A stretch of 64,000 nucleotides of DNA from contig NZ_JBFCVL010000002.1 in the NCBI RefSeq assembly GCF_040712075.1, positions 1-64,000 on the forward strand. The letters run 5' to 3'. The notes under the pieces are model-generated. The model was not told the origin of the DNA. It searched no databases and saw only the letters and a program-made list of their open reading frames with translations. Below, in pieces: positions 1-64,000 of this stretch. Made by a program: the position numbers and the translations under genes. Positions within the stretch are counted from its first letter, which is position 1. Every line of letters begins with the position of its first letter. Source of the DNA: Fodinicurvata sp. EGI_FJ10296 (GTDB taxonomy: Bacteria; Pseudomonadota; Alphaproteobacteria; DSM-16000; Inquilinaceae).

Positions 1-107
1 AGCGTCTCAGCGACGATCCGGGCCTTCACCTCATCCGGCCAGCGCCGGCGTGCCTTACCGGCAACAACCTCACCGCCCGAAGTGAGAAACTCCGTTGAGT
101 GCTCCAT
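1..107 (-). CDS. tnpA: IS66-family TnpA (OrfA), 5' part only
   Basis: Partial; runs off the left edge of the window. From the ATG at 107 the reading begins MEHSTEFLTSGGEVVAGKAR and goes on through RRRWPDEVKARIVAETL, the start of the small helix-turn-helix protein (TnpA/OrfA) carried by IS66-type elements. A GGAG lies just upstream of the ATG. About 85 bases upstream, at 192, is a GTAAGCG end typical of IS66 inverted repeats, so the element's left end is in the window and its body lies outside. It breaks into the IS110-type remnant that follows. The family assignment rests on a short N-terminus. Confidence 0.7.
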   Translation of the reverse strand, partial: MEHSTEFLTSGGEVVAGKARRRWPDEVKARIVAET

Positions 108-170
108 GGAGAAACTCCATAACAATCAAGCCTTCCCAACGTCTTCTCACAATACCTCAATCCGGAAAAC

Positions 171-192
171 ATGGGCCGCAGGCTCCGCTTAC
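171..192 (-). repeat. IS66-type terminal repeat
   Basis: Read on the minus strand from 192 the sequence starts GTAAGCGGAGCCTGCGGCCC, the GTAAGCG start expected for IS66-family ends. The IS110 transposase similarity stops exactly here, which fits an insertion junction. An imperfect copy (19 of 22 identical) lies in the same orientation at 889-910. Confidence 0.6.
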
Positions 193-798
193 TGCGAAGC
201 TCAGCATGGAGGCCTGCGATCCTCTCGGCCAGCTTGGCGATCTGGTCCAACAGAAGGCGTGCCAGGTCACGCACCGCCGCAGGCAGCATGCCGTCATCTC
301 CGTCGATGATGGCCGCGAGACGCCCGACATGCGCCGGGCCGATTGGCGCAACGATGCCCTACTCGGCCAGATGGGCACGAAGGGCATTGATCGTCTGCGT
401 GCGCTGCCGAACCAGCAGGTCCCTGGTCCGGTAGGCCATCGCCGCCGCCTGCTGCGACTCGCTGTTCACGGCGACGAACCGCATGGTCGGACGCGATGCC
501 GCTTCCGCGATCGCCTCTGCATCCGCCATGTTGTCTTTCTGGCGCTTCACGAACGGCGTCACATAGGCCGGCGGGTTCAGCCGGACCTCGTGGCCGAGAT
601 CGCTGATTGCCCGACCCCAATGATGCGCGCTGGCACAAGCCTCCATCGCCACCACGCAAGACGGCTGACCGGCCAGGAGCTTCAGCAGTTGCGCGCGCGA
701 TAGTTTGCGGCGGAAGACAATCGATCCATCCAATCCTGCGCCGTGCGCCTGAAACACGTTCTTGGCCAAATCCAGGCCAATGATGCTAACCTCTCCAT
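193..798 (-). pseudogene. IS110/IS1111-family transposase remnant
   Basis: N-terminal part of a DEDD transposase/recombinase of the IS110 family. Visible are SIIGLDLAKNVFQAHG with the first catalytic Asp, VAMEACASAHHWGR with the catalytic Glu, and NMADAEAIAEAA. Three lesions are visible. The expected start (ATG at 798 after an AGGGGAACCC leader) is one base out of frame with the conserved body. An amber TAG at 359-361 interrupts LAE/GIVAPIGP. Similarity stops at 193 where the IS66-type end begins, so roughly the C-terminal 40 percent of a usual 340-residue protein is missing. It should be non-functional. Confidence 0.8.
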
Positions 799-888
799 GG
801 GTTCCCCTCCGTAGCGGTGCTTCAACACCCGCCACCTTGGCACATCGATGCCGCCGGGGGGCGTCCACCCCATTGCTTACATGATACC

Positions 889-910
889 GTGGGCCGCAGG
901 CACCGATTAC
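889..910 (-). repeat. Imperfect copy of the IS66-type end
   Basis: Matches 171-192 at 19 of 22 positions in the same orientation. It lies upstream of the IS110 remnant's start region. It may be the end of an older related element that the IS110 copy entered, or a repeat made during insertion. Confidence 0.45.
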
Positions 911-1003
911 AAAAATGTGGAGGTAGAACGTCGTTTACGACTAAACATCTCGACCGGGGGAACTAAACCTGCAGACAATCGACAAGTCGTTCGGCACGAA
1001 CTT

Positions 1004-1044
1004 GTCACCCATGTCTTCGGTAGTTCTGTTACCGATGTCTCCGG
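1004..1044. repeat. Tandem 17-base near-repeats, possible IS end
   Basis: GTCACCCATGTCTTCGG (1004-1020) and GTTACCGATGTCTCCGG (1028-1044) agree at 14 of 17 positions. Paired CCATGTCTCCGG-like motifs of this type occur at the ends of IS481-like elements in alphaproteobacteria, but no transposase frame is seen beside them. Together with 911-1003 this looks like non-coding IS debris in front of the tRNA-Asp genes. Confidence 0.3.
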
Positions 1045-1062
1045 GTCGGGCAAAGGATACTA

Positions 1063-1139
1063 TGGCGCGAGAGACGGGACTTGAACCCGCGACCTCCGGC
1101 GTGACAGGCCGGCACTCTAACCAACTGAGCTACTCCCGC
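1063..1139 (-). tRNA. tRNA-Asp (GTC), copy 1
   Basis: Minus-strand cloverleaf with acceptor GCGGGAG/CTCTCGC, anticodon loop CTGTCAC (anticodon GTC), TTCAAGT T-loop, discriminator G and encoded CCA. It is identical to the copy at 1192-1268; 52 bases separate them. Confidence 0.97.
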
Positions 1140-1191
1140 AGCAGGACTCCCCTAATGAGTCCTTATAGTATCCGTTCCGGCTCGGAGTAGA

Positions 1192-1268
1192 TGGCGCGAG
1201 AGACGGGACTTGAACCCGCGACCTCCGGCGTGACAGGCCGGCACTCTAACCAACTGAGCTACTCCCGC
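1192..1268 (-). tRNA. tRNA-Asp (GTC), copy 2
   Basis: Identical in sequence to the gene at 1063-1139, with encoded CCA. It is the upstream copy of the tandem pair in the direction of transcription. Confidence 0.97.
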
Positions 1269-1470
1269 AATCGCCTCCGAGCGAGGTGGGCAGTGTTTAC
1301 GCCGGGAGACCCGGTCCTGTCAAGCGCCCAAAGACGTCTCGCTGCTACTAAATTCCATCGAACTCTATGACGCAAAAACGGTTAGGTACTAACCGTTTAG
1401 AGACATTTACTAATGTGATATGTCAGGAAATCGGCGGGTCCTGATTGATGGGTCACAACGGCAATCGACC

Positions 1471-1497
1471 AAAAAAAACGGGCCAATATCTGGCCCG
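1471..1497 (-). terminator. Rho-independent terminator after tRNA-Val
   Basis: On the minus strand, a perfect 7-bp stem (CGGGCCA/TGGCCCG, loop of 5) is followed by eight T. It lies 36 bases past the end of tRNA-Val. Confidence 0.85.
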
Positions 1498-1532
1498 CCT
1501 CAATTATTGTAGAGAGTCGTCAATATGGTGAT

Positions 1533-1608
1533 TGGTGGGCGGTGACGGATTTGAACCGCCGACATTCTCGGTGTAAACGAGACGCTCTGCCAGCTGAGCT
1601 AACCGCCC
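1533..1608 (-). tRNA. tRNA-Val (TAC)
   Basis: Minus-strand cloverleaf: acceptor GGGCGGT/ACCGCCC, anticodon loop TTTACAC (TAC), TTCAAAT T-loop, discriminator A and encoded CCA. A terminator follows at 1471-1497. Confidence 0.96.
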
Positions 1609-1823
1609 CTAGTGTTTGGCCTGCCACCATATAAAGGTTTACGGACTTCAACAAGCCTCGAATCACCTTTCGCTAGCCCTTGGGTTTCAGCAGCCGCCAG
1701 AGCTGCAACTGACTGAAACGGTCTCAAAAGAGCTTGCCCGGGTAACCCAGTCGAAACCACTGACCCATTTGCGGCCACCCAGTTCGGCGGCCTCCCGGGA
1801 GCTCTCTGTCCGGTCTGGTTTGT

Positions 1824-2096
1824 TTAGTTCAGTGAATCTTTCAGCACCTTGCCGGCCTTGAACTTGGGCTGACGAGACGCCGGGATCGCGATTTTTTCCC
1901 CAGTACGGGGGTTGCGGCCCTCAGTCGCGGCCCTTTCGGCCACCGCAAAGGTACCAAACCCAATCAACCGCACTTCATCGCCACCTTTGAGAGCCGAAGT
2001 TATACCGTCAAACACAGCGTCGACAGCAGAACCGGCATCGGCTTTGGACAACCCGGTAGCTTCGGAAACATGAGAAACGAGGTCTTGCTTATTCAC
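1824..2096 (-). CDS. hupB: DNA-binding protein HU
   Basis: 90-residue nucleoid protein of the HU/IHF family, the normal length. It starts with the family-typical MNKQDLVSHV and carries the DNA-binding arm GRNPRTGEKIAIPASRQPKF. The start is a GTG at 2096, chosen because a strong AGGGGG ribosome site sits seven bases upstream and because the longer reading has a non-HU N-terminus. It lies downstream of lon on the same strand with a 235-base gap, the usual alphaproteobacterial order. HU compacts and bends DNA as a dimer. Confidence 0.95.
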   Translation of the reverse strand: MNKQDLVSHVSEATGLSKADAGSAVDAVFDGITSALKGGDEVRLIGFGTFAVAERAATEGRNPRTGEKIAIPASRQPKFKAGKVLKDSLN

Positions 2097-2331
2097 AATT
2101 AGCCCCCTGTCGAAAAGCCAAGAAAAACAAAGAAGTTTAGTAAGAATTGTCAGCAATCTACTTGCCGACAATTTACCATGACTCGTCCAGCCCTAGCGAC
2201 TGGTGACGGGAAGTTTAGGCACATGAGTTCCTCCCGGTCAACGCATTCAATGACTGAACCCTAGGGAATTTGCGGGTTCCACGTTCGATGCGCAACCGGG
2301 AGGATTCCCTTTCGCAGAATCGCCTCTCGTA

Positions 2332-4761
2332 TCAGTGGCGCAGTACACCTGGCTTCTGATCATCGTCTCCGACAGCGGCGACCGGTTCAATGTCCGCAGG
2401 CTCGATCCATTCGATCGGTTCCAGAGGGCGGACAAGTGCTGCTTTCAGTACGTCGTCGACCGACGATACGGGAATTATCTCAAGCCCGGATTTGACGTTT
2501 TCCGGTATCTCGACAAGGTCTTTCTCGTTGTCCTTCGGAATCAGGACCGTCTTAAGTCCGCCTCGTAGCGCCGCAAGAAGCTTCTCTTTCAAGCCCCCAA
2601 TCGGCAGGACGCGGCCGCGCAGTGTAATCTCTCCGGTCATCGCCAGATCTTTGCGAACCGCAATGCCCGTGAGGACCGACACGATCGACGTCACCATTGC
2701 CACTCCCGCGCTGGGCCCATCCTTTGGGGTCGCGCCTTCGGGAATATGGACGTGGATGTCTTTCTTGCCGAAGATGGTCGGCTTGATGCCGAAGTCGATG
2801 CTACGAGACTTAACATAGCTCTCGGCGGCCTGAACCGATTCCTTCATGACATCGCCGAGTTTGCCAGTGGTCACAGCGCGCCCTCGGCCCGGTACTGTCA
2901 CGGCCTCAATCGACAACAGCTCGCCGCCAACTTCAGTCCACGCCAATCCGGTCGTTACGCCAACGAGATCTTCGAGTTCCGATTCGCCGTAGCGGTATTT
3001 TTGCACACCCGCATAGTCCGAAAGGTTATCGGGCGTGATTGTGATCGACGTCACCTCACCCTTGCTCGTCAGGATCTCCTTGACGGCTTTACGCGTAAGA
3101 TTTGCAATCTCACGCTCAAGATTACGCACGCCGGCTTCTCGCGTGTAGTAGCGGATCAGATCGCGAAGACCTTCGTCCGTTATCGCCCACTCACCATTCT
3201 TAAGGCCGTTGGCCTTGAGCTGCTTGCTGATGAGGTGACGCTTCGCGATTTCAATCTTCTCGTCCTCGGTATAACCGGGGATCCGGATTACCTCCATTCG
3301 GTCCAGCAGAGGCTGCGGAAGCTGCAGGCTGTTGGCCGTGCAGATGAACATCACGTCCGAAAGATCATAGTCGACCTCGAGATAGTGGTCATTGAACGTG
3401 CTGTTCTGTTCCGGGTCCAAAACCTCCAGCAGGGCCGAAGAAGGATCACCTCGGTAGTCCGCGCCCAGCTTGTCGACCTCATCCAGAAGGAACAGGGGAT
3501 TGGACGTTTTCGCCTTTTTCATCGACTGGATGACCTTGCCCGGCATGGAGCCGATATAGGTCCGGCGGTGTCCTCTGATCTCGGCCTCGTCGCGAACGCC
3601 GCCCAGCGACATTCTCACGAAATTTCGACCTGTCGAGCGCGCAATGGATCGACCCAATGACGTTTTGCCGACGCCGGGGGGACCGACCAGACAAAGAATT
3701 GGACCTTTGACCTTGGTCATGCGTTGCTGCACCGCCAGGTACTCCAGAATCCGCTCTTTGACCTTCTCGAGTCCGAAGTGATCCTCGTTGAGCACCTGCT
3801 CTGCGAGGGTTACATCCTTCTTGATCTTCGACCGCTTGCGCCACGGAATGGAAACCATCCAATCAAGATAGTTCCTAACGACGGTAGCCTCGGCGGACAT
3901 CGGGCTCATATTTCGTAGCTTGCGCAGTTCCGCTGTCGCCTTATCGCGGGCTTCCTTCGAGAACTTTGTCTTGGCGAGACGATCCTCGAGCTCCTGAAGC
4001 TCGTCGCGGCCGTCTTCACCCTCCCCGAGCTCCTTCTGAATGGCCTTGAGCTGCTCGTTCAGATAATACTCGCGCTGCGTTTTTTCCATCTGCCGCTTAA
4101 CGCGGGAGCGGATCCTTTTTTCAACCTGGAGGACGCCGATTTCGCCTTCCATGAACCCGTATACGCGCTCCAGCCGCTCACCGATGCTCGGCGTTTCGAG
4201 CAGCTCCTGTTTCTCGGGAATCTTCAGCGACAGGTGAGACGCTATCGTATCCGCGAGTTTACCGGGCTCCTCGATCTGATTGACCGATACCAGCACCTCC
4301 GGCGGGATCTTTTTATTCAGCTTGATATACTGCTCGAACTGCGAAACCGCCGCGCGTCCAAGGGCCTCCAATTCCTGCGGGCTTGCCGCGTCATCGGGGA
4401 TCGGATCGGCCTCTGCCTGAAAGAACGATTCGTTGTCGGTGAACCGCGTCACCCGCGCTCGTTGCCCACCCTCGACCAGAACCTTTACGGTCCCGTCCGG
4501 CAGTTTGAGCAATTGAAGAACGGTTCCGATAGTCCCGATCTCGAATATTTCGTCTGGTTTGGGATCGTCCTGGGATGCGTTCTTCTGGGTGACCAGAAGA
4601 ATCTGCTTGTCGTCGCGCATGACATCCTCAAGCGCCCGCACCGATTTTTCGCGACCGACGAACAGCGGCACGATCATGTGCGGAAAAACAACGATATCCC
4701 TTAGCGGGAGAACGGGGTACAGCGCACCGCGCTTTACGTCCAACATCTGCATATGCCTCAT
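2332..4761 (-). CDS. lon: ATP-dependent protease Lon
   Basis: Cytosolic homohexameric AAA+ serine protease that degrades damaged and regulatory proteins. Seen in order: the N-terminal substrate-binding domain ([15 protein letters not shown]), a charged coiled-coil stretch, Walker [10 protein letters not shown] near residue 357, Walker B FLLDEVDK, and the protease domain with the Ser-Lys dyad, Ser684 in [10 protein letters not shown] and Lys727 in [10 protein letters not shown] (counting from 4761). At 809 residues it has normal Lon length. The start is uncertain: ATG 4761 or 4752 (MQMLDVKRG). It is followed by hupB and preceded by clpX, forming a proteostasis cluster. Confidence 0.96.
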
Positions 4762-5091
4762 GATATCAAGGCGGGAACAAGGAGGCCCGACGACCTCTGA
4801 AAAGAGGCGGACGCCGGCAATTCTCACAACACCAATTCTCGCCGACGATTGCTAACGCTTATTGAACGTGGCCTCGCCAAGTCTGCGGATCAAGAGACAG
4901 GGCCGTTTCATGCATGATATTTCCAACGACCACATACCATGGGGCTGTAAATGTCAGTGTATACACCCAACATCAAAGCCTCCGATAGCCAACACGGTCA
5001 AGAAATGGTGAAGGGGCAAGCTCAGATCTTCTGAACCGCCCCTTTCCGCTCGTTTGGCTTTGACCTCTCGTATATCTCAAACGATCGTCAC
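4762..5091. other. lon upstream region, no gene
   Basis: About 330 bases between clpX and lon. No plausible coding frame was found. It should hold the lon promoter and 5' leader. A CCCCATGG on the minus strand near 4938-4945 resembles a sigma-32 -10 element, but no matching -35 was found, so no promoter is called. Confidence 0.5.
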
Positions 5092-6357
5092 TCACGCACT
5101 GGGTACCGCGCCGCCTCGCTTCTCGGCGTAGATCATGAGCGGCTTGCTGCGTCCCTCGACGACTTCGGCGTTAATGACGATCTCTTCAACGCCATCCAGG
5201 CCCGGGAGGTCGAACATCGGTTCGAGCAAAATTCCCTCAAGTATCGACCGCAACCCACGAGCACCTGTTTTGCGAGCAATCGCTTTCTGAGCCACACTTT
5301 TCAGTGCATCCTCAGAAAAAGAAAGCTTGACCTCCTCCATCTCGAACAGCTTCTGATACTGTTTGATTAATGCGTTCTTAGGCTCCGTCAGGATCTCGAT
5401 CAGGGCCGGCTCATCCAGATCATTGAGTGTAGCGATAATGGGCACCCGACCGACGAATTCGGGGATCAATCCGAACTTCAGAAGATCCTCCGGCTCGATT
5501 TCCCTCAGGATATCACCGGTCCGGCGATCTTCCGGACGGTCGACATTCGCGCCGAAGCCAATGGACGACTTCCGGCCCCGTTGGGCGATGATCTTTTCCA
5601 ATCCGGCAAATGCACCGCCGACGATGAAGAGGATGTTCGTCGTATCGACCTGAAGGAATTCCTGCTGCGGGTGCTTGCGACCGCCCTGAGGCGGAACCGA
5701 AGCAACCGTGCCCTCCATGATCTTCAGCAGGGCCTGCTGAACGCCCTCACCCGACACGTCCCGAGTGATTGACGGATTGTCCGACTTCCGGCTGATTTTA
5801 TCGACTTCGTCGATATAGACGATCCCGCGCTGAGCCCGTTCGACATTGTAATCCGCCGACTGCAGCAGCTTCAGTATGATGTTCTCGACATCCTCGCCGA
5901 CATAACCAGCCTCAGTCAAAGTCGTTGCATCGGCCATGGTGAACGGGACATCGAGGATGCGCGCCAAGGTCTGCGCCAAGAGCGTTTTGCCACATCCTGT
6001 TGGCCCGATCAGAAGGATGTTGGATTTGGCCAGTTCGACCTCTCCTCCCTTCTGTCCATGCGCCAACCGCTTGTAATGGTTGTGAACAGCGACCGACATA
6101 ACACGCTTCGCGTGCTCCTGTCCAATGACATAGTCATCAAGGACGGTATGGATGTCTCTCGGTGTCGGGACGCCGTCGCGATTTTTCACGAGGGTCGTCT
6201 TGTTCTCTTCGCGGATGATATCCATGCACAGTTCGACGCATTCATCACAGATGAATACAGTCGGACCGGCGATGAGCTTGCGAACCTCGTGCTGGCTCTT
6301 TCCGCAGAAAGAGCAGTACAGGGTGTTCTTTGCGTCTCCGCTGGAAGATTTGCTCAT
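5092..6357 (-). CDS. clpX: ClpX, ATPase subunit of ClpXP
   Basis: AAA+ unfoldase that recognises substrates, unfolds them and feeds them into ClpP. The N-terminal zinc-binding domain is complete, with Cys15, Cys18, Cys37 and Cys40 ([18 protein letters not shown]). Walker [16 protein letters not shown], Walker [11 protein letters not shown] and the ClpP-docking IGF-type loop (SSIGFGANV) are present. 421 residues is standard. It lies downstream of clpP on the same strand with a 219-base gap, so it may be co-transcribed or have its own promoter. In alphaproteobacteria ClpXP drives cell-cycle proteolysis. Confidence 0.97.
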
Positions 6358-6576
6358 AAAAGCCCCAATTGGCCAGTCCTGGACCCGATCATGTCGTCAG
6401 GAACCGATATCGGGCCACTCCACACCTGTTCCCCACCTAAATGGGTACGCATTCACACCAAGCAATCGATGACACGACGCTCGTGCCCCGCGGCGCCCCC
6501 CGCCGACGCCCGGTCGATACCCATTGAACATAAGGGATCGCATCGGTTCAAGGCTTAGTTACAGTGAGCGGACGCT

Positions 6577-7215
6577 TTACCCGGAAAGCGGCCCGACCTC
6601 CGGCCCTGGACGTTTCTCGATAACTTCATCAACGATACCGAATTCCGCCGCCTCGGTCGCCGACATGAACTTGTCGCGATCCACAGATGCTTCAATCGAT
6701 TCAAGCGATTGTCCCGTATGCTTCTGATAAATCTCATTGAGGCGACGGCGAATCTTGAGAATCTCCCGCGCCTGAATTTCGATATCCGAAGCCTGACCCT
6801 GCGCGCCGCCGGATGGCTGGTGAACCATGATCCTGCTGTTCGGCAGAGCATATCGCTTGCCCTTTGCACCGGCCGCCAAGAGCATCGATCCCATCGACGC
6901 CGCCTGACCGACGCACACGGTCGAGATTTCCGGTCTAATAAACTGCATCGTATCGTAAATTGCCAGTCCGGCTGTCACGACGCCGCCCGGGCTGTTGATA
7001 TAAAGCGATATATCCTTGCTCGGGTTTTCCGACTCCAGAAAGAGCAACTGCGCGCAAATCAGACTCGCGACATTGTCGTTCACCGGCCCGATCAGGAAGA
7101 TGATGTTCTCTTTGAGAAGCCGCGAATAGATGTCGAACGACCGCTCTCCCCGGTTGGTCTGCTCGATGACCATCGGGACAAGGGTGTTCATCCTTGGATC
7201 TTCAAATTCGGCCAT
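6577..7215 (-). CDS. clpP: ClpP protease subunit
   Basis: Serine peptidase forming the tetradecameric chamber of ClpXP/ClpAP. The catalytic triad is visible: Ser107 in AASMGSM, His132 in IMVHQPSGG and Asp181 in DRDKFMSA, with the spacing of E. coli ClpP. The start was placed at ATG 7215 because GAGGA lies five bases upstream and the longer reading gives an arginine-rich non-ClpP extension. Length 212 residues; a short propeptide before [12 protein letters not shown] is expected to be removed. It lies between tig and clpX as in most proteobacteria. Confidence 0.96.
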
Positions 7216-7435
7216 TACCGTCCTCAGGTCTGCGTTCGATGGTGCGACTTTGGTCTTGGTCCGGACGCTGCGCCGGCCACTGCCAGTGAGACCATCGCGC
7301 ACCGGATGCTCTTCAACAAGAGCCTCCCGACCGTGTCGCCCAGCCTTAGATGGCATCGTCGGCGCGCAGCAACAACCTCTCGCGCAAAATGCGGAAAATG
7401 GCCCCGGCAATCGACCGGGGCCACGGGACCAGTAG

Positions 7436-8812
7436 CTACGCCTTGGCCTCTTCCGTTTTCTGCTCCGGATCCGCGTTCTCGCCCGTGTCAATCTCGTCGG
7501 GGTCCCGCATCAGTTCCTCGATGCTCACCGTCTTTTCATCGACGGAGACCTTGGAAATGATGTGATCGACGACTTTGTCCTCGAGAATCGGCGCGCGCAG
7601 ATTTTCGATCGCCTGAGGGTTCTTCTGGAAGAAATCGATCACTTCCCGTTCCTGTCCAGGGTAGCGACGCGCCTCGCTCAGAAGCGCCTGATTGAGTTCT
7701 TCCTGGGTCACCTGGATGCTCTCGGCCTTCCCGACTTCAGCCAGCAGCAGTCCCAGCCTCACGCGGCGCTCGGCGATCTGCGTATATTCGTCGCGCAGCT
7801 GCTCTTCGGGTTTGTCCTTGTCCGGATCATTGGGATCCGGGTTCTTCATCGCCTCTTCGACCTGGCGCCAGATGGAATCGAATTCCAGTTTGACCATGCC
7901 GGGCGGAACTTCGAAAGAATGACGCTCAGCCAGAATATCCAGCAGCTGCCGCTTCATCCGCGCCTTGCTTTGCTGGTCGTATTCGTTGGCCGTGCGTTTG
8001 CGTATGGCATCCTTCAGGCCATCGAGATCATCGAAGCCCAGCCCCTTGGCAAATTCGTCATCGATCACCGTTTCCTTCGGCGCCCGGACTTCTTTGACAG
8101 TGACTTCGAAGGAAACCGACTTGCCGCGGAAATCCTCGGCCGGGTAATCTTCCGGAAAGGTGATATCTACGGTTTTGGTTTCGCCCGCGGAAGCACCGAC
8201 CAGCTGATCCTCGAATCCCGGGATCATGCGACCCGACCCGAGATCGAGTGCGAAATCCTCACTTGCCAGTTCGGAGCGCTTTTCGCCGTCCATCTCGCCC
8301 TCGAAGTCGATCAGGATCTGATCGCCATCGGCCGACGGGCGCGCTTCGTCGACTGCCTCGTAGGATTTTTGATTCTCGGCCAGGCGCTTGAGAGCCTCGT
8401 CGACGGTCTCGTCCGACACTTCCGCAACCGGCTTTTCAATAGAAATGTCGGAGACGTCTGGCGGCTGAATGTCAGGAAGTGCCTCGACCTTCAGGTTGAT
8501 TTCCAGGTCCTTGCCGTCATCGAAGCTGGCGATATCGATCTCGGGTTTCAGCGCGGGTCGAATACCCTGGTCGGAAATGGCTTCCTGAGAGCTTTCATTG
8601 ACCAAGCCCTCCACCACTTCGCCCATAACGGATTTCCGATACCGCTTGCGAAGAATCGACATCGGCACCTTACCGGGACGAAAGCCTGGAAGGCGGATAT
8701 CCTTTTGGATTTCGCTCAGTCGCGTATCAACCCGTTGCTCGATGTCACCCGCCGGAATGATGACTTTCAATTCCCGGCGAAGCCCTTCGGCGTTGGTCTC
8801 GGTTACCTGCAT
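7436..8812 (-). CDS. tig: Trigger factor
   Basis: Ribosome-associated chaperone and peptidyl-prolyl isomerase that meets nascent chains at the exit tunnel. The N-terminal ribosome-binding domain has the signature GFRPGKVP. A central FKBP-type domain ([20 protein letters not shown]) and a long helical C-terminal cradle follow. 458 residues from ATG 8812, the family start [11 protein letters not shown]; the longer in-frame reading has an unrelated N-terminus. The C-terminal tail is acidic ([20 protein letters not shown]). It is the first gene of the tig-clpP-clpX-lon series. Confidence 0.95.
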
Positions 8813-9062
8813 CTCAAAAGCTTGCCTGTTTCGTTGCCGCCTATCGCCCCGGACCCCCCTGGTCCGACGCGTTGGTGTTTGAACGTGTAAACCATGGCGG
8901 GTCAAGAAATAACGACTCACCGCCGCATGGCAACACGCCTGTTCGGTGTGGCAGCAAGCGACGACAGCCCCTTCGCCACGTTGAACGTGGCTACGCGACT
9001 GACAGTCGTCAGTTGCCGAGGTCATCCGCGCATTTGCGAATTTGACCGGACGCCGAAATATT

Positions 9063-9147
9063 TGGTGCGGGCGGAGGGACTTGAACCCCCACGGCCAAAG
9101 CCACCAGGACCTAAACCTGACGCGTCTACCAGTTCCGCCACGCCCGC
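9063..9147 (-). tRNA. tRNA-Leu (TAG)
   Basis: 85-base class II tRNA on the minus strand. Acceptor GCGGGCG, anticodon loop TTTAGGT (TAG), a long variable arm, TTCAAGT T-loop, discriminator A and encoded CCA. Confidence 0.95.
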
Positions 9148-9226
9148 ATGCGCGAACCTGCCGCGCCTATTCCGGTGGAGGTGATAGCACAGCTTCATAG
9201 CCGCAAACAGTCCAAAAACCGTCCCG

Positions 9227-10831
9227 TCACCACGCCGGCATCATGCCTGCGAACGTCCGGCGTCCAGCGGTCGGACCAAGTCGAAGAATATCAGCGATCG
9301 CGGCCGGCAAATCCTCGGCGACGAGGCCGACTCCCAGGCGTTTCGCCGCCTCGCCGTGTAGCCATACGCTCATTCGAGCCGCATCAAACGGCGGCTTTCC
9401 CGCGGCAATCAATGCGCCGATGAGACCTGAAAGAACATCGCCCGTTCCGGCGGTGGCCAGCGAAGCGGGTCCGTCGACGCTGACCGCGGCACGACCGTCG
9501 GGGGCGGCGATCACGGTGTCTCCGCCCTTCAGTACCACGACGGCGCCGGTCGCCCGCGCTGCCGCACGCGCGGATGATAACTTGTCCGTATCGTTGCCGG
9601 CCAGGTCTGGAAAAAGGCGGGCAAACTCACCGCTATGTGGCGTCAGAACAAGGCGATGCCCCTTCGGTGATTTCGGCAGGCCGGCAGCCCCATCCGTCGG
9701 CAGGTCGGGCGCCGGCAGGTCGGGCGCCGGCGAGAATGCCGTAAGGCCGTCGGCGTCCAGCACCAGTCCCGCTCCGGTGGAGAGCCAGTCGCGTGCCCGG
9801 CCTCTCAACCTCTCTGCCGCGGCGGCATCGCCCACTCCCGCACCCGGCCCGATGACGGCGGCCATGTGATCCGGACGCCCGACAGCGGCCGACATCGCCG
9901 ATTCCCAGCCACCGCCCCCTGGGCGGAGTACGAGTCCCGGTTCGACGGCGCAAATGCCGTCAACGCCCTCACCCGCCAATGTTACGTAGCCGGCCAGACG
10001 CCGGGCGGCCGCCGCCGCCAGTCTGGCCGCACCAATCATCTCACCGCCCAGAACGACGACGTGGCCACGGCTGTATTTGTGGTCCTGGATTGTCGGCGCT
10101 GGAATCACGCCGTCCCATGCCGCCGGCCTGTTAATATGCGCCGTCGGCGCAATGACGTGCAGCACGGTGGGATCGATGCCGATGTCGACGAGATCGGTGC
10201 GGCCGCAGATCGACCGTCCAGGCTGGAGGCAGTGACCGGGCTTCAGCCGGAAAAATGTGACAGTCACATCCGCTGGAACGGCTCGCCCCTCGTCTCCTCC
10301 CCTTATCCGACCCGTCGTTCCGTCCAGCCCGCTGGGAACGTCAACGGCGACGATACGCCCCCCCCTTTGGCGCAACCGCGCGAGCAGCATGGCCGGCGCC
10401 CCGTTGAAGGGCCTGGACAGACCGGCGCCGAACAGGGCGTCGACGACCACGGCCGGCGTTCGTTGATCGTTTGCCATGGTTCGGCACCAGGAATCGTCGA
10501 TGATCTCCAGGGGGCCGTTCCAATCGGCGAATGCCGTTGCCGCATCACCGGAAAGGCGGCCTGGATCTCCAAGCAGCGCAACGCTCACGGACCACCCGCG
10601 ACGTGCCAGAAACGTGGCCGCGACAAAGCCGTCACCGCCGTTGTTTCCAGGCCCACAGAGGACAAGGACCGGCCCCGGGGGCGCTGACAGACGCCCGACG
10701 GCATCCGAGACGGCTCGGCCGGCCCGACGCATGAGCACATGGCCCGGCGTTCCGGCAGTGATGGCGCGAGCGTCGGCCGCGCCCATTTCCGCGGCGGTCA
10801 ACAGCTCCACTGGCCACTCGGCGTTGTTCAT
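9227..10831 (-). CDS. nnr: Bifunctional NAD(P)HX epimerase/dehydratase
   Basis: Repairs hydrated NADH/NADPH. The N-terminal YjeF_N half is the epimerase (CGPGNNGGDGFVAATFLARRG, VVVDALFGAGLSRPF) and the C-terminal half is the ADP-dependent dehydratase (KYSRGHVVVLGGEMIGAAR, VLTPHSGEFARLFP, VVLKGGDTVIAAPDG, TAGTGDVLSGLIGALIAAG). 534 residues, the usual fused size. Start ATG 10831 (MNNAEWPVELLTAAEM). In many alphaproteobacteria this gene lies upstream of glnB, as here, with tRNA-His and an aminotransferase in between. A perfect 15-base tandem duplication at 9699-9728 repeats APDLP in the linker before a variable loop. Confidence 0.93.
   Translation of the reverse strand: MNNAEWPVELLTAAEMGAADARAITAGTPGHVLMRRAGRAVSDAVGRLSAPPGPVLVLCGPGNNGGDGFVAATFLARRGWSVSVALLGDPGRLSGDAATAFADWNGPLEIIDDSWCRTMANDQRTPAVVVDALFGAGLSRPFNGAPAMLLARLRQRGGRIVAVDVPSGLDGTTGRIRGGDEGRAVPADVTVTFFRLKPGHCLQPGRSICGRTDLVDIGIDPTVLHVIAPTAHINRPAAWDGVIPAPTIQDHKYSRGHVVVLGGEMIGAARLAAAAARRLAGYVTLAGEGVDGICAVEPGLVLRPGGGGWESAMSAAVGRPDHMAAVIGPGAGVGDAAAAERLRGRARDWLSTGAGLVLDADGLTAFSPAPDLPAPDLPTDGAAGLPKSPKGHRLVLTPHSGEFARLFPDLAGNDTDKLSSARAAARATGAVVVLKGGDTVIAAPDGRAAVSVDGPASLATAGTGDVLSGLIGALIAAGKPPFDAARMSVWLHGEAAKRLGVGLVAEDLPAAIADILRLGPTAGRRTFAGMMPAW
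9699..9728. repeat. 15-base tandem duplication inside nnr
   Basis: GGCAGGTCGGGCGCC occurs twice in direct succession, in frame, giving PAPDLPAPDLP in the dehydratase half. This looks like a recent slippage or duplication. Confidence 0.8.
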
Positions 10832-10976
10832 CGCGCGGTCCCCTTCCGACCTGCTGAATCTACGCACAAATGTATACCAAGGGCGTTGGCGCGGACAGCC
10901 GCCTTCTCATGGACCTGCCCAAGATACGCTGCGGGCACGTCCTGCTATATCTATTCAGATTGCATAAAGGGGAAAA

Positions 10977-11052
10977 TGGGGCGACCGATGGGGTTCGAAC
11001 CCACGACATCTCGGACCACAACCGAGTGCTCTACCGCTGAGCTACGATCGCC
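10977..11052 (-). tRNA. tRNA-His (GTG)
   Basis: Minus-strand cloverleaf with anticodon loop TTGTGGT (GTG). The extra 5' G at 11052 faces discriminator C, the tRNA-His identity pair. TTCGAAC T-loop and encoded CCA are present. Confidence 0.96.
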
Positions 11053-11285
11053 ATAACACTGCCGTGATCGGCAGGCGCGGTGGATATGGACGATCCATCG
11101 CTGCCCGTCAAGCCCAACGCCACAACTTTTTCCGCGCCTGCCGCCACCCGGCTCGATCAGACCAAGGCCCAGCAGAGGGCATGGACTCGTTTGGACGCTT
11201 GAACCGCAGCCATGAAATGCGGAAGGCTGTCATACAGTCAAATGATGCCGAAGCGGCGCAAACCAGCTGAAGGGGAACAGGACGA

Positions 11286-12488
11286 ATGCCCAGCACCAGC
11301 GATACGGCCCCAGCATCGATCAGGCCGGCGGACGCGATGTCCCGCCTTGGAACCGAGACGGCCTTTCAGGTGCTCGCCCGCGCCGCCGCCATGGAGCGCG
11401 ATGGCCGATCGATCATTAATCTTGGCATTGGCCAGCCAGACTTCAAAACAGCCGACCACATCGTCGAAGCTGCAGCACAAGCTCTTCGGGACGGCCATCA
11501 TGGGTATACGCCGGCTCGTGGTATCCAGCCGCTTCGTGAAGCCGTCGCCGCAGATCTGCAAGGCCGTCACGGCGTCGACGTGTCGCCGGAGCGAGTCGTG
11601 ATCGTGCCCGGCGGCAAGGTGACAATGTGGTTCGCCATTCTGATGTTCGGTCAGCCGGGCGCCGAAATCATCTATCCTGATCCCGGATTCCCGATCTATG
11701 GCTCAGTTATCCGCTACACGGGCGCGACGCCGGTCGCATACCCGCTTCTGCAGGAAAAGGGCTTTGCCTTCGATCCGGATGCCATCCTGGCATCGATTAC
11801 CCCGGCTACCAGGCTGCTGATCGTCAACAGTCCCGCCAACCCCACCGGCGGGGTCGTGCCGCCGGAAGCCATGGATCGGCTCGTGGCTGGCCTTGCAAAG
11901 CATCCGCATGTGGCGGTCATGAGTGATGAGATATACAGCCGGATGCTCTATCCGCCGCACGCGCATCGCAGCCTGCTCAGCTATCCGGAACTTGAGGACC
12001 GGCTGATTCTGCTCGATGGCTGGTCGAAGACCTATGCGATGACCGGCTGGCGCCTCGGATTCGGCGTTTGGCCATCGGCACTGATCGACCTTGCCGACAG
12101 GCTTGCCGTCAACAGTCATTCATGCGTCAACGCTGCTGCCCAGATGGCGGCCATCGCCGCTCTGACCGGACCTCAGGATGCCGTAGACGAAATGCTGCAA
12201 GCGTTCACGTCGCGCCGCCGCGTCGTCGTAGACGGACTGAATAGTATCCCCGGCTTTCGCTGCGTTGAGCCCGGCGGCGCCTTCTATGCGTTCCCTGATA
12301 TCACGGCAACCGGTCTGGATGCCCGCACGATGCAAGACCGACTTCTGACCGAAGCCGGCGTGGCAACGGTTGCCGGAACCAGTTTCGGCGGAAACGGCGA
12401 GGGTTTCATCCGGCTATCCTACGCAAACAGCATCGAAGCCATCGAGGAAGCTCTGCAGCGCGTCAATAAATTCGTCGGCACGCTGTGA
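11286..12488 (+). CDS. Class I/II pyridoxal-phosphate aminotransferase
   Basis: 400-residue fold-type I aminotransferase of the aspartate aminotransferase branch. Seen: INLGIGQPDF, the SPANPTGG loop, VMSDEIYSRM with the Asp that holds the cofactor ring, LDGWSKTYAMTGWRLG with the Schiff-base Lys, and FIRLSYAN with the carboxylate-binding Arg near the C-terminus. Start ATG 11286 after AGGGGAACAGGACGA. The substrate cannot be read from sequence; aspartate, alanine or aromatic transamination are all possible. Its position before glnB-glnA fits nitrogen metabolism but does not prove it. Confidence 0.9.
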   Translation: MPSTSDTAPASIRPADAMSRLGTETAFQVLARAAAMERDGRSIINLGIGQPDFKTADHIVEAAAQALRDGHHGYTPARGIQPLREAVAADLQGRHGVDVSPERVVIVPGGKVTMWFAILMFGQPGAEIIYPDPGFPIYGSVIRYTGATPVAYPLLQEKGFAFDPDAILASITPATRLLIVNSPANPTGGVVPPEAMDRLVAGLAKHPHVAVMSDEIYSRMLYPPHAHRSLLSYPELEDRLILLDGWSKTYAMTGWRLGFGVWPSALIDLADRLAVNSHSCVNAAAQMAAIAALTGPQDAVDEMLQAFTSRRRVVVDGLNSIPGFRCVEPGGAFYAFPDITATGLDARTMQDRLLTEAGVATVAGTSFGGNGEGFIRLSYANSIEAIEEALQRVNKFVGTL

Positions 12489-12572
12489 CCGCCCCCCACT
12501 CACGCCCGGCGAAGTATCGGCCGAGATGGAGAGACGCCAACCGGTTGAAATCTGGAGGATGAGGGTCTATTG

Positions 12573-13184
<612 letters not shown>

Positions 13185-13308
13185 CAAGCCGTTAGAGGTA
13201 TCAGTCTCAGTAATCAGTCAAGGGCGGGTATCGGGAAACGATCTCTCCGCGTAAGAGACCCAATCCGGGTACGCAAAGCCGACACGGAAAAACCACAGGA
13301 AACAGGAA

Positions 13309-14721
13309 ATGTCCGAAGCGATTTCGAAAGTCTTCGACCTGATCAAGGAACACGACGTCAAATACGTCGACCTCCGCTTTACCGATCCAAGGGGCAAGTG
13401 GCAGCATACCGCCCAGCATGTCAGTACGATCGACGAGGACGTCTTCACCGACGGATTCATGTTCGACGGATCGTCCATCAACGGCTGGAAGGACATCAAC
13501 GAGTCGGACATGTCGCTGATTCCCGACGCGTCATCCGCCGTCATGGATCCGTTCTCGGCGCAACCCAGCCTGATTCTGTTCTGCGACGTCTACGAGCCAT
13601 CCACCGGTCAGTCGTATAACCGCGATCCGCGCTCGGTGGCGAAGAAGGCGCAGGACTACATGGCGTCTCTGGGGATCGGCGACCGCGCCGTGTTCGGCGC
13701 CGAGGCGGAGTTCTTCGTTTTTGACGACGTTCGCTTCGAGCAGTCCATGCACCAGGGCTACTATCATCTTGAAAGTAGCGAGATTCCATCGGCTTCCGGC
13801 AAGGTGTTTCCCGAAGGCAACATGGGACACCGCCCCTACATCAAGGGCGGCTATTTCCCGATTCCACCCGTCGACAGCGGCGCCGATCTCCGTGCGGAAA
13901 TGCTGTCGGTGATGGGAGAAATGGGTCTGGTGATCGAGAAGCACCACCACGAGGTGGCGCCGGCCCAGCACGAACTCGGCACGAAATTCGGTACGCTGGT
14001 CGAGCATGCCGACCAGATGCAGATTTATAAATACTGCGTCCACATGGTGGCCCAGGCCTATGGTAAGACCGCGACGTTCATGCCGAAGCCGGTCAAGGGC
14101 GACAACGGCTCGGGGATGCATGTTCACCAGTCGATCTGGAAAGAGGGCCAACCGACATTTGCCGGATCCGGCTATGCAGATCTTTCCGAGACCGCCCTTT
14201 ATTATATCGGCGGCATCATCAAACACGCAAAGGCGCTGAACGCCTTTACCAACCCGTCGACCAACAGCTACAAGCGCCTCGTCCCCGGCTTCGAAGCGCC
14301 CGTGTTGCTTGCCTATTCCTCGCGGAACCGGTCGGCTTCCTGCCGTATTCCCTATGCGACCAGCCCGAAGGGCAAGCGGGTGGAAATCCGGTTCCCGGAT
14401 CCGACGGCGAATCCCTATCTGGCCTTCTCGGCGATGCTGATGGCCGGGCTTGACGGCATCCAGAACAAGATCCATCCAGGCGACCCGATGGACAAGAACC
14501 TCTACGATCTTCCCGCAGAGGAACTGAAGGACATTCCGACAGTCTCCGGCTCGCTGCGGGAAGCACTGACCGAGCTCGAAAAGGATCACGAGTTCCTGAC
14601 CAAGGGCGATGTCTTTACCAGCGACATGATCGAAGGCTACCTCGATCTGAAATGGGAAGAGGTCTATAACTTCGAACACACGCCGCACCCGATCGAATTC
14701 CAGATGTATTTCTCCGTCTGA
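13309..14721 (+). CDS. glnA: Glutamine synthetase, type I
   Basis: Dodecameric GSI enzyme joining ammonia and glutamate with ATP. 470 residues, standard. Signatures: [17 protein letters not shown] near the N-terminus, metal-binding [15 protein letters not shown]-binding [16 protein letters not shown], and NLYDLP with the adenylylation Tyr near residue 397. The ribosome site is AGGAAACAGGAA before ATG 13309. Presence of the Tyr motif and the adjacent glnB argue for PII/GlnE control by adenylylation. A strong terminator follows. Confidence 0.98.
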
Positions 14722-14742
14722 TTACGTCGGTATCGACTGCTC

Positions 14743-14779
14743 AATCCGCGTCCCGGGACCACCGGGGCGCGGATTTTTT
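14743..14779 (+). terminator. Rho-independent terminator after glnA
   Basis: AATCCGCG/CGCGGATT plus CCCGG/CCGGG form a long GC-rich stem, followed by six T in total. It lies 22 bases after the glnA stop. Confidence 0.9.
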
Positions 14780-14901
14780 GTGTCCGCCATCACCACGCGC
14801 GTTGCGTGACGTAGCCACATGGGCCCTGCCCCTTTAGTGCTTGAGGTCGCCCGTGATCCGCGCAATGGTCCGCTTGAGCAGAACAAAGCTGAGATGCCCG
14901 C

Positions 14902-15099
14902 ATGAGCAGAGACGACATGAAAACAAACTCACACGATCAGCAGCAACCAAAACCGCCCGGAAAGCCGGGCCAGTGGAGATTGTTCGCAGTCTGGGCCCTG
15001 ATATTCGGTATCGGAATCGGCTTTTTCGCGGGCTATGTCATCGGAGTCGATGTCGGCAAGGATTCCATCACGATGCTCGACGCCGAACCGACGCCCTGA
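14902..15099 (+). CDS. Small single-pass membrane protein, function unknown
   Basis: 65 residues. A polar N-terminus (about 25 residues, rich in K, Q, P) is followed by one hydrophobic segment, LFAVWALIFGIGIGFFAGYV, with glycines at near-helical spacing (GIGIGFFAG), and a short acidic tail. Start ATG 14902; ATG 14917 is also possible. The ribosome site is weak (GAG about 11 bases upstream). It is isolated behind the glnA terminator and upstream of an SOS-type promoter. No family is recognised; the membrane segment suggests a real gene. Confidence 0.55.
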   Translation: MSRDDMKTNSHDQQQPKPPGKPGQWRLFAVWALIFGIGIGFFAGYVIGVDVGKDSITMLDAEPTP

Positions 15100-15127
15100 A
15101 TGTCCCGCTGACGACGTTCTCGTTCTG

Positions 15128-15156
15128 TTGACATCACTGCGTCGTTCCCTTAGTGT
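15128..15156 (+). promoter_or_regulatory. Sigma-70-type promoter of the 35-residue ORF
   Basis: TTGACA at 15128-15133, a spacer of exactly 17, then TAGTGT at 15151-15156. The -35 is perfect and the -10 weak. A LexA-type site overlaps the spacer and the -10. Confidence 0.6.
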
Positions 15157-15158
15157 TC
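15144..15158 (+). promoter_or_regulatory. LexA (SOS) box, GTTC-N7-GTTC
   Basis: GTTCCCTTAGTGTTC matches the alphaproteobacterial LexA direct repeat GTTC-N7-GTTC exactly. It covers the end of the spacer and the -10 of the promoter at 15128-15156, where a bound repressor would block RNA polymerase. The second GTTC also begins a 14-base palindrome, GTTCTATTTAGAAC (15155-15168). Confidence 0.65.
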
Positions 15159-15185
15159 TATTTAGAACAGGAAGGGAACATAACG

Positions 15186-15293
15186 ATGTCGGATCAGGAA
15201 CTCGCGAATCGGTTCGCTTGCGAGACCGCAACGGTGCTCGTCTTTCTCGGATCGCTGATGGCGGTTCTGTTCGTTCTTCCGCCCGGTGCCTGA
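15186..15293 (+). CDS. 35-residue membrane protein, possible SOS gene
   Basis: Starts MSDQELANRFACETATVLVF and continues through a hydrophobic stretch to a VLPPGA end: a short amphipathic or charged N-terminus, one transmembrane helix of about 20 residues from TATVLVF to LFVLP, and almost no tail. AGGAAGG lies about ten bases before ATG 15186. The LexA box inside its promoter suggests DNA-damage control. Caulobacter SidA, a 29-residue SOS-induced membrane protein that blocks division, has the same architecture; sequence homology is not claimed. The frame is too short for statistics to prove coding. Confidence 0.6.
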   Translation: MSDQELANRFACETATVLVFLGSLMAVLFVLPPGA

Positions 15294-15305
15294 CCAAACG
15301 GGGGT

Positions 15306-15725
15306 TCAGCCGCTTTTGGCGGGAAGAGCGCGGGAGCGCCGGTCGTCCCCTATGGCGACATAGGTGAACATCCCCTCGGTCACCTGTACGAGGTTCTGGC
15401 CGCCGCGCCGCCGGGCATAGGTCTGCACCTTGATCCGCATCGACGTCCGACCTTCGTTTTCGAGCGAGGCATAGCAACTGACAAGGTCGCCGACGAATAC
15501 CGGCTGCATGAATGTCATCGCGTCGATGGCGACCGTGGCAACCCGGCCTCCGGCGCGCTCGTAAGCGATGACGCTGCCGGCGATGTCCATTTGCGACAGC
15601 AACCATCCGCCGAAGATATCGCCGTTCGGATTCGTGTCGGCCGGCATGGCTATGGTTCGTAATGCGACCTCGCCAGCCGGCGGAGCCGCCACTTCCAAAC
15701 GCGCCGTTTCAAGATCGCTGGTCAT
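15306..15725 (-). CDS. Acyl-CoA thioesterase, hotdog fold (YciA-like)
   Basis: 139 residues. Hydrolyses acyl-CoA to free acid and CoA. The family signature of the 4HBT/YciA group is present: RTIAMPADTNPNGDIFGGWL with the catalytic Asp region, then DIAGSVIAYERAGGRVATVAID and FMQPVFVGDLVSCYASL. It ends in a short basic tail. Expected to be a cytosolic oligomer. It is transcribed away from parE, sharing the 15726-15814 divergent promoter region. Acyl chain preference cannot be read. Confidence 0.9.
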   Translation of the reverse strand: MTSDLETARLEVAAPPAGEVALRTIAMPADTNPNGDIFGGWLLSQMDIAGSVIAYERAGGRVATVAIDAMTFMQPVFVGDLVSCYASLENEGRTSMRIKVQTYARRRGGQNLVQVTEGMFTYVAIGDDRRSRALPAKSG

Positions 15726-15814
15726 GATCGTCCCTTTTCATCGGCGATTAACGATGTCTGCCACAGCGTATCAACTCTTTCACCACCGCTGCTAATGCTA
15801 TATCCGACACGGCT

Positions 15815-17824
15815 ATGACGAAGAGCGATCGAGCAGACCCCATGAACGACGACCTGTTCCAGCCACAAGACGGCACGACCGGCAATTACGGTGCCCAGGA
15901 CATCGAGGTCCTGGAGGGTCTGGAGCCCGTCCGCCGCCGGCCGGGCATGTATATCGGGGGTACCGACGACCGCGCACTCCACCACCTCGTCGCCGAGGTG
16001 CTGGACAACGCGATGGACGAGGCCGTTGCCGGCCATGCGACATGGATCGAGATGGCCATGCAGGAGGACGGATCCGTCACCGTTCGGGACAACGGGCGTG
16101 GCATTCCGGTCGACGACCATCCGAAGTTCCCCGGCGTCTCGGCGCTGCAGGTGATCATGACCACCCTTCATTCCGGCGGCAAATTCTCCAACAAGGTATA
16201 CGCCACCTCGGGAGGCCTGCATGGTGTCGGGCTGTCGGTCGTCAATGCCCTGTCCAGTCGTCTGACGGTCGAGGTTGCTCGGGATCGGACCCTCTGGGCA
16301 CAGGAGTATTCGCAAGGCGCGCCCCTCGGCGCACTGGAGAATCGCGGCCATACCCAGAATCGTCGCGGGACGGCGATAACATTTCTGCCCGATCCCGAGA
16401 TATTCGGCGATGCCGCCCGATTGCGGGCGGATCGGCTGTTTCGCATGGCCCGGTCAAAGGCCTATCTCTATCGCGGCGTCGAGCTGCGCTGGACATGCCC
16501 GCCATCGCTGATTGCACCGGATACTGGCGTGCCGGAAGATGCGGTACTGCATTTTCCGAACGGGCTCGCGGATTTCCTTGCGACGGCATTGGACGGGCGG
16601 GAAACGACAACGCAGGCGTCATTCGCAGGCGTGGCCAAATTGGCCGATGCCGGCGCACGGGTGGAATGGGCGATTGCCTGGCCGGAGGATGACGAAGGCT
16701 TCGTTCATTCCTATTGCAACACGGTGCCGACCGCCCAGGGCGGCACTCACGAGGTCGGGCTGCGCAACGGTCTGCTGAAAAGCATCAAGGCCCACGCGGA
16801 TATGGCCGGCAACAAGCGTGGTGCGTCGGTCACGGCCGAAGACATAACAGCCGGCGCCGCAATCCTGTTGTCCGTGTTCATTTCCAATCCGCAATTCCAG
16901 GGGCAGACCAAGGAAAAACTGGCCACTCCGGAAGCGACCAGGATTGTAGAGACAGCCATCAAGGACCGTTTCGACCATTGGCTGTCCGCCGACACGGCAT
17001 CCGCCTCAAAGCTGCTGGAACGCTTCGTGGAGCGGGCTGACGAGCGGGCGCGGCGGCGCAAGGAACGGGAAACGACACGGAAAACCGCGACGCGCAAGAC
17101 AAGATTGCCCGGCAAGCTGTCCGACTGCTCCCGCACCGATCGCCGCAATACAGAAGTATTTCTGGTCGAGGGCGATAGCGCCGGCGGCTCCGCCAAAGCC
17201 GCACGGGATCGACAGACTCAGGCCGTCCTTCCCTTGCGCGGCAAAATCCTGAATGTCGCCAGCGCGTCCGCCGACAAGATGTCCGGCAACCAGGAGATCA
17301 GTGACCTGGTTCAGGCGTTGGGCTGCGGCACCCGGCGCGACTACGACGGCGCCCGGCTGCGCTACGACCGCGTCATCATCATGACTGACGCCGATGTCGA
17401 TGGCGCTCACATCGCCTCGCTGCTGATGACGTTCTTTTACAAGGAAATGCGGGGACTGATCAGCGACGGCCGACTCTTCCTGGCCCAGCCTCCGCTGTAC
17501 CGCCTGCAGGCCGGCGGCACATCGGTCTATTGCCGGGACGATGCCCATAAGGACGAGGTCATGCGCACGACCTTCAAGGGCCGGTCGAAAGTTGAAATCA
17601 GCCGATTCAAAGGACTGGGTGAAATGCCGCCCGCCCAGCTCCGCGACACGACGATGGATCCGGCCAAGCGCCAACTGTGGCAGGTGACGATCCCGGATCG
17701 TGCGGAGCCCGAAGAAAGTGCCGCCACCGCCGGGCTGGTCGAACAGTTGATGGGCCGCAAGCCCGAGTTACGCTTCCGCTATATCCAGGAACACGCCCCC
17801 TCGGTGCGCGATCTCGACGTTTGA
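15815..17824 (+). CDS. parE: DNA topoisomerase IV subunit B
   Basis: 669 residues. ATPase subunit of the decatenase ParC2ParE2. Seen: EVLEGLEPVRRRPGMYIGG and EVLDNAMDEAVAGHA (GHKL ATP site), DNGRGIPVDDHP, HSGGKFSNKVYATSGGLHGVG, then the TOPRIM domain with EGDSAGGSAKAARDRQTQAV, PLRGKILNV and DADVDGAHIASLL. The length and the IRY-type end (RFRYIQEHAPSVRDLDV) point to ParE rather than GyrB, which is longer. Start ATG 15815; ATG 15842 (MNDDLFQ) is a good alternative. Confidence 0.94.
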   Translation: MTKSDRADPMNDDLFQPQDGTTGNYGAQDIEVLEGLEPVRRRPGMYIGGTDDRALHHLVAEVLDNAMDEAVAGHATWIEMAMQEDGSVTVRDNGRGIPVDDHPKFPGVSALQVIMTTLHSGGKFSNKVYATSGGLHGVGLSVVNALSSRLTVEVARDRTLWAQEYSQGAPLGALENRGHTQNRRGTAITFLPDPEIFGDAARLRADRLFRMARSKAYLYRGVELRWTCPPSLIAPDTGVPEDAVLHFPNGLADFLATALDGRETTTQASFAGVAKLADAGARVEWAIAWPEDDEGFVHSYCNTVPTAQGGTHEVGLRNGLLKSIKAHADMAGNKRGASVTAEDITAGAAILLSVFISNPQFQGQTKEKLATPEATRIVETAIKDRFDHWLSADTASASKLLERFVERADERARRRKERETTRKTATRKTRLPGKLSDCSRTDRRNTEVFLVEGDSAGGSAKAARDRQTQAVLPLRGKILNVASASADKMSGNQEISDLVQALGCGTRRDYDGARLRYDRVIIMTDADVDGAHIASLLMTFFYKEMRGLISDGRLFLAQPPLYRLQAGGTSVYCRDDAHKDEVMRTTFKGRSKVEISRFKGLGEMPPAQLRDTTMDPAKRQLWQVTIPDRAEPEESAATAGLVEQLMGRKPELRFRYIQEHAPSVRDLDV

Positions 17825-17848
17825 TCCGGACTCTAAGCCGGCACCGGC

Positions 17849-18553
17849 CTATCTGTTAAGCAGCCAATCGCGCATGAGGGCGGTGGTCGCCTGGGGTCGC
17901 TCCATCGACGACAGGTGGCCGCAATCCTCGATGACGACCAACCGCCCGCGCGGCAGCAAAGATGCGCTTTCCTCTGATATCTCCAGGGGCGTTATGGCAT
18001 CCTGACGGCCGCAGACGACCAATGTCGGACAGGATATCCCCTCCAGGGTGTCGCGGCTGTCGCGCCGGTTCATAATGGCGGTCTGCTGACGGGCAAACGC
18101 ATCCCTGCCCACGGCTTCGGCCATTGCCATGATCTCGTCGACCAGGGGCGAATCCGACAACCGGTCCTCGTGCACCAGAAGCGGCAAAAGCTGCGGCGTC
18201 ACGCCCTTGAAGCGGCCGGTCTCGGCAAGCTTAAGCAGCGAGCGACGGCGTTGCTGCTGTTCGGCCGTATCAGGCCGAGCCGAAGTATCGAGCAAAGCGA
18301 GCCTTTCCACGCGCTCGGGAGCCTGGCGCATGATTTCCAGCGCTACATAGCCGCCCATTGACAACCCGGCGAGCGAAAAACTCTCCGGTGCGCCATCCAG
18401 CACTCCCGCCGCCATGGTGGCAATACTGTCACCGCCTGTCAGGTCTGCGACATGGCAATCGGCGGCATCCGCCAGGTGGCGGCACTGATGGGCGAAAAGG
18501 CGGGCGTTGCAAAGGAGGCCGGGCAATAGCACGAGTTGGGGCTTGTCAGTCAC
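17849..18553 (-). CDS. Alpha/beta-fold hydrolase
   Basis: 234 residues from GTG 18553. Seen: the oxyanion segment LVLLPGLLCNARLF, nucleophile elbow LAGLSMGGYVAL (Ser), acid Asp in VVCGRQDAITPL and catalytic His in IEDCGHLSSMERP. The GTG start overlaps the TGA stop of the upstream isochorismatase-like gene (GTGA), so translation is likely coupled. A longer reading runs into that gene in another frame and was rejected. Substrate unknown; it resembles small esterase or peroxidase-type hydrolases. Confidence 0.88.
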   Translation of the reverse strand: MTDKPQLVLLPGLLCNARLFAHQCRHLADAADCHVADLTGGDSIATMAAGVLDGAPESFSLAGLSMGGYVALEIMRQAPERVERLALLDTSARPDTAEQQQRRRSLLKLAETGRFKGVTPQLLPLLVHEDRLSDSPLVDEIMAMAEAVGRDAFARQQTAIMNRRDSRDTLEGISCPTLVVCGRQDAITPLEISEESASLLPRGRLVVIEDCGHLSSMERPQATTALMRDWLLNR

Positions 18554-19098
18554 TTGATTACCTTGATGATGTCTCGAAAAATGTCGGTTCCCGCCCGGCG
18601 CATCCATTCGAAGAGGACCATTTCCGTCGTCACGATATCGATACCCGCGCGGTCCATGCGCATCATCGCCCGCCGCCGGTCGCTCTCGCGCCGCGACCCG
18701 CACGCGTCTTCGACGATGATCGGCCGACACCCCTCCATCGACGCGAGACCGAATGCCGTCTGCAGTACACAGACGTGACTTTCGGTGCCGCAAACGACGA
18801 TGTCCGGTCGGCCATGACTGTCGAGCGCGGCGCGGAGTTCCGGTTCGGCCGTGGCATCGAACGACCTTTTCGAGATCGTTGTCGCGTTTCCGATGCTAGA
18901 ACGGATCGCGGTAACCGTCGCGCCGAGGCCTTCGGGATACTGTTCGGTGACGATAATCGGAATCTGAAGACGTTGCGCACCGAGAACCAGCTTCACGACC
19001 GACGAAACCACACGATCCAGGCCGTCGATTGCCGGAGCCAGACGTTCCTGAATGTCTACAATCACAATGACCGATCGTTCGGCGCTCAGCAGAGGCAT
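18550..19098 (-). CDS. Isochorismatase-family hydrolase
   Basis: 182-residue cysteine hydrolase of the isochorismatase-like fold. The triad is visible: Asp in VIVIVDIQERL, Lys in TTISKRSFDA and Cys in CGTESHVCVLQTA. It starts MPLLSAERS at 19098. The stop overlaps the start of the alpha/beta hydrolase downstream, forming a two-gene unit. Members act on isochorismate, nicotinamide, ureidoacrylate and other amides; the pairing with a hydrolase does not fix the substrate. E. coli YcaC and relatives are similar in size. Confidence 0.88.
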   Translation of the reverse strand: MPLLSAERSVIVIVDIQERLAPAIDGLDRVVSSVVKLVLGAQRLQIPIIVTEQYPEGLGATVTAIRSSIGNATTISKRSFDATAEPELRAALDSHGRPDIVVCGTESHVCVLQTAFGLASMEGCRPIIVEDACGSRRESDRRRAMMRMDRAGIDIVTTEMVLFEWMRRAGTDIFRDIIKVIK

Positions 19099-19451
19099 GC
19101 GGCATTCCCGGCCGGTTCTGACCAACACCGGATAGCATTCCTCCGAAAGCCCGTCCACAATGTACCTCACTACCCCATGCCCAATGACTTCGGCATTGCA
19201 GCACCGATCTCCACAATTCCGGCTCCCCGATGATGGCCAGGCGCAGCAGCGTCGCGGCCATCGTCATTGACACCGGCAATAGCCATCTTCATAAGGACTC
19301 GCGACAACAGAGGCGGTGCCGGACGCAGCAACTGACCCTCTTCGGGCCACGAGCGTCCACACGACGATCCTTCCAGCCGCACGGCGCGCAAATGGCGTTA
19401 CGTCGCGACGGGCCGAAGCCGTTAAGATCGAGAGGTAAGATACTCAAGGAC
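19099..19451. other. Divergent leader region before the helicase
   Basis: 353 bases between the divergent isochorismatase-like and helicase genes. An in-frame extension of the helicase to 19230 reads as low-complexity arginine-rich sequence and is unlikely to be translated. It probably holds promoters and a long 5' leader, as is common for DEAD-box helicase genes. No further structure was identified. Confidence 0.4.
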
Positions 19452-21146
19452 ATGCGTTTTGCGGATCTGGGGCTGAAGCCCGAAATACTCCGCGCCATCG
19501 AGGAAGTCGGCTATACGACGCCGACACCCATTCAGGCGCAAGCGATTCCGATCGTGCTGCAGCAGCGCGACATACTCGGTGTTGCTCAAACCGGAACCGG
19601 AAAGACGGCCGGTTTCACTCTCCCCATGATCGAAATACTGGCCAATGGTCGCGCCAGAGCAAGAATGCCACGATCGGTAATCCTGGAGCCGACTCGGGAA
19701 CTGGCCGCTCAGGTCGCCGAAAATTTCGAACTCTACGGGAAATACGAGAAACTGTCCTATGCGCTGCTGATCGGCGGCGAGAGCCTCGACGACCAGATCA
19801 AGAAGCTCGATCGGGGTGTCGATGTCCTGATCGCGACTCCCGGACGGCTTCTTGACCTCTACAAGCGCGGCAAAGTGCTGCTGCCGGACGTCAAGATCCT
19901 CGTCATCGACGAAGCCGACCGCATGCTCGATATGGGCTTCATTCCGGATATCGAGGAAATCGTCTCGCATCTGCCGCCGATCCGCCAGACCCTGCTTTTT
20001 TCGGCGACCATGCCGAAGGAAATCCGTCGTCTGGCCGAACGCTTTCTGAGCAACCCCAAGCAGATCTCGGTCGAGCGCACGATCGCACCGGCGGCAAGCG
20101 TCGTTCAGCATGTCGCTTTCGTTGACAAGGCGGACAAGCGGGCCGCTCTGCGATCGATCCTTCGACAGGAAGACGTGCGCAACGCGTTGATATTCTGTAA
20201 CCGCAAACGCGATGTGACCACCGTGTGCCGGTCGTTGAAAAAGCACGGTTTTGATGCCGGCGAGCTCCACGGCGATATGGCCCAGTCCGCACGCACTGAA
20301 ACGCTTGAGAGGTTCAAGAACGACGAGGTCAAGCTGCTTGTATGCAGCGACGTCGCAGCGCGCGGTATCGACATTTCCGACCTGAGCCATGTCTTCAACT
20401 TCGATGTTCCGACATCCTCCGACGACTATATTCACCGCATCGGTCGAACCGGGCGCGCAGGCAAGAGCGGCCGGGCCTACAGTCTGGCGACGATCGAAGA
20501 CGCCAAATACATCGCGAGCATCAGTAACCTGGAAGGCATCAGTCTGACCGCCGTCTCGGTACCCGACGTCGATACCGTGGCTGAAGATATCGAGACGTTC
20601 CTGTCGATGGCCTCTGATGACAGACATGGGGGCAAGAAGGGGCGTGGCCGTGCTTCCACCCCCGCAAGCGGCCGCGGGCAGCGCCGCGGCGCTGATGCCC
20701 AACCTGAGGCCAAACCTGAAAGCAGGAGCCGCAAAGACGCCGAAACTCAGGCGACGCCGGCGGATGCGGTTGATGCAGCGTCAGAGCAACCAGTTGACCA
20801 GCCAGAAACCCGGCAGGCTCCGACCGTCGACAGCGACTCGTCCAAACCTGCCGGCCGCAAGCGTTCCGGCCGAGGTCGATCGGGTCGGACCTCAAATGGT
20901 TCGGCCGATGCTCGAAAGTCCGAGCCGCGCGGCGGTGCCGAACCGGCAAGCGACAAGCAACGCATATCCGCCGCCGAGCAGCATGCCGATCCATCGGCCC
21001 AGGACGACGGTGCCGAGACCACTGGCGGCGCGGTTCGCCAGACCCGGCGACGCGACGAGGACGATTCCGTTGTCGGCATGGGGGATCATGTGCCGGCATT
21101 CCTTTTGCGGCCCGTCCCCAAGCTGAACAAGAAGGCCGGGAGCTGA
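19452..21146 (+). CDS. DEAD-box ATP-dependent RNA helicase (RhlE type)
   Basis: 564 residues. All helicase motifs are seen in order: Q motif (YTTPTPIQAQAIP), AQTGTGKTAGFTLP, PTRELAAQ, TPGRLLD, DEAD in VIDEADRMLDMGF, SAT, and HRIGRTGRAG with ARGIDI. After about residue 380 comes a long, low-complexity tail rich in R, G, E, S, D and Q, a disordered RNA-binding tail typical of RhlE-like proteins. It ends in a conserved-looking hydrophobic patch (GDHVPAFLLRPVPKL). The start at 19452 has AAGGA very close to the ATG, so an upstream ATG (19392) cannot be excluded. Confidence 0.92.
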   Translation: MRFADLGLKPEILRAIEEVGYTTPTPIQAQAIPIVLQQRDILGVAQTGTGKTAGFTLPMIEILANGRARARMPRSVILEPTRELAAQVAENFELYGKYEKLSYALLIGGESLDDQIKKLDRGVDVLIATPGRLLDLYKRGKVLLPDVKILVIDEADRMLDMGFIPDIEEIVSHLPPIRQTLLFSATMPKEIRRLAERFLSNPKQISVERTIAPAASVVQHVAFVDKADKRAALRSILRQEDVRNALIFCNRKRDVTTVCRSLKKHGFDAGELHGDMAQSARTETLERFKNDEVKLLVCSDVAARGIDISDLSHVFNFDVPTSSDDYIHRIGRTGRAGKSGRAYSLATIEDAKYIASISNLEGISLTAVSVPDVDTVAEDIETFLSMASDDRHGGKKGRGRASTPASGRGQRRGADAQPEAKPESRSRKDAETQATPADAVDAASEQPVDQPETRQAPTVDSDSSKPAGRKRSGRGRSGRTSNGSADARKSEPRGGAEPASDKQRISAAEQHADPSAQDDGAETTGGAVRQTRRRDEDDSVVGMGDHVPAFLLRPVPKLNKKAGS

Positions 21147-21159
21147 TTTTTCCCGGCCT
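21133..21159 (+). terminator. Hairpin over the helicase stop codon
   Basis: AGGCCGGGA/TCCCGGCCT, a perfect 9-bp stem with a loop of 9, overlapping the helicase TGA at 21144-21146. There is no real T-run after it, so it is either a weak terminator or an RNA-stability element. Confidence 0.5.
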
Positions 21160-21329
21160 GACCTTTGACTGTCCTGATTTATCCCGGGTCTGCGATCACC
21201 GGAGCAACAGTTGCTTTACGGCACGACCACGATGTTGACTTCGGCCAGCGCCCGGTAAATGGTCATGAAGCAGCCGGCGTTTCAGCGACTGCAGATAAGC
21301 GTCTCAACAGAATTTACGGACCTGCCTGA

Positions 21330-23633
21330 ATGACGTACCGCGGTTGGTTTCTCACAACCACAGTTCTGGCGGCACTGGCCTTGTGGCCGGACACCGGACC
21401 CGCGCTCGCAGACACGGCGGGCGGCGATGACGACGGTATCGACGACCGCTCAGAGATTTCATCCGGCGCCAATGGCACCTCAGGTCCTCCGTATTCCGAA
21501 ACCGCGCAGTTGGACACCGGGGAAGAGGAAGAGGCACCGGAAGAGCCGCTTCTGCTCGAAGCCGACGATTTGACCGTCGATGAAACGCTGGAACTGGTGA
21601 TCCTGACCGGCTCCGTCCGCCTCGCAAGAGAGGGACGCATCGTTCTCGCCGACCGGGTAACCTACAACAGCCGGACCGAAGTCGTAACCGCTACCGGCAA
21701 TGTCGTCATCATCGAAGAGTCCGGCGATACCTATTTTGCCGATTATGCCGAACTTGAAGATGGCCTTGCCGAGGGGTTCATCGACCGTGTCGGTGGCCTC
21801 CTGATAGACGATAGCCGCGTTGCTGCACGACGCGGAATCCGCCGCGCAGACGGATCCGTCACGATGGAGGACGGCATCTATTCGCCGTGTCTGCCGTGCG
21901 CGCAGAACCCGGACCGGCCATTAATCTGGCAGTTGCGCGCTTCCGAAGTCGAACACGATGCCGAATCGATGGACATTATCTTTCGGAACGTGTTCTTCGA
22001 CGTATTCGGCATTCCCATTCTGTACACGCCCTATTTCTCGACGCCGGACCCGCGAGTCCGAAGCAGAACCGGCTGGTTGACGCCCTCGTTCGGTTCTACG
22101 TCCACGCTCGGTCAATTCATCGATCTCCGATACTTTGTGGATATCGCCCCGGAACAGGATGCCACGCTGAGAGCACGCCCGACTGGCGAACGCGGTGTGT
22201 TGCTGAGTGGAGAATACCGGCGCCGCTTCGAGTCCGGGCGTATCGAGATCGATGCCTCGGCGAACCAGAGCGAAGTGCTGGAAGGCGGAGATGAGGAATT
22301 CCGCGGTCATGTTTTCGCGCAAGGTCGCTACGATATCGACGAGAACTGGCGCATCTCCGGTGAACTCAACCGGACGACGGACGATACCTATCTGGAAGAT
22401 TTCGACATTTCGGATCTGGATGTTCTGGAAAGCAATATCCAGGCCGAGGGTTTCCACGGGTTGAACTATCATACGGCCGAAGTTCTTTCGTTCCAGGACC
22501 TTCGCGGCAATGTCGAAGACGAGCCGATCATTCTGCCGTGGATGCGTTCGTCGATTGTCAGTGAACCAGCGCGCTACTTCGGCGGACAATTGTTTGCCGA
22601 TTCGGAATTGCTCTATCTCCGCCGACCTGGCGAGGGGCGCCGATCGCCGCTGGAAGGGATCGGCACGTTCCGCGCATCGACGGATATCGGATGGCGACGA
22701 ACGATATATACGCCCATCGGTGTGGTTGCGGATGTAGAACTTGCAAATCAGGCCAGTTTCTGGGCCACCCAGGACCTGCTCGATGATAACGGTCAGGTTG
22801 CTGGAGAAACGAGCGATGATACCCAGGCATTCCTGACAGTTCCTCGACTTCACGCCAGTGCCCGCTATCCTTTTGTCAGGCACGGTGAAACCTTTACCCA
22901 GGTTGTCGAGCCGATTGTGGCGGCTACGATCGCTCCGAGCTTCACCAGTTCGGATTTCGAAGATATTCCGCGCAACGATAGCGCGGCGCCGGAACTGGAC
23001 GAAATATCCATTTTCAGGCCCAACAGGTTTGCGGGAATTGACCGATACGACGGCGGCTCGCGTCTGACGGTTGGTGGTCGATATTCGATCGATGACGGGA
23101 GCGGGCGATCAGCGAGCATCCTTCTGGCACAGAGCTTTCGGGCCGAAGCGTCGGACTTGTTCGACCCGGCGACCGGGCTCGCCGACGCGACTTCGGACAT
23201 CGTCGGCCGTGTCGACGCGTCTGCCGGCCGATGGCTCGATCTCAATTATCGATTCAGGCTCGACGACGAGACGTTTGAAGCGAAACGTCACGAACTGACG
23301 GCGACGTCGAGATTGGGGCCACTGGGCCTCATGGGCCGATATACCTATCTGTCCGACGTGGCGGAACGGCAGCGCGAAGAACTGCTGCTCAGCGGATCGG
23401 CGCCGCTCTACGGCGGCTGGTCGACCCGTGGGCTATACAGGATCGACCTGGAGGCCGACGCCGTGACGACATGGCAAGCCGGTCTGCGCTACACCTGCGA
23501 GTGTATCGTTCTCGACATCGCCTATCAGGAGCAGCCTCAGCGGGACAATCGATCGATCCTGCTCAGGGTGTCTCTCGCCAATCTGGGTGATATCGGCTTC
23601 GACTTCGGATTTGACGCGGCCGAGAATGAGTAG
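21330..23633 (+). CDS. lptD: LPS-assembly protein LptD
   Basis: 767-residue outer-membrane barrel that, with LptE, inserts lipopolysaccharide into the outer leaflet. A signal peptide (MTYRGWFLTTTVLAALALW... ALAD) is followed by the OstA/LptA-like periplasmic jellyroll (LLLEADDLTVDETLELVILTG) and an LptD barrel domain (YSPCLPCAQNPDRPLIWQL, IPILYTPYFSTPDPRVRSRTG). The barrel ends in many alternating beta strands. Two Cys in CLPC and two in YTCECI are candidates for the disulphides needed for maturation. An acidic stretch follows the signal peptide. It stands alone rather than beside surA and pdxA. Confidence 0.93.
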   Translation: MTYRGWFLTTTVLAALALWPDTGPALADTAGGDDDGIDDRSEISSGANGTSGPPYSETAQLDTGEEEEAPEEPLLLEADDLTVDETLELVILTGSVRLAREGRIVLADRVTYNSRTEVVTATGNVVIIEESGDTYFADYAELEDGLAEGFIDRVGGLLIDDSRVAARRGIRRADGSVTMEDGIYSPCLPCAQNPDRPLIWQLRASEVEHDAESMDIIFRNVFFDVFGIPILYTPYFSTPDPRVRSRTGWLTPSFGSTSTLGQFIDLRYFVDIAPEQDATLRARPTGERGVLLSGEYRRRFESGRIEIDASANQSEVLEGGDEEFRGHVFAQGRYDIDENWRISGELNRTTDDTYLEDFDISDLDVLESNIQAEGFHGLNYHTAEVLSFQDLRGNVEDEPIILPWMRSSIVSEPARYFGGQLFADSELLYLRRPGEGRRSPLEGIGTFRASTDIGWRRTIYTPIGVVADVELANQASFWATQDLLDDNGQVAGETSDDTQAFLTVPRLHASARYPFVRHGETFTQVVEPIVAATIAPSFTSSDFEDIPRNDSAAPELDEISIFRPNRFAGIDRYDGGSRLTVGGRYSIDDGSGRSASILLAQSFRAEASDLFDPATGLADATSDIVGRVDASAGRWLDLNYRFRLDDETFEAKRHELTATSRLGPLGLMGRYTYLSDVAERQREELLLSGSAPLYGGWSTRGLYRIDLEADAVTTWQAGLRYTCECIVLDIAYQEQPQRDNRSILLRVSLANLGDIGFDFGFDAAENE

Positions 23634-23731
23634 CCTGCGGACAACTGCATGTCCGCTTCACGTTACCGGCCGCTGCCGGCAGGCCTGTATCAGGCTGCCG
23701 GCAGCAAATCGGATTACCCTTCCGCCTGTTC

Positions 23732-25228
23732 TCAGCGCATGACCGGCATCGTGAATTGCGCGCCTTCGGCCATCGTCGTGGGCCAACGACTGGTCATGGT
23801 CTTGAGTTTCGTGAAGAAGCGTACCCCTTCCATTCCGTAGATCCCATGATCGCCAAACGCGGAATTTTTCCAGCCACCAAAGCTGTGGAACGCCATCGGC
23901 ACGGGTATCGGCACATTGATACCGACCATGCCGATATTGCATTTGTTGGCGAATGTCCGCGCGGCGTCACCGCTGTTGGTGAAGATCGACGTTCCGTTGC
24001 CGTACTGATGGTTGTTCACCAGTTCGAGCGCCGCGGCAAAATCCGGAACGCGGACGACGCTAAGGACGGGACCGAAGATCTCTTCCTGGTAGATCCGCAT
24101 ATCCGGCCGGACATGATCGAAGAGACAGCCGCCAATGAAGAAACCATCCTCGTAGCCCTGCAGCTTCAGATCACGGCCGTCAACAACCAGATCGGCGCCC
24201 TCGTCCACCCCCAGGTCGACATAGCCCCGCACCTTGTTCAGATGCTCGCGCGTAATCAAAGGCCCCATTTCGGCCTCGGAATCAGTGCCGGGCGCTACCT
24301 TCAGTTCCCGCACCTTGGGACCCAGACGGTCGACGAGCGCATCGGCGCTGTCGCCAACGGCCACGGCGACGGAAATCGCCATGCAACGTTCGCCCGCAGA
24401 GCCATACCCGGCTCCCATCAGCCCATCCACCGCCTTGTCGAGATCGGCATCCGGCATGACGACCATATGATTCTTCGCACCGCAAAGCGCCTGTACGCGC
24501 TTTCCATTTCCGCAACCGGTTTTGTAGACGTACTCTCCGACCGCCGTTGATCCGACAAAACTTATGGCATTGACGCCCGGGTTGGTCAGAAGCGTGTCGA
24601 CCGCTTCCTTGTCGCCGTTAACGACATTCAGGACGCCATCCGGGGCGCCCGCTTCCTTGAGCAGTTCAGCCAGCCGCATTGCCGCGCTCGGATCCTTTTC
24701 CGAGGGCTTGAGGATGAACGTATTGCCGCAGGCGATCGCGATGGAGAACATCCACAGCGGCACCATGACGGGAAAATTGAAGGGTGTTATGCCGGCACAG
24801 ACGCCGACCGGCTGGCGAACCGAATAGCTGTCCACACCGCGGCCGACATTCTCGGTATAATCGCCGCGCAGCAGATGTGGTATGCCGCACGCGAATTCGA
24901 CGACTTCCAGCCCACGTTGACACGAACCGCGCGCATCCGACAGCACCTTGCCATGCTCGTCGGTGACGATAGCGGCGAGTTCGTCAATATGGGTTTCTAT
25001 CAGTTCCTTGAATTTGAACATCACGCGAGCCCGCTGGAGCGGCGGCGTCTCGGCCCATTTCGGCAGCGCCGTGCGGGCGGATTCGATCGCGGCGGAGACC
25101 TCGTCGGCCGACGCCAAGGCAACCTTGCGGGCAACTTCGCCAGTCGCGGGATTGAAAACGTCGCCGAATCGGCCGCTTTGCCCCTTTGTCATTTGCCCGT
25201 TGATGAAGTGATCGACCGTAGCGACCAT
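23732..25228 (-). CDS. mmsA: Methylmalonate-semialdehyde dehydrogenase, acylating
   Basis: 498-residue aldehyde dehydrogenase-fold enzyme converting methylmalonate semialdehyde to propionyl-CoA in valine and inositol breakdown. Typical MmsA features are seen: DHFINGQ start, ITPFNFPVMVPLWMFSIAIA, KPSEKDPS, ISFVGSTAVGEYVY, GAKNHMVVMPDAD and the catalytic Cys in SAGERCMAIS, without the usual general-base Glu of hydrolytic ALDHs (GAKNH instead). Length and the MAFHSFGGWKNSAFGDHGIYG ending are standard. It stands alone, facing lptD convergently. Confidence 0.95.
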   Translation of the reverse strand: MVATVDHFINGQMTKGQSGRFGDVFNPATGEVARKVALASADEVSAAIESARTALPKWAETPPLQRARVMFKFKELIETHIDELAAIVTDEHGKVLSDARGSCQRGLEVVEFACGIPHLLRGDYTENVGRGVDSYSVRQPVGVCAGITPFNFPVMVPLWMFSIAIACGNTFILKPSEKDPSAAMRLAELLKEAGAPDGVLNVVNGDKEAVDTLLTNPGVNAISFVGSTAVGEYVYKTGCGNGKRVQALCGAKNHMVVMPDADLDKAVDGLMGAGYGSAGERCMAISVAVAVGDSADALVDRLGPKVRELKVAPGTDSEAEMGPLITREHLNKVRGYVDLGVDEGADLVVDGRDLKLQGYEDGFFIGGCLFDHVRPDMRIYQEEIFGPVLSVVRVPDFAAALELVNNHQYGNGTSIFTNSGDAARTFANKCNIGMVGINVPIPVPMAFHSFGGWKNSAFGDHGIYGMEGVRFFTKLKTMTSRWPTTMAEGAQFTMPVMR

Positions 25229-25459
25229 GCTATCCTCCGTTGTCGCAGCACAAACGGCTGCTTGAAAAACGCGGTATCAAACCGTATCAAGCCGTTACGA
25301 CACTCGACAATACGGCTGATACCATTTTGCCATACGTATCTACCGGCTAAAGCAGACACCCCCGGACCCAATATCTACGCCTTTCCATCATGAGGCGGCA
25401 ATGGTACTGGCATCCACAATGATCCCTACGTCCGTGTTTATCCTCTACGGCAGCAATCA

Positions 25460-26191
25460 ATGACTCTCGGCCTCCACGATCCGGACAGACGATATCGGCG
25501 GCGATTGCGCTCGACAGTCCTGAAGCTCTCTTTCTACCTCGTGACGGTGGGCGCCATAGGCGTCTTCACGTATCAGATTGGTGTCGAGCAGGTTGAAAGT
25601 CGGGAGCGCCAGTTGCGCGATCAGATCTCCCGGCTTCAGGAGCAGCAGCGAGCGCTGGAACAGACGGCCGTTCAGGCTCAGGCCGCCGCACGCACGGCGG
25701 AGGCCCGATACGAGGAAGCGGCGGACCGGCTCGCGCGGGAGGTCCCGACCGGCGAACTTCGCGCGCTCATGCAGTTGGTGTCGGACCGTCTGAACGAGGA
25801 TGTGCCGGCCGACAGGCTGGCCTTTTTCATTGAAGCCGCCGAGGAGGCCCGGGACTGCACTGATCCGATCACAAGGCGCTTCATCATGCCAACGCCCGTT
25901 TACCAGGGCGCAAACACGTCGGTCAGTTTCGCCGATGGCCGAATCTCGGTCACGGGGATGGGGCAATCGGCGACGAGTGACGGCGGCGCCCAGCAGCCCT
26001 GGTTTGACCCCGGCCAAGAGGTAACGCTGCGTTTTGCGACCGTCGGAGGTGAGGAGACGACCGCGACCGGCACGCTTCCCGTTCACCAGTCGGTCGTGTT
26101 GGGCGACCGGGAATACCGATTCACCGCGGTCGAAGGTGATGAACGTTCGTTCGTCCAGGTGACCTCGGACAATTGCCCGTTTCCTGGATGA
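25460..26191 (+). CDS. Membrane-anchored coiled-coil protein, unknown
   Basis: 243 residues. A basic N-terminus (RRYRRRLRSTVLK) precedes one transmembrane helix at about 22-43, then a coiled coil of about 70 residues (heptads through VESRERQLRDQISRLQEQQRALEQ) and a beta-rich C-terminal half with two Cys (CTDPITRRF, DNCPFPG) that could pair outside the cytoplasm. An N-in orientation with a periplasmic body is likely. The layout resembles membrane-fusion or cell-envelope scaffolding proteins, but no family is recognised. It converges on the ydbH operon with a 30-base gap. Confidence 0.8.
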   Translation: MTLGLHDPDRRYRRRLRSTVLKLSFYLVTVGAIGVFTYQIGVEQVESRERQLRDQISRLQEQQRALEQTAVQAQAAARTAEARYEEAADRLAREVPTGELRALMQLVSDRLNEDVPADRLAFFIEAAEEARDCTDPITRRFIMPTPVYQGANTSVSFADGRISVTGMGQSATSDGGAQQPWFDPGQEVTLRFATVGGEETTATGTLPVHQSVVLGDREYRFTAVEGDERSFVQVTSDNCPFPG

Positions 26192-26221
26192 TCGGCGCGG
26201 ATGAACAGAAAAATGCGGCGG

Positions 26222-26593
26222 CTATTTCTGCCGCCAGTTTCCATTGGGATCCATAACATACCAACCCGGCTGCGCCCGTTCGATCAGCGTGCGTCCGGCG
26301 ACGGCCTCCACCTCGGAGCGCGGTCGGCCCGTCTCTTGCGCTGTGCGTTCGTATTGCTGCCTGCGCTGCGCGTTGATGCTGGATACCAGTTCCTGAACGC
26401 CGGCAGCGTTTCGTACGGCACCGATATAGCCGTCCGGCCGCTCGCCCACCAGGCCTTGATTGCGGGCTTCATCCAGGGTTAAAGCCAGGGCTGGCCAGCT
26501 TACACCGAGCATCGAAAGCCCGACGACAATACTGGCGCCCATCGCCAACAGCCTGCGTCTGGTCGGCTGCGTCCACCGGTTGCATCGCGTCAT
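26222..26593 (-). CDS. ydbL: YdbL family periplasmic protein (DUF1318)
   Basis: 123 residues from ATG 26593, preceded by GGAAGGGA. The signal sequence has a twin-arginine-like start, TRRRLLAMGASIVVGLSMLG, then WPALA. The mature part matches the YdbL/DUF1318 pattern: LDEARNQGLVGERPDGYIG, INAQRRQQYERTAQETG and GWYVMDPNGNW. It is the last gene of ydbH-ynbE-ydbL. In E. coli YdbL is thought to help YnbE and YdbH assemble into an envelope-spanning lipid conduit. Confidence 0.88.
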   Translation of the reverse strand: MTRCNRWTQPTRRRLLAMGASIVVGLSMLGVSWPALALTLDEARNQGLVGERPDGYIGAVRNAAGVQELVSSINAQRRQQYERTAQETGRPRSEVEAVAGRTLIERAQPGWYVMDPNGNWRQK

Positions 26594-26636
26594 TATTCTT
26601 GTCCCTTCCACGTCCATGCAGCCATACACGGCCAGC

Positions 26637-26891
26637 TCAGAAAATATCGCTGTTTTCCTCGAATACGCGCTCCAATTCGCGCTCGATCCTTATCCGGACC
26701 TCTTGCTCGATGCGGATATTGAGATTGATCTCGATCGGCTTGTCCGACGGCTCGACGCGCACGGTGGGCGAACACGCAACTTGAAGAACAGTGGCCGCCG
26801 CCGCTCCGGCGACACCGGCCGATCGGTACAGGAATGCCCGCCGATCGCCGACGCGTTCGGCTTCCGGCAGTGCCTCGTCAATCGCTGTCAT
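26637..26891 (-). CDS. ynbE: YnbE-like lipoprotein
   Basis: 84 residues. The N-terminus has DRRAFLYRSAGVAGAAAATV, which reads as a twin-arginine signal, and ends in a lipobox-like LQVAC. The mature part (PTVRVEPSDKPIEINLNIRI) matches the YnbE pattern, an N-terminally anchored outer-membrane lipoprotein that forms beta-strand contacts with the C-terminus of YdbH. It lies 24 bases after ydbH and 43 before ydbL. The mature peptide is rich in alternating I, N, R and E, consistent with an amphipathic strand. Confidence 0.85.
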   Translation of the reverse strand: MTAIDEALPEAERVGDRRAFLYRSAGVAGAAAATVLQVACSPTVRVEPSDKPIEINLNIRIEQEVRIRIERELERVFEENSDIF

Positions 26892-26915
26892 AGCCCCTCA
26901 CCCTCCATGTCCGCT

Positions 26916-29900
26916 TCAACGCTCCAGTTCCTGAAGCCGCCGGATCAATTCATCTTCATTCATCTCGCCGTCGAACTCGCGGAGCAACTCCTCCGCCTCG
27001 CGGCCTATACGGGTCGTCTCCAGTCCTCGCCTCAGCATCTCGTCAAGAGCGCCGCTCACGCCGACATTCAGTCTTACAGGATAGCCGTCATACAGATCCG
27101 GATTGGCGCCTTCGATCGTCAGCCCCAGTTCCAGGTTGTAACCTGTCTGACCGTTCAGCGTCATGATCAATTGACTGTACCGGAAATCTTCCAACGCACG
27201 GTACAGTATATCCATGCCGCCGTCGCCGGATGACGCAACATCGTCCGGCGCGCCTTCGTATCGCATCTGTCCGGGCGCGTCGGATGTCAGGATTCCATGG
27301 TCGATATAGACCGTGTCATTGGTAAGGCGCAGCGGGATCCGTCCGGAAACCGTGCCGTTGATGAAGAATTCATCGACCGGAACGTCCGAGAACAGATCGG
27401 CCAGCCGCACACTCTCCACCTCAAGTGTCAGGGTGCGCTCGCGATCACTCGGCCGGGTCACGACCGGTTCCGCGCGGACCACGCCGCCCGCCCAGGCGAA
27501 GCGCAGATCGTCGATGCTCACCGTTTGTCCGCTGATACCAAGATCGAAAGTTCCGTTTTCCAGAACGAAGCCAAGATCGACGGTGTCGATGGATACTTGC
27601 TGACCGCCCGGAATCGACAGCGGCAGCAGACGCCGGATCTGCAGCGTTGTGTTCAGACCGGAAAGGCTGCCGAACGGCGTGGCGAATCCCAGATCGGCGA
27701 TACTCAGCGATCCCGACGCACTGATACCATCGTCCCACGCGGCGCGGCCGCGCGCGGAGACCACGCCACGCTGTTCGGAGATGGCGACCGAGCCGAGGGC
27801 AGGGACAAGGGCGGATAGATCCTCGATACGGGAAAGATCTATCGGATCGATCCGCCAATCCGCCACGACGGCGCCAGACGCCTCGTCATAGGTTCCTGTC
27901 GCGGTCAGCACCGGCAATCCCGCCGGTCCGACCAACCTGATTTCTCCGCGTCCTCCGTCGGCCGAGAAGAGCGAGGCTCTGACGTTGTAGAGCTGCTGCG
28001 GGCCGAGCACCCGGGTCCGCCATCCACCGGTCAGCGTGGCCTCCACGTCCCGCCCGGTCGCCTGAACCGTCAACGATGCGCCATTGATCGTGCCCAACCC
28101 CTGACCGAGATCCAGTGCGCCATCGGACAAGCTCGCGGAAAAGGTCGCCGGACGCTGCCTCCCTTCGTCGAGCGGTTCGTCGCCGGCTCCTTCGCCCAAC
28201 GCCAAGCCGATTTCCGGCCATGTCAGTGTTCCGAGCGGGTTGCCATCGCTCCCGCCGATCAGGCCGATTTCACCGGGGCCAACCCGAAAGCGCAGCGCTT
28301 CCCGGGGCCAGTAGCCGAAATCAGGGCGAAGTGTGAGGCGGCCGTCCGGGGAATCGATTTCGATGCACAACTCTACCGGCGCCGCGAGCCTCACGCCGTC
28401 CGGAACGACGAAATCGCCAAACGAAATGGTGGCACATCCGTCCTGATCGATCGAAACGACACCAGAGTGCAGATCGGCCGACACGTCGACTGTCGCGGCC
28501 GCGTTTACTCCGGCCATCAGCTCGTTCCGATCGAGCCTCGCGGACGATTGTATCGTCGCTCTGAAGGAGGGACGGTCCAGCCGTCCCTGCCCGCCGACGG
28601 CGATTCGCACCGGATCGACATCCACCCCCAGGCCGCCGGCGCTCGCCTCGATGAAATCGGCCACGTCGATCGTCAGGGAGGGGGCGAGCAGGGTGTATGT
28701 TGCCCATGCGCCATTTGGCTCTTCCCGCAAGTCTGCCGAGGCCGATGACCCGGCCGCACTGGCAGGTACGATTGTAAACGACAGCCCCTCCTCACCCCCG
28801 CGGACCGTCGTGCCCCCAATTGTGGCGGCAAAATAGACGTGCCCAGCCAGATCAAGACCATCAGGCCCGCGCTGGACCGACAGCACCGAATCGGGCGCGA
28901 TGGTCGCGACGACCGGCCCCATCCCCAGGTCGCCCGCAAACGTCGTCGTTTCGTCGACAGTGAACCGGAGCCCCTCCGCGGTCGGACGCACGCGGAATGT
29001 TCCGCGCAATGACTCCTGAGCGGATATTCGGGAGTCCGGGAGAGAGAGTGGAGATCCCGCATCGATACCGACCAGACCGTCGACAACGATCCCGGCGGCA
29101 AGGTCAACGATCCCGGACGGTTGCCATGATACCGAGGCGGGCGATTCGGCCAGGGACGCCAGAATTTGACCATTCAGGACGAGGTCGGCGCGCAATGCGG
29201 CCGTCAGGTCGGTGGTCAGTGGATCGAGAAAAGCGAAGTCAGCCGATTGCATCATCCCGACGATCAAACGCCGGGTCGCAGCAGCGTCGGCAATCGCACC
29301 ATCGAATGCGACATCGATGAATTCGTCCGACGCCGGCAAATCGGCTGTGGAATCTGCGGTTCCGCCGGCCATCAGGCGAGCGGCCGTAGCCGCGCGCAGG
29401 CGCGCTTCGGCGGAGAACCAGGCCGAGATCCCTCTATCATCCGCCTCCGGACGAGGCATGCCGGCTCCCTCGTCGTCAGCGAATGCTTCGACATCGATGG
29501 AGAACCGGGCACCATCGCCTGTGATCTCGCCCGACAGGATGGCGTTCAAAGCGCTTTCGCCACTCCCGGGCTTAACAGGACCACTTTCGGCCCGGAAAGC
29601 AACACGCGAGGGTGCGAACGATGCCGTCGTTTCGGCCACCAGCCAGAACGACCCATCCGAGACGACTGTGGGGGAGACGAAGGCCGACACACGATCAGCG
29701 TCCCCGATCGCCGAATCCGTCAGTTCCAGTTGATTGCCTGACAGGGAAAGGACAAAGCGGCCCTCGGCATCCTGCGTAAACCGGACATCGACGTCGGTTT
29801 GTCCGGTAAACCGCTCACCGAATCCGGCATATGAAACGCGGCCGTCGGCACTGCCGGAGAGGCCATCGCTGCGCATCGCGCCATTCATGGCGGCGTCAAA

Positions 29901-30422
29901 GCCGAATCGACCGACCGGGGTATCGAGGGTGAGGTGAGCGTCCTCCAGAGTCAGAGCGTCGACCCTGAACGCCGGGCCGCTGGCACCGTCGTCCGATTCT
30001 CCGCCGAATTCGAGATGCTCGAATCCTGGAATTTGAAATGTACCGTCCGCCGCGACTTCTGCTTCCGTTCGAAGTCCCCGCACGGAAATTTCGGCCAATT
30101 CGGCGACTGCCGCGCCTTGTCCACCGTCGCGATCCAGCCAGGGCGCCAGAGCATGGAACCAGGACCCTTCGACGACCATTTCGAGGCGGTCGATCGAATG
30201 GCGACCGTCATCCGCCGATATCCCGGTCAGGACGAGCCGGTTCCAGCCGGCGGTCTCGACTCGAAACCGGTTGATCGGATGCCCCCAGCCCCGTAGCACC
30301 GCGGCAACACGATCGGCGCCCCACGGTGATTGCACAGCCACGATCGCCGCCACCATCGCGCCGGATACGAGCAGGGCAACAAGGATCAAGAGGCCGAGAA
30401 TCCGCCGAAGCAGGCGCATCAT
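26916..30422 (-). CDS. ydbH: YdbH, AsmA-like intermembrane lipid transporter
   Basis: 1168 residues. One N-terminal inner-membrane helix (RRILGLLILVALLVSGAMVAAIV) precedes a very long periplasmic stretch of repeated beta-strand segments, the AsmA/TamB/YhdP-type groove that carries phospholipids between the membranes. The C-terminal part (VPVDEFFINGTVSGRIPLRL, MRYEGAPD, YRALEDFRYSQLIMTLNGQTG) is the conserved YdbH C-terminal domain that meets YnbE. Start at 30422 or 30419 (MMRLL). It is the first gene of a three-gene operon. The order is the same as in E. coli. Confidence 0.9.
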   Translation of the reverse strand: MMRLLRRILGLLILVALLVSGAMVAAIVAVQSPWGADRVAAVLRGWGHPINRFRVETAGWNRLVLTGISADDGRHSIDRLEMVVEGSWFHALAPWLDRDGGQGAAVAELAEISVRGLRTEAEVAADGTFQIPGFEHLEFGGESDDGASGPAFRVDALTLEDAHLTLDTPVGRFGFDAAMNGAMRSDGLSGSADGRVSYAGFGERFTGQTDVDVRFTQDAEGRFVLSLSGNQLELTDSAIGDADRVSAFVSPTVVSDGSFWLVAETTASFAPSRVAFRAESGPVKPGSGESALNAILSGEITGDGARFSIDVEAFADDEGAGMPRPEADDRGISAWFSAEARLRAATAARLMAGGTADSTADLPASDEFIDVAFDGAIADAAATRRLIVGMMQSADFAFLDPLTTDLTAALRADLVLNGQILASLAESPASVSWQPSGIVDLAAGIVVDGLVGIDAGSPLSLPDSRISAQESLRGTFRVRPTAEGLRFTVDETTTFAGDLGMGPVVATIAPDSVLSVQRGPDGLDLAGHVYFAATIGGTTVRGGEEGLSFTIVPASAAGSSASADLREEPNGAWATYTLLAPSLTIDVADFIEASAGGLGVDVDPVRIAVGGQGRLDRPSFRATIQSSARLDRNELMAGVNAAATVDVSADLHSGVVSIDQDGCATISFGDFVVPDGVRLAAPVELCIEIDSPDGRLTLRPDFGYWPREALRFRVGPGEIGLIGGSDGNPLGTLTWPEIGLALGEGAGDEPLDEGRQRPATFSASLSDGALDLGQGLGTINGASLTVQATGRDVEATLTGGWRTRVLGPQQLYNVRASLFSADGGRGEIRLVGPAGLPVLTATGTYDEASGAVVADWRIDPIDLSRIEDLSALVPALGSVAISEQRGVVSARGRAAWDDGISASGSLSIADLGFATPFGSLSGLNTTLQIRRLLPLSIPGGQQVSIDTVDLGFVLENGTFDLGISGQTVSIDDLRFAWAGGVVRAEPVVTRPSDRERTLTLEVESVRLADLFSDVPVDEFFINGTVSGRIPLRLTNDTVYIDHGILTSDAPGQMRYEGAPDDVASSGDGGMDILYRALEDFRYSQLIMTLNGQTGYNLELGLTIEGANPDLYDGYPVRLNVGVSGALDEMLRRGLETTRIGREAEELLREFDGEMNEDELIRRLQELER

Positions 30423-30821
30423 GGCGACTCAATCCACAGATGATCAGGCCAAAGATGATCAGGGACGGTCATGTAATCGTATACCACCAAACGCCAGGGG
30501 ACCGGGCCGCTCGCCGCAGGGTAGCGGCCCGGGGATCATATTCTTCATTGCCCATCGACGCGAACTTACCCTTCACCGAGGTCACCACAGCCCTGTTCCT
30601 GAAAAATCGCGCCGAGGTGCGGCTCATTTATGACGCCGGTATGGACAATCGCAACACGGGGACCACGGATAGAGGCGGCCGTGGCCAGACGGGCATGGCC
30701 CGGGCGGTTCGCGCCGATCGGGTCGCGATGCGGACAGCCGGCAATTGAGGACGTCTTTTCACGATGATCGACGTATTGCCGTTTGTGCCGTACGCCTTGG
30801 GGGGTTAGCGTCGCCGCGGCC
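30423..30821. other. Divergent region between ydbH and antiporter
   Basis: About 400 bases. It holds a strong hairpin at 30512-30542. An in-frame reading through this region (30326-30748) has no family resemblance and crosses the ydbH start, so it is not called a gene. Confidence 0.5.
30512..30542. terminator. 9-bp GC hairpin
   Basis: CCGGGCCGC (30512-30520) pairs perfectly with GCGGCCCGG (30534-30542). No T-run follows. It lies in the ydbH/antiporter divergent region, where a terminator would not be expected, so a 5'-leader structure is the other reading. Confidence 0.4.
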
Positions 30822-33401
30822 ATGACGGCCACGGCCTCTCCATCGGTGTACCCCAAAGTGGATCTGTCGGTATTCCTGCTCAGTCTGGCGCTCCTTCTTG
30901 TCATCGTCAGCATTCTTCAGCCGCTCGCCGACCGTCTGGCGGTGCCTCATACGGTGCTGCTGGCGGCGGTGGGGGTATTGATCGGCATCGTTTCCGTCCT
31001 GCTGGGATCCGGTTTCCCTGGTCCGGGCTCGCCGGGAGCCGTCATTCCTGCGTCATCACCGGGCGACATGGTCGCCGGCTTCAGGCTGACCTCCGAGACC
31101 TTTCTGGTCGTCTTTCTGCCTCTGCTGTTGTTCCAGGCGGCATTGACGATCGATGTGCGGCGCATGGCCGAAGACGCGGCGCCGATCCTGCTGATGGCAA
31201 TCGTGGCCGTTCTGATCACGACGATCGTCGTTGGAATGGCGTTGTGGCCGGTTTCCGGTCTCCCGCTCGTTGCCTGCCTGTTGCTTGGCGCCATCGTCGC
31301 AACCACGGACCCTTCGGCGGTCGTTGGCATTTTTCGGGACTTGGGAGCACCGGCCCGGCTCACGCGCCTTGTCGAAGGAGAAAGTCTGCTCAACGACGCC
31401 GCGGCAATCGTCCTGTTCACGATCTTTCTGGACCTGCTGCTTCTCGGCCGGCAGGTCGACGCCGGCGGTGCGCTGATCACCTTCGTGATCAGCTTTGTCG
31501 GCGGTGCAGCAGTCGGTGTCGCCGGTGCACGGCTTATCGCATTTCTGATCAGGTTCCTTCGCGATCTTAGGCTGGCCGAAGTCACCATGACTCTGGCATT
31601 GCCGTATATCGTCTATATCGTCTCCAACGATTATCTCGGCGTTTCCGGTGTCGTCGCTGCCGTTGCGGCGGGGCTCGCACTCAGCGCCACCGGCCGGGGC
31701 CGTATCGCACCGGAGAACTGGCGCTTTCTCCAGGACATCTGGCAACAGCTGGGGTTCTGGGCCAGTTCGCTGGTTTTTGTTCTGGCCGCGATCCTGATGC
31801 CGGGACTGATCGCCGACATCGGTCCGTGGGATGTTTTGCTACTGGCAATCGTGATCATCGGCGCCCTCGCCGCCCGCGCCGTCGTGCTGTTCGGCTTTCT
31901 CCCCCTCCTCAGCGTCATGCGGCTCAGCCAGTCGGTCGACAGGCCGCTCACGATCGTCATCCTTTGGGGCGGGCTTCGTGGCGCTGTCACCATCGCCCTC
32001 GCGCTCGGCGTTACCGAAAACCGGTTCATCGACGATGAGGTTCAACGGTTCGTCGCCATCATGTCGACCGGATTCGTCCTTTTCACCTTGTTCGGTAACG
32101 GGATTACCCTGAAGCCGATGATAAGGCGACTGCACCTCGATCGGCTGTCGCCGATCGATCGTGTCCTGCGCGAACAGGTCCTGGCGCTGGCCCTGTCCAA
32201 TGTCCGCGATTCGATCCGCCGGACGGCTACGCAGTACCAGATACCACGCAACATCGCCCGCGACGTCATTCGTCCTTACGAAACCCGGATCAAGAACGCG
32301 ACGGAAGGGCAATCGATCGAAGACCAGATCGCCGACCGCGACCGCATTACCATCGGGCTGGTTGCGCTGGCGAATCGCGAACGGGAACTGATCCTCGCGC
32401 ATTATCAGCAGAGAACCGTCTCAAGCGTGATCGTCGAACCGTTGATGGCTTATGCCGGCCACCTGGCCGACAGTGCCCGGGCACAGGGCCGGATTGGCTA
32501 TAATCGCGCTGCCCGCCGCATGCTGGCGTTCCCGTTCCAATTCAGAATGGCCGAGTTCATCCACCGGCGCCTCGGCTACGCGCGGCCGCTCGTCACGCAG
32601 CTTACGCTCCGATTCGAGATGCAGCTTCTAAGCCAGTTGGTCCTTGACGAACTGCAGAGCTTTGGCAGATCCCGCCTGCCGCCGCTGTTGGGAGATCGTG
32701 TCGCCGAGATCGTCGAGGACATGCTGGCAACGCGCCTGGATCACGTCGAACAGGCGCTGGATGCTCTTCGGCTCCAGTATCCCAGCTATGCCGAATCACT
32801 TGAGCGGCGCTTTCTGAGGCGTTTCGCGTTGCGGCTGGAAGAGGTCGAGTACCAGGTTCTGCGGGACGAAGCGTTGATCGGACAGGAACTGTATTTCCAT
32901 TTGCGCAGCGAGGTCGAGTCCGACCGCACGCGATCCGACGCCCTGCCTCCCCTCGATCTTGCTTTGAACACACGCGACCTCGTCCGCCAATTTCCATTAT
33001 TCGCCCATCTGTCCGACGAGCAAATCGAAGTCATTGCAACGCAGCTGGAGGCCCGGTTTGCCTCGCCGGGTTCCTGGCTTATCAGGCGAGGTCAGAAAAG
33101 CGACAGCGTCTATTTTATCGCCTCAGGCGCTGTCGAAGTCACAATAGAAGATTCGGATCAGTCAGTCCGCTTGGGCCGCGGCGACTTTTTCGGTGAGATG
33201 GCCATTCTCAGCGGCCGGCGGCGGCGCTCAGATGTCCGTAGTCTGGGCTTCTGCCATCTCCTCGTCCTCAATGACACGACATTCCGCCGTCTTCTGGACC
33301 ACAATCCTGACATCCGGAGCGAGATTGACCGGATCGTGTCCATACGATCCCAAATGTCACAACCGCAGCCGAGCCCCGAAACTGGCCCGAAATCCAGCTG
33401 A
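30822..33401 (+). CDS. CPA1-type Na+/H+ antiporter with cNMP-binding domain
   Basis: 859 residues from ATG 30822 (TTG 30783 possible). Residues about 10-430 form a dozen transmembrane helices of the Na_H_Exchanger fold; FLPLLLFQAALTID, ATTDPSAVVGIFRDLG and EGESLLNDAAAIVLF carry the acidic ion site, and ILWGGLRGAVTIALALG is also typical. A long cytosolic helical linker follows, then a cyclic-nucleotide-binding domain near the C-terminus (LFAHLSDEQIEVIATQLEAR, GRGDFFGEMAILSG). This layout recalls plant SOS1 and bacterial CNBD antiporters. The phosphate-binding cassette lacks the usual RTA/RSA (has RRSDVRS), so nucleotide binding is uncertain. Confidence 0.9.
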   Translation: MTATASPSVYPKVDLSVFLLSLALLLVIVSILQPLADRLAVPHTVLLAAVGVLIGIVSVLLGSGFPGPGSPGAVIPASSPGDMVAGFRLTSETFLVVFLPLLLFQAALTIDVRRMAEDAAPILLMAIVAVLITTIVVGMALWPVSGLPLVACLLLGAIVATTDPSAVVGIFRDLGAPARLTRLVEGESLLNDAAAIVLFTIFLDLLLLGRQVDAGGALITFVISFVGGAAVGVAGARLIAFLIRFLRDLRLAEVTMTLALPYIVYIVSNDYLGVSGVVAAVAAGLALSATGRGRIAPENWRFLQDIWQQLGFWASSLVFVLAAILMPGLIADIGPWDVLLLAIVIIGALAARAVVLFGFLPLLSVMRLSQSVDRPLTIVILWGGLRGAVTIALALGVTENRFIDDEVQRFVAIMSTGFVLFTLFGNGITLKPMIRRLHLDRLSPIDRVLREQVLALALSNVRDSIRRTATQYQIPRNIARDVIRPYETRIKNATEGQSIEDQIADRDRITIGLVALANRERELILAHYQQRTVSSVIVEPLMAYAGHLADSARAQGRIGYNRAARRMLAFPFQFRMAEFIHRRLGYARPLVTQLTLRFEMQLLSQLVLDELQSFGRSRLPPLLGDRVAEIVEDMLATRLDHVEQALDALRLQYPSYAESLERRFLRRFALRLEEVEYQVLRDEALIGQELYFHLRSEVESDRTRSDALPPLDLALNTRDLVRQFPLFAHLSDEQIEVIATQLEARFASPGSWLIRRGQKSDSVYFIASGAVEVTIEDSDQSVRLGRGDFFGEMAILSGRRRRSDVRSLGFCHLLVLNDTTFRRLLDHNPDIRSEIDRIVSIRSQMSQPQPSPETGPKSS

Positions 33402-33406
33402 TTCCG

Positions 33407-33745
33407 CTACGTCATGTTGGTCTCCGGCAGAACGGTTTCTCCGATCCAGGATATGAATGCCGCGTTGCCGGCCGTAATCGGAAGTGCCACAACACACGGC
33501 ACATCATAGGAATGAAGGGCCTGAACGCGTTCAACGACGCGGCCCACCAAATCCCGCCTCGTCTTGGCGACAACCGGAACTTCCCCGTCTTCCTGAACCT
33601 CTCCTTCCCAGCTGAACAGCGACGTCATCGGAGCCATAACATTGACGCATGCGACGAGCTTTTCTTCCACCAGCGCCCGGCCAATCCGGCGCCCTTCGTC
33701 GTCGCTAGATACGGTCATGTAAAGAAGTACGGCATCTGTCATCAT
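33407..33745 (-). CDS. cutA: Divalent-ion tolerance protein CutA
   Basis: 112 residues, a ferredoxin-like trimer. The family signature is present: LYMTVSSDDEGRRIGRALVEEKLVACVNV, then SLFSWEGEVQEDGEVPVVAKTR and VQALHSYDVPCVVALPI, with a conserved ISWI near the end. Start ATG 33745 or 33742. It converges on the antiporter with a 5-base gap. CutA is associated with copper and other divalent ions, but its molecular role remains unsettled. Confidence 0.94.
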   Translation of the reverse strand: MMTDAVLLYMTVSSDDEGRRIGRALVEEKLVACVNVMAPMTSLFSWEGEVQEDGEVPVVAKTRRDLVGRVVERVQALHSYDVPCVVALPITAGNAAFISWIGETVLPETNMT

Positions 33746-34231
33746 TTCACCTCTGACGTCAATTTCGGACGTTGCTCAGCCGCCGACCCTAAGCGCCCGA
33801 TCTGCCGCCCGAAAATCATACCATGCACCGCGGACATACTTGACATGCGTCTTGAGATCGGCAATTAATAGCCTCCGGAGATGAACGGTCCGAGTTTAGG
33901 GAGGCACCGTCGTAAACAGATTGCCATCATCCACATAAAATGGTTTCAATCAAGATGACCAGGTTGGATGTTAAGGCAGTTTAACTGTATTCGGGCTTCT
34001 AAAGCACCGAATTCCTGCTCAGAGTCATTGACTTGATTTCTGGTTAAAGGCCGGTCCTCACGGATCGGTCTTTTTTATTGAATTTTGATCGTAATCCTGC
34101 TGAAGATTCCAGCCTTATCCCAAATATATGCATTGCCCCAGGCTAGACGATGGTCTACCCCATAAGGGTCGTACTCAGTAATCCTTTTGCGCGTTCGGCA
34201 ATTTCCGTTCCCAAACGACATTGGACCTCGC
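33746..34231. other. Intergenic stretch with an orphan terminator
   Basis: About 485 bases without a convincing gene. It contains a strong plus-strand terminator (34047-34076) that does not follow any annotated plus-strand gene, and a 14-codon frame from ATG 33940. A small RNA or unseen short transcript between 33880 and 34076 is possible. Confidence 0.4.
34047..34076 (+). terminator. Orphan rho-independent terminator
   Basis: AAGGCCGGTCC/GGATCGGTCTT form an 11-bp stem (two G-T pairs) around a 4-base loop, followed by a T-rich tail. No plus-strand gene is seen within 640 bases upstream. Confidence 0.75.
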
Positions 34232-34474
34232 ATGCCCAGTGAAAATTCGGATACTAATGGTTCAGGCGCTCCGACGCGGGGCCTTGGGGTCAATTCCTTA
34301 ACCCTTTTGGTTTTGCCCATTTTCTTCGTTTTTGCACTCTCCCTAGGGCTATGCGCGCGCGAACTCGCGGCGCATATTGTTGCTGGCAATGGCGACGGCG
34401 CCATGTTGACGCGAATATCCGATAACAGCCCGGAAACGGACAGTGGCTATGAATTGGCGGAATCGGAACGATAA
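34232..34474 (+). CDS. Small membrane protein, unknown
   Basis: 80 residues. After a polar start (MPSENSDTNGSGAPTRG) comes one hydrophobic helix, SLTLLVLPIFFVFALSLGLC, then a polar tail with acidic residues. It overlaps the next frame by 26 bases. The start at ATG 34232 has no clear ribosome site. An antisense frame covers the same DNA, so coding is not certain. Confidence 0.42.
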   Translation: MPSENSDTNGSGAPTRGLGVNSLTLLVLPIFFVFALSLGLCARELAAHIVAGNGDGAMLTRISDNSPETDSGYELAESER

Positions 34475-34727
34475 GAGCCGACCGAAGCAGGCAGTGGCGG
34501 GGCCGCTCCGGGCAGTCGCATTGGTGACCCTTACCGCATTTCTGGGCGGCTGTGGCTGCGCAGTTTCAAGCACTCCATCTGCTTCTGCCGACGGCGCGGA
34601 TTTCTCCACTTCAGGGGCTACCGATTCCGTTCAGACGCCAAGCGCAAACGCGCAGGAAGCAAACCCGAATGATGGGCCTGCCATTGAGGCTGCCCCACGG
34701 GAAGCCGTCGACGTGACGCCGCTGTAA
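34449..34727 (+). CDS. Small lipoprotein, unknown
   Basis: 92 residues. A basic N-terminus (MNWRNRNDKSRPKQ) and a hydrophobic segment end in the lipobox LGGC, so the lipidated residue is Cys36 or near it. The mature part is low complexity, rich in S, A, D and E. Start ATG 34449; GTG 34443 also possible. The strong lipobox is the main reason to call it. It overlaps the upstream small membrane-protein frame. No family is recognised. Confidence 0.55.
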   Translation: MNWRNRNDKSRPKQAVAGPLRAVALVTLTAFLGGCGCAVSSTPSASADGADFSTSGATDSVQTPSANAQEANPNDGPAIEAAPREAVDVTPL

Positions 34728-34817
34728 CACGGGCCTTTCCTGGTGGACGCTGGCCGGCATTGCGGGCGAAACCTCAGCAACGCCCATGTATTGTTTCCGA
34801 ACATTTTCCCCAGGCTT

Positions 34818-34840
34818 CCCGATAGGCTCTGCCTATCGGG
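34818..34840. terminator. Bidirectional hairpin between lipoprotein and ilvD
   Basis: CCCGATAGGC/GCCTATCGGG, a perfect 10-bp stem with loop TCT, between two convergent genes. There is no T-run, so it may be a weak terminator or a processing barrier shared by both genes. Confidence 0.5.
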
Positions 34841-34863
34841 CGCCCGATCAAGTACCACGCCGA

Positions 34864-36609
34864 TCAGATATCGGCATAGACATGAGTTTCGGCCTTGCCG
34901 CCGGGGTGCGTTACCGCGCCCTTCTCAGCGCTTCCGACAGTCTGCGCATATTTCCACAGTGCGCCGGATTGATAGTCATGCGCCCGGGGCTTCCAGACCT
35001 TGCGGCGGTTCTCCAGCTCTTCGTCGGAAAGATCGACCGACAGTGTTCCGTTGACGGCATCGATCGTGATGATGTCGCCATCCTTGAGCAATCCGATCGG
35101 ACCGCCCGTCGCTGCCTCCGGTCCGACATGACCGATGCAGAAGCCCCGCGTCGCACCGGAAAAGCGGCCATCGGTAATCAGCGCAACCTTGTCGCCCACG
35201 CCCTGCCCGTACAGCGCCGCTGTCGTTGAGAGCATCTCGCGCATTCCCGGACCGCCGCGCGGCCCCTCGTAACGAATGACGATTACCTCGCCGGCCTCGT
35301 AGGACCGCGACTGGACGCCTTTGAATGCTTCTTCTTCGCTGTCGAAGCAACGGGCCGGGCCACTGAATTTCAACGTTTTCATGCCGGCGACCTTAACAAT
35401 CGCGCCCTCAGGGGCAAGATTGCCGCGCAATCCGACAACCCCGCCCGTCGGCGTGATCGGGTTGCTGGTCGGCCGGATAACATCCTGATCGGTCGGGAAG
35501 ACGACATTCGCCAGGTTCTCGGCGATTGTCCGGCCCGTGACGGTTATGCAGTCTCCGTGCAGGAACCCGCCGTCCAGCAGCGCCTTCATCAGCACCGGCA
35601 CGCCGCCGATCTCAAACATATCCTTTGCCACATAGCGGCCGCCGGGCTTCAGATCAGCGATATAAGGTGTGCGCTTGAATATCTCGGCCACGTCATGCAA
35701 ATCGAACTCGATGCCACACTCATGTGCGATCGCCGGCAAATGCAGCCCCGCATTCGTTGAACCGCCGGACGCCGCCACGACGGTTGCTGCATTCTCAAGT
35801 GCCTTGCGCGTGACAATATCCCGCGGGCGCAGTTGCCGGGCAATGAGGTCCATTACGGCCTCACCCGAGGCGCGCGCATACTCGTCCCGCGTCTCGTAGG
35901 GTGCAGGGGCTCCGGCCGAACCCGGCAAAGCCAGGCCCATGGCTTCGGATACGCAGGCCATGGTGTTGGCCGTGAATTGTCCGCCGCATGACCCGGCAGA
36001 CGGACATGCGACGCATTCGAGCTCATGGAGATCTTCGTCGGACATATTCCCGGCACCATGAGCCCCGACCGCCTCGAAGACATCCTGAACCGTCACGTCG
36101 TGGCCCTTGTATCGGCCCGGCAGGATCGATCCGCCGTACATGAAGACGCTGGGCACGTTGAGGCGAACCATCGACATCATCATTCCGGGAAGAGACTTGT
36201 CGCAGCCGGCAAGCCCTACCAGGCCGTCATAACAATGACCCCGCATCGTCAATTCCACGGAATCGGCAATGACTTCACGGCTGGCCAGGGACGATTTCAT
36301 TCCCTGATGGCCCATCGCGATACCGTCAGTCACGGTGATGGTCGTGAATTCTCTCGGCGTACCGCCCTTTTCATCAACGCCGACCTTCACGGACTTGGCC
36401 TGACGCGACAACGATATGTTGCACGGTGCCGCCTCGTTCCAACAGGTCGCCACACCGACGAAGGGCCGCTCGATCTGTTCTTCGGTCAAGCCCATCGCAT
36501 AGTAGTAGGATCGGTGCGGCGCCTTGTCAGGGCCCATCGATACGTGACGGCTAGGCAGCTTCGACTTGTCGAATCGGCCAGGGTTCCGCTTGTCATCATC
36601 CATCGGCAT
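34864..36609 (-). CDS. ilvD: Dihydroxy-acid dehydratase
   Basis: 581 residues. Iron-sulphur enzyme of valine, leucine and isoleucine synthesis, making 2-keto acids from dihydroxy acids. The cluster Cys residues are in [25 protein letters not shown] and [17 protein letters not shown]. Further family motifs are [24 protein letters not shown] and [21 protein letters not shown]. Start ATG 36609 ([14 protein letters not shown]), chosen for GAGAGGG upstream; ATG 36603 is an alternative. It lies just after valS (valine biosynthesis beside valyl-tRNA synthesis), 102 bases apart on the same strand. Confidence 0.96.
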
Positions 36610-36710
36610 GCATCCATCCCTCTCGCTTTGGCAGCCGAGCCGCCGATCGGCCGACCGCTGCAAGTGTCATTGCGCATTTGTCACATCAATACCAACCGCA
36701 CGATCCGCAG

Positions 36711-39371
36711 TTACGTCGGGTTGATACCGTCGAGCGCGGACCGTAGCCGGTCGCGCAGCGCTGTCGCGTCGGCCAGCCGCTCGCGTTGCTCCTCCACGAC
36801 CGCTTCGGGCGCCTTGGCCAGAAACTGCTCGTTCTGAAGTTTGCCGGACAGTTTGCCCATTTCCGCTTCGGCCCTGGAAATTTCCTTCGACAGCCGGGCT
36901 CGCTCCTGGTCGAGATCGATCACATCCGCCAGGGGAAGGACGATGGTCGCTTCACCGACGATCGCTTGAGCGCATCCGGACGTGTCAACTTCGTCGTCGG
37001 CCGTGACGGCTGACGCCCGCGCCAGAGACAGGATCAATTGGCTGTGGGATTCCAGGAGCCGCCGCGTTTCATCTGATGCGCCCCTCAGAAACACCGGAAT
37101 TCGGGCGGAAGGTGGAACGTTCATCTCCGACCGGATTGTTCGGATAGACGACACCAGGCGCACAACCCATTCAATTTCGGCACCGACATCGCCGTCGCCA
37201 TAACCGTTGTCGGGATACTCCGGCCAGGGCGCTGAAATGAGCATTCTGTCGCGATCGCCGGTCGATTCCCAAAGCACCTCGGTGATGAACGGCATATGCG
37301 GATTTAGATTGTGCAGGATCTGATCCAGCACCCACGCCGTTACGGCTCGCGTCTCAGCAGCGGCGGCCTGATCCGAGCCATTGAGGATCGGCTTGGTGAA
37401 CTCCAGATACCAGTCGCAGAACGTGCCCCAGGTGAAATGGTATATCGCTCCGGCGGAGTCGTTGAATCGGAACTGCTCAAGAGAAAGCGAAGCCTGATGA
37501 GCCATTTCGGCCGCTTTGCCGATGATCCAGCGATTGACCGGCAGACGCGCCGATGCCGGGTCGAAAGCCGGATCGACGCGGACCCCGTTCATCTGACAAT
37601 ATCGCGCCGCGTTCCACAGCTTCGTCGCGAAATTGCGATACCCCTCGACCCGTTGTTCCGACATTTTCACGTCCCGCCCCTGCGCGGCGAACGAGATCAG
37701 CGTGAAACGCAATGCATCGGCACCATAGCGATCGGCAATGTCGAGCGGGTCCATGACATTGCCCTTGCTCTTCGACATCTTCTGGCCCTTCTCGTCACGG
37801 ACCAGGGCATGAATGTAGACCGTCCGGAACGGCACATCGTCCATTACGTGCAGCCCCATCATCATCATGCGGGCGACCCAGAAAAAGATGATATCGAATC
37901 CCGTCACCAACACATCGCCGGGATAATAGCGGGCCAGTTCCGGAGTCTCCTCGGGCCAGCCGAGGGTAGAGAACGGCCAGAGCGCTGACGAAAACCATGT
38001 GTCCAATACGTCTTCGTCGCGAACCAGCGTCTGGTTCCCGCCGTAATGCATTCGGGCGGCCGCAGCAGCCGCGTCCTCGGTTTCCTCGACGAAGACCGTC
38101 CCGTCCGGACCATACCAGGCCGGGATCTGGTGCCCCCACCAGAGCTGGCGGCTGATGCACCAAGGCTGGATGTTGCGCATCCATTCGAAATAGGTCTTTG
38201 CCCAGTTGGCGGGGACGAATTTGGTGCGGCCACTCTCCACCGCCTCAATCGCGGGTTTAGCCAGCGTAGCGGCATCGCAGTACCACTGATCGGTAAGCCA
38301 CGGCTCGATCGGTACGCCGCCGCGGTCTCCATAGGGAACCATGTGGACGTGGTCTTCGATTTTCTCAAGAAATCCGCCGGCTTCAAGATCCGCGACGATG
38401 GCTTTTCGCGCGTCGAAACGGTCCATCCCGACATATTTTTCCGGCGCGGCGTCGTTGATGCGGGCCTCGTTGTCAAAAATGTTGATCGTCTCCAATGATT
38501 GACGTCGGCCGACCTCGAAATCGTTGAAATCGTGGGCAGGAGTTATCTTGACCGCGCCAGACCCCTGCTCCGGATCGGCGTATTCGTCAGCCACAATCGG
38601 AATCCTGCGCCCAACCAGCGGCAGCGTCACGAATTTACCTATCAGCGGGCGATACCGCGCATCGTCCGGATGGACGGCAACACCGGTGTCGCCGAGCATC
38701 GTTTCCGGCCGTGTCGTAGCGACGGTGATAAAACTGTCGGGATCGTCGGCAAGCGGGTATCTGAAATGCCAGAGATGCCCTTTGATCTCGCGCTGTTCGA
38801 CCTCGAGATCCGAAATGGCGGTGCGCAATTTCGGATCCCAGTTGACCAGGCGTTGATCCTTGTAGATCAGTCCCTTCTTGTGGAGATCGACGAAAACCTT
38901 TCGAACAGCGGCATTCAGCCCCTCGTCCATCGTGAAGCGCTCACGCGGCCAATCCGGCGACGTCCCCAGCCGGCGGAGCTGATTGACGATCGACCCGCCG
39001 CTTTCCTCTTTCCACGACCAGACACGATCAAGGAACTGCTGCCGACCAAGCGCCGTCCGGGATGTTCCTTCGGCCGCGAGATTGCGTTCGACAACCATCT
39101 GGGTGGCGATACCCGCGTGATCCATACCCGGCTGCCACAGTGCGTCGCGGTTGTTGCGCCGGTAGTACCGAATCAGGACGTCCTGGAGCGTATGGTTCAG
39201 CGCGTGCCCCATGTGCAGGCTGCCGGTTACGTTCGGCGGCGGCATCATTATGGTGAAGGGCGGCGCTGGCGACTGGGGATCGCAGGCAAACAGACCGCGC
39301 TGCTCCCATTCGCTATAGAGCCTCGCTTCGTGTTCCTGCGGCGCAAACGTCTTTTCCAGCATTGCCAGCAC
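36711..39371 (-). CDS. valS: Valyl-tRNA synthetase
   Basis: 886 residues. Class Ia synthetase charging tRNA-Val. The HIGH-type motif is PPPNVTGSLHMGHALNHT and the KMSKS motif is KMSKSKGNVMDP. The CP1 editing domain lies between (TTRPETMLGDTGVAVHPDDAR). A C-terminal coiled coil (ERARLSKEISRAEAEMGKLSGKL) is typical of ValRS. Start ATG 39371; ATG 39362 (MLEKTFAPQ) is equally possible. It lies 188 bases after popZ on the same strand, a neighbourhood conserved in alphaproteobacteria. Confidence 0.97.
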   Translation of the reverse strand: MLAMLEKTFAPQEHEARLYSEWEQRGLFACDPQSPAPPFTIMMPPPNVTGSLHMGHALNHTLQDVLIRYYRRNNRDALWQPGMDHAGIATQMVVERNLAAEGTSRTALGRQQFLDRVWSWKEESGGSIVNQLRRLGTSPDWPRERFTMDEGLNAAVRKVFVDLHKKGLIYKDQRLVNWDPKLRTAISDLEVEQREIKGHLWHFRYPLADDPDSFITVATTRPETMLGDTGVAVHPDDARYRPLIGKFVTLPLVGRRIPIVADEYADPEQGSGAVKITPAHDFNDFEVGRRQSLETINIFDNEARINDAAPEKYVGMDRFDARKAIVADLEAGGFLEKIEDHVHMVPYGDRGGVPIEPWLTDQWYCDAATLAKPAIEAVESGRTKFVPANWAKTYFEWMRNIQPWCISRQLWWGHQIPAWYGPDGTVFVEETEDAAAAAARMHYGGNQTLVRDEDVLDTWFSSALWPFSTLGWPEETPELARYYPGDVLVTGFDIIFFWVARMMMMGLHVMDDVPFRTVYIHALVRDEKGQKMSKSKGNVMDPLDIADRYGADALRFTLISFAAQGRDVKMSEQRVEGYRNFATKLWNAARYCQMNGVRVDPAFDPASARLPVNRWIIGKAAEMAHQASLSLEQFRFNDSAGAIYHFTWGTFCDWYLEFTKPILNGSDQAAAAETRAVTAWVLDQILHNLNPHMPFITEVLWESTGDRDRMLISAPWPEYPDNGYGDGDVGAEIEWVVRLVSSIRTIRSEMNVPPSARIPVFLRGASDETRRLLESHSQLILSLARASAVTADDEVDTSGCAQAIVGEATIVLPLADVIDLDQERARLSKEISRAEAEMGKLSGKLQNEQFLAKAPEAVVEEQRERLADATALRDRLRSALDGINPT

Positions 39372-39559
39372 AACCCATTAACCTGAACGAAAAAAACGGT
39401 CCAACGACAGGCAAATCCCTACCGTAAGGACCGTCGGACGGCAAGAGACCGCAGAAAATGGCTCTTCGGGATCAAACCGGCGCATCGACCTCGGGCGACA
39501 GTCGAATGCGACACACATTGTCATGCCGCGATCGAGAGCCCGGGCGATCGGCCTGCCGG

Positions 39560-40477
39560 TCAGCGGCGCTTTTGCCCACCCACGACGCGCTTGATCTCCC
39601 GCTGCACGGCTTCTTCAACGATCGGCTGCAGGTTCTGGTCGAGCCAATCGCGAAGCATCGGCTTAAGCATTTCGCGGACCATCTGCTCAAGCGTCTTGGA
39701 GCCATCGCCGATCGGCGTCTGAGAAGTGGAAGTGGGCATCGGCTTTGGTTCCGGTTGTTCGGTCAGCTTGGAGAAAGCGGCCGCCGTAGCGGCGGCTGTT
39801 GCGCCCGACACAAGGGTGTCTTCACCTTCGAAATCGCCGTCCCCGAATCCTCCGTCTTCATCGAAACCCGCATCGGCGCCGAATCCGGGGTCGTCCCCCG
39901 TAGCCTCGTCAAAGGCCTTCTCGAAGTCCAGATCATCGTTCTCGAATTGATCGCGCTTTGGCATTGGGTCTTCCTGAGTCGTCAGATCCTGGGTCATCGG
40001 ATCATGATCATCAAAACTGAACGGGTCGGATTCCTCTGACGCGACCGGGTCGGGCGCGGGCTCTGGCTCGACAGCAGCCCCAAAGGAAGAATCGTCGGCA
40101 GGCTCCGTCAGGTCCAGTATGTCGTCATCGTCTTCGTCGGACTCTCCCACCAGAGCCGACGATTCGAATGGTGCTGCGCCGAATGGGTCGTCGCTGCCGT
40201 CGAGACGATCATCGTCCCCGAGCTCGAATGGTGAGTCGCCGAAAGCGTCGTCTTCCCCGAAACCCCCATCCTCACCGGATCCGTGATCTTCCTGCGGTGG
40301 AGGCGCGGTCGTCGTGGGTTGGGCCGCCATGGGCGGATCATCTCCGACGGCACTGTCGGCCGACGCCTTGTTCTGATCACCGTCTGCCGGCTGATCGTCA
40401 TCCGAGATGATCCGCCGGATCGACGCCAGAATTTCTTCCATCGTCGGCTCTGGCTGCTTTTGTTTCGGGTCGCTCAT
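39560..40477 (-). CDS. popZ: Polar organising protein PopZ (DUF2497)
   Basis: 305 residues. Self-assembling cell-pole scaffold that anchors the ParB/parS centromere and recruits cell-cycle kinases in alphaproteobacteria. The N-terminal interaction helix is conserved (PTMEEILASIRRIISDDD). A long disordered acidic linker of about 170 residues rich in D, E, P, F and G follows, and then the C-terminal oligomerisation helices (LEQMVREMLKPMLRDWLDQNLQPIVEEAVQREI). The linker is longer than that of Caulobacter PopZ, which is about 177 residues in total. It lies between tolC and valS as in other alphaproteobacteria. Confidence 0.92.
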   Translation of the reverse strand: MSDPKQKQPEPTMEEILASIRRIISDDDQPADGDQNKASADSAVGDDPPMAAQPTTTAPPPQEDHGSGEDGGFGEDDAFGDSPFELGDDDRLDGSDDPFGAAPFESSALVGESDEDDDDILDLTEPADDSSFGAAVEPEPAPDPVASEESDPFSFDDHDPMTQDLTTQEDPMPKRDQFENDDLDFEKAFDEATGDDPGFGADAGFDEDGGFGDGDFEGEDTLVSGATAAATAAAFSKLTEQPEPKPMPTSTSQTPIGDGSKTLEQMVREMLKPMLRDWLDQNLQPIVEEAVQREIKRVVGGQKRR

Positions 40478-40712
40478 ATGCCCTTGCCGTCTTCTACCGC
40501 GTTTTGAAGCAGGACCGGGTCCTGTATCCGGGATCCAGTCGAGGAACTCTAATGAGAAGCCAGTTGGAGATCCTGGCCGGTGGAATTGAACGGACCACCC
40601 TGCCCTTTGCTCACCTGCCTTTGGCCCATACGAAACAACGAATACTCACCGAAGTAAAGGTCGGAAGCCATCGCTCGCAAGTCGACGACAGGCCACCGGC
40701 TCAGGATCCGGC

Positions 40713-42194
40713 CTATTCGGCCTCCGGGACGGATGTTCCCCACCAGGCGTCGCGCGACCGCTGGTAAGCCGGTTCAATATCGTAAAGGTCAACATCGAGG
40801 CCCAATTCGCTGGCTCTGAGACGTCCAGCGGACGACAACAGCTGATAATGCGCCACGAAAAGATTGCGCTGGGCCTCCACCAGATCGACCTGAGCATCCA
40901 ACAGATCCTGTTCCGCGTCCAATACGTCGAGCGGCGTCCGCTCCCCCACCTGGGCCTCTTCGCGCACGCCGTTGAGTGCAACCTGCTGCGCTTGCACCTG
41001 AGCATTCAGCGACTGGATCTGTGAACGCGCGGTTGCGACCGTCTCCCAGGCCTCGATCGCATCGGAGATCGTTCCGCGGCGCACCGACTCGACCTCGATC
41101 CGGCGTTGACTGGCCTGCTCACGCGCTTGGCGGACCCGCGACGATTGCGCGCCAGCCTGATAGAGGGGCACCGTCAGCCGCGCGGTCAAGCTGATCGAGT
41201 CCGACGGCATGGATTCCGCAATGTCCGAATAACTCCGGCTGACAGATGCATTCAGCGTCACCTCCGGAAGGAGTCCACCCCGTGCGACATCGACACCGGC
41301 CTGTGCCGCCCGTTCGGTGAACAGCGCAACGGTAACGCGGGGGTTGGCGCTTTCGGCCAATGTTAGCGCCTCTTCCAGAGAGGCCGGAATACCCGGCGGC
41401 GCACCGGAAGGTTCGTCCACATCCTCGCCCGGCGGCACGCCAACGACACGTTCATACGCTGCCCTGGCGTTCCTGAGCGATCCTTCGGCAGCTATCGTCT
41501 GCGACTCGGCCGCAGCCAGTCGGCTTTCGGCAAGACTGACATCGGTGCGCGTTACTTCGCCGACCGAAAATCGGTCGCGCGTCGCCTGCAACTGCCGGCT
41601 GATGACGGACTCGTTATTCCTGGCCAGCGCCAGCACAGCCCGGGCCTGCACCAGATCGACATGGGCCACGACAGCGGACAGAAGCACCGACTGCTCTACG
41701 TCGGCGAGAGCGGCTCGTCGCGCCTGAATAACCGCCTCGGCCTGCTCGACCGACGCAACGGTCCGACCACCGCGGTACAGCGGTTGACTGAGACTGATGC
41801 CCACTTCTGCCGGATTGACCCGTTGGGCCGTTCGTCCGGGCTGCAGTTGCGATGGTGACTCGGAAGATCGGGCCGTGACGCTGGCTTCCCCCTGGATCGT
41901 CGGCCGATACCCGGCAAGAGCCTGAGACAAGTCCTCGTTGGTCGCCCGCAGATTGGCCCGTTCGGCCCGAATGTCGGGATTGGTCCGGTACGTCTCGGCC
42001 AATGTCTCCTGCAACGTCTGCGCCTGAGCGCTGCCCGACAGCGCCCAGAACGCAATGCCCGTTGCGGCGAACGTCCCCGAACCGGCCATCGCAGCACACA
42101 TCGCGGCGGCTGCCCCCAGGTACCGGATCGTCCGGCAGACCCCTTCAAGACCCCATGAGGCCGACTGATCCGATGTGCTGGTCCGAAACGTCAT
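40713..42194 (-). CDS. tolC: TolC-family outer-membrane efflux protein
   Basis: 493 residues. Trimeric outer-membrane channel for type I secretion and efflux pumps. An N-terminal signal region is followed by the first OEP repeat (TLQETLAETYRTNPDIRAER) and the second (LEEALTLAESANPRVTVALF), each with alternating helices and strands. The motif EAQVGERTPLDVLDAEQDLLDAQ is characteristic of the TolC branch. The signal peptide is unusually long in this reading; a later ATG (42096, MCAAMAG) would give a more normal one. It lies between pcm and popZ. Confidence 0.93.
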   Translation of the reverse strand: MTFRTSTSDQSASWGLEGVCRTIRYLGAAAAMCAAMAGSGTFAATGIAFWALSGSAQAQTLQETLAETYRTNPDIRAERANLRATNEDLSQALAGYRPTIQGEASVTARSSESPSQLQPGRTAQRVNPAEVGISLSQPLYRGGRTVASVEQAEAVIQARRAALADVEQSVLLSAVVAHVDLVQARAVLALARNNESVISRQLQATRDRFSVGEVTRTDVSLAESRLAAAESQTIAAEGSLRNARAAYERVVGVPPGEDVDEPSGAPPGIPASLEEALTLAESANPRVTVALFTERAAQAGVDVARGGLLPEVTLNASVSRSYSDIAESMPSDSISLTARLTVPLYQAGAQSSRVRQAREQASQRRIEVESVRRGTISDAIEAWETVATARSQIQSLNAQVQAQQVALNGVREEAQVGERTPLDVLDAEQDLLDAQVDLVEAQRNLFVAHYQLLSSAGRLRASELGLDVDLYDIEPAYQRSRDAWWGTSVPEAE

Positions 42195-42279
42195 TCATGC
42201 CTCTTTCGGTCTGGCGCTGCAGAAATCTTTGCCTTTAACTATAGCGGCTGTCCCGCCGAAGTCCTCGCCCGTCTAGTTG

Positions 42280-42936
42280 TCAGAATTCAAAGACCGGTTT
42301 CGGTTCGAATCCTGGAAGATACGGCGTGTAGGCGTCGAATCTCTCGATCTTCGAAATGGTCTCGCCGAACTTCTGGTAGAGGTATCCGGCACTCCGGCCA
42401 CCGGCCGACGCCAGTACCGTCGCCAACCGGCCTCCATCCGCCAATTGATCAAGAATGCCCTGCGGCACGTGATCGACGGCGCCGTTGATGAAGATAACGT
42501 CGTATGGGCCCTGATCCGGCCACCCCGCCGTCAGGTCTCCCGTTAGTACAACGGCATTGTCGGCTCCGAGTTCCGCAAGGATGTCGGCCGCTTTGTCTGC
42601 CATGGTTCCGTCGCTCTCAAGGGCGACGACGGTGCTGCAAAGGCGGGCCAGAATGGCGGTTGAGTAGCCGTAGCCGCAACCGATATCCAGAACGATATCC
42701 GTGGGCCTTACATTGGCATCGTTAACCAGACGGCCGAAAACCATCGGCTCCATCAGATAGCGGCCGTTGCCGATCGGAACATCCTCGTCCACATGAGCAA
42801 TACCGCGCACTGCCTTGGGAACGAATTTGTCGCGGGGAACGTTCAGCATGGCGTTCATCAGCGCCGAATCCGTCACCTTATTGGGCTTAACCTGCCCCTC
42901 GACCATGTTGAAACGGGCGTCCGAATAGTCGGTCAT
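42280..42936 (-). CDS. pcm: Protein-L-isoaspartate methyltransferase homologue
   Basis: 218 residues. Methyltransferase of the PCMT family with MVEGQVKPNKVTDSALMNAM, VPRDKFVPKAVRGIAHVDED and the SAM-binding motif VLDIGCGYGYSTAILARL. It starts MTDYSDARFNMVEGQ at 42936. In many alphaproteobacteria this shortened PCM homologue sits directly upstream of tolC, as here (85-base gap). True isoaspartate repair activity has not been shown for this branch; the usual Ser-binding segment is altered, so another substrate is possible. Confidence 0.88.
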   Translation of the reverse strand: MTDYSDARFNMVEGQVKPNKVTDSALMNAMLNVPRDKFVPKAVRGIAHVDEDVPIGNGRYLMEPMVFGRLVNDANVRPTDIVLDIGCGYGYSTAILARLCSTVVALESDGTMADKAADILAELGADNAVVLTGDLTAGWPDQGPYDVIFINGAVDHVPQGILDQLADGGRLATVLASAGGRSAGYLYQKFGETISKIERFDAYTPYLPGFEPKPVFEF

Positions 42937-43191
42937 TGAAACAGCGTTCCCGAATTGTAGCCGCAAGACATTGACAGCCGCCGGACCGATGACGTCGCTC
43001 CGGCGATAGCCCTAGGTTCTATCCTCCCCGCATCCGCGAAACAAGAATTGAAAGTCGAGCAGGTATCAAAGCGGGGTCGGGTTCAATTTCGGGTGTGGTT
43101 TTCCGTCGGGCCTGGGCAGGAGCGCTTGACCTTGTCGGCCCGCCGGGATTATACCAGCGCCGTCGATACAGTTTCTGTTGAGGCGGGCATC

Positions 43192-43265
43192 GGCGCGGTG
43201 GCTGAGTGGTCAGGCAGCGGACTGCAAATCCGTGTACACCGGTTCGATTCCGGTCCGCGCCTCCA
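43192..43265 (+). tRNA. tRNA-Cys (GCA)
   Basis: 74 bases. Acceptor GGCGCGG/CCGCGCC, anticodon loop CTGCAAA (GCA), TTCGATT T-loop, discriminator T and encoded CCA. Confidence 0.96.
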
Positions 43266-43411
43266 ATGTCGTTGAAGCAGGCTTACCGTTATCGGCAGTT
43301 ATCCGTTGGTTTATCGGCTGGCCGCGTGAATTTTTAGAAATTTGGTGTTGGAATTCACAAATCGGCTTTGCTATAAGCCTGACAGGTCATCGCGAACTTA
43401 GTTCGCTCTGA

Positions 43412-43487
43412 TCCCCGGTAGCTCAGTTGGTAGAGCAGGTGACTGTTAATCACCCTGTCGCTGGTTCGAGTCCGGCCCGGGGAGCCA
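43412..43487 (+). tRNA. tRNA-Asn (GTT)
   Basis: 76 bases. Acceptor TCCCCGG/CCGGGGA, anticodon loop CTGTTAA (GTT), TTCGAGT T-loop, discriminator G and encoded CCA. A terminator follows directly. Confidence 0.97.
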
Positions 43488-43493
43488 TCTTTT

Positions 43494-43531
43494 AAGGGTC
43501 GAGAGCCGCATGGTTCTCGGCCCTTATTTTT
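43494..43531 (+). terminator. Rho-independent terminator after tRNA-Asn
   Basis: AAGGG-T-CGAGAGCC pairs with GGTTCTCG-G-CCCTT across GCAT, followed by TATTTTTG. It ends the tRNA-Cys/tRNA-Asn unit. Confidence 0.85.
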
Positions 43532-43619
43532 GTTTGTTTACATGCAGATTGCGCGATGACTGGTGCGAAACGCCCCCCATTGTGGAAAATTGGGGCGGCA
43601 CCCGCCCCAACGCTCCCCA

Positions 43620-44090
43620 TCATTCGTCCAGTGTAGCCAGTTCGGTTTCGTCGACTTCCTCACGGCTCAGCGCACGGGCAAGATCAACCAGCCGTTTTCT
43701 TACGACCGGGTCAGTGATCCGATAATAGGCGCGAACCAGCTCAAGCGTTTCGCGGCTGGTCATGCGGTCCGGCGTATCGGCTGCTTCGGTATCGGCCGGC
43801 GTCGGCGCCACCGTCGGCAATCCCTCGAAAAAGTAGGTGACCGGTACATCAAGAATTTTTGTCAGAAGATACAGCCGGCTGGCACTGATGCGGTTGGCAC
43901 CGCGCTCGTATTTCTGAACCTGCTGGAAGGAAACGCCGAAAGCTTGCGCAAGCTTCTCTTGACTCATGCCCAGAAGCGTTCTGCGCTGTCGCAACCGCTT
44001 GCCGACATGAACGTCCACTGGGTCGGGTCCATCTTCGGCAATCGTTTTGCGGCGTCGCTGCGGGGGTTGTCTCGTTGCTGTTTCTACCAT
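43620..44090 (-). CDS. Cro/CI-type helix-turn-helix regulator
   Basis: 156 residues. An N-terminal extension rich in Arg/Pro precedes an HTH_3 domain ([20 protein letters not shown], then [19 protein letters not shown]). The C-terminal part is helical ([28 protein letters not shown]). It belongs to a group widespread in alphaproteobacteria that includes PraR of rhizobia (attachment and quorum-sensing control) and other SinR-like regulators; the target here is unknown. It stands opposite the tRNA terminator and diverges from the Nudix gene. Confidence 0.9.
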
Positions 44091-44368
44091 TTGTCCTGTC
44101 CTGAATTGGCCCTAGGCTATAGTCGAAGCCGTGTTGCCATGTATCGGCAGCGTCGCAGGTTGCACACCTGGCCGACGGCCACAACTCATTAGTAATCAAT
44201 TGATATCATCAGTAGGTCAGGGCGCAACTCGTCCAAAAGGATATGTCGCAGGCTGCTCCGGGCATCGAGCGCCGCGCGACAAGGGCGAATCGACGCTGGA
44301 ACGTCCGAATTCCGGCATCATCGCCAACCATTCGACATCATGCTCGGCACACGACTGGAATACCACCC

Positions 44369-44980
44369 ATGGATAAAAAATTTGATCGACGCGTTGAATT
44401 GGTGGGTCGCGACCGCATTCACGACGGCTTCGTCAAACTCGACAAGATCATGATCCGCCACTCGCGATTCGACGGGACCATGTCCAAACCACTCGAACGG
44501 GAGGTGATTATCAGGCGTCCGGCCGCGGCCGTTCTACCATACGACCCTCTGCGCGACCGGATCATTCTGATCGAGCAGTTTCGGCCCGCTCCCTATCTGG
44601 TGGAGGGTCCATCCTGGATGATCGAACTTGTGGCCGGCCTGATCGATCCGGGCGAATCGCCAGAACAAACCGTTCGCCGGGAAGCTCTTGAAGAAGCAGG
44701 CCTGACTATCGGCCGCCTGGCGAGAATCGGGGCGTTCTATTCCAGCCAGGGAGCATGCACCGAAAAGGTCACCTGCTTTTGCGGCGAGGTCGATTCAACG
44801 CGCGCCGAAGGTCTGTTCGGTGCCAAGAACGAAGACGAGGATATCCGGGCCTATTCGGTACCGGCGGACCGGTTTGTCGATGAGGCGCTGTCGGGTAAAC
44901 TCGACAACGCGACGGCTCTCGTCTGCGGCCTGTGGTTCGCTGCGATGCGCGCCCGCGGCTCGGGTATCTGGACGGCTTGA
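44369..44980 (+). CDS. nudF: Nudix hydrolase, ADP-ribose pyrophosphatase type
   Basis: 203 residues from ATG 44369. The full Nudix box GX5EX7REUXEEXGU is present as GLIDPGESPEQTVRREALEEAGL. Upstream, PWMIELVAG-type (SWMIELVAGLIDPGE) and VLPYDPLRDRIILIEQFRPAPY fit the ADP-ribose and nucleoside-diphosphate-sugar pyrophosphatase branch (TIGR00052). It hydrolyses ADP-ribose to AMP and ribose 5-phosphate, a housecleaning role. It lies 54 bases upstream of cysK on the same strand. Confidence 0.9.
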   Translation: MDKKFDRRVELVGRDRIHDGFVKLDKIMIRHSRFDGTMSKPLEREVIIRRPAAAVLPYDPLRDRIILIEQFRPAPYLVEGPSWMIELVAGLIDPGESPEQTVRREALEEAGLTIGRLARIGAFYSSQGACTEKVTCFCGEVDSTRAEGLFGAKNEDEDIRAYSVPADRFVDEALSGKLDNATALVCGLWFAAMRARGSGIWTA

Positions 44981-45034
44981 AACCGATGGTTTACACACCG
45001 ATATCGCAGTAAATTCACTGTTTTACACCAATCG

Positions 45035-46057
45035 ATGAGGTTTTCTGTGAGCGACATCCGCAAGGGCTTCGTCGGGGCCGTTGGCAACACGCCACTAATC
45101 CGATTGAATCGGCTCTCTGACGAGACCGGGTGCGAGATACTCGGCAAGGCCGAGTTCCTCAACCCTGGCGGCTCGGTCAAGGACCGAGCCGCACTCGCCA
45201 TCGTTCGGGACGCCGAGGCGCGCGGGATGCTCCGACCCGGCGGCGTCATCGTGGAGGGAACCGCCGGCAATACCGGCATCGGACTGTCGCTGGTTGGAAA
45301 TGCCCTGGGGTATCGGACTGTGATCGTCATGCCGGAAACCCAGTCGCAGGAGAAGAAAGACGCACTCAAGCTCTGCGGTGCCGATCTTCGGCTGGTCAAG
45401 GCCGTACCCTATAAGGATCCGGGCAATTACGTGAAGGTGTCCGAGCGATTGGCCGCCGAATTGGCTGAATCCGAACCCAATGGTGCCATCTGGGCGAACC
45501 AGTTCGACAATGTCGCGAATCGCGAGGGGCACCGGGCGACGACGGCGCGGGAAATATGGGATCAGACCGGCGGCAGGATCGACGCCTTTACCTGCTCTGT
45601 CGGCACCGGCGGAACGCTCGCCGGCGTCGCAATGGGGCTTAAGCAGCATAACGCCTCGATCCGCACGGTCCTCAGTGACCCGATGGGCTCGGCCCTTTAT
45701 TCCTGGTACGTTGAGGGTGAACTTCGCGCCGAAGGATCATCGATCACCGAAGGCATCGGTCAAGGTCGGATCACGGCGAACCTCAAGGATGCCCCCATCG
45801 ACGGGGCACAACGAATCTCCGATAGCGATGCGTTGACGATGGTCTTCCGTCTGGTCCGGGAAGAAGGCTTGATCATGGGCGGCTCGACCGGCATCAATGT
45901 CTGCGGCGCCGTCGAACTGGCGCGCGAGATGGGGCCCGGACACACCATCGTCACCGTGCTTTGCGACCTGGGCAGCCGATATCAATCGAAGATTTTCAAC
46001 CCGGCCTTTCTGCGGGAAAAAGGGCTGCCGACACCTGACTGGATCGGCGACGCCTGA
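45035..46057 (+). CDS. cysK: Cysteine synthase A
   Basis: 340-residue PLP enzyme joining O-acetylserine and sulphide to make cysteine. Seen: GNTPLIRLNRLSDETGCEIL, the Schiff-base Lys in NPGGSVKDRAAL, the substrate loop EGTAGNTGIGLSLVG, and the glycine-rich phosphate loop SVGTGGTLAGVA. It is a little longer than the E. coli enzyme and its EGTAGNTG loop is the form seen in alphaproteobacterial CysK. It begins a plus-strand run, cysK-alaX-sseA, with gaps of 27 and 62 bases, which fits sulphur and cysteine metabolism. Confidence 0.94.
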   Translation: MRFSVSDIRKGFVGAVGNTPLIRLNRLSDETGCEILGKAEFLNPGGSVKDRAALAIVRDAEARGMLRPGGVIVEGTAGNTGIGLSLVGNALGYRTVIVMPETQSQEKKDALKLCGADLRLVKAVPYKDPGNYVKVSERLAAELAESEPNGAIWANQFDNVANREGHRATTAREIWDQTGGRIDAFTCSVGTGGTLAGVAMGLKQHNASIRTVLSDPMGSALYSWYVEGELRAEGSSITEGIGQGRITANLKDAPIDGAQRISDSDALTMVFRLVREEGLIMGGSTGINVCGAVELAREMGPGHTIVTVLCDLGSRYQSKIFNPAFLREKGLPTPDWIGDA

Positions 46058-46084
46058 GCGCAGAGGCGACAACGGAGTCGATCG

Positions 46085-46813
46085 ATGCCGCAAACCGAAA
46101 CGCTCTTTCGTGCTGCACCCTATGATCGCGAAATGACGGCCACGGTAACCGGCCACGCCGAAGGGGGCGTCGTCCTCGATCGGACGGTATTCTATCCAAC
46201 TGGCGGCGGCCAGCCCGGAGATAGCGGCGTCCTTTCGACCGGAGATGCAATGTGGCCCGTATCAGAAGCCATTTACGGCCAGTCCCCGGGTAACATCGTT
46301 CACCGGCTGGACGGCGCGGACCCCCTGCCCCCGGTCGGTTCAACGGTGACCGGCATCGTCGATTGGGATCGCCGGCTGGGGCACATGCGGATTCACACGA
46401 CGCTGCATCTGCTGTGCGCTATCGTCGACGGCTGGGTTACCGGCGGGTCAATCGGCAAGGACCGCGGAAGGCTTGATTTCGACCTCGAAACGGCGCCCGA
46501 CAAGGACGCGCTGACCGACCGCCTCAACGTCCTTATTGCCGCCAACCATCCGGTCGTTGAAGAATGGATCGATGAGGCCGAACTGGATTCAAACCCCGAA
46601 ATGGTTCGCACATTGTCGGTGAAGCCGCCACGAACCGGCGAAGGCCGCATACGGCTGGTCCGAATTGGCCCGCCCGACGCACCGATCGATCGCCAGCCAT
46701 GCGGCGGGACCCATGTCGCGTCAACAGGCGAAATCGGGCCGGTCACCGTTGCCAAAATCGAGAAAAAAGGCCGGCAGAACCGGCGGATTGCCGTGGCTCT
46801 GGCGACCGGCTGA
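46085..46813 (+). CDS. alaX: AlaX-type alanyl-tRNA editing protein
   Basis: 242 residues. Free-standing homologue of the AlaRS editing domain that deacylates Ser-tRNA-Ala. The zinc ligands are seen: HxxxH in RIHTTLHLLCA and C-x3-H in PCGGTHVASTGEIG, together with TVFYPTGGGQPGDSG typical of the AlaRS second-half fold. Ribosome site AACGGAGTCGATCG before ATG 46085. It follows cysK by 27 bases. The stand-alone form here has the N-terminal beta-barrel part and the editing domain. Confidence 0.92.
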   Translation: MPQTETLFRAAPYDREMTATVTGHAEGGVVLDRTVFYPTGGGQPGDSGVLSTGDAMWPVSEAIYGQSPGNIVHRLDGADPLPPVGSTVTGIVDWDRRLGHMRIHTTLHLLCAIVDGWVTGGSIGKDRGRLDFDLETAPDKDALTDRLNVLIAANHPVVEEWIDEAELDSNPEMVRTLSVKPPRTGEGRIRLVRIGPPDAPIDRQPCGGTHVASTGEIGPVTVAKIEKKGRQNRRIAVALATG

Positions 46814-46875
46814 CCTGATCAGCCGGCACGGGCATCGAGCGGCTCCCAACATCCATTTCAGTGAGAGACAAACCT

Positions 46876-47769
46876 ATGGCGGCAGCAGGTGAGTTCACGG
46901 ATCCGATGATATCGGTCGATTGGCTGCGAAAAGCGATCAATGACCGGTCTGGGCCGGACAACACGGGTATCAAGGTGCTGGATGCAACATACATGATGCC
47001 TCAGTGGCAACGCGATGCCCGCGCAGAATTCGCGAAGGGACATATTCCGGGCGCTCGTTTTTTCGACATTGACGCAATCTCCGATCAAACACGCGACCTG
47101 CCGCATATGGTTCCGACCCCGACAGCGTTCGCCGATGCCGTCGGCGCGCTCGGTGTGGGCAATGCGGACCATGTCGTCGTCTACGACACTCACGGGCTGC
47201 TCAGTGCGGCACGGTGCTGGTGGATGTTCCGGCTATTCGGCCACGACAATGTCTCGGTTCTGGATGGTGGACTCCCGGCCTGGAAGTCAGCCGGCCTGCC
47301 AATCGAAACCGGCCCCGCTGTCTGCGCCAGCACGCAGTTCCAGGCGCGCCTTCGTCCGGAATTGATCCGTTCTCGCGAGCAGATCGTGTCGGTCGTTGAG
47401 GGGGCCGGCGGACAGTGTCAGATCGTCGATGCGCGCGCCGGAGAACGGTTTGACGGGACAGTGGACGACGGATGGCCGGGTCGGCGCCGCGGGCACATTC
47501 CAGGCAGCCGGAACCTGCCATTTGTAGACCTGGTTAATCCGGATTCGGGCCTGCTGCACGACGCGTCGATCCTGGCACAGAAGTTCGTGCAGGCAGGGAT
47601 CGATGTCCAACGGCCGGTTTGCACCAGCTGTGGCAGCGGTGTGACGGCTTGCGTGCTTGCGCTCGGCCTTCACCGCCTGGGTGTCATGGATGCAGCCGTT
47701 TATGATGGATCATGGGCCGAATGGGGCCTCGATCCCTCCCTCGCAACGGAAACGGGCCCCGCTCGATAA
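46876..47769 (+). CDS. sseA: 3-mercaptopyruvate sulfurtransferase
   Basis: 297 residues, two rhodanese domains in tandem. The C-terminal catalytic loop is CTSCGSGVTACVLALGLHRLG, whose CGSGVTA form marks mercaptopyruvate sulfurtransferase rather than thiosulfate-specific rhodanese (CRxGxT). The N-terminal domain has FAKGHIPGARFFDIDAISDQ and RCWWMFRLFGHDNVSVLDGGLPAW. Start ATG 46876; GTG 46861 is possible. It lies downstream of cysK and alaX and converges on the Aap transporter operon. Confidence 0.93.
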   Translation: MAAAGEFTDPMISVDWLRKAINDRSGPDNTGIKVLDATYMMPQWQRDARAEFAKGHIPGARFFDIDAISDQTRDLPHMVPTPTAFADAVGALGVGNADHVVVYDTHGLLSAARCWWMFRLFGHDNVSVLDGGLPAWKSAGLPIETGPAVCASTQFQARLRPELIRSREQIVSVVEGAGGQCQIVDARAGERFDGTVDDGWPGRRRGHIPGSRNLPFVDLVNPDSGLLHDASILAQKFVQAGIDVQRPVCTSCGSGVTACVLALGLHRLGVMDAAVYDGSWAEWGLDPSLATETGPAR

Positions 47770-47818
47770 ATCGGCGGAGCCCGACGTTTCGAAATCCGTT
47801 GTCAGCCAAAGGATCCGG

Positions 47819-48613
47819 TCAGTGACCGAGGATCTGGCTGAGGAACAATTTCGTACGGTCATTCTCCGGGGCGTTGAAGAATGTCTCGGGATCTTTTTGC
47901 TCGATGATTTCGCCCTGGTCCATGAAAATCACGCGGTTGGCCACTTTACGCGCGAAGCCCATTTCGTGGGTGACGCACAACATCGTCATCCCCTCCTCGG
48001 CCAGCTGAATCATCGTGTCGAGCACCTCCTTGATCATCTCCGGATCGAGTGCTGAGGTCGGCTCGTCGAAAAGCATGATCTTCGGCTGCATGCACAGACT
48101 CCGGGCTATGGCAACACGCTGCTGCTGGCCCCCGGAAAGCTGGCCCGGATATTTGGTCGCCTGCTCAGGAATACGAACCCGCTCAAGGAAATGCATGGCC
48201 AGATCCTCGGCTTCCGCCTTTGGCATTCTGCGCACCCAGATCGGCGCCAGTGTCAGATTCTCGATGACCGACAGGTGCGGAAATAGATTGAACTGCTGAA
48301 ACACCATACCGACTTCGGAACGGATCGTATCGATATTCTTCAAATCGTTCGACACAGGGGTTCCCTGAACCAGCAGTTCCCCGGACTGGTACTCCTCCAG
48401 GGCATTGACACACCGAATGAGCGTCGATTTTCCTGAACCTGAAGGACCGCAGATGACGATTTTCTCGCCGCTTGCGACATTCAGGTTAATGTCCTTCAAC
48501 ACGTGGAAGTCTCCGTACCACTTGTTGAGGTTGTCCATGACGATGACCGGCGCATTGGTGTCCGGGCCCGATTGCGGCTCCGCATGGCTGGAAGCGGTAG
48601 CGATCATTGGCAA
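47819..48613 (-). CDS. aapP: AapP, ABC transporter ATPase
   Basis: 264 residues. ATP-binding subunit of the general L-amino-acid importer. Walker [10 protein letters not shown], signature [13 protein letters not shown], Walker [15 protein letters not shown] and H-loop VTHEMGFA are present, with the [13 protein letters not shown] start of polar amino-acid importers. It lies 8 bases after aapM and ends the aapJQMP operon. It converges on the sulfurtransferase gene. Confidence 0.95.
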
Positions 48614-48621
48614 TTATCCTC

Positions 48622-49743
48622 CTATCGGCGCACGTCACGGTTCAGGGTCCGTTCGAGATACTGGCTGTACCACGACATGAAGTAGCAGAAGATGAAATAG
48701 ATCACGGCGATGAAGAAGTACGCCTCCTTGTAGAACCCTCGCCAGGAAGGGTCGGTGAGCGCCGATTTGGCGGCTCCTACCAGATCGAACAGTCCAATGA
48801 TGATGACCAGCGAGGTGTCTTTGAAGAAGCCGATGAAGGTATTCACGATCGGCGGGATGGATATCTTCAGAGCCTGCGGCAGTACGATCAGCCGCATCTT
48901 CTGCCAATACCCGAGACCCAGACTGTCGGCAGCCTCGTACTGGCCACCGGGAATGGCTTGCAATCCACCGCGCACGACCTCTGCCAGATAGGCGGACGCG
49001 AACATTATCATCCCGATCTGTGCTCTCAACACCCGATCGATGCCGACACCGGTTGGCAGGAACAACGGAATGATGATCGACGACATGAACAGGATCGTGA
49101 TGAGTGGAACACCCCTGATCAGTTCGATATAGACGATCGACACTGTTCTGATGGCCGGCATGGTGGAGCGCCGGGCCAGCGCCAGCACGATCCCGACCGG
49201 GAACGCCACTGCCAGCCCGATTGTTGCCAACCCGAGTGTCAGCGGCAGCCCACCCCACCGCGATGTTTCGACCGGCGGCAGACCCAGGACACCGCCCGCC
49301 ATCAGGCAGCCGATGATCGTGCCACCCACGATCCAGGCGGCAATCAGCCAGGCGTTCCAGAAGAAACGGTTTAGACTGGCGCCGATCAGCCCGAGCAGCA
49401 GCATTACCGACAATGCCGGTCGCCACTGTTCATCATAGGGATAGAGGCCGAACAGGATCAGGCGGGCCTTCTCGTGAATGAACGCCCAGCAGGCGCCGCC
49501 GGCCGCTCGACATACCTCCGGAGGCGCAGCCCACCAGACGGCGTCGCTCACGAGCCACTGAAAGATCGGCGGGATAAGGACGTATAGAAGCCAGAGCAGA
49601 ACGAGCGTTATGACGCTGTTATACCAGTTATTGAACAGGTTCGCCCGCAGCCACCCAAGGATACTCAGTGACACCGCAGGTGGTCGGAGTTTTCCCTGAA
49701 GCGCCGATTGAACCGGTGCATTCGATGCTGACTGATCGGTCAT
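48622..49743 (-). CDS. aapM: AapM, ABC permease
   Basis: 373 residues. Second integral membrane permease of the AapJQMP system, with an N-terminal cytosolic tail and about eight membrane segments. The permease EAA-like loop (GLQAIPGGQYEAADSLGLGY) near the C-terminus docks the ATPase. The TIGR01726-type HEQRO region (RGVPLITILFMSSIIIPLF) is present. It is separated from aapQ by two bases and from aapP by eight, so the three are almost certainly one transcript. Confidence 0.93.
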   Translation of the reverse strand: MTDQSASNAPVQSALQGKLRPPAVSLSILGWLRANLFNNWYNSVITLVLLWLLYVLIPPIFQWLVSDAVWWAAPPEVCRAAGGACWAFIHEKARLILFGLYPYDEQWRPALSVMLLLGLIGASLNRFFWNAWLIAAWIVGGTIIGCLMAGGVLGLPPVETSRWGGLPLTLGLATIGLAVAFPVGIVLALARRSTMPAIRTVSIVYIELIRGVPLITILFMSSIIIPLFLPTGVGIDRVLRAQIGMIMFASAYLAEVVRGGLQAIPGGQYEAADSLGLGYWQKMRLIVLPQALKISIPPIVNTFIGFFKDTSLVIIIGLFDLVGAAKSALTDPSWRGFYKEAYFFIAVIYFIFCYFMSWYSQYLERTLNRDVRR

Positions 49744-49745
49744 GG

Positions 49746-50936
49746 CTACCGCTCCACCAACGCGATATGTTTATTATACCAGTTCATGAAGGCCGATATC
49801 GAAAGACTGATCGATAGATAGACCGCCATGAATATGCTGATGGCCTCGATCGCTTGGCCCGTCTGGTTAAGGGTCGTATTGCCCACCGACACCAGATCCG
49901 GATATCCAACCGCCACGGCCAGCGAACTGTTCTTGGCAAGATTGAGATACTGGCTTGTCGTCGGCGGGATAATGATACGCAACGCCTGAGGCAGTACGAC
50001 GAGCCGCATGATCATATTGCTGCGCAAACCAAGGGCCGCGGCCGCTTCGGTCTGACCATAACTCACGGCCAGGATGCCTGCGCGGACGATCTCCGCGATG
50101 AACGCCGCCGTATAGAACGTCAGTCCGAACAACACCGCAGCGAATTCCGGGCTGATTGTCCGACCGCCCCGGAAATTGAAGCCTTGAAGTTCGGGAATGC
50201 TCATCTCAGTCGGTGCGCCGCCAAGGACCCAGATCGCGAGCGGGAGGCCGATGATCACCCCGGCGGCAGTCAGTGCGACCGGGAACGGCTGGCCGGTCGC
50301 ATCCTGACGACGTTTGGCCCAGATTTTTATACCAATCGCCAGTCCAATACCGATCAGCAGGCCTGCCCACATCCAGGGATGTATTGGATCGGCCGCCGGA
50401 ACAGCCATCTGGATCCCGCGGTTCGACAGGACCAGTCCGGTAAACGGCTGCAACGCGGCCCGTGGCGATGGCATTGATACGGTGATGATCGCGTACCAGA
50501 TGAAGAGCTGCAGCAACAACGGTATGTTGCGCATGATCTCGACATAGACGGCAGACACCTTCGCCAGCAACCAGTTCGACGAGAGCCGCATGATGCCGAC
50601 CAGTGTCCCCAGAATTGTCGCCAGGACAATACCGAGGATGGCAACCTGAAAGGTATTGAGCAGCCCTACGATGAACGCTCTGCCGTAGCTGTCGGCGGCA
50701 CCATAGCTGATAAGACTTTCGCTGATCTCGAATCCGGCTTCCCGGTCGAGGAATCCGTAGCCTGTCGCGATGTTCTGGCGTTCAAGATTCACGAGCAGAT
50801 TCGAAATCAGATACCAGCCAACTGCGACGAGGATGACAACAAGCAGAGTTTGATAGAGTACCGATCGCACGCGCGCGTCATAGAGCCAGCGGCCCTTCGG
50901 AATCGGCGCCCGATGAGGATGGGTTTCGACTGTCAA
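49746..50936 (-). CDS. aapQ: AapQ, ABC permease
   Basis: 396 residues. First permease of the Aap importer. About eight membrane segments are seen, and the EAA-like motif is ILAVSYGQTEAAAALGLRSN. It contains the long central loop with an extra hydrophobic pair (AGLLIGIGLAIGIKIWA, GVIIGLPLAIWVLGG) found in AapQ proteins. It lies 208 bases after aapJ, behind a 15-bp hairpin, and 2 bases before aapM. Confidence 0.93.
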   Translation of the reverse strand: MTVETHPHRAPIPKGRWLYDARVRSVLYQTLLVVILVAVGWYLISNLLVNLERQNIATGYGFLDREAGFEISESLISYGAADSYGRAFIVGLLNTFQVAILGIVLATILGTLVGIMRLSSNWLLAKVSAVYVEIMRNIPLLLQLFIWYAIITVSMPSPRAALQPFTGLVLSNRGIQMAVPAADPIHPWMWAGLLIGIGLAIGIKIWAKRRQDATGQPFPVALTAAGVIIGLPLAIWVLGGAPTEMSIPELQGFNFRGGRTISPEFAAVLFGLTFYTAAFIAEIVRAGILAVSYGQTEAAAALGLRSNMIMRLVVLPQALRIIIPPTTSQYLNLAKNSSLAVAVGYPDLVSVGNTTLNQTGQAIEAISIFMAVYLSISLSISAFMNWYNKHIALVER

Positions 50937-51097
50937 CCGACGTCTCCCCAGGCGATTAATGTGTGAAGCCCCATGTATATTGCGTATGCCGTAGAGCCCG
51001 CAAAGACGAACGGCCGCTACGGTTATTCTCTTCTCGCCGGGAACCCTGTTGGCTCTCTTATCGACGGAAGCGATATAGCCGTGCGGCCGTAATCGCC

Positions 51098-51130
51098 GGC
51101 ACGGGCGGCTCCGCCGGAGCCGCCCGTGCC
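51098..51130 (-). terminator. 15-bp hairpin between aapJ and aapQ
   Basis: GGCACGGGCGGCTCC pairs perfectly with GGAGCCGCCCGTGCC around GCC, 14 bases after the aapJ stop. No T-run follows. Such intercistronic hairpins after binding-protein genes stabilise the upstream mRNA and reduce expression of the membrane subunits. Confidence 0.75.
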
Positions 51131-51144
51131 GCAGTCACGGGAGT

Positions 51145-52170
51145 TTACCGTACTGGCATCGCATACATGATGCCGCCGTTGGTCCAGAGATCGTTGACGC
51201 CGCGATCCAGACCGACGGCCGTATCCGGCCCGACGTTGCGATCAAAGATCTCGCCGTAGTTTCCAACTGCCGCGATGACGTCGTAGGCCCAGCTTTCGTC
51301 GAGGCCGAGATGCTCACCCATGCCCGGGCTGACGCCGAGCAAACGCTGAATGCCCGGGTTCTCGCTGTCCATCATCTCGTCGAGATTCTCGGAGTTGACA
51401 CCGAGTTCTTCGGCCTCGACCAGTGCGAAAACGACCCATTTGACGATGTTCAGGAACTGGTCGTTCCCCTGACGCACGGCCGGGCCCAAGGGCTCCTTGG
51501 AGATCGTCTCCGGCAGGATCACATGGTCCGACGGGTTGTCGGCAACCGTTGCGCGAATCGACGCCAGGCCGGACCGATCCGTGGTGTAGACGTCGCACCG
51601 ACCAGAGAAGTATGCGGCGTTCACTTCTTCGAGCTGCTCGATGACGACCGGCTCGAACTCCATGTCATTGGCACGGAAGTAGTCGGCGAGGTTCAGTTCG
51701 GTGGTCGTGCCCGGCTGAACGCAGACGCTGGCGCCGTCAAGGTCCAGGGCGCTATCAACTTCGATATCGGCCGGAACCATGAAGCCCTGGCCGTCATAGA
51801 ATGTGACGCCGGCGAAATGGAGACCAAGTGAGGTGTCGCGGGTAAGGGTCCAGGTGGTGTTTCGCGACAGGATGTCCACTTCGCCCGCCTGCAGCGCCGT
51901 GAAGCGCTGTTGCGCGGTCAACGGCGTATAGCTGACGGCGTCATCATCGCCGAGCACGGCGGCTGCGACGGCCTTGCAGACATCGACGTCGAGGCCCGTC
52001 CAGTTGCCTTCGGAGTCAGGATTCGAAAAGCCGGCCAAGCCGGTGCTTACACCGCAATTCAGCTCGTCACGTTCCTGGATTGTCTGGGTGAGATCCTGCG
52101 CCGCGGCAGTACCGATCATTGCGAATGCGGAAACCGCCGCACTGGCGGCCAGAAGGGTCTTAATTCTCAT
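51145..52170 (-). CDS. aapJ: AapJ, periplasmic amino-acid-binding protein
   Basis: 341 residues. A signal peptide (MRIKTLLAASAAVSAFAMIGTAAAQ) precedes the type-2 periplasmic binding fold (LNCGVSTGLAGFSNPDSEGNWTGLDVDVCKAVAAAVLGD). The family motif of AapJ/BztA proteins (FTALQAGEVDILSRNTTWTLTRD) is present. It binds a wide range of L-amino acids and delivers them to AapQM. It is the first gene of the operon. The region upstream is shared with metC and holds a 14-base palindrome at 52286-52299. Confidence 0.95.
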   Translation of the reverse strand: MRIKTLLAASAAVSAFAMIGTAAAQDLTQTIQERDELNCGVSTGLAGFSNPDSEGNWTGLDVDVCKAVAAAVLGDDDAVSYTPLTAQQRFTALQAGEVDILSRNTTWTLTRDTSLGLHFAGVTFYDGQGFMVPADIEVDSALDLDGASVCVQPGTTTELNLADYFRANDMEFEPVVIEQLEEVNAAYFSGRCDVYTTDRSGLASIRATVADNPSDHVILPETISKEPLGPAVRQGNDQFLNIVKWVVFALVEAEELGVNSENLDEMMDSENPGIQRLLGVSPGMGEHLGLDESWAYDVIAAVGNYGEIFDRNVGPDTAVGLDRGVNDLWTNGGIMYAMPVR

Positions 52171-52285
52171 TAGATATGCACCCTAGTCGTTTGTTCATAG
52201 GTGAAGCCTCTCAGAGCGGTCTTCGCCGCCCCTGACCGCATTAGTAGCAAGCTTGGCGCCATGATTGAAACAAAATCCACCTATT

Positions 52286-52299
52286 GGTTCAATTGAACC
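52286..52299. promoter_or_regulatory. Perfect palindrome, candidate operator
   Basis: GGTTCAATTGAACC is a perfect 14-base palindrome in the divergent aapJ-metC region, 116 bases upstream of aapJ and 152 bases upstream of metC. A transcription-factor site is plausible; Lrp-type regulators are one candidate for amino-acid genes. Confidence 0.5.
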
Positions 52300-52450
52300 C
52301 CCTCAATCCTCCGGTGTCGGGAGCCCCCACCGGTGTGTTATTCGGTTTGACGGCACTCCCTAAGCGACGGAAACTGGCCATTGATGCTGCTGCGACCAGG
52401 ACGTGCGCGTGTGATTTTTTGTCTCTTATGATGAAGCGGGCCATGATGTC

Positions 52451-53629
52451 ATGAAGAACCATCGGACGAAGACGATCCTCACTCATGCCGGCCGCGATCC
52501 GCGATCGAATTACGGAATCGTCAATCCGCCAGTCTATCATGCGTCCACGATTCTGTTTCCAGACATCGAATCAATGGAAGAAAGCGCGAAACGGCCTTTC
52601 GACGGCTATCGCTATGGCCGCAGCGGTACACCGACGACAACCGCGTTCGAGCAAGCCGTCACGGCGCTTGAGGGCGGACACCGTTCTGTGGCTGTCAGCA
52701 GTGGCCTTGCCGCCATAACGGTTGCCATCGGCGCTTTCGTGCGAGCGGGCGACCATCTTCTGGTCCCCGATAGCGCCTATCCCCCGACCAAGGCCTATTG
52801 CGACAAGGTGCTCGGGCGCTATGGTGTCGAGACGACCTATTACGATCCTGAAATCGGGGCGGGAATCGGCGACCTCATCGCTTCGAATACGCGGATGATC
52901 GTGCTGGAGAGTCCGGGATCGCAAACCTTCGAGGTGCAGGACGTGCCCGCGATCTCGGCGACTGCCCGTGATCGCGGCGTCGTGACGATGATCGACAACA
53001 CCTGGGCCACCCCTTTGTTTTTCCGGCCATTTGACCACGGCGTGGATCTGTCGGTACACGCCGCGACCAAATACATGGTTGGTCATGCGGACGCGATGAT
53101 GGGAGTGATCTGCACGAACAGCGAGGAGCATTTCCGTGCCGTGAAGACCGAGTGCTACCTGCTGGGACATTCGGCCGGTCCCGATGACCTGTATCTGGCA
53201 CAGCGCGGACTCCGGTCTATGGCGGCCCGTCTGGCACAGCATCAGACTTCGGCGCTGCAGATTGCCCAGTGGCTCGAAACCCGGCCGGAAGTTGCGCAGG
53301 TTCTTTATCCCGCCCTGCCGAGCCACCCGGGGCATGAACTCTGGAAGCGCGATTTCCACGGCGCTTCGGGCCTGATGTCCATTGTGCTGAAGCCGGTCGA
53401 TGCCGCCGCAGTGGCCCGGATGATCGACGAAATGGATCTGTTTTCAATCGGGTTCAGTTGGGGCGGCTATGAGAGCCTGATCGTGCCTCAGAACCCGGAA
53501 TCGCACCGTCGCACCGTACCATGGACGGCCGAAGGGCCTCTTATAAGGCTGCATATCGGGCTCGAGGATGTCGACGATCTGATCGAGGACCTCGAAGGCG
53601 GCTTCACGAGGCTGAAGGCCGCACCATGA
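52451..53629 (+). CDS. metC: Cystathionine beta-lyase
   Basis: 392 residues. PLP enzyme of the Cys/Met metabolism family, cleaving cystathionine to homocysteine, pyruvate and ammonia. Typical residues: YRYGRSGTPTTTAFEQAVTALEGG with the phosphate-binding Tyr/Arg, SSGLAAITVAIGAFV, the Asp in MIDNTWATPLF and the Schiff-base Lys in SVHAATKYMVGHAD. The stop overlaps the start of hisI (ATGA), so the two are probably translated together. No SAM riboswitch was identified upstream. Confidence 0.93.
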   Translation: MKNHRTKTILTHAGRDPRSNYGIVNPPVYHASTILFPDIESMEESAKRPFDGYRYGRSGTPTTTAFEQAVTALEGGHRSVAVSSGLAAITVAIGAFVRAGDHLLVPDSAYPPTKAYCDKVLGRYGVETTYYDPEIGAGIGDLIASNTRMIVLESPGSQTFEVQDVPAISATARDRGVVTMIDNTWATPLFFRPFDHGVDLSVHAATKYMVGHADAMMGVICTNSEEHFRAVKTECYLLGHSAGPDDLYLAQRGLRSMAARLAQHQTSALQIAQWLETRPEVAQVLYPALPSHPGHELWKRDFHGASGLMSIVLKPVDAAAVARMIDEMDLFSIGFSWGGYESLIVPQNPESHRRTVPWTAEGPLIRLHIGLEDVDDLIEDLEGGFTRLKAAP

Positions 53630-54039
53630 CGCAGCAGCTCCCCCAACCCGCCATCGACGCCACCCTGGCCGAACTTTGCTTTAATAGCGATGGGTTGGTA
53701 TCGGCCGTCGCTCAGCAGCATGATTCGGGCGAGGTGCTAATGGTCGCCTGGATGAACGCAGATGCGGTCCGCGAGACACTGAAAACGAGTCAGGTCTGCT
53801 ACTGGTCGCGCTCCCGATCGAGCCTTTGGCGAAAGGGAGAAAGCAGCGGGCAGACACAGCGACTGGTTGGAATGCGGATCGACTGCGACGGAGATTGCCT
53901 GCTGCTGCTGGTCGATCAGAAAGGCGTCGCCTGTCATACCGGCCGCAGATCCTGCTTCTATCGCGAGGTGGGCACGCAGGGCCCGGAGATCATACATGGC
54001 GTGCAGACGGACCCCGCGAGCCTTTACGGTTCCGCGTGA
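53626..54039 (+). CDS. hisI: Phosphoribosyl-AMP cyclohydrolase
   Basis: 137 residues from ATG 53626. Opens the purine ring of PR-AMP in histidine synthesis. It carries the zinc and magnesium ligands in MRIDCDGDCLLLLVDQKGVACHTG, plus VLMVAWMNADAV and WSRSRSSLWRKGESSGQTQ. Single-function form, as in most alphaproteobacteria, not fused to HisE. The start overlaps the metC stop by four bases. Other his genes are not in the window. Confidence 0.94.
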   Translation: MTQQLPQPAIDATLAELCFNSDGLVSAVAQQHDSGEVLMVAWMNADAVRETLKTSQVCYWSRSRSSLWRKGESSGQTQRLVGMRIDCDGDCLLLLVDQKGVACHTGRRSCFYREVGTQGPEIIHGVQTDPASLYGSA

Positions 54040-54084
54040 TCCCGACCGGCGCGCACCACTGGACCCGCTACCCTGCACACCCCG

Positions 54085-54363
54085 TCATCGGCTTTCAATT
54101 GCGGCGACCATGCGGTCGTGAATGATACGCACCGTCTCGCGCGAGATGTCATCCCCGGACAGTGCCTCTGCCGCGCTGTCCGACAGATGCCGAGGAAGAA
54201 TGACGTAGCCCGCGCCCTCCAGCGCCTCGATTGCCGCCGATGCCTCACGTCTGGTCGCCTCGCGGGCGTCGTGCTTCGCCACGGCCCACCAACCTTTACC
54301 GCCGATCGCCTGCCCGATTGCCTGGGCCATGGCCTCGGTTAGTGCCTTGCGATCTACCATCAT
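54085..54363 (-). CDS. Hypothetical protein
   Basis: 92 residues from ATG 54363 (MMVDRKALTEAMAQAIG). Mostly helical and alanine-rich, with a short strand-like GYVILP. No signal peptide, membrane segment or recognised domain. The longer reading from 54408 adds 15 residues with little support. It overlaps no other gene and lies between hisI (convergent) and tRNA-Arg. Coding is supported by even codon use and lack of an equally good frame on the other strand. Confidence 0.5.
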   Translation of the reverse strand: MMVDRKALTEAMAQAIGQAIGGKGWWAVAKHDAREATRREASAAIEALEGAGYVILPRHLSDSAAEALSGDDISRETVRIIHDRMVAAIESR

Positions 54364-54519
54364 CGCGATGCTGCCCCACCCGGATTGTTCGAGATTGTTC
54401 GGTTCCAAACGGCGCGATGTCGCGCCCGGATTACCAGTTAGATGGGGCTACAACTCGTTGACGCAACAGCAGAACCGGGAAAGACGGAAGTTTCGATCTG
54501 CGATCAGAAGCAGGTGCGG

Positions 54520-54596
54520 TGGTGACCCCGGCGTGATTCGAACACGCAACCGTTCGCTTAGAAGGCGAATGCTCTATCCGATTGAGCTACGGGGCC
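54520..54596 (-). tRNA. tRNA-Arg (TCT)
   Basis: Minus-strand cloverleaf with acceptor GGCCCCG/CGGGGTC (one G-T pair), anticodon loop CTTCTAA (TCT), TTCGAAT T-loop, discriminator A and encoded CCA. Confidence 0.94.
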
Positions 54597-54699
54597 TCGC
54601 TACAAGCCACATCTCGACGCCATGGACCCTCACCGTTGTAACTGCGAGTCCGTGCGGAAACAAGACCGTGATGTGGGCGTATGTCAGGTATCGGGAGCG

Positions 54700-54999
54700 T
54701 CAGGCTGTCGGGCGTCGCTTGAAGTTGTCAGCGTAATTGCGCGGAACAACGCGGCGTTGATGTTCGGGCTCCACAGTATAAGAAAGCCCCTTACGCTCAG
54801 CGAATGCGATTGCATCTTCTTTGGTTTCGAAGCGCAGCGTTACCTGATTGAGCGTGTCGCCAGCGGACACCCAACCCATCAAGGGTTCCGGTCGCCTTGG
54901 TGTCGCGGGTTCGTATTCCAGTACCCAGGATTTGGTCTTTCCGCGACCCGACTGCATCGTCGTCTTGGCCGGCTTGTAGATTCGCACGTTTGCAGTCAT
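54700..54999 (-). CDS. NDUFS4-type complex I accessory subunit
   Basis: 99 residues. Matches the ETC_C1_NDUFA4/NDUFS4 family: RIYKPAKTTMQSGRGKTKSW, VLEYEPATPRRPEPLMGWVSAGDTLNQ, LRFETKEDAIAFAERKGLSY and a basic RNYADNFKRR end. It is an accessory subunit of alphaproteobacterial (and mitochondrial) NADH:quinone oxidoreductase, on the peripheral arm. Start ATG 54999, following the family start; the longer reading adds unrelated sequence overlapping tRNA-Pro. It stands between two tRNA genes, far from any nuo operon in view. Confidence 0.93.
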   Translation of the reverse strand: MTANVRIYKPAKTTMQSGRGKTKSWVLEYEPATPRRPEPLMGWVSAGDTLNQVTLRFETKEDAIAFAERKGLSYTVEPEHQRRVVPRNYADNFKRRPTA

Positions 55000-55108
55000 C
55001 CCGACACCCGAACTCCGACGTAAATAGGCCGACGCGATGCGCTCATCATCAGCCAACCCTTCATTGGATCCGCAATTCCCGGCAGCCGCGTGCTGACGGC
55101 GAAACCAG

Positions 55109-55185
55109 TGGTCGGGGCGGACGGATTCGAACCGCCGACATCCTGCTCCCAAAGCAGGCGCGCTACCAGGCTGCGCTACGCCCCG
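55109..55185 (-). tRNA. tRNA-Pro (TGG)
   Basis: Minus-strand cloverleaf: acceptor CGGGGCG/CGCCCCG, anticodon loop TTTGGGA (TGG), TTCGAAT T-loop, discriminator A and encoded CCA. It marks the left edge of the prophage-like island. Confidence 0.96.
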
Positions 55186-55268
55186 ATCCCGGTACCGCGC
55201 GGAAACTAGGCGGTTGAGACGCGTCTTGCAAGAGCCGTGATTGGCAGAAATGGGAACAAATGCGAATG

Positions 55269-55300
55269 ACGTGACGCAATCGCGTCACGTATGCGTCACG
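55269..55300. repeat. Dyad with a third half-copy
   Basis: ACGTGACGC/GCGTCACGT are perfect 9-base arms around AATC (55269-55290). GCGTCACG recurs at 55293-55300, eleven bases after the first copy. It looks like a regulatory or recombination site at the island edge; nothing further can be read. Confidence 0.5.
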
Positions 55301-55304
55301 CCAT

Positions 55305-55319
55305 GTTCATGTTGGGTTC
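55305..55319 (+). promoter_or_regulatory. Possible second LexA-type box
   Basis: GTTCATGTTGGGTTC fits GTTC-N7-GTTC exactly, 31 bases upstream of the integrase remnant's first ATG. About two such matches are expected by chance in 64 kb counting both strands, so this alone is weak evidence. Confidence 0.35.
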
Positions 55320-55342
55320 TAAGTTTGCGGGAGCGAACTTAG
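55319..55342. repeat. 10-bp hairpin with GGGA loop
   Basis: CTAAGTTTGC (55319-55328) and GCGAACTTAG (55333-55342) pair with one G-T pair around GGGA. It follows directly on the GTTC-N7-GTTC match upstream of the integrase remnant. Confidence 0.5.
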
Positions 55343-55349
55343 TCGGGCT

Positions 55350-55610
55350 ATGTCATTCTGGGCAAGCCTACGGATCAGCAACATGACCATCCTGATGCTT
55401 CTCCGTCGGATGGGCCGTGTCGGTCTGGTGGTGCATGGCTTCCGCTCGACGCTTCGGGTTTCGGTCGCCGAGACGACCAGCTATCCCTCCGACATCGCCG
55501 AACATGCCCTGGCCCACATTGTCGGCCCGGCGGTCGAGCGCGCCTATCGGCGCGGTGGCGGTTTCAAGAAACGACAGGCCCTAATGCGGATTGGGCTGAA
55601 AACGGTATAA
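55350..55610 (+). pseudogene. int: P4-type tyrosine integrase, C-terminal remnant
   Basis: 86-residue open frame matching only the end of P4-like integrases: ISNMTILMLLRRMGR, the catalytic HGFRSTLR (His and Arg of the box II), then SDIAEHALAHIVG (family: ALAH), VERAYRRGG and FKKRQALM. The catalytic Tyr position is occupied by the Y of AYRRG. About 300 N-terminal residues, including the first catalytic Arg, are absent: tRNA-Pro and the dyads lie where they should be. It therefore cannot act alone and probably dates from loss of one end of the island. Confidence 0.85.
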
Positions 55611-55620
55611 CGGGGCCACG

Positions 55621-55800
55621 ATGGTCGCAGTGATCTGGGAAATCATCATCCAGGGGCGGCGGTGTCGGCATAGCCGACACTTACACCGCAGAAAGAGCGA
55701 ATGGGCAGATAAACCACTTCTCGACCCGCATACCGCGTTTATAGTATCTTATACACTGGCGCTGATTGACAGAGATCGCAGGCGTATTGCAGGAGATTGA
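55621..55800 (+). CDS. Possible 59-residue ORF
   Basis: Starts MVAVIWEIIIQGRR ten bases after the integrase stop, ends ALIDRDRRRIAGD. Basic, no recognised domain. An 8-bp hairpin (GTGTCGGC/GCCGACAC, 55662-55680) lies inside it. Composition shifts from GC-rich to AT-rich across the frame, suggesting a junction. Coding is doubtful. Confidence 0.25.
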   Translation: MVAVIWEIIIQGRRCRHSRHLHRRKSEWADKPLLDPHTAFIVSYTLALIDRDRRRIAGD

Positions 55801-55888
55801 ATATTTCTTCTAATAATTCGCGTGATTTAGATGCCTATTATCGTTATGATCATCAACAGACAAATCACTATAGAAGGCAGTTGGCAAC

Positions 55889-56365
55889 ATGAATAACTAC
55901 AGTGAAACAAAAAGTTTGTTGCGCTTCATAGAAAATCTCGGATGGTTATCTGTTGTAATTGGTATCTCTCTTATAATATATGCAATAGCTTCTATTAATA
56001 GCCAGAGTGGAGCCTACGTTGCGCTTGTTTCATCATACATCACATTCGGAATAATATGTATTTCAACTGGAATAATTCACGTTGCTGTTGTCAGGGTTGG
56101 TTTAGCTATAATCGATAATGCAGAACATACTGGTAAAATTCTTTCGATATTAAGCAAACAAAGTTCTGCAATGGACGGATCTTTACATGAGAGTACCGAA
56201 AGCAATCAACATGAGGGCGAGATTATTAACAAAGAAGATATACCAGAGGGTTCTAGATTATATCACAATAAAATCATCCATTCTATAGACAATAAATATT
56301 GCGTGGATGGGAATTATTTCTCGACACTCGGTATGGCGAAAGAGTATATAAAAAACAACATTTAG
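55889..56365 (+). CDS. AT-rich two-helix membrane protein, unknown
   Basis: 158 residues. Two hydrophobic helices at about 17-35 (LSVVIGISLIIYAIASI) and 43-70 (YVALVSSYITFGIICISTGI), then a soluble C-terminal half with a polar, acidic region (ESTESNQHEGEIINKEDIP) and a compact end containing GSRLYHNKIIHSIDNKYCVDG. Codon use is strongly A/T-ending (Ile ATA/ATT, Asn AAT), unlike every neighbouring gene, so it was acquired from elsewhere. GAAGG lies upstream. It sits at the phage edge, a common place for cargo or defence genes; no function is recognised. Confidence 0.75.
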   Translation: MNNYSETKSLLRFIENLGWLSVVIGISLIIYAIASINSQSGAYVALVSSYITFGIICISTGIIHVAVVRVGLAIIDNAEHTGKILSILSKQSSAMDGSLHESTESNQHEGEIINKEDIPEGSRLYHNKIIHSIDNKYCVDGNYFSTLGMAKEYIKNNI

Positions 56366-56567
56366 ATGCCGATAGGGCAATGTTTTGTGTGCCCCTTAAC
56401 ATTTACTGAAGCCTCTGTGTGGAGTATCTAGCTAGATCGGTTAATACCAATTCCTTCCACACGCCATCAGTTATTCGACTACCATTTTAGATGCAATGGA
56501 ATCGGCCTTCATCTCCGGCAGTCGGGAGGAACGCCGCAGTAGCCACTCCGACGTCCTCCCTGTGCAT

Positions 56568-56915
56568 TTACGATGATAGCCGAGCCTCGACCAGTTCACG
56601 CACGCCGGCTTCGGACAATCCAAGCCGACGGGCGGAATCGGGAACATGGTCGAGGACATAATTGACGGCCTCGGCCGTTGCGCGGCTGCGGACGTCGATC
56701 CGCTCGATGTCTTCGCCCTTGCCACGGGCATTGGCGATCGCGCGGCGGGCGCCCCAGGATGCGGCTTCCTGGACGCGGCGGGCGAGGGTATCCTCGACCC
56801 GCACGCCGACCAGCTCGCCGGCGCGCTTGATCAGCCAGCCGGCCGCGGTACTGACGCCGGCGACGCCGAGCGTGATGGCCAGATCGATGACAGGGGCCAG
56901 GTCGACTTCGGTCAT
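56568..56915 (-). CDS. Phage holin-like protein (possible LLH type)
   Basis: 115 residues. A hydrophobic N-terminal segment (VIDLAITLGVAGVSTAAGWLI) precedes an amphipathic helical body (VEDTLARRVQEAASWGARRAIANARG) and an end with SARRLGLSEAGVRELVEARL. The layout fits small phage holins of the LLH group that act with an endolysin, but the similarity is one of pattern. It is on the same strand as, and downstream of, the methyltransferase and endolysin genes. Confidence 0.6.
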   Translation of the reverse strand: MTEVDLAPVIDLAITLGVAGVSTAAGWLIKRAGELVGVRVEDTLARRVQEAASWGARRAIANARGKGEDIERIDVRSRATAEAVNYVLDHVPDSARRLGLSEAGVRELVEARLSS

Positions 56916-57119
56916 GGTCTTTCCTTTTGAGGTAACATTTTCAGATGAGGGTTCACGGTGGTTTGCCGGTTCGGCCTACCCACCGGCGAATCGACGAGGC
57001 CTGCTGCGGCCGGTGATTGCGTTTGTCGGCGGATGCGATCAGCGCTATAGGGGCGACGGCGAGACCGTCACCAGGAACGGCCCCCGGCAGGCCCCGTCAC
57101 GCCAACGATCGAGGTAAGG

Positions 57120-57440
57120 ATGAACTGTCGCCGCGGATCGTCCGGGCGTGATCGCCGGCCGTGTGCCGACGACGTGGCCCGGTTCGAGGGTCTCGGCGCC
57201 GTCGTGATCGGCGGCGAGACGGTCTATTTCGACACGGAGCGCCGGCCGATCCGGGCCGGCGACCGCGTAGTCGCGTGCATTCGTCTCGGGACCGACGAGA
57301 CGACGGTGCTTTGTGTCGGTGATGCCGTCGACGGAGAAGATCCGGCTGGCGAGCTTGCCGATATCAGGGTCATCGGCGGCGGCGTGGCGCCCGGCCGGAT
57401 CCTCGGCCGCCTGGTCCCTGCGGTTCAGGCCATCAAGTAG
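57120..57440 (+). CDS. Small protein, possibly S24-repressor-like
   Basis: 106 residues with a strong ribosome site (GAGGTAAGG directly before ATG 57120). Beta-rich centre: GLGAVVIGGETVYFDTERRP, then AGDRVVACIRLGTDETTVLC and GGGVAPGRILGRLVPAVQ. The order of strands, with GDRVVA and an ending like RILGRLV, recalls the C-terminal fold of S24/LexA-like phage repressors, but the catalytic Ser and Lys are not evident. It is on the plus strand opposite the tail genes, and converges on dam. An opposing frame is GC-biased noise. Confidence 0.5.
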   Translation: MNCRRGSSGRDRRPCADDVARFEGLGAVVIGGETVYFDTERRPIRAGDRVVACIRLGTDETTVLCVGDAVDGEDPAGELADIRVIGGGVAPGRILGRLVPAVQAIK

Positions 57441-57475
57441 CAGTTCCAGTTCGTCGAAATCTCGGTGCGGGACGG

Positions 57476-58306
57476 TCAGACATTGCTGATGATCAGTTCG
57501 CACGCTGGCGCGGTGCTGCCGGTCGCCTTGACGCTGTATCGGGTCGCGACGGTTTCCTGTTCGAAGCCGGCGAAGATCTCGCGCAGCGCCGGCCTGTCAT
57601 TGAGGGACAGCAGGAACCGGCCCTGGATCGCGGCCAGGATTTCGGCCAGCCGGGCGAAGTCGTCGCGGCCGAACATCCCCTTGCCGTAATCCGTCTCGCA
57701 GCCCCAATAGGGCGGGTCGAGATAGAACAGCGTGCCCGGCCGGTCGTAGCGCGGGATGAACCGGTCATAGGGCAGGCATTCCACCGTCACGCCGGCGAGC
57801 CGGGCGTGGACGTCCTCCAGCATCGGCCCCAGCCGGGTCAGGTCGAACCGACCGGGGCGTTGGGGCGTCACACCGAAGGTCCGGCCGGCCACCTTGCCGC
57901 CGAAGGCAGTGGCTTGCAGATAGAGGAACCGGGCCGATCGCTCCAGGTCTGTCAGGGTCTTCGGGTCTGTGGCGGTCAGCCGGTCGAACTCGGCCCGGGT
58001 CGTGATCTGGAACCGGATCATGTCGCGGAACGCCGGATAGTGGCGCTGGATCACCCGGAAGAAGGTCGCCACGTCGCGGCTGTAATCATTGATCACCTCG
58101 GCCTTGGGCGCCGAGCGGCGGCGCAGGAACACCCCGGCCATGCCGACAAAGGCCTCGGCATAGGTGGTGTGGGGGATCGTCTCGATGCGCTCGGTCAGGC
58201 GCCGGGCGAGGTTGCGCTTGCCGCCCAGATAGGGCGCGACCGGCAGGGTCGGGGTGACCGGCCGCATGTCGTCGAAGGCGGTATCGCCGGTGGCTTTGGA
58301 ATTCAT
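57476..58306 (-). CDS. dam: Phage N6-adenine DNA methyltransferase (D12 class)
   Basis: 276 residues. SAM-binding motif at the N-terminus (PYLGGKRNLARRLTERIE) and catalytic DPPY in FYLDPPYWGCETDYGKGMF, the D12/Dam-class arrangement. It starts MNSKATGD at 58306, 24 bases below the phage terminator at 58330-58352, so it needs its own promoter or read-through. No restriction endonuclease gene is adjacent. It could protect phage DNA or alter host methylation; recognition sequence unknown (GATC is possible). Confidence 0.92.
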   Translation of the reverse strand: MNSKATGDTAFDDMRPVTPTLPVAPYLGGKRNLARRLTERIETIPHTTYAEAFVGMAGVFLRRRSAPKAEVINDYSRDVATFFRVIQRHYPAFRDMIRFQITTRAEFDRLTATDPKTLTDLERSARFLYLQATAFGGKVAGRTFGVTPQRPGRFDLTRLGPMLEDVHARLAGVTVECLPYDRFIPRYDRPGTLFYLDPPYWGCETDYGKGMFGRDDFARLAEILAAIQGRFLLSLNDRPALREIFAGFEQETVATRYSVKATGSTAPACELIISNV

Positions 58307-58329
58307 GGTCTCTCTCGGGGTTCAGGCAC

Positions 58330-58352
58330 AAAAAAACCCGCCGGAGGGCGGG
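58330..58352 (-). terminator. Terminator closing the phage tail-lysis operon
   Basis: On the minus strand CCCGCC/GGCGGG around CTCC is followed by seven T, 28 bases past the endolysin stop. Transcription of the tail operon should end here, before dam. Confidence 0.85.
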
Positions 58353-58380
58353 CGGATGGGTCGTTCGTGTGGAAGGGGGA

Positions 58381-58911
58381 TCAGCCGGCGACCGCGATGG
58401 CTTCGGCCGCGCGGCGGGCGGCGACGGTGCGGCGGGCCCAGCCTAGCCCGAAGGTGCCGAAATGGCCGAGCTGGCCGTAATAGTGCAGCCGTCTGGCGGT
58501 GATCTCGTCCAGTATCGCCGGGTCATCGCCTTCACGGCGGGCATAGCTGACCGTCTGCGGCCCGATCTTGCCGTCGACGATGGCGCCGACGGTTTGTTGC
58601 AGGATCCGTACCGCCCGGTCCGGGCCGGCGTTGACGCCCATGTCGAAAGTGATCAGCGCCACTGCCGGCGTCAGCTCGTCGCCCAGCAGCGCCTGCCAGT
58701 AATCGTCGCGATAGATTGCCCGGACGGTGGCGCCCGGGATCGCCTTCAGCTCGTCGACCGTGGGCGTATGGTGACCATGCCGGCGCGCCCACCGGCGGAA
58801 GGTCGCCAGCGTGATGCCTTGGTTCGTGGCACCGCCAGGATCCTCGGGATGGTTGACGAAGCCGCCCTCGTGGTCGAGCACGAAGGCCAGCGCGGAATCG
58901 AAGGGCGTCAT
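58381..58911 (-). CDS. Phage endolysin, GH108 muramidase
   Basis: 176 residues. Cell-wall lytic enzyme of glycoside hydrolase family 108. The N-terminal catalytic Glu is in LDHEGGFVNHPEDPGGATNQGIT, the family signature. The C-terminal half has a peptidoglycan-binding-type helical domain (AVRILQQTVGAIVDGKIGPQTV, ITARRLHYYGQLGHFGTFGLGW). No signal peptide, so release needs a holin. It is the last gene before the terminator and follows the small membrane protein by 43 bases. Confidence 0.93.
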   Translation of the reverse strand: MTPFDSALAFVLDHEGGFVNHPEDPGGATNQGITLATFRRWARRHGHHTPTVDELKAIPGATVRAIYRDDYWQALLGDELTPAVALITFDMGVNAGPDRAVRILQQTVGAIVDGKIGPQTVSYARREGDDPAILDEITARRLHYYGQLGHFGTFGLGWARRTVAARRAAEAIAVAG

Positions 58912-58954
58912 GGTGGATGATCTCCTGTTGTGGTGGGGGAATAGGGATCGGGCC

Positions 58955-59335
58955 TCAGCGCAGCATTTCCTGCAGGCCGAGAATCATGGCGGTGATGGTG
59001 CCGCCGATCAGGGTGGTGAGGATCGCGCGGCGGGTATGGCGCCCGACCGCCTCGTGGGTCTCGCGCTGCCGGCGCAGGAACTGCCGGTCCTTCTGGTATT
59101 CCGGATCCGACGAACGCAGGCGGGCCTCGCGCAGCCAGTCGGCATCCTGACGGACCGAACGCGGGTCCTGGGCATCGAAGCCGAGCCGCTCCAGGACGTC
59201 GGCGACCGCCCGCCGGGCCGCCGCTTCGGCGGCCTCCTGGACGATGCGGTGCAGGTAATCCTCGCTCAGATGGGCTGCGGGCATAGGGGGGACATTCGGC
59301 CGGATCTCGGCCGTCGCGGAATCGCTCGCCGGCAT
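58955..59335 (-). CDS. Small phage protein with C-terminal membrane helix
   Basis: 126 residues from ATG 59335. A charged helical body (SEDYLHRIVQEAAEAAARRAVADVLERLG, then DPEYQKDRQFLRRQRETHEAVG) ends in one membrane helix, AILTTLIGGTITAMILGL. Size and layout match DUF6127-like or holin-related phage proteins near the endolysin, although the family is not certain. It lies between gpD and the endolysin, which fits a lysis role. Confidence 0.65.
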   Translation of the reverse strand: MPASDSATAEIRPNVPPMPAAHLSEDYLHRIVQEAAEAAARRAVADVLERLGFDAQDPRSVRQDADWLREARLRSSDPEYQKDRQFLRRQRETHEAVGRHTRRAILTTLIGGTITAMILGLQEMLR

Positions 59336-59363
59336 GGCGGCCTCCTTTGTCGGGTGGATGGGG

Positions 59364-60443
59364 TTAGAGCGCGTCGTCGGGGTGCGGGGTGGCGCGCGCC
59401 GCCAGGGCGGCGGGGTCGGACTGATCGGGGGCGAAGGTCTCCGCCCGCAGCCGCAGGGAATAGCCACGGGCGGCCAGCCGATGGGTGACCCGGGTGATGC
59501 GCCAATCGGTCGGGATCTCCGGACGCCAGTCGGCCAGCCGCAGCCGACCTTCCGCAACGACGTCGGCGCGCCCGGGCAGTGTCAGCGACAGTTCCGCCTT
59601 GTTGCGTTCCCGGGTGTTGGTCTCCGTTCCGACGGCAGCGCGGGCCTCGGCCTCGGAGTGATGAATCCAGGTCACTTCTTCGAAGGGCGGGGATCCGCGT
59701 TCCACCGATCGGCGTTCGCCCGCCTCATGGTCCCACCACCAGGCGCGCATGCCACCGCCCTGCCCGGCCTCGCCGGATTCGCGCCGCGCGGCGTGGGTAT
59801 AGGACCAAGTCGACACGTCACCGGGTGTCAGGGTCAGGACGTCGAGCGCCTCGCCCGTCGCCGCCCGGGCACGGCCACGCGGGGCGAGGATGAGCCAATC
59901 GCCATGCGGTCGGGCGACGGCATCGTGGCCGCGGGCGATCCGGTTGAGGAATGCAAGATCGGATTCGCCCTGCTGGTCCGCATGCGGCACCGGCAGATCG
60001 GCGAGTGCGGCGTCGACGCGCGGGTCGAGGCCATGGTCGCCCGCCACCCGCCGCGCGATGTCGCCCAGCGTCACCCGGTGCCAGGACCGGGATTGGCGCG
60101 AGCGAATCGGACCGGCCATGGCGGCGGCCCGCGCCTTGATGTCGAGCCGCGCCGGCGGACCAGCATAGCCCAACTCGTCGACCCGGTAATGACCGATCTC
60201 GGCCAGGCCGGTTTCGCGATAGCCGAGCCAGAGATCGAGCCGGGTCCCGATCGCCGGCAACGCCACCGGCCGTCCCTCGCCGTCCGGCCGATCGTCGATC
60301 TCCAGCGTCAGCCGGTCGGACTTGTCCTCGGCCTGATCCTCGACCGAAAGCGACACCAGCCGGTCGGCAATGGACTCGGTGATATCGGTATTGTCGGCCA
60401 CCAGCCGGAAGGCCGGCGTCCAGTTCTCGGGTGTTTCGGACAT
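59364..60443 (-). CDS. Phage late-control / baseplate hub protein D
   Basis: 359 residues. P2 gpD family (phage late control D, related to the VgrG-like hub spike). Typical features: WTPAFRLVADNTDITESIADRLVSLSVEDQAEDKSDRLTLEI at the N-terminus, KARAAAMAGPIRSRQSRSWH, and a later DLAFLNRIARGHDAVARPHG region. It sits on the tail tube tip. It lies 5 bases after tail protein X and before the lysis genes, matching P2-like order. Confidence 0.92.
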   Translation of the reverse strand: MSETPENWTPAFRLVADNTDITESIADRLVSLSVEDQAEDKSDRLTLEIDDRPDGEGRPVALPAIGTRLDLWLGYRETGLAEIGHYRVDELGYAGPPARLDIKARAAAMAGPIRSRQSRSWHRVTLGDIARRVAGDHGLDPRVDAALADLPVPHADQQGESDLAFLNRIARGHDAVARPHGDWLILAPRGRARAATGEALDVLTLTPGDVSTWSYTHAARRESGEAGQGGGMRAWWWDHEAGERRSVERGSPPFEEVTWIHHSEAEARAAVGTETNTRERNKAELSLTLPGRADVVAEGRLRLADWRPEIPTDWRITRVTHRLAARGYSLRLRAETFAPDQSDPAALAARATPHPDDAL

Positions 60444-60448
60444 GATGA

Positions 60449-60673
60449 TTATCCCCAGATGCGGATGACACGGCGTTCGGGCGCGGGCGGCAAGGGCGGC
60501 AACGTGATCCGGACCCCGGCGGGCAGGATCGGACCGAAGGACTCAAGATGGCGGTTGGCGGCGATGACGCGCTCGACCACGCCTTCGGTGCGGCCGTAAT
60601 GCCGCCAGACGATCTCGTCGAGGACGGCGCCCTCGGTGGTGATGACTGTCGCCGTGTCAACGGGCGCGGTCAC
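60449..60673 (-). CDS. Phage tail protein X
   Basis: 74 residues, LysM-like fold: TTEGAVLDEIVWRHYGRTEG then VIAANRHLESFGPILPAGVRI, ending in PERRVIRIWG. P2 gpX family, a tail-completion or baseplate part. Its start overlaps the gpU stop by four bases. Confidence 0.92.
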   Translation of the reverse strand: MTAPVDTATVITTEGAVLDEIVWRHYGRTEGVVERVIAANRHLESFGPILPAGVRITLPPLPPAPERRVIRIWG

Positions 60674-61083
60674 GATGCCCCCTGCCCGCCAGCGGCATCC
60701 TCGCCGAACTTGACCAGCTGGAGCGTGAACTCCTGTTTCTTCGGGCGGCCATCGGCGTGGAAGACGCTGGCGGTCTCCTTTACCTCAGTCAGACACCAGA
60801 GACCCCAGACCCGGCCGGTGCCGTCCACCAGGTCGAGCGGCTCGCCGGCGTCCGCGCTGCGGCGCATGGCGTCCAGTTGCTCGAACCCGCCCCGGAACTC
60901 CGGATAGATCACGCCATCCAGCGTGACCGTCTCCGCACCCGGCCCCAGGAACTGATGCGCCGGCGGACGGCCGATCCGGTCCTGCGGTTCCCAGCGCCAC
61001 TGGGCCACACGGTCGAGCCGCTGATAGGCGGCCGTGTCGAGCGAGAAGCGGAAATCGCCCAGCGCCATCATGATGTCGGCCAT
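60670..61083 (-). CDS. Phage tail protein U
   Basis: 137 residues from ATG 61083, which has AAGGAG seven bases upstream. P2 gpU family: MADIMMALGDFRFSLDTAAY, a WRWEPQDRIGRPPAHQFLGP motif, and VIYPEFRGG. It is a tail-assembly protein acting at the tube end. It lies between the tape measure and X genes. Confidence 0.92.
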   Translation of the reverse strand: MADIMMALGDFRFSLDTAAYQRLDRVAQWRWEPQDRIGRPPAHQFLGPGAETVTLDGVIYPEFRGGFEQLDAMRRSADAGEPLDLVDGTGRVWGLWCLTEVKETASVFHADGRPKKQEFTLQLVKFGEDAAGGQGAS

Positions 61084-61113
61084 GACGGTCTCCTTCTGAT
61101 CGTTCAACCGGGG

Positions 61114-63429
61114 TTAATCGTTGAACCGGTCGCGGGCGGCCGCGCCGGCATCCTCGAACAGGTCGGGCAGCCGCTCGCGCAGTTGCCGGATCACGTCGTC
61201 CGGATCGGGCCCCTGGGCCGTCACCTGGACCGCACCGGGGGCGATGGTGATCTGCACCGGCCGGGTCTGTTCGCCGAGCACGCGGCCGGCGGCCCCCTCA
61301 GCCGCCGCCGCTCCGGTACCGGTCGCCTCTTCCAACAGCGCGGTCAGCGACGCCATGTCCGCCGGGTCGGTCCCGGTCGTCCCGATGCCGGCCGTCGGCG
61401 CCGCCGCGTCCAGCGCCGACAGGCTAGATTCGGTGGCCGGCGCGGCAACCGTCGGCACGTCTATCTCGGGCAGCGCGGTGTCGGCCGGATCGAGGGTCGG
61501 CAGCGACGGCCGGGGCGGTGTGGCGCGATCGACGACAGTCGGCGCCGCGATCTCGGGCACGTCCACCGCGACGGTATAGCGCGACGGGTCCGGGGCGGCG
61601 CGGGTCGCCGCCGGTGTCTCGGTCGTGGGCAGCTCCGGCACCGCCAGACCCGCTTCGGCCTCTTCGCGCAAGCGGGCGTTCTCGGCGCGCAGACGGTCGC
61701 GTTCGCGCGCGAAGGCCTCGTCGTAGCCGGCACCCGGTCCGGGCCCCTGCCCGCTCGTCTCCCGCCGCGCGGTTTCGGCGGCCCGGGCGTCGATCTCGTC
61801 GTCGGTCAGCGGCGTGGCCGTGACCTCGATGCCGAGGCGTTCCTTGACCCAGTCCGGCATCCAGGCGGTGAGACCGGATATCGCTTCGCGCAGCCAGGCG
61901 GTCAGGCGCTGCCAACGCTCGGCGATGCCCTCGGCCAGCCGGCCGATCCAGTCGCGGCCGACCTCGAACAGGTCGATGCCGAACAGCGCCTCGACGATTC
62001 CGTTGATCGCCCGGGCCACGATCACGCCCGGATTCCAGTTCCACAGGAAGTCGGTGATCCAGCTCAGGGCGGCGCCGGCCGTTTCCTTGACCCACGCCCA
62101 CATCCCGGCGAACCACGCGCTGATCGGTTCCCAATGCTGGTAGATCAGATAGGCCGCCCCGGCAACGGCGGCGATGCCGGCGGTGATCCAGCCGATCGGG
62201 GTCATCATGAACGCGACCCCGGCCCGGATGGCGGCAAGCGCCATGGCGCCCAACCCGGTCACGACGGTCGACAATGCCCCGGCCAGGCCGATCAGCCCGG
62301 TCGCCAACGACACCGTTGCCGCAATCACCGGGGTCAGGACATACCCACCAAGCGCCAGCAATGCCCCGTTCAGCGGCCCGCCGACGACCTCGGAGACGCG
62401 GGAGAAGGCGTCCCAGGCCGTGGCCAGACCGTCGGTCAGTTCAGCGATGCGCACGCGGATGTCGCTGGCCGGATCGGCCAGATCGGCCATGACCTGGGCG
62501 AAGCGTCCGACCCAGGCTTCGATGCGGGACTGGATCAGATCCTGGTTGGCGGCCAGCCACCCGCCCAGCCGCTCGATGACATCCTGGATGACCGGCATCA
62601 GTTCCAGGCCGAGCCGGTTGCGCAGGCCCGTGACCCGGTTGGACAGGTCGCCCAATGCTCCCTGATACGCCTGGGCGGAGTCCAGCGCGTCATCGCTGAA
62701 GATGTTGCCGGTTTCCTCGGCCTGTCGGCCCAGGTCTTCCAGCCCCGCCGACCCGTCGGCCATCATGTCGACCATGGCCCGGCCGGACCGGCCCATCAGC
62801 TGCTGGGCGAGATAGGCCCGGCGGGTCGGATCCTCGATCGCCGCCAGGGCATCGGCCATCTCGTAGAGCAGCTGGTCGGTCTCGCGGATGTTGCCCTGCT
62901 CTTCCTGGACCCGGACGCCCAGTTCGCCAAAAGCCGCGCGCAGATTGTCGTTGCCCTCGATCGCCTGCTGGGACGATCGGCCAAGACGCTCGATGGATCG
63001 GTCGAATGTAGCGACACCGACGCCGGTTTCCTCGGCCGCGAAGCGCAGGCGTTGCAGGGCATCGGTGCCCATGCCGAGGCGCCGGGCGGCGATGATAAGT
63101 TCATCGCCCTGCTCCGACACCCGGTTGGTCAGGGTGAAGAGCGCGGCCGCAGCCCCACCGCCACCAAGCCCGGCGATCGCGGATAGCTGCCCCAGCCGGC
63201 CGATCGACTGCTGGACGCCGGCGCCTAGCCCCATCAGCCGGCGCTGAACGTCGGCGACCTGGGCACCCAGCCGGGAAAACCCGGTCTCCCGCGAAAGGGC
63301 GCGGACGGATCGGGTCAACCGCCCGATCGGACTGGTCATCCGCTGGATGGCGTCGTTCATCCGACGCACCGGGGCCGACAGCCGATCGAGCGCCGCGATC
63401 TCGATCGTGGCGGTGGTCCTGGAAGACAT
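61114..63429 (-). CDS. Phage tail tape-measure protein
   Basis: 771 residues. Sets tail length. The N-terminal part is long helix and coiled coil (SAPVRRMNDAIQRMTSPIGRL), then hydrophobic membrane-insertion stretches in the middle (GGYVLTPVIAATVSLATGLIGLAGAL) and a proline- and threonine-rich linker before a helical end. The domain DRSIERLGRSSQQAIEGND with GMGTDALQRLRFAAEETG matches P2-like gpT proteins. At about 2.3 kb the tail would be roughly 115 nm by the usual 1.5 angstrom per residue rule. The opposite strand carries a long open frame that is noise. Confidence 0.94.
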   Translation of the reverse strand: MSSRTTATIEIAALDRLSAPVRRMNDAIQRMTSPIGRLTRSVRALSRETGFSRLGAQVADVQRRLMGLGAGVQQSIGRLGQLSAIAGLGGGGAAAALFTLTNRVSEQGDELIIAARRLGMGTDALQRLRFAAEETGVGVATFDRSIERLGRSSQQAIEGNDNLRAAFGELGVRVQEEQGNIRETDQLLYEMADALAAIEDPTRRAYLAQQLMGRSGRAMVDMMADGSAGLEDLGRQAEETGNIFSDDALDSAQAYQGALGDLSNRVTGLRNRLGLELMPVIQDVIERLGGWLAANQDLIQSRIEAWVGRFAQVMADLADPASDIRVRIAELTDGLATAWDAFSRVSEVVGGPLNGALLALGGYVLTPVIAATVSLATGLIGLAGALSTVVTGLGAMALAAIRAGVAFMMTPIGWITAGIAAVAGAAYLIYQHWEPISAWFAGMWAWVKETAGAALSWITDFLWNWNPGVIVARAINGIVEALFGIDLFEVGRDWIGRLAEGIAERWQRLTAWLREAISGLTAWMPDWVKERLGIEVTATPLTDDEIDARAAETARRETSGQGPGPGAGYDEAFARERDRLRAENARLREEAEAGLAVPELPTTETPAATRAAPDPSRYTVAVDVPEIAAPTVVDRATPPRPSLPTLDPADTALPEIDVPTVAAPATESSLSALDAAAPTAGIGTTGTDPADMASLTALLEEATGTGAAAAEGAAGRVLGEQTRPVQITIAPGAVQVTAQGPDPDDVIRQLRERLPDLFEDAGAAARDRFND

Positions 63430-63438
63430 GGATGCGCC

Positions 63439-63842
63439 TCACATGCGGGGACTGAGCGCCTTGTGGCAGGCGATCGCCCGGTCGGCCCAGGCGACCAGCT
63501 CGGCCGGGGTCAGCTGGTCGATCTCCGACAGCGGCCAGTGGAAGACCGCCGCAACAACCGCGATCAGCGCTTCGAGGCCGCGCGACCCGATGGTTTGCCG
63601 CGCTTTCCCAGCATTCCCTCGATCGCCAGGGCGATGGCCTCGAAGTCCTCGACATCGATCTGATCAACTTCTTCGGGACCCAATTCAGCCAGCTGGCCGA
63701 CCAGATAGAAGGTCTGTTCGGCCTGATTGCCGTACTCCTGCATACGGCGCAGATCGCCGGTGCGCGGTCGGCGCAGGCGCAAACTCGTGCGCCCGTCATC
63801 CAGCGGATGGGACAGGGTGATTTCCGTGACGGCTTTGGTCAT
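63439..63842 (-). CDS. Tail assembly protein E+E', -1 frameshift product
   Basis: P2 gpE/gpE+E' type pair. The zero frame gives gpE (63564-63842). A -1 slip on GGGAAAG at 63603-63609 joins its first 80 codons to 54 more residues, reading on through EALIAVVAAVFHWPLSEIDQ to DRAIACHKALSPRM, ending at 63439. The added part is the GpE' pattern (VFHWP). The longer product is expected to act as the assembly chaperone that binds the tape measure, as for lambda gpGT. The tape measure begins 10 bases further on. Confidence 0.8.
63564..63842 (-). CDS. Tail assembly protein gpE (zero frame)
   Basis: 92 residues: TEITLSHPLDDGRTSLRLRRP, then ELGPEEVDQIDVEDFEAIALAIEGMLG. P2 gpE-like. Its last codons overlap the -1 frame described in the entry for the frameshift product. 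Confidence 0.85.
   Translation of the reverse strand: MTKAVTEITLSHPLDDGRTSLRLRRPRTGDLRRMQEYGNQAEQTFYLVGQLAELGPEEVDQIDVEDFEAIALAIEGMLGKRGKPSGRAASKR
63603..63609 (-). promoter_or_regulatory. -1 ribosomal slippery heptamer GGGAAAG
   Basis: On the minus strand the heptamer reads G GGA AAG in the zero frame, the required X XXY YYZ phase. It is the same heptamer as lambda G-GT. The stop of gpE lies 36 bases beyond it. Confidence 0.8.
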
Positions 63843-63893
63843 CGCTCAGGCTCCAACGGGTTGTGATAAGGGGGGAATAGCAATGGGGGTGGT

Positions 63894-64000
63894 TCAGATG
63901 CCGAGGATCTCGCGCCGCTCGGCCAGATGGTCGACACCGTCGATGCGGCGGACCGTGTTCATGATGTCGATATAGGCGGCTTCGCGGCCGTCGATGGTCA
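63894..64000 (-). CDS. Phage major tail tube protein FII, C-terminal part
   Basis: Partial; continues beyond the right edge. The visible 34 residues read TIDGREAAYIDIMNTVRRID, then GVDHLAERREILGI and a stop, matching the end of the contractile tail tube protein of P2-like phages (D-I-N-R-V-N-G-D-L-A pattern). The gene order is FII then E, as in P2. Confidence 0.85.
   Translation of the reverse strand, partial: TIDGREAAYIDIMNTVRRIDGVDHLAERREILGI

Follow-up and report, generated by a model that had tools for sequence, protein, structure and literature searches.

A candidate SidA-like division brake of 35 residues under a double LexA-type operator in an alphaproteobacterium

The 64,000 nucleotides of Fodinicurvata sp. 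EGI_FJ10296 analysed here (the whole stretch is called the window) contain a 35-codon open reading frame (ORF) preceded by two facing LexA-type boxes, and this gene is probably a DNA-damage division brake that annotation has missed. The full reading, in which an SOS-induced single-pass peptide stops cell division in a SidA-like manner, is given a probability of about 0.6. It is highly probable that the frame is a translated peptide controlled by LexA, and reasonably probable, by analogy with known systems, that this peptide is a division inhibitor.

According to the mechanism proposed, LexA placed on the two boxes, which cover the promoter and the ribosome site, would repress the mini gene, and the RecA-driven cleavage of LexA after DNA damage would switch it on. 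The product would be a 35-residue single-pass peptide of the inner membrane, with a short N-terminus inside and an uncharged helix and tail. It would most likely bind the late septal synthesis machinery (FtsW/FtsI/FtsN), and division would then be halted until repair is complete, as it is by SidA in Caulobacter. A block of late division is proposed because of the precedent set by SidA, DidA, YneA, ChiZ and SosA.

In the literature searched, an SOS division inhibitor is named for Caulobacter and for none of the other alphaproteobacteria, and no description of the mini-protein family defined here for relatives of Azospirillum and Inquilinus was found; most subscription papers lay outside this search, and a prior mention is possible. 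The analysis offers concrete candidates with a defined promoter in Azospirillum picis, A. endophyticum, A. halopraeferens and Skermanella aerolata, as well as a method, as fast-drifting peptides can be traced through their operator.

The locus and its operator

The features of the locus, with their positions in the window, are the following:

13309-14721, plus strand: glnA, upstream syntenic marker (NCBIfam GlnA above its cut-off)
15116-15130, plus strand: possible third LexA-like site GTTCTCGTTCTGTTG, with one mismatch, overlapping the -35
15128-15133, plus strand: -35 hexamer TTGACA, perfect, read from the sequence
15144-15158, plus strand: LexA-type box 1 GTTCCCTTAGTGTTC, exact GTTC-N7-GTTC, position conserved
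15151-15156, plus strand: putative -10 TAGTGT, weak (3 of 6 matches), 17 nt from the -35
15144-15179, no strand assigned: composite operator of two inverted boxes, which form a 36-bp inverted repeat (15 of 18 pairs)
15165-15179, minus strand: LexA-type box 2 GTTCCCTTCCTGTTC, exact match, position conserved
15169-15175, plus strand: ribosome binding site AGGAAGG, within box 2, read from the sequence
15186-15293, plus strand: 35-codon ORF MSDQELANRFACETATVLVFLGSLMAVLFVLPPGA with one hydrophobic helix, ATG at 15186, stop at 15291-15293
15306-15725, minus strand: thioesterase gene, convergent, syntenic marker (Pfam 4HBT)
15815-17824, plus strand: parE, syntenic marker (NCBIfam parE_Gneg above its cut-off; Pfam DNA_gyraseB and others)

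The initial annotation had described a perfect GTTC-N7-GTTC repeat over the spacer and the -10 of a promoter, followed by AGGAAGG and a 35-codon frame for one membrane helix. The exact box and the coordinates of these elements were confirmed, and a second exact box on the minus strand is added here. The two boxes face each other at a distance of 6 bp; box 1 occupies the promoter spacer and the weak -10, and box 2 overlaps the ribosome site. With regard to the promoter itself, the perfect TTGACA stands, but the putative -10 agrees poorly with the consensus and a promoter scan called no site at this position. The 14-base palindrome GTTCTATTTAGAAC previously reported is present, but it is imperfect (central T-T) and is just the centre of the 36-bp inverted repeat; no other 36-bp palindrome of the window reaches 14 of 18 pairs.

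The window contains five exact GTTC-N7-GTTC boxes against 2.38 expected from shuffles, in agreement with the earlier estimate of about two chance boxes per 64 kb, and five or more were found in 9 of 100 shuffles; a single box by itself is thus weak evidence. When the sites were scored with a matrix made of lexA, recA and (weighted) imu boxes, the possible third site at 15116-15130 obtained the top LexA-like score of the window, whereas boxes 1 and 2 scored 9.0 each (ranks 10 and 11). The means are 26.2 for lexA boxes and 24.1 for recA boxes, the other boxes of the family reaching 6.4-20.9, and this low score of the window boxes counts against strong repression.

A 65-codon one-helix ORF is also present between glnA and the operator (14902-15099); neither relatives at E < 0.2 in the loci gathered at that stage nor a Pfam family were found for it.

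Conservation within the family and across the class

The order is represented by one family of 17 genomes. At the DNA level, the 221-bp region had no match among 61 genomes except in the window's own, and for this reason the gene neighbourhood was used as a guide, the loci being located through the thioesterase gene and read beyond its 3' end. The composite pattern GTTC-N7-GTTC-N2-20-GAAC-N7-GAAC occurs in 13 of the 17 family genomes and the reversed pattern, taken as control, in none (0/17). There is one composite site per genome, except in G016, where a second match falls inside a 706-codon frame. An ORF of 32-43 residues with one helix is found in 16 of the 17 genomes, G007 being the one that has none. 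Among the genomes with the ORF, G004 shows one mismatch in the second half-site and was located by profile, the operator of G008 is interrupted by the contig end, and G010 bears one exact box; G001 and G003 were located through the operator and then seen to encode a similar peptide. Most family matches obtained with profile A1 are circular, because this profile contained 13 family peptides; the ORFs counted were taken from loci reached through the anchor gene or the operator, G004 being the profile case. Box, frame and membrane helix, whose joint retention in related genomes had been put forward as a check by the initial annotation, are kept together in relatives.

The thioesterase gene adjoins the mini ORF in 13 of the 16 genomes that carry it; in G001 and G003 the ORF lies beside parE only and in G004 beside glnA. 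As all 16 ORFs are found beside thioesterase, parE or glnA, one ancestral neighbourhood is indicated. A glnA homologue is also found near the mini ORF in loci L023/L037 and L138. Of the 13 genomes whose two boxes face each other, 11 have 3-6 nt between the end of box 2 and the ATG, the exceptions being G006 (15 nt) and G001 (11 nt). Of 15 family rows, 14 show a TTGAC/TTGAT/CTTGA motif 57 to 69 nt upstream of the start codon. The window operator is 8-9 bp shorter than that of most relatives and its boxes depart from the family pattern.

Codon changes between the ORFs of G005 and G012 are 9 synonymous and 1 non-synonymous, and for the six g3 genomes, compared in 15 pairs, the sums are 48 synonymous and 40 non-synonymous changes, which suggests a modest coding constraint among these six. 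The first half of the g3 ORFs (L109-L112, L114 and L122) is near-invariant in nucleotides, synonymous sites included, perhaps owing to operator or translation constraints. Box-free relatives of 45-50 residues were observed in L139 (G005), L140 (G001) and L141 (G008); their C-terminal helix resembles the window peptide (GSL/GSV motif).

Outside the family, homologues were detected by means of two peptide profiles. Profile A2, run against 385 genomes of the class, gave nine positive genomes at E<=0.001 and no match in the other 376; five of the nine belong to the family and four do not (G066, G189, G284 (family f51), G198 (f64)). Profile A3, run against the 31 genomes behind named loci, gave 11 matches at E<=0.05 and none in 20 genomes, A. 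canadense among them. All nine A3 matches at E<=1e-3 have exact boxes: they correspond to A. picis, A. endophyticum, A. halopraeferens, Azospirillum sp. OGB3, an Azospirillum metagenome-assembled genome (MAG), S. aerolata and a Methylocystaceae MAG, and two other records repeat known loci. The two weaker matches have no exact boxes and look like chance. Each of the 11 outside-family homologues found by peptide profile (four with A2 and seven with A3) has at least two exact boxes. In the complete set of 26 members, at least one exact box lies within 140 nt of the ATG in 26 and at least two in 24, counts that follow by construction where a member was located through the operator, but not for the 11 found outside the family by profile. 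Three exact boxes at near-fixed spacing are seen in A. picis, A. endophyticum, the Azospirillum MAG and G066.

The Methylocystaceae MAG retains the thioesterase-parE neighbourhood. There is no fixed partner gene, as the neighbours in the Azospirillum, Skermanella and f51 loci examined differ from glnA, thioesterase and parE. In A. halopraeferens (L227) and Azospirillum sp. OGB3 (L228), the mini ORF has a gene for an AAA-type ATPase downstream, in the same orientation.

Across the class, the composite pattern was found in 17 of the 385 genomes and the control in one. Four of the 17 are family genomes; in the other 13, the pattern precedes a mini membrane ORF in five (according to a fixed rule), lexA in one and a 67-residue frame in one. 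The remaining six precede neither, and five of them lie inside frames of 290-697 codons. The mini-ORF rule accepted 9 of 14 family elements, 62 of 20,000 random positions and none of the 56 single-box sides of the window's own genome, so a mini ORF cannot be predicted from one box by itself.

Several of these loci deserve mention in their own right. In L194 (G072), L196 (G131) and L197 (G322), from two other families, a double operator and a one-helix ORF of 34-38 residues lie just upstream of dnaE (DNA polymerase III alpha, the replicative model being the best), and in two of the three an ABC ATPase, lolD-like by eye, lies on the other side. The sidA gene of Caulobacter likewise lies near dnaE. 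In L200 (G280) the ORF after the composite operator encodes 43 residues with one helix and has a G6PD gene nearby; in L202 (G353) the operator precedes the 67-residue frame, which has a hydrophobic start.

It could be proposed, although the odds lie somewhat against it, that the alphaproteobacteria have an old, class-wide checkpoint made of single-helix peptides (27-43 residues) under LexA operators with several boxes, and that these peptides change so quickly that they are revealed by operator and locus only. SidA would then be the one characterised case, and the glnA-thioesterase-parE locus of the window and a lolD-dnaE locus would be two homes of the system.

The peptide and its possible function

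The window peptide has a best 19-residue hydropathy of 2.25, and a single-sequence structure model predicts a helix at residues 3-30 with a mean pLDDT of 90.4. In 20 aligned members, position 9 is always Glu or Asp and no charged residue is found beyond it; Tyr21 is present in 18 of the 20, and Gly27 and Gly31 are common. This charge pattern suggests an N-in/C-out topology with an uncharged tail. A conserved helical face was not significant in the same 20 members (p 0.53), and so there is no direct sign of a single binding surface.

When the window sequence is left out of the profile, the window ORF is not recognised (E 1.5; rank 2 among 1577 ORFs), and a family-only profile places it at E 10 and rank 6; its membership is therefore based on operator, neighbourhood, size and helix and not on a sequence score. 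The E-values of the window ORF with the profiles of alignments A1 and A2 are circular, as both include its sequence. Used alone as a query, the window peptide gave nothing real in the 17 genomes, apart from two weak matches inside 348-codon frames. Five mini peptides and the 65-codon ORF were compared with Pfam and no family was obtained; a lone NCBIfam match for one of these queries (E 0.15) was judged meaningless.

The closest precedent is SidA, a LexA-controlled protein of 29 residues from the inner membrane of Caulobacter crescentus that acts on FtsW (PMC4211646, in part). Compared by description, the window gene resembles it in having about 30 residues (35), one membrane helix, an SOS-type promoter and an alphaproteobacterial host. 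On the other hand, around 97% of Caulobacter SOS promoters have one LexA box (PMC12700426, in part), whereas 24 of the 26 members described here have at least two. DidA, also from Caulobacter, is likewise a small single-helix division inhibitor acting after DNA damage, but it has 71 residues and is SOS-independent and driven by DriD (PMC4211646, in part). SidA, YneA, ChiZ and SosA are SOS-induced mini membrane proteins that act on late division (PMC4211646 and PMC13396833, both in part); binding to FtsW TM7 has been modelled at low confidence for ChiZ, SosA and SidA and has been studied for YneA (PMC13396833, in part). YneA, ChiZ and SosA come from other phyla, and YneA and ChiZ carry a LysM domain that the window peptide does not have.

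The main rival to a division inhibitor, considered unlikely, is a TisB/DinQ-type membrane toxin, likewise SOS-induced, that would depolarise the membrane and slow growth with no role at the divisome. TisB of E. coli is an amphipathic toxin with an RNA antitoxin. Both TisB and DinQ are SOS-regulated single-helix peptides of similar size, so that length, LexA-type control and the single helix fit this proposal, and DinQ has been described as an SOS-regulated single-transmembrane toxic peptide with an RNA antitoxin (PMC3567139, in part). However, no Rfam RNA was matched in 14700-15820, a mild counter-argument as an unlisted antisense RNA is possible. Equally mild is the argument from the helix and tail, which are uncharged in all 20 aligned members, unlike the amphipathic TisB. 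Against a toxin could also be mentioned that the peptides of two relatives gave no match at E<=1 in plasmids and phages, in a search of low sensitivity due to the short queries.

Another proposal, rather improbable, is that the peptide, induced by SOS, would be a small subunit or a regulator of a different membrane complex, such as a protease, a transporter, an oxidase or an envelope enzyme. Tiny single-pass subunits are common in membrane complexes, the box-free relatives in L139, L140 and L141 suggest that the fold is also used outside SOS, and the ATPase gene of the two Azospirillum loci would be in line with such a role; nevertheless, no partner gene is constant across the whole set.

It is also rather improbable that the gene is decaying in the window species, in such a way that operator and position have been inherited and the peptide may not work. 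The window peptide retains Glu9, Thr12 and Gly18, but it is the most divergent member, having lost Tyr21 and the Gly-His-x-x-Gly tail, and its operator shows the shortening and the atypical boxes already described. However, both boxes, the Shine-Dalgarno sequence, the start, the length and the helix are intact, and the GC3 of the ORF (0.69, against 0.76-0.77 in the neighbours) also speaks against decay. An SOS-induced inhibitor of late division is the preferred reading of the peptide.

The repressor

The LexA consensus of alphaproteobacteria is GTTC-N7-GTTC, the Caulobacter box being GTTCttgttatGTTC (PMC12700426, in part). In the family, GTTT-N7-GTTC precedes lexA in all 16 genomes read (the lexA of G015 was left out, as it was a sub-cut-off match only), and 15 of 16 recA loci have a box, which reads GTAC-N7-GTTC in 14 of them and is exact in the other; G014 has none. 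In the window's own genome, GTTCTTGTTATGTTC is located before an IMS-family (Y-family polymerase-like) gene and GTTCTCTTTTTGTTC before an ImuA-like gene (E 1.3e-19, under the curated cut-off). Control of the short single-helix ORF by LexA is well supported by sequence comparison.

It is very improbable that a different dimeric repressor uses the palindrome as its operator and that GTTC-N7-GTTC is incidental. In favour of this, the site is symmetrical over 36-45 bp and, unlike the lexA and recA boxes, the family boxes prefer C at position 5 and A at position 10, but the homologues from Azospirillum and other genomes bear LexA-like boxes, some of them T-rich, in other arrangements, and G383 has the composite operator at lexA.

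In this last genome, an alphaproteobacterial one of 1.2 Mb, a near-perfect composite double box lies directly before lexA (L192), whose identity was confirmed. Upstream of lexA, 8 of the 16 family genomes read carry in addition an exact box oriented away from the first one, so that the pair is divergent and not facing (L145-L147, L150, L153, L156, L157 and L161).
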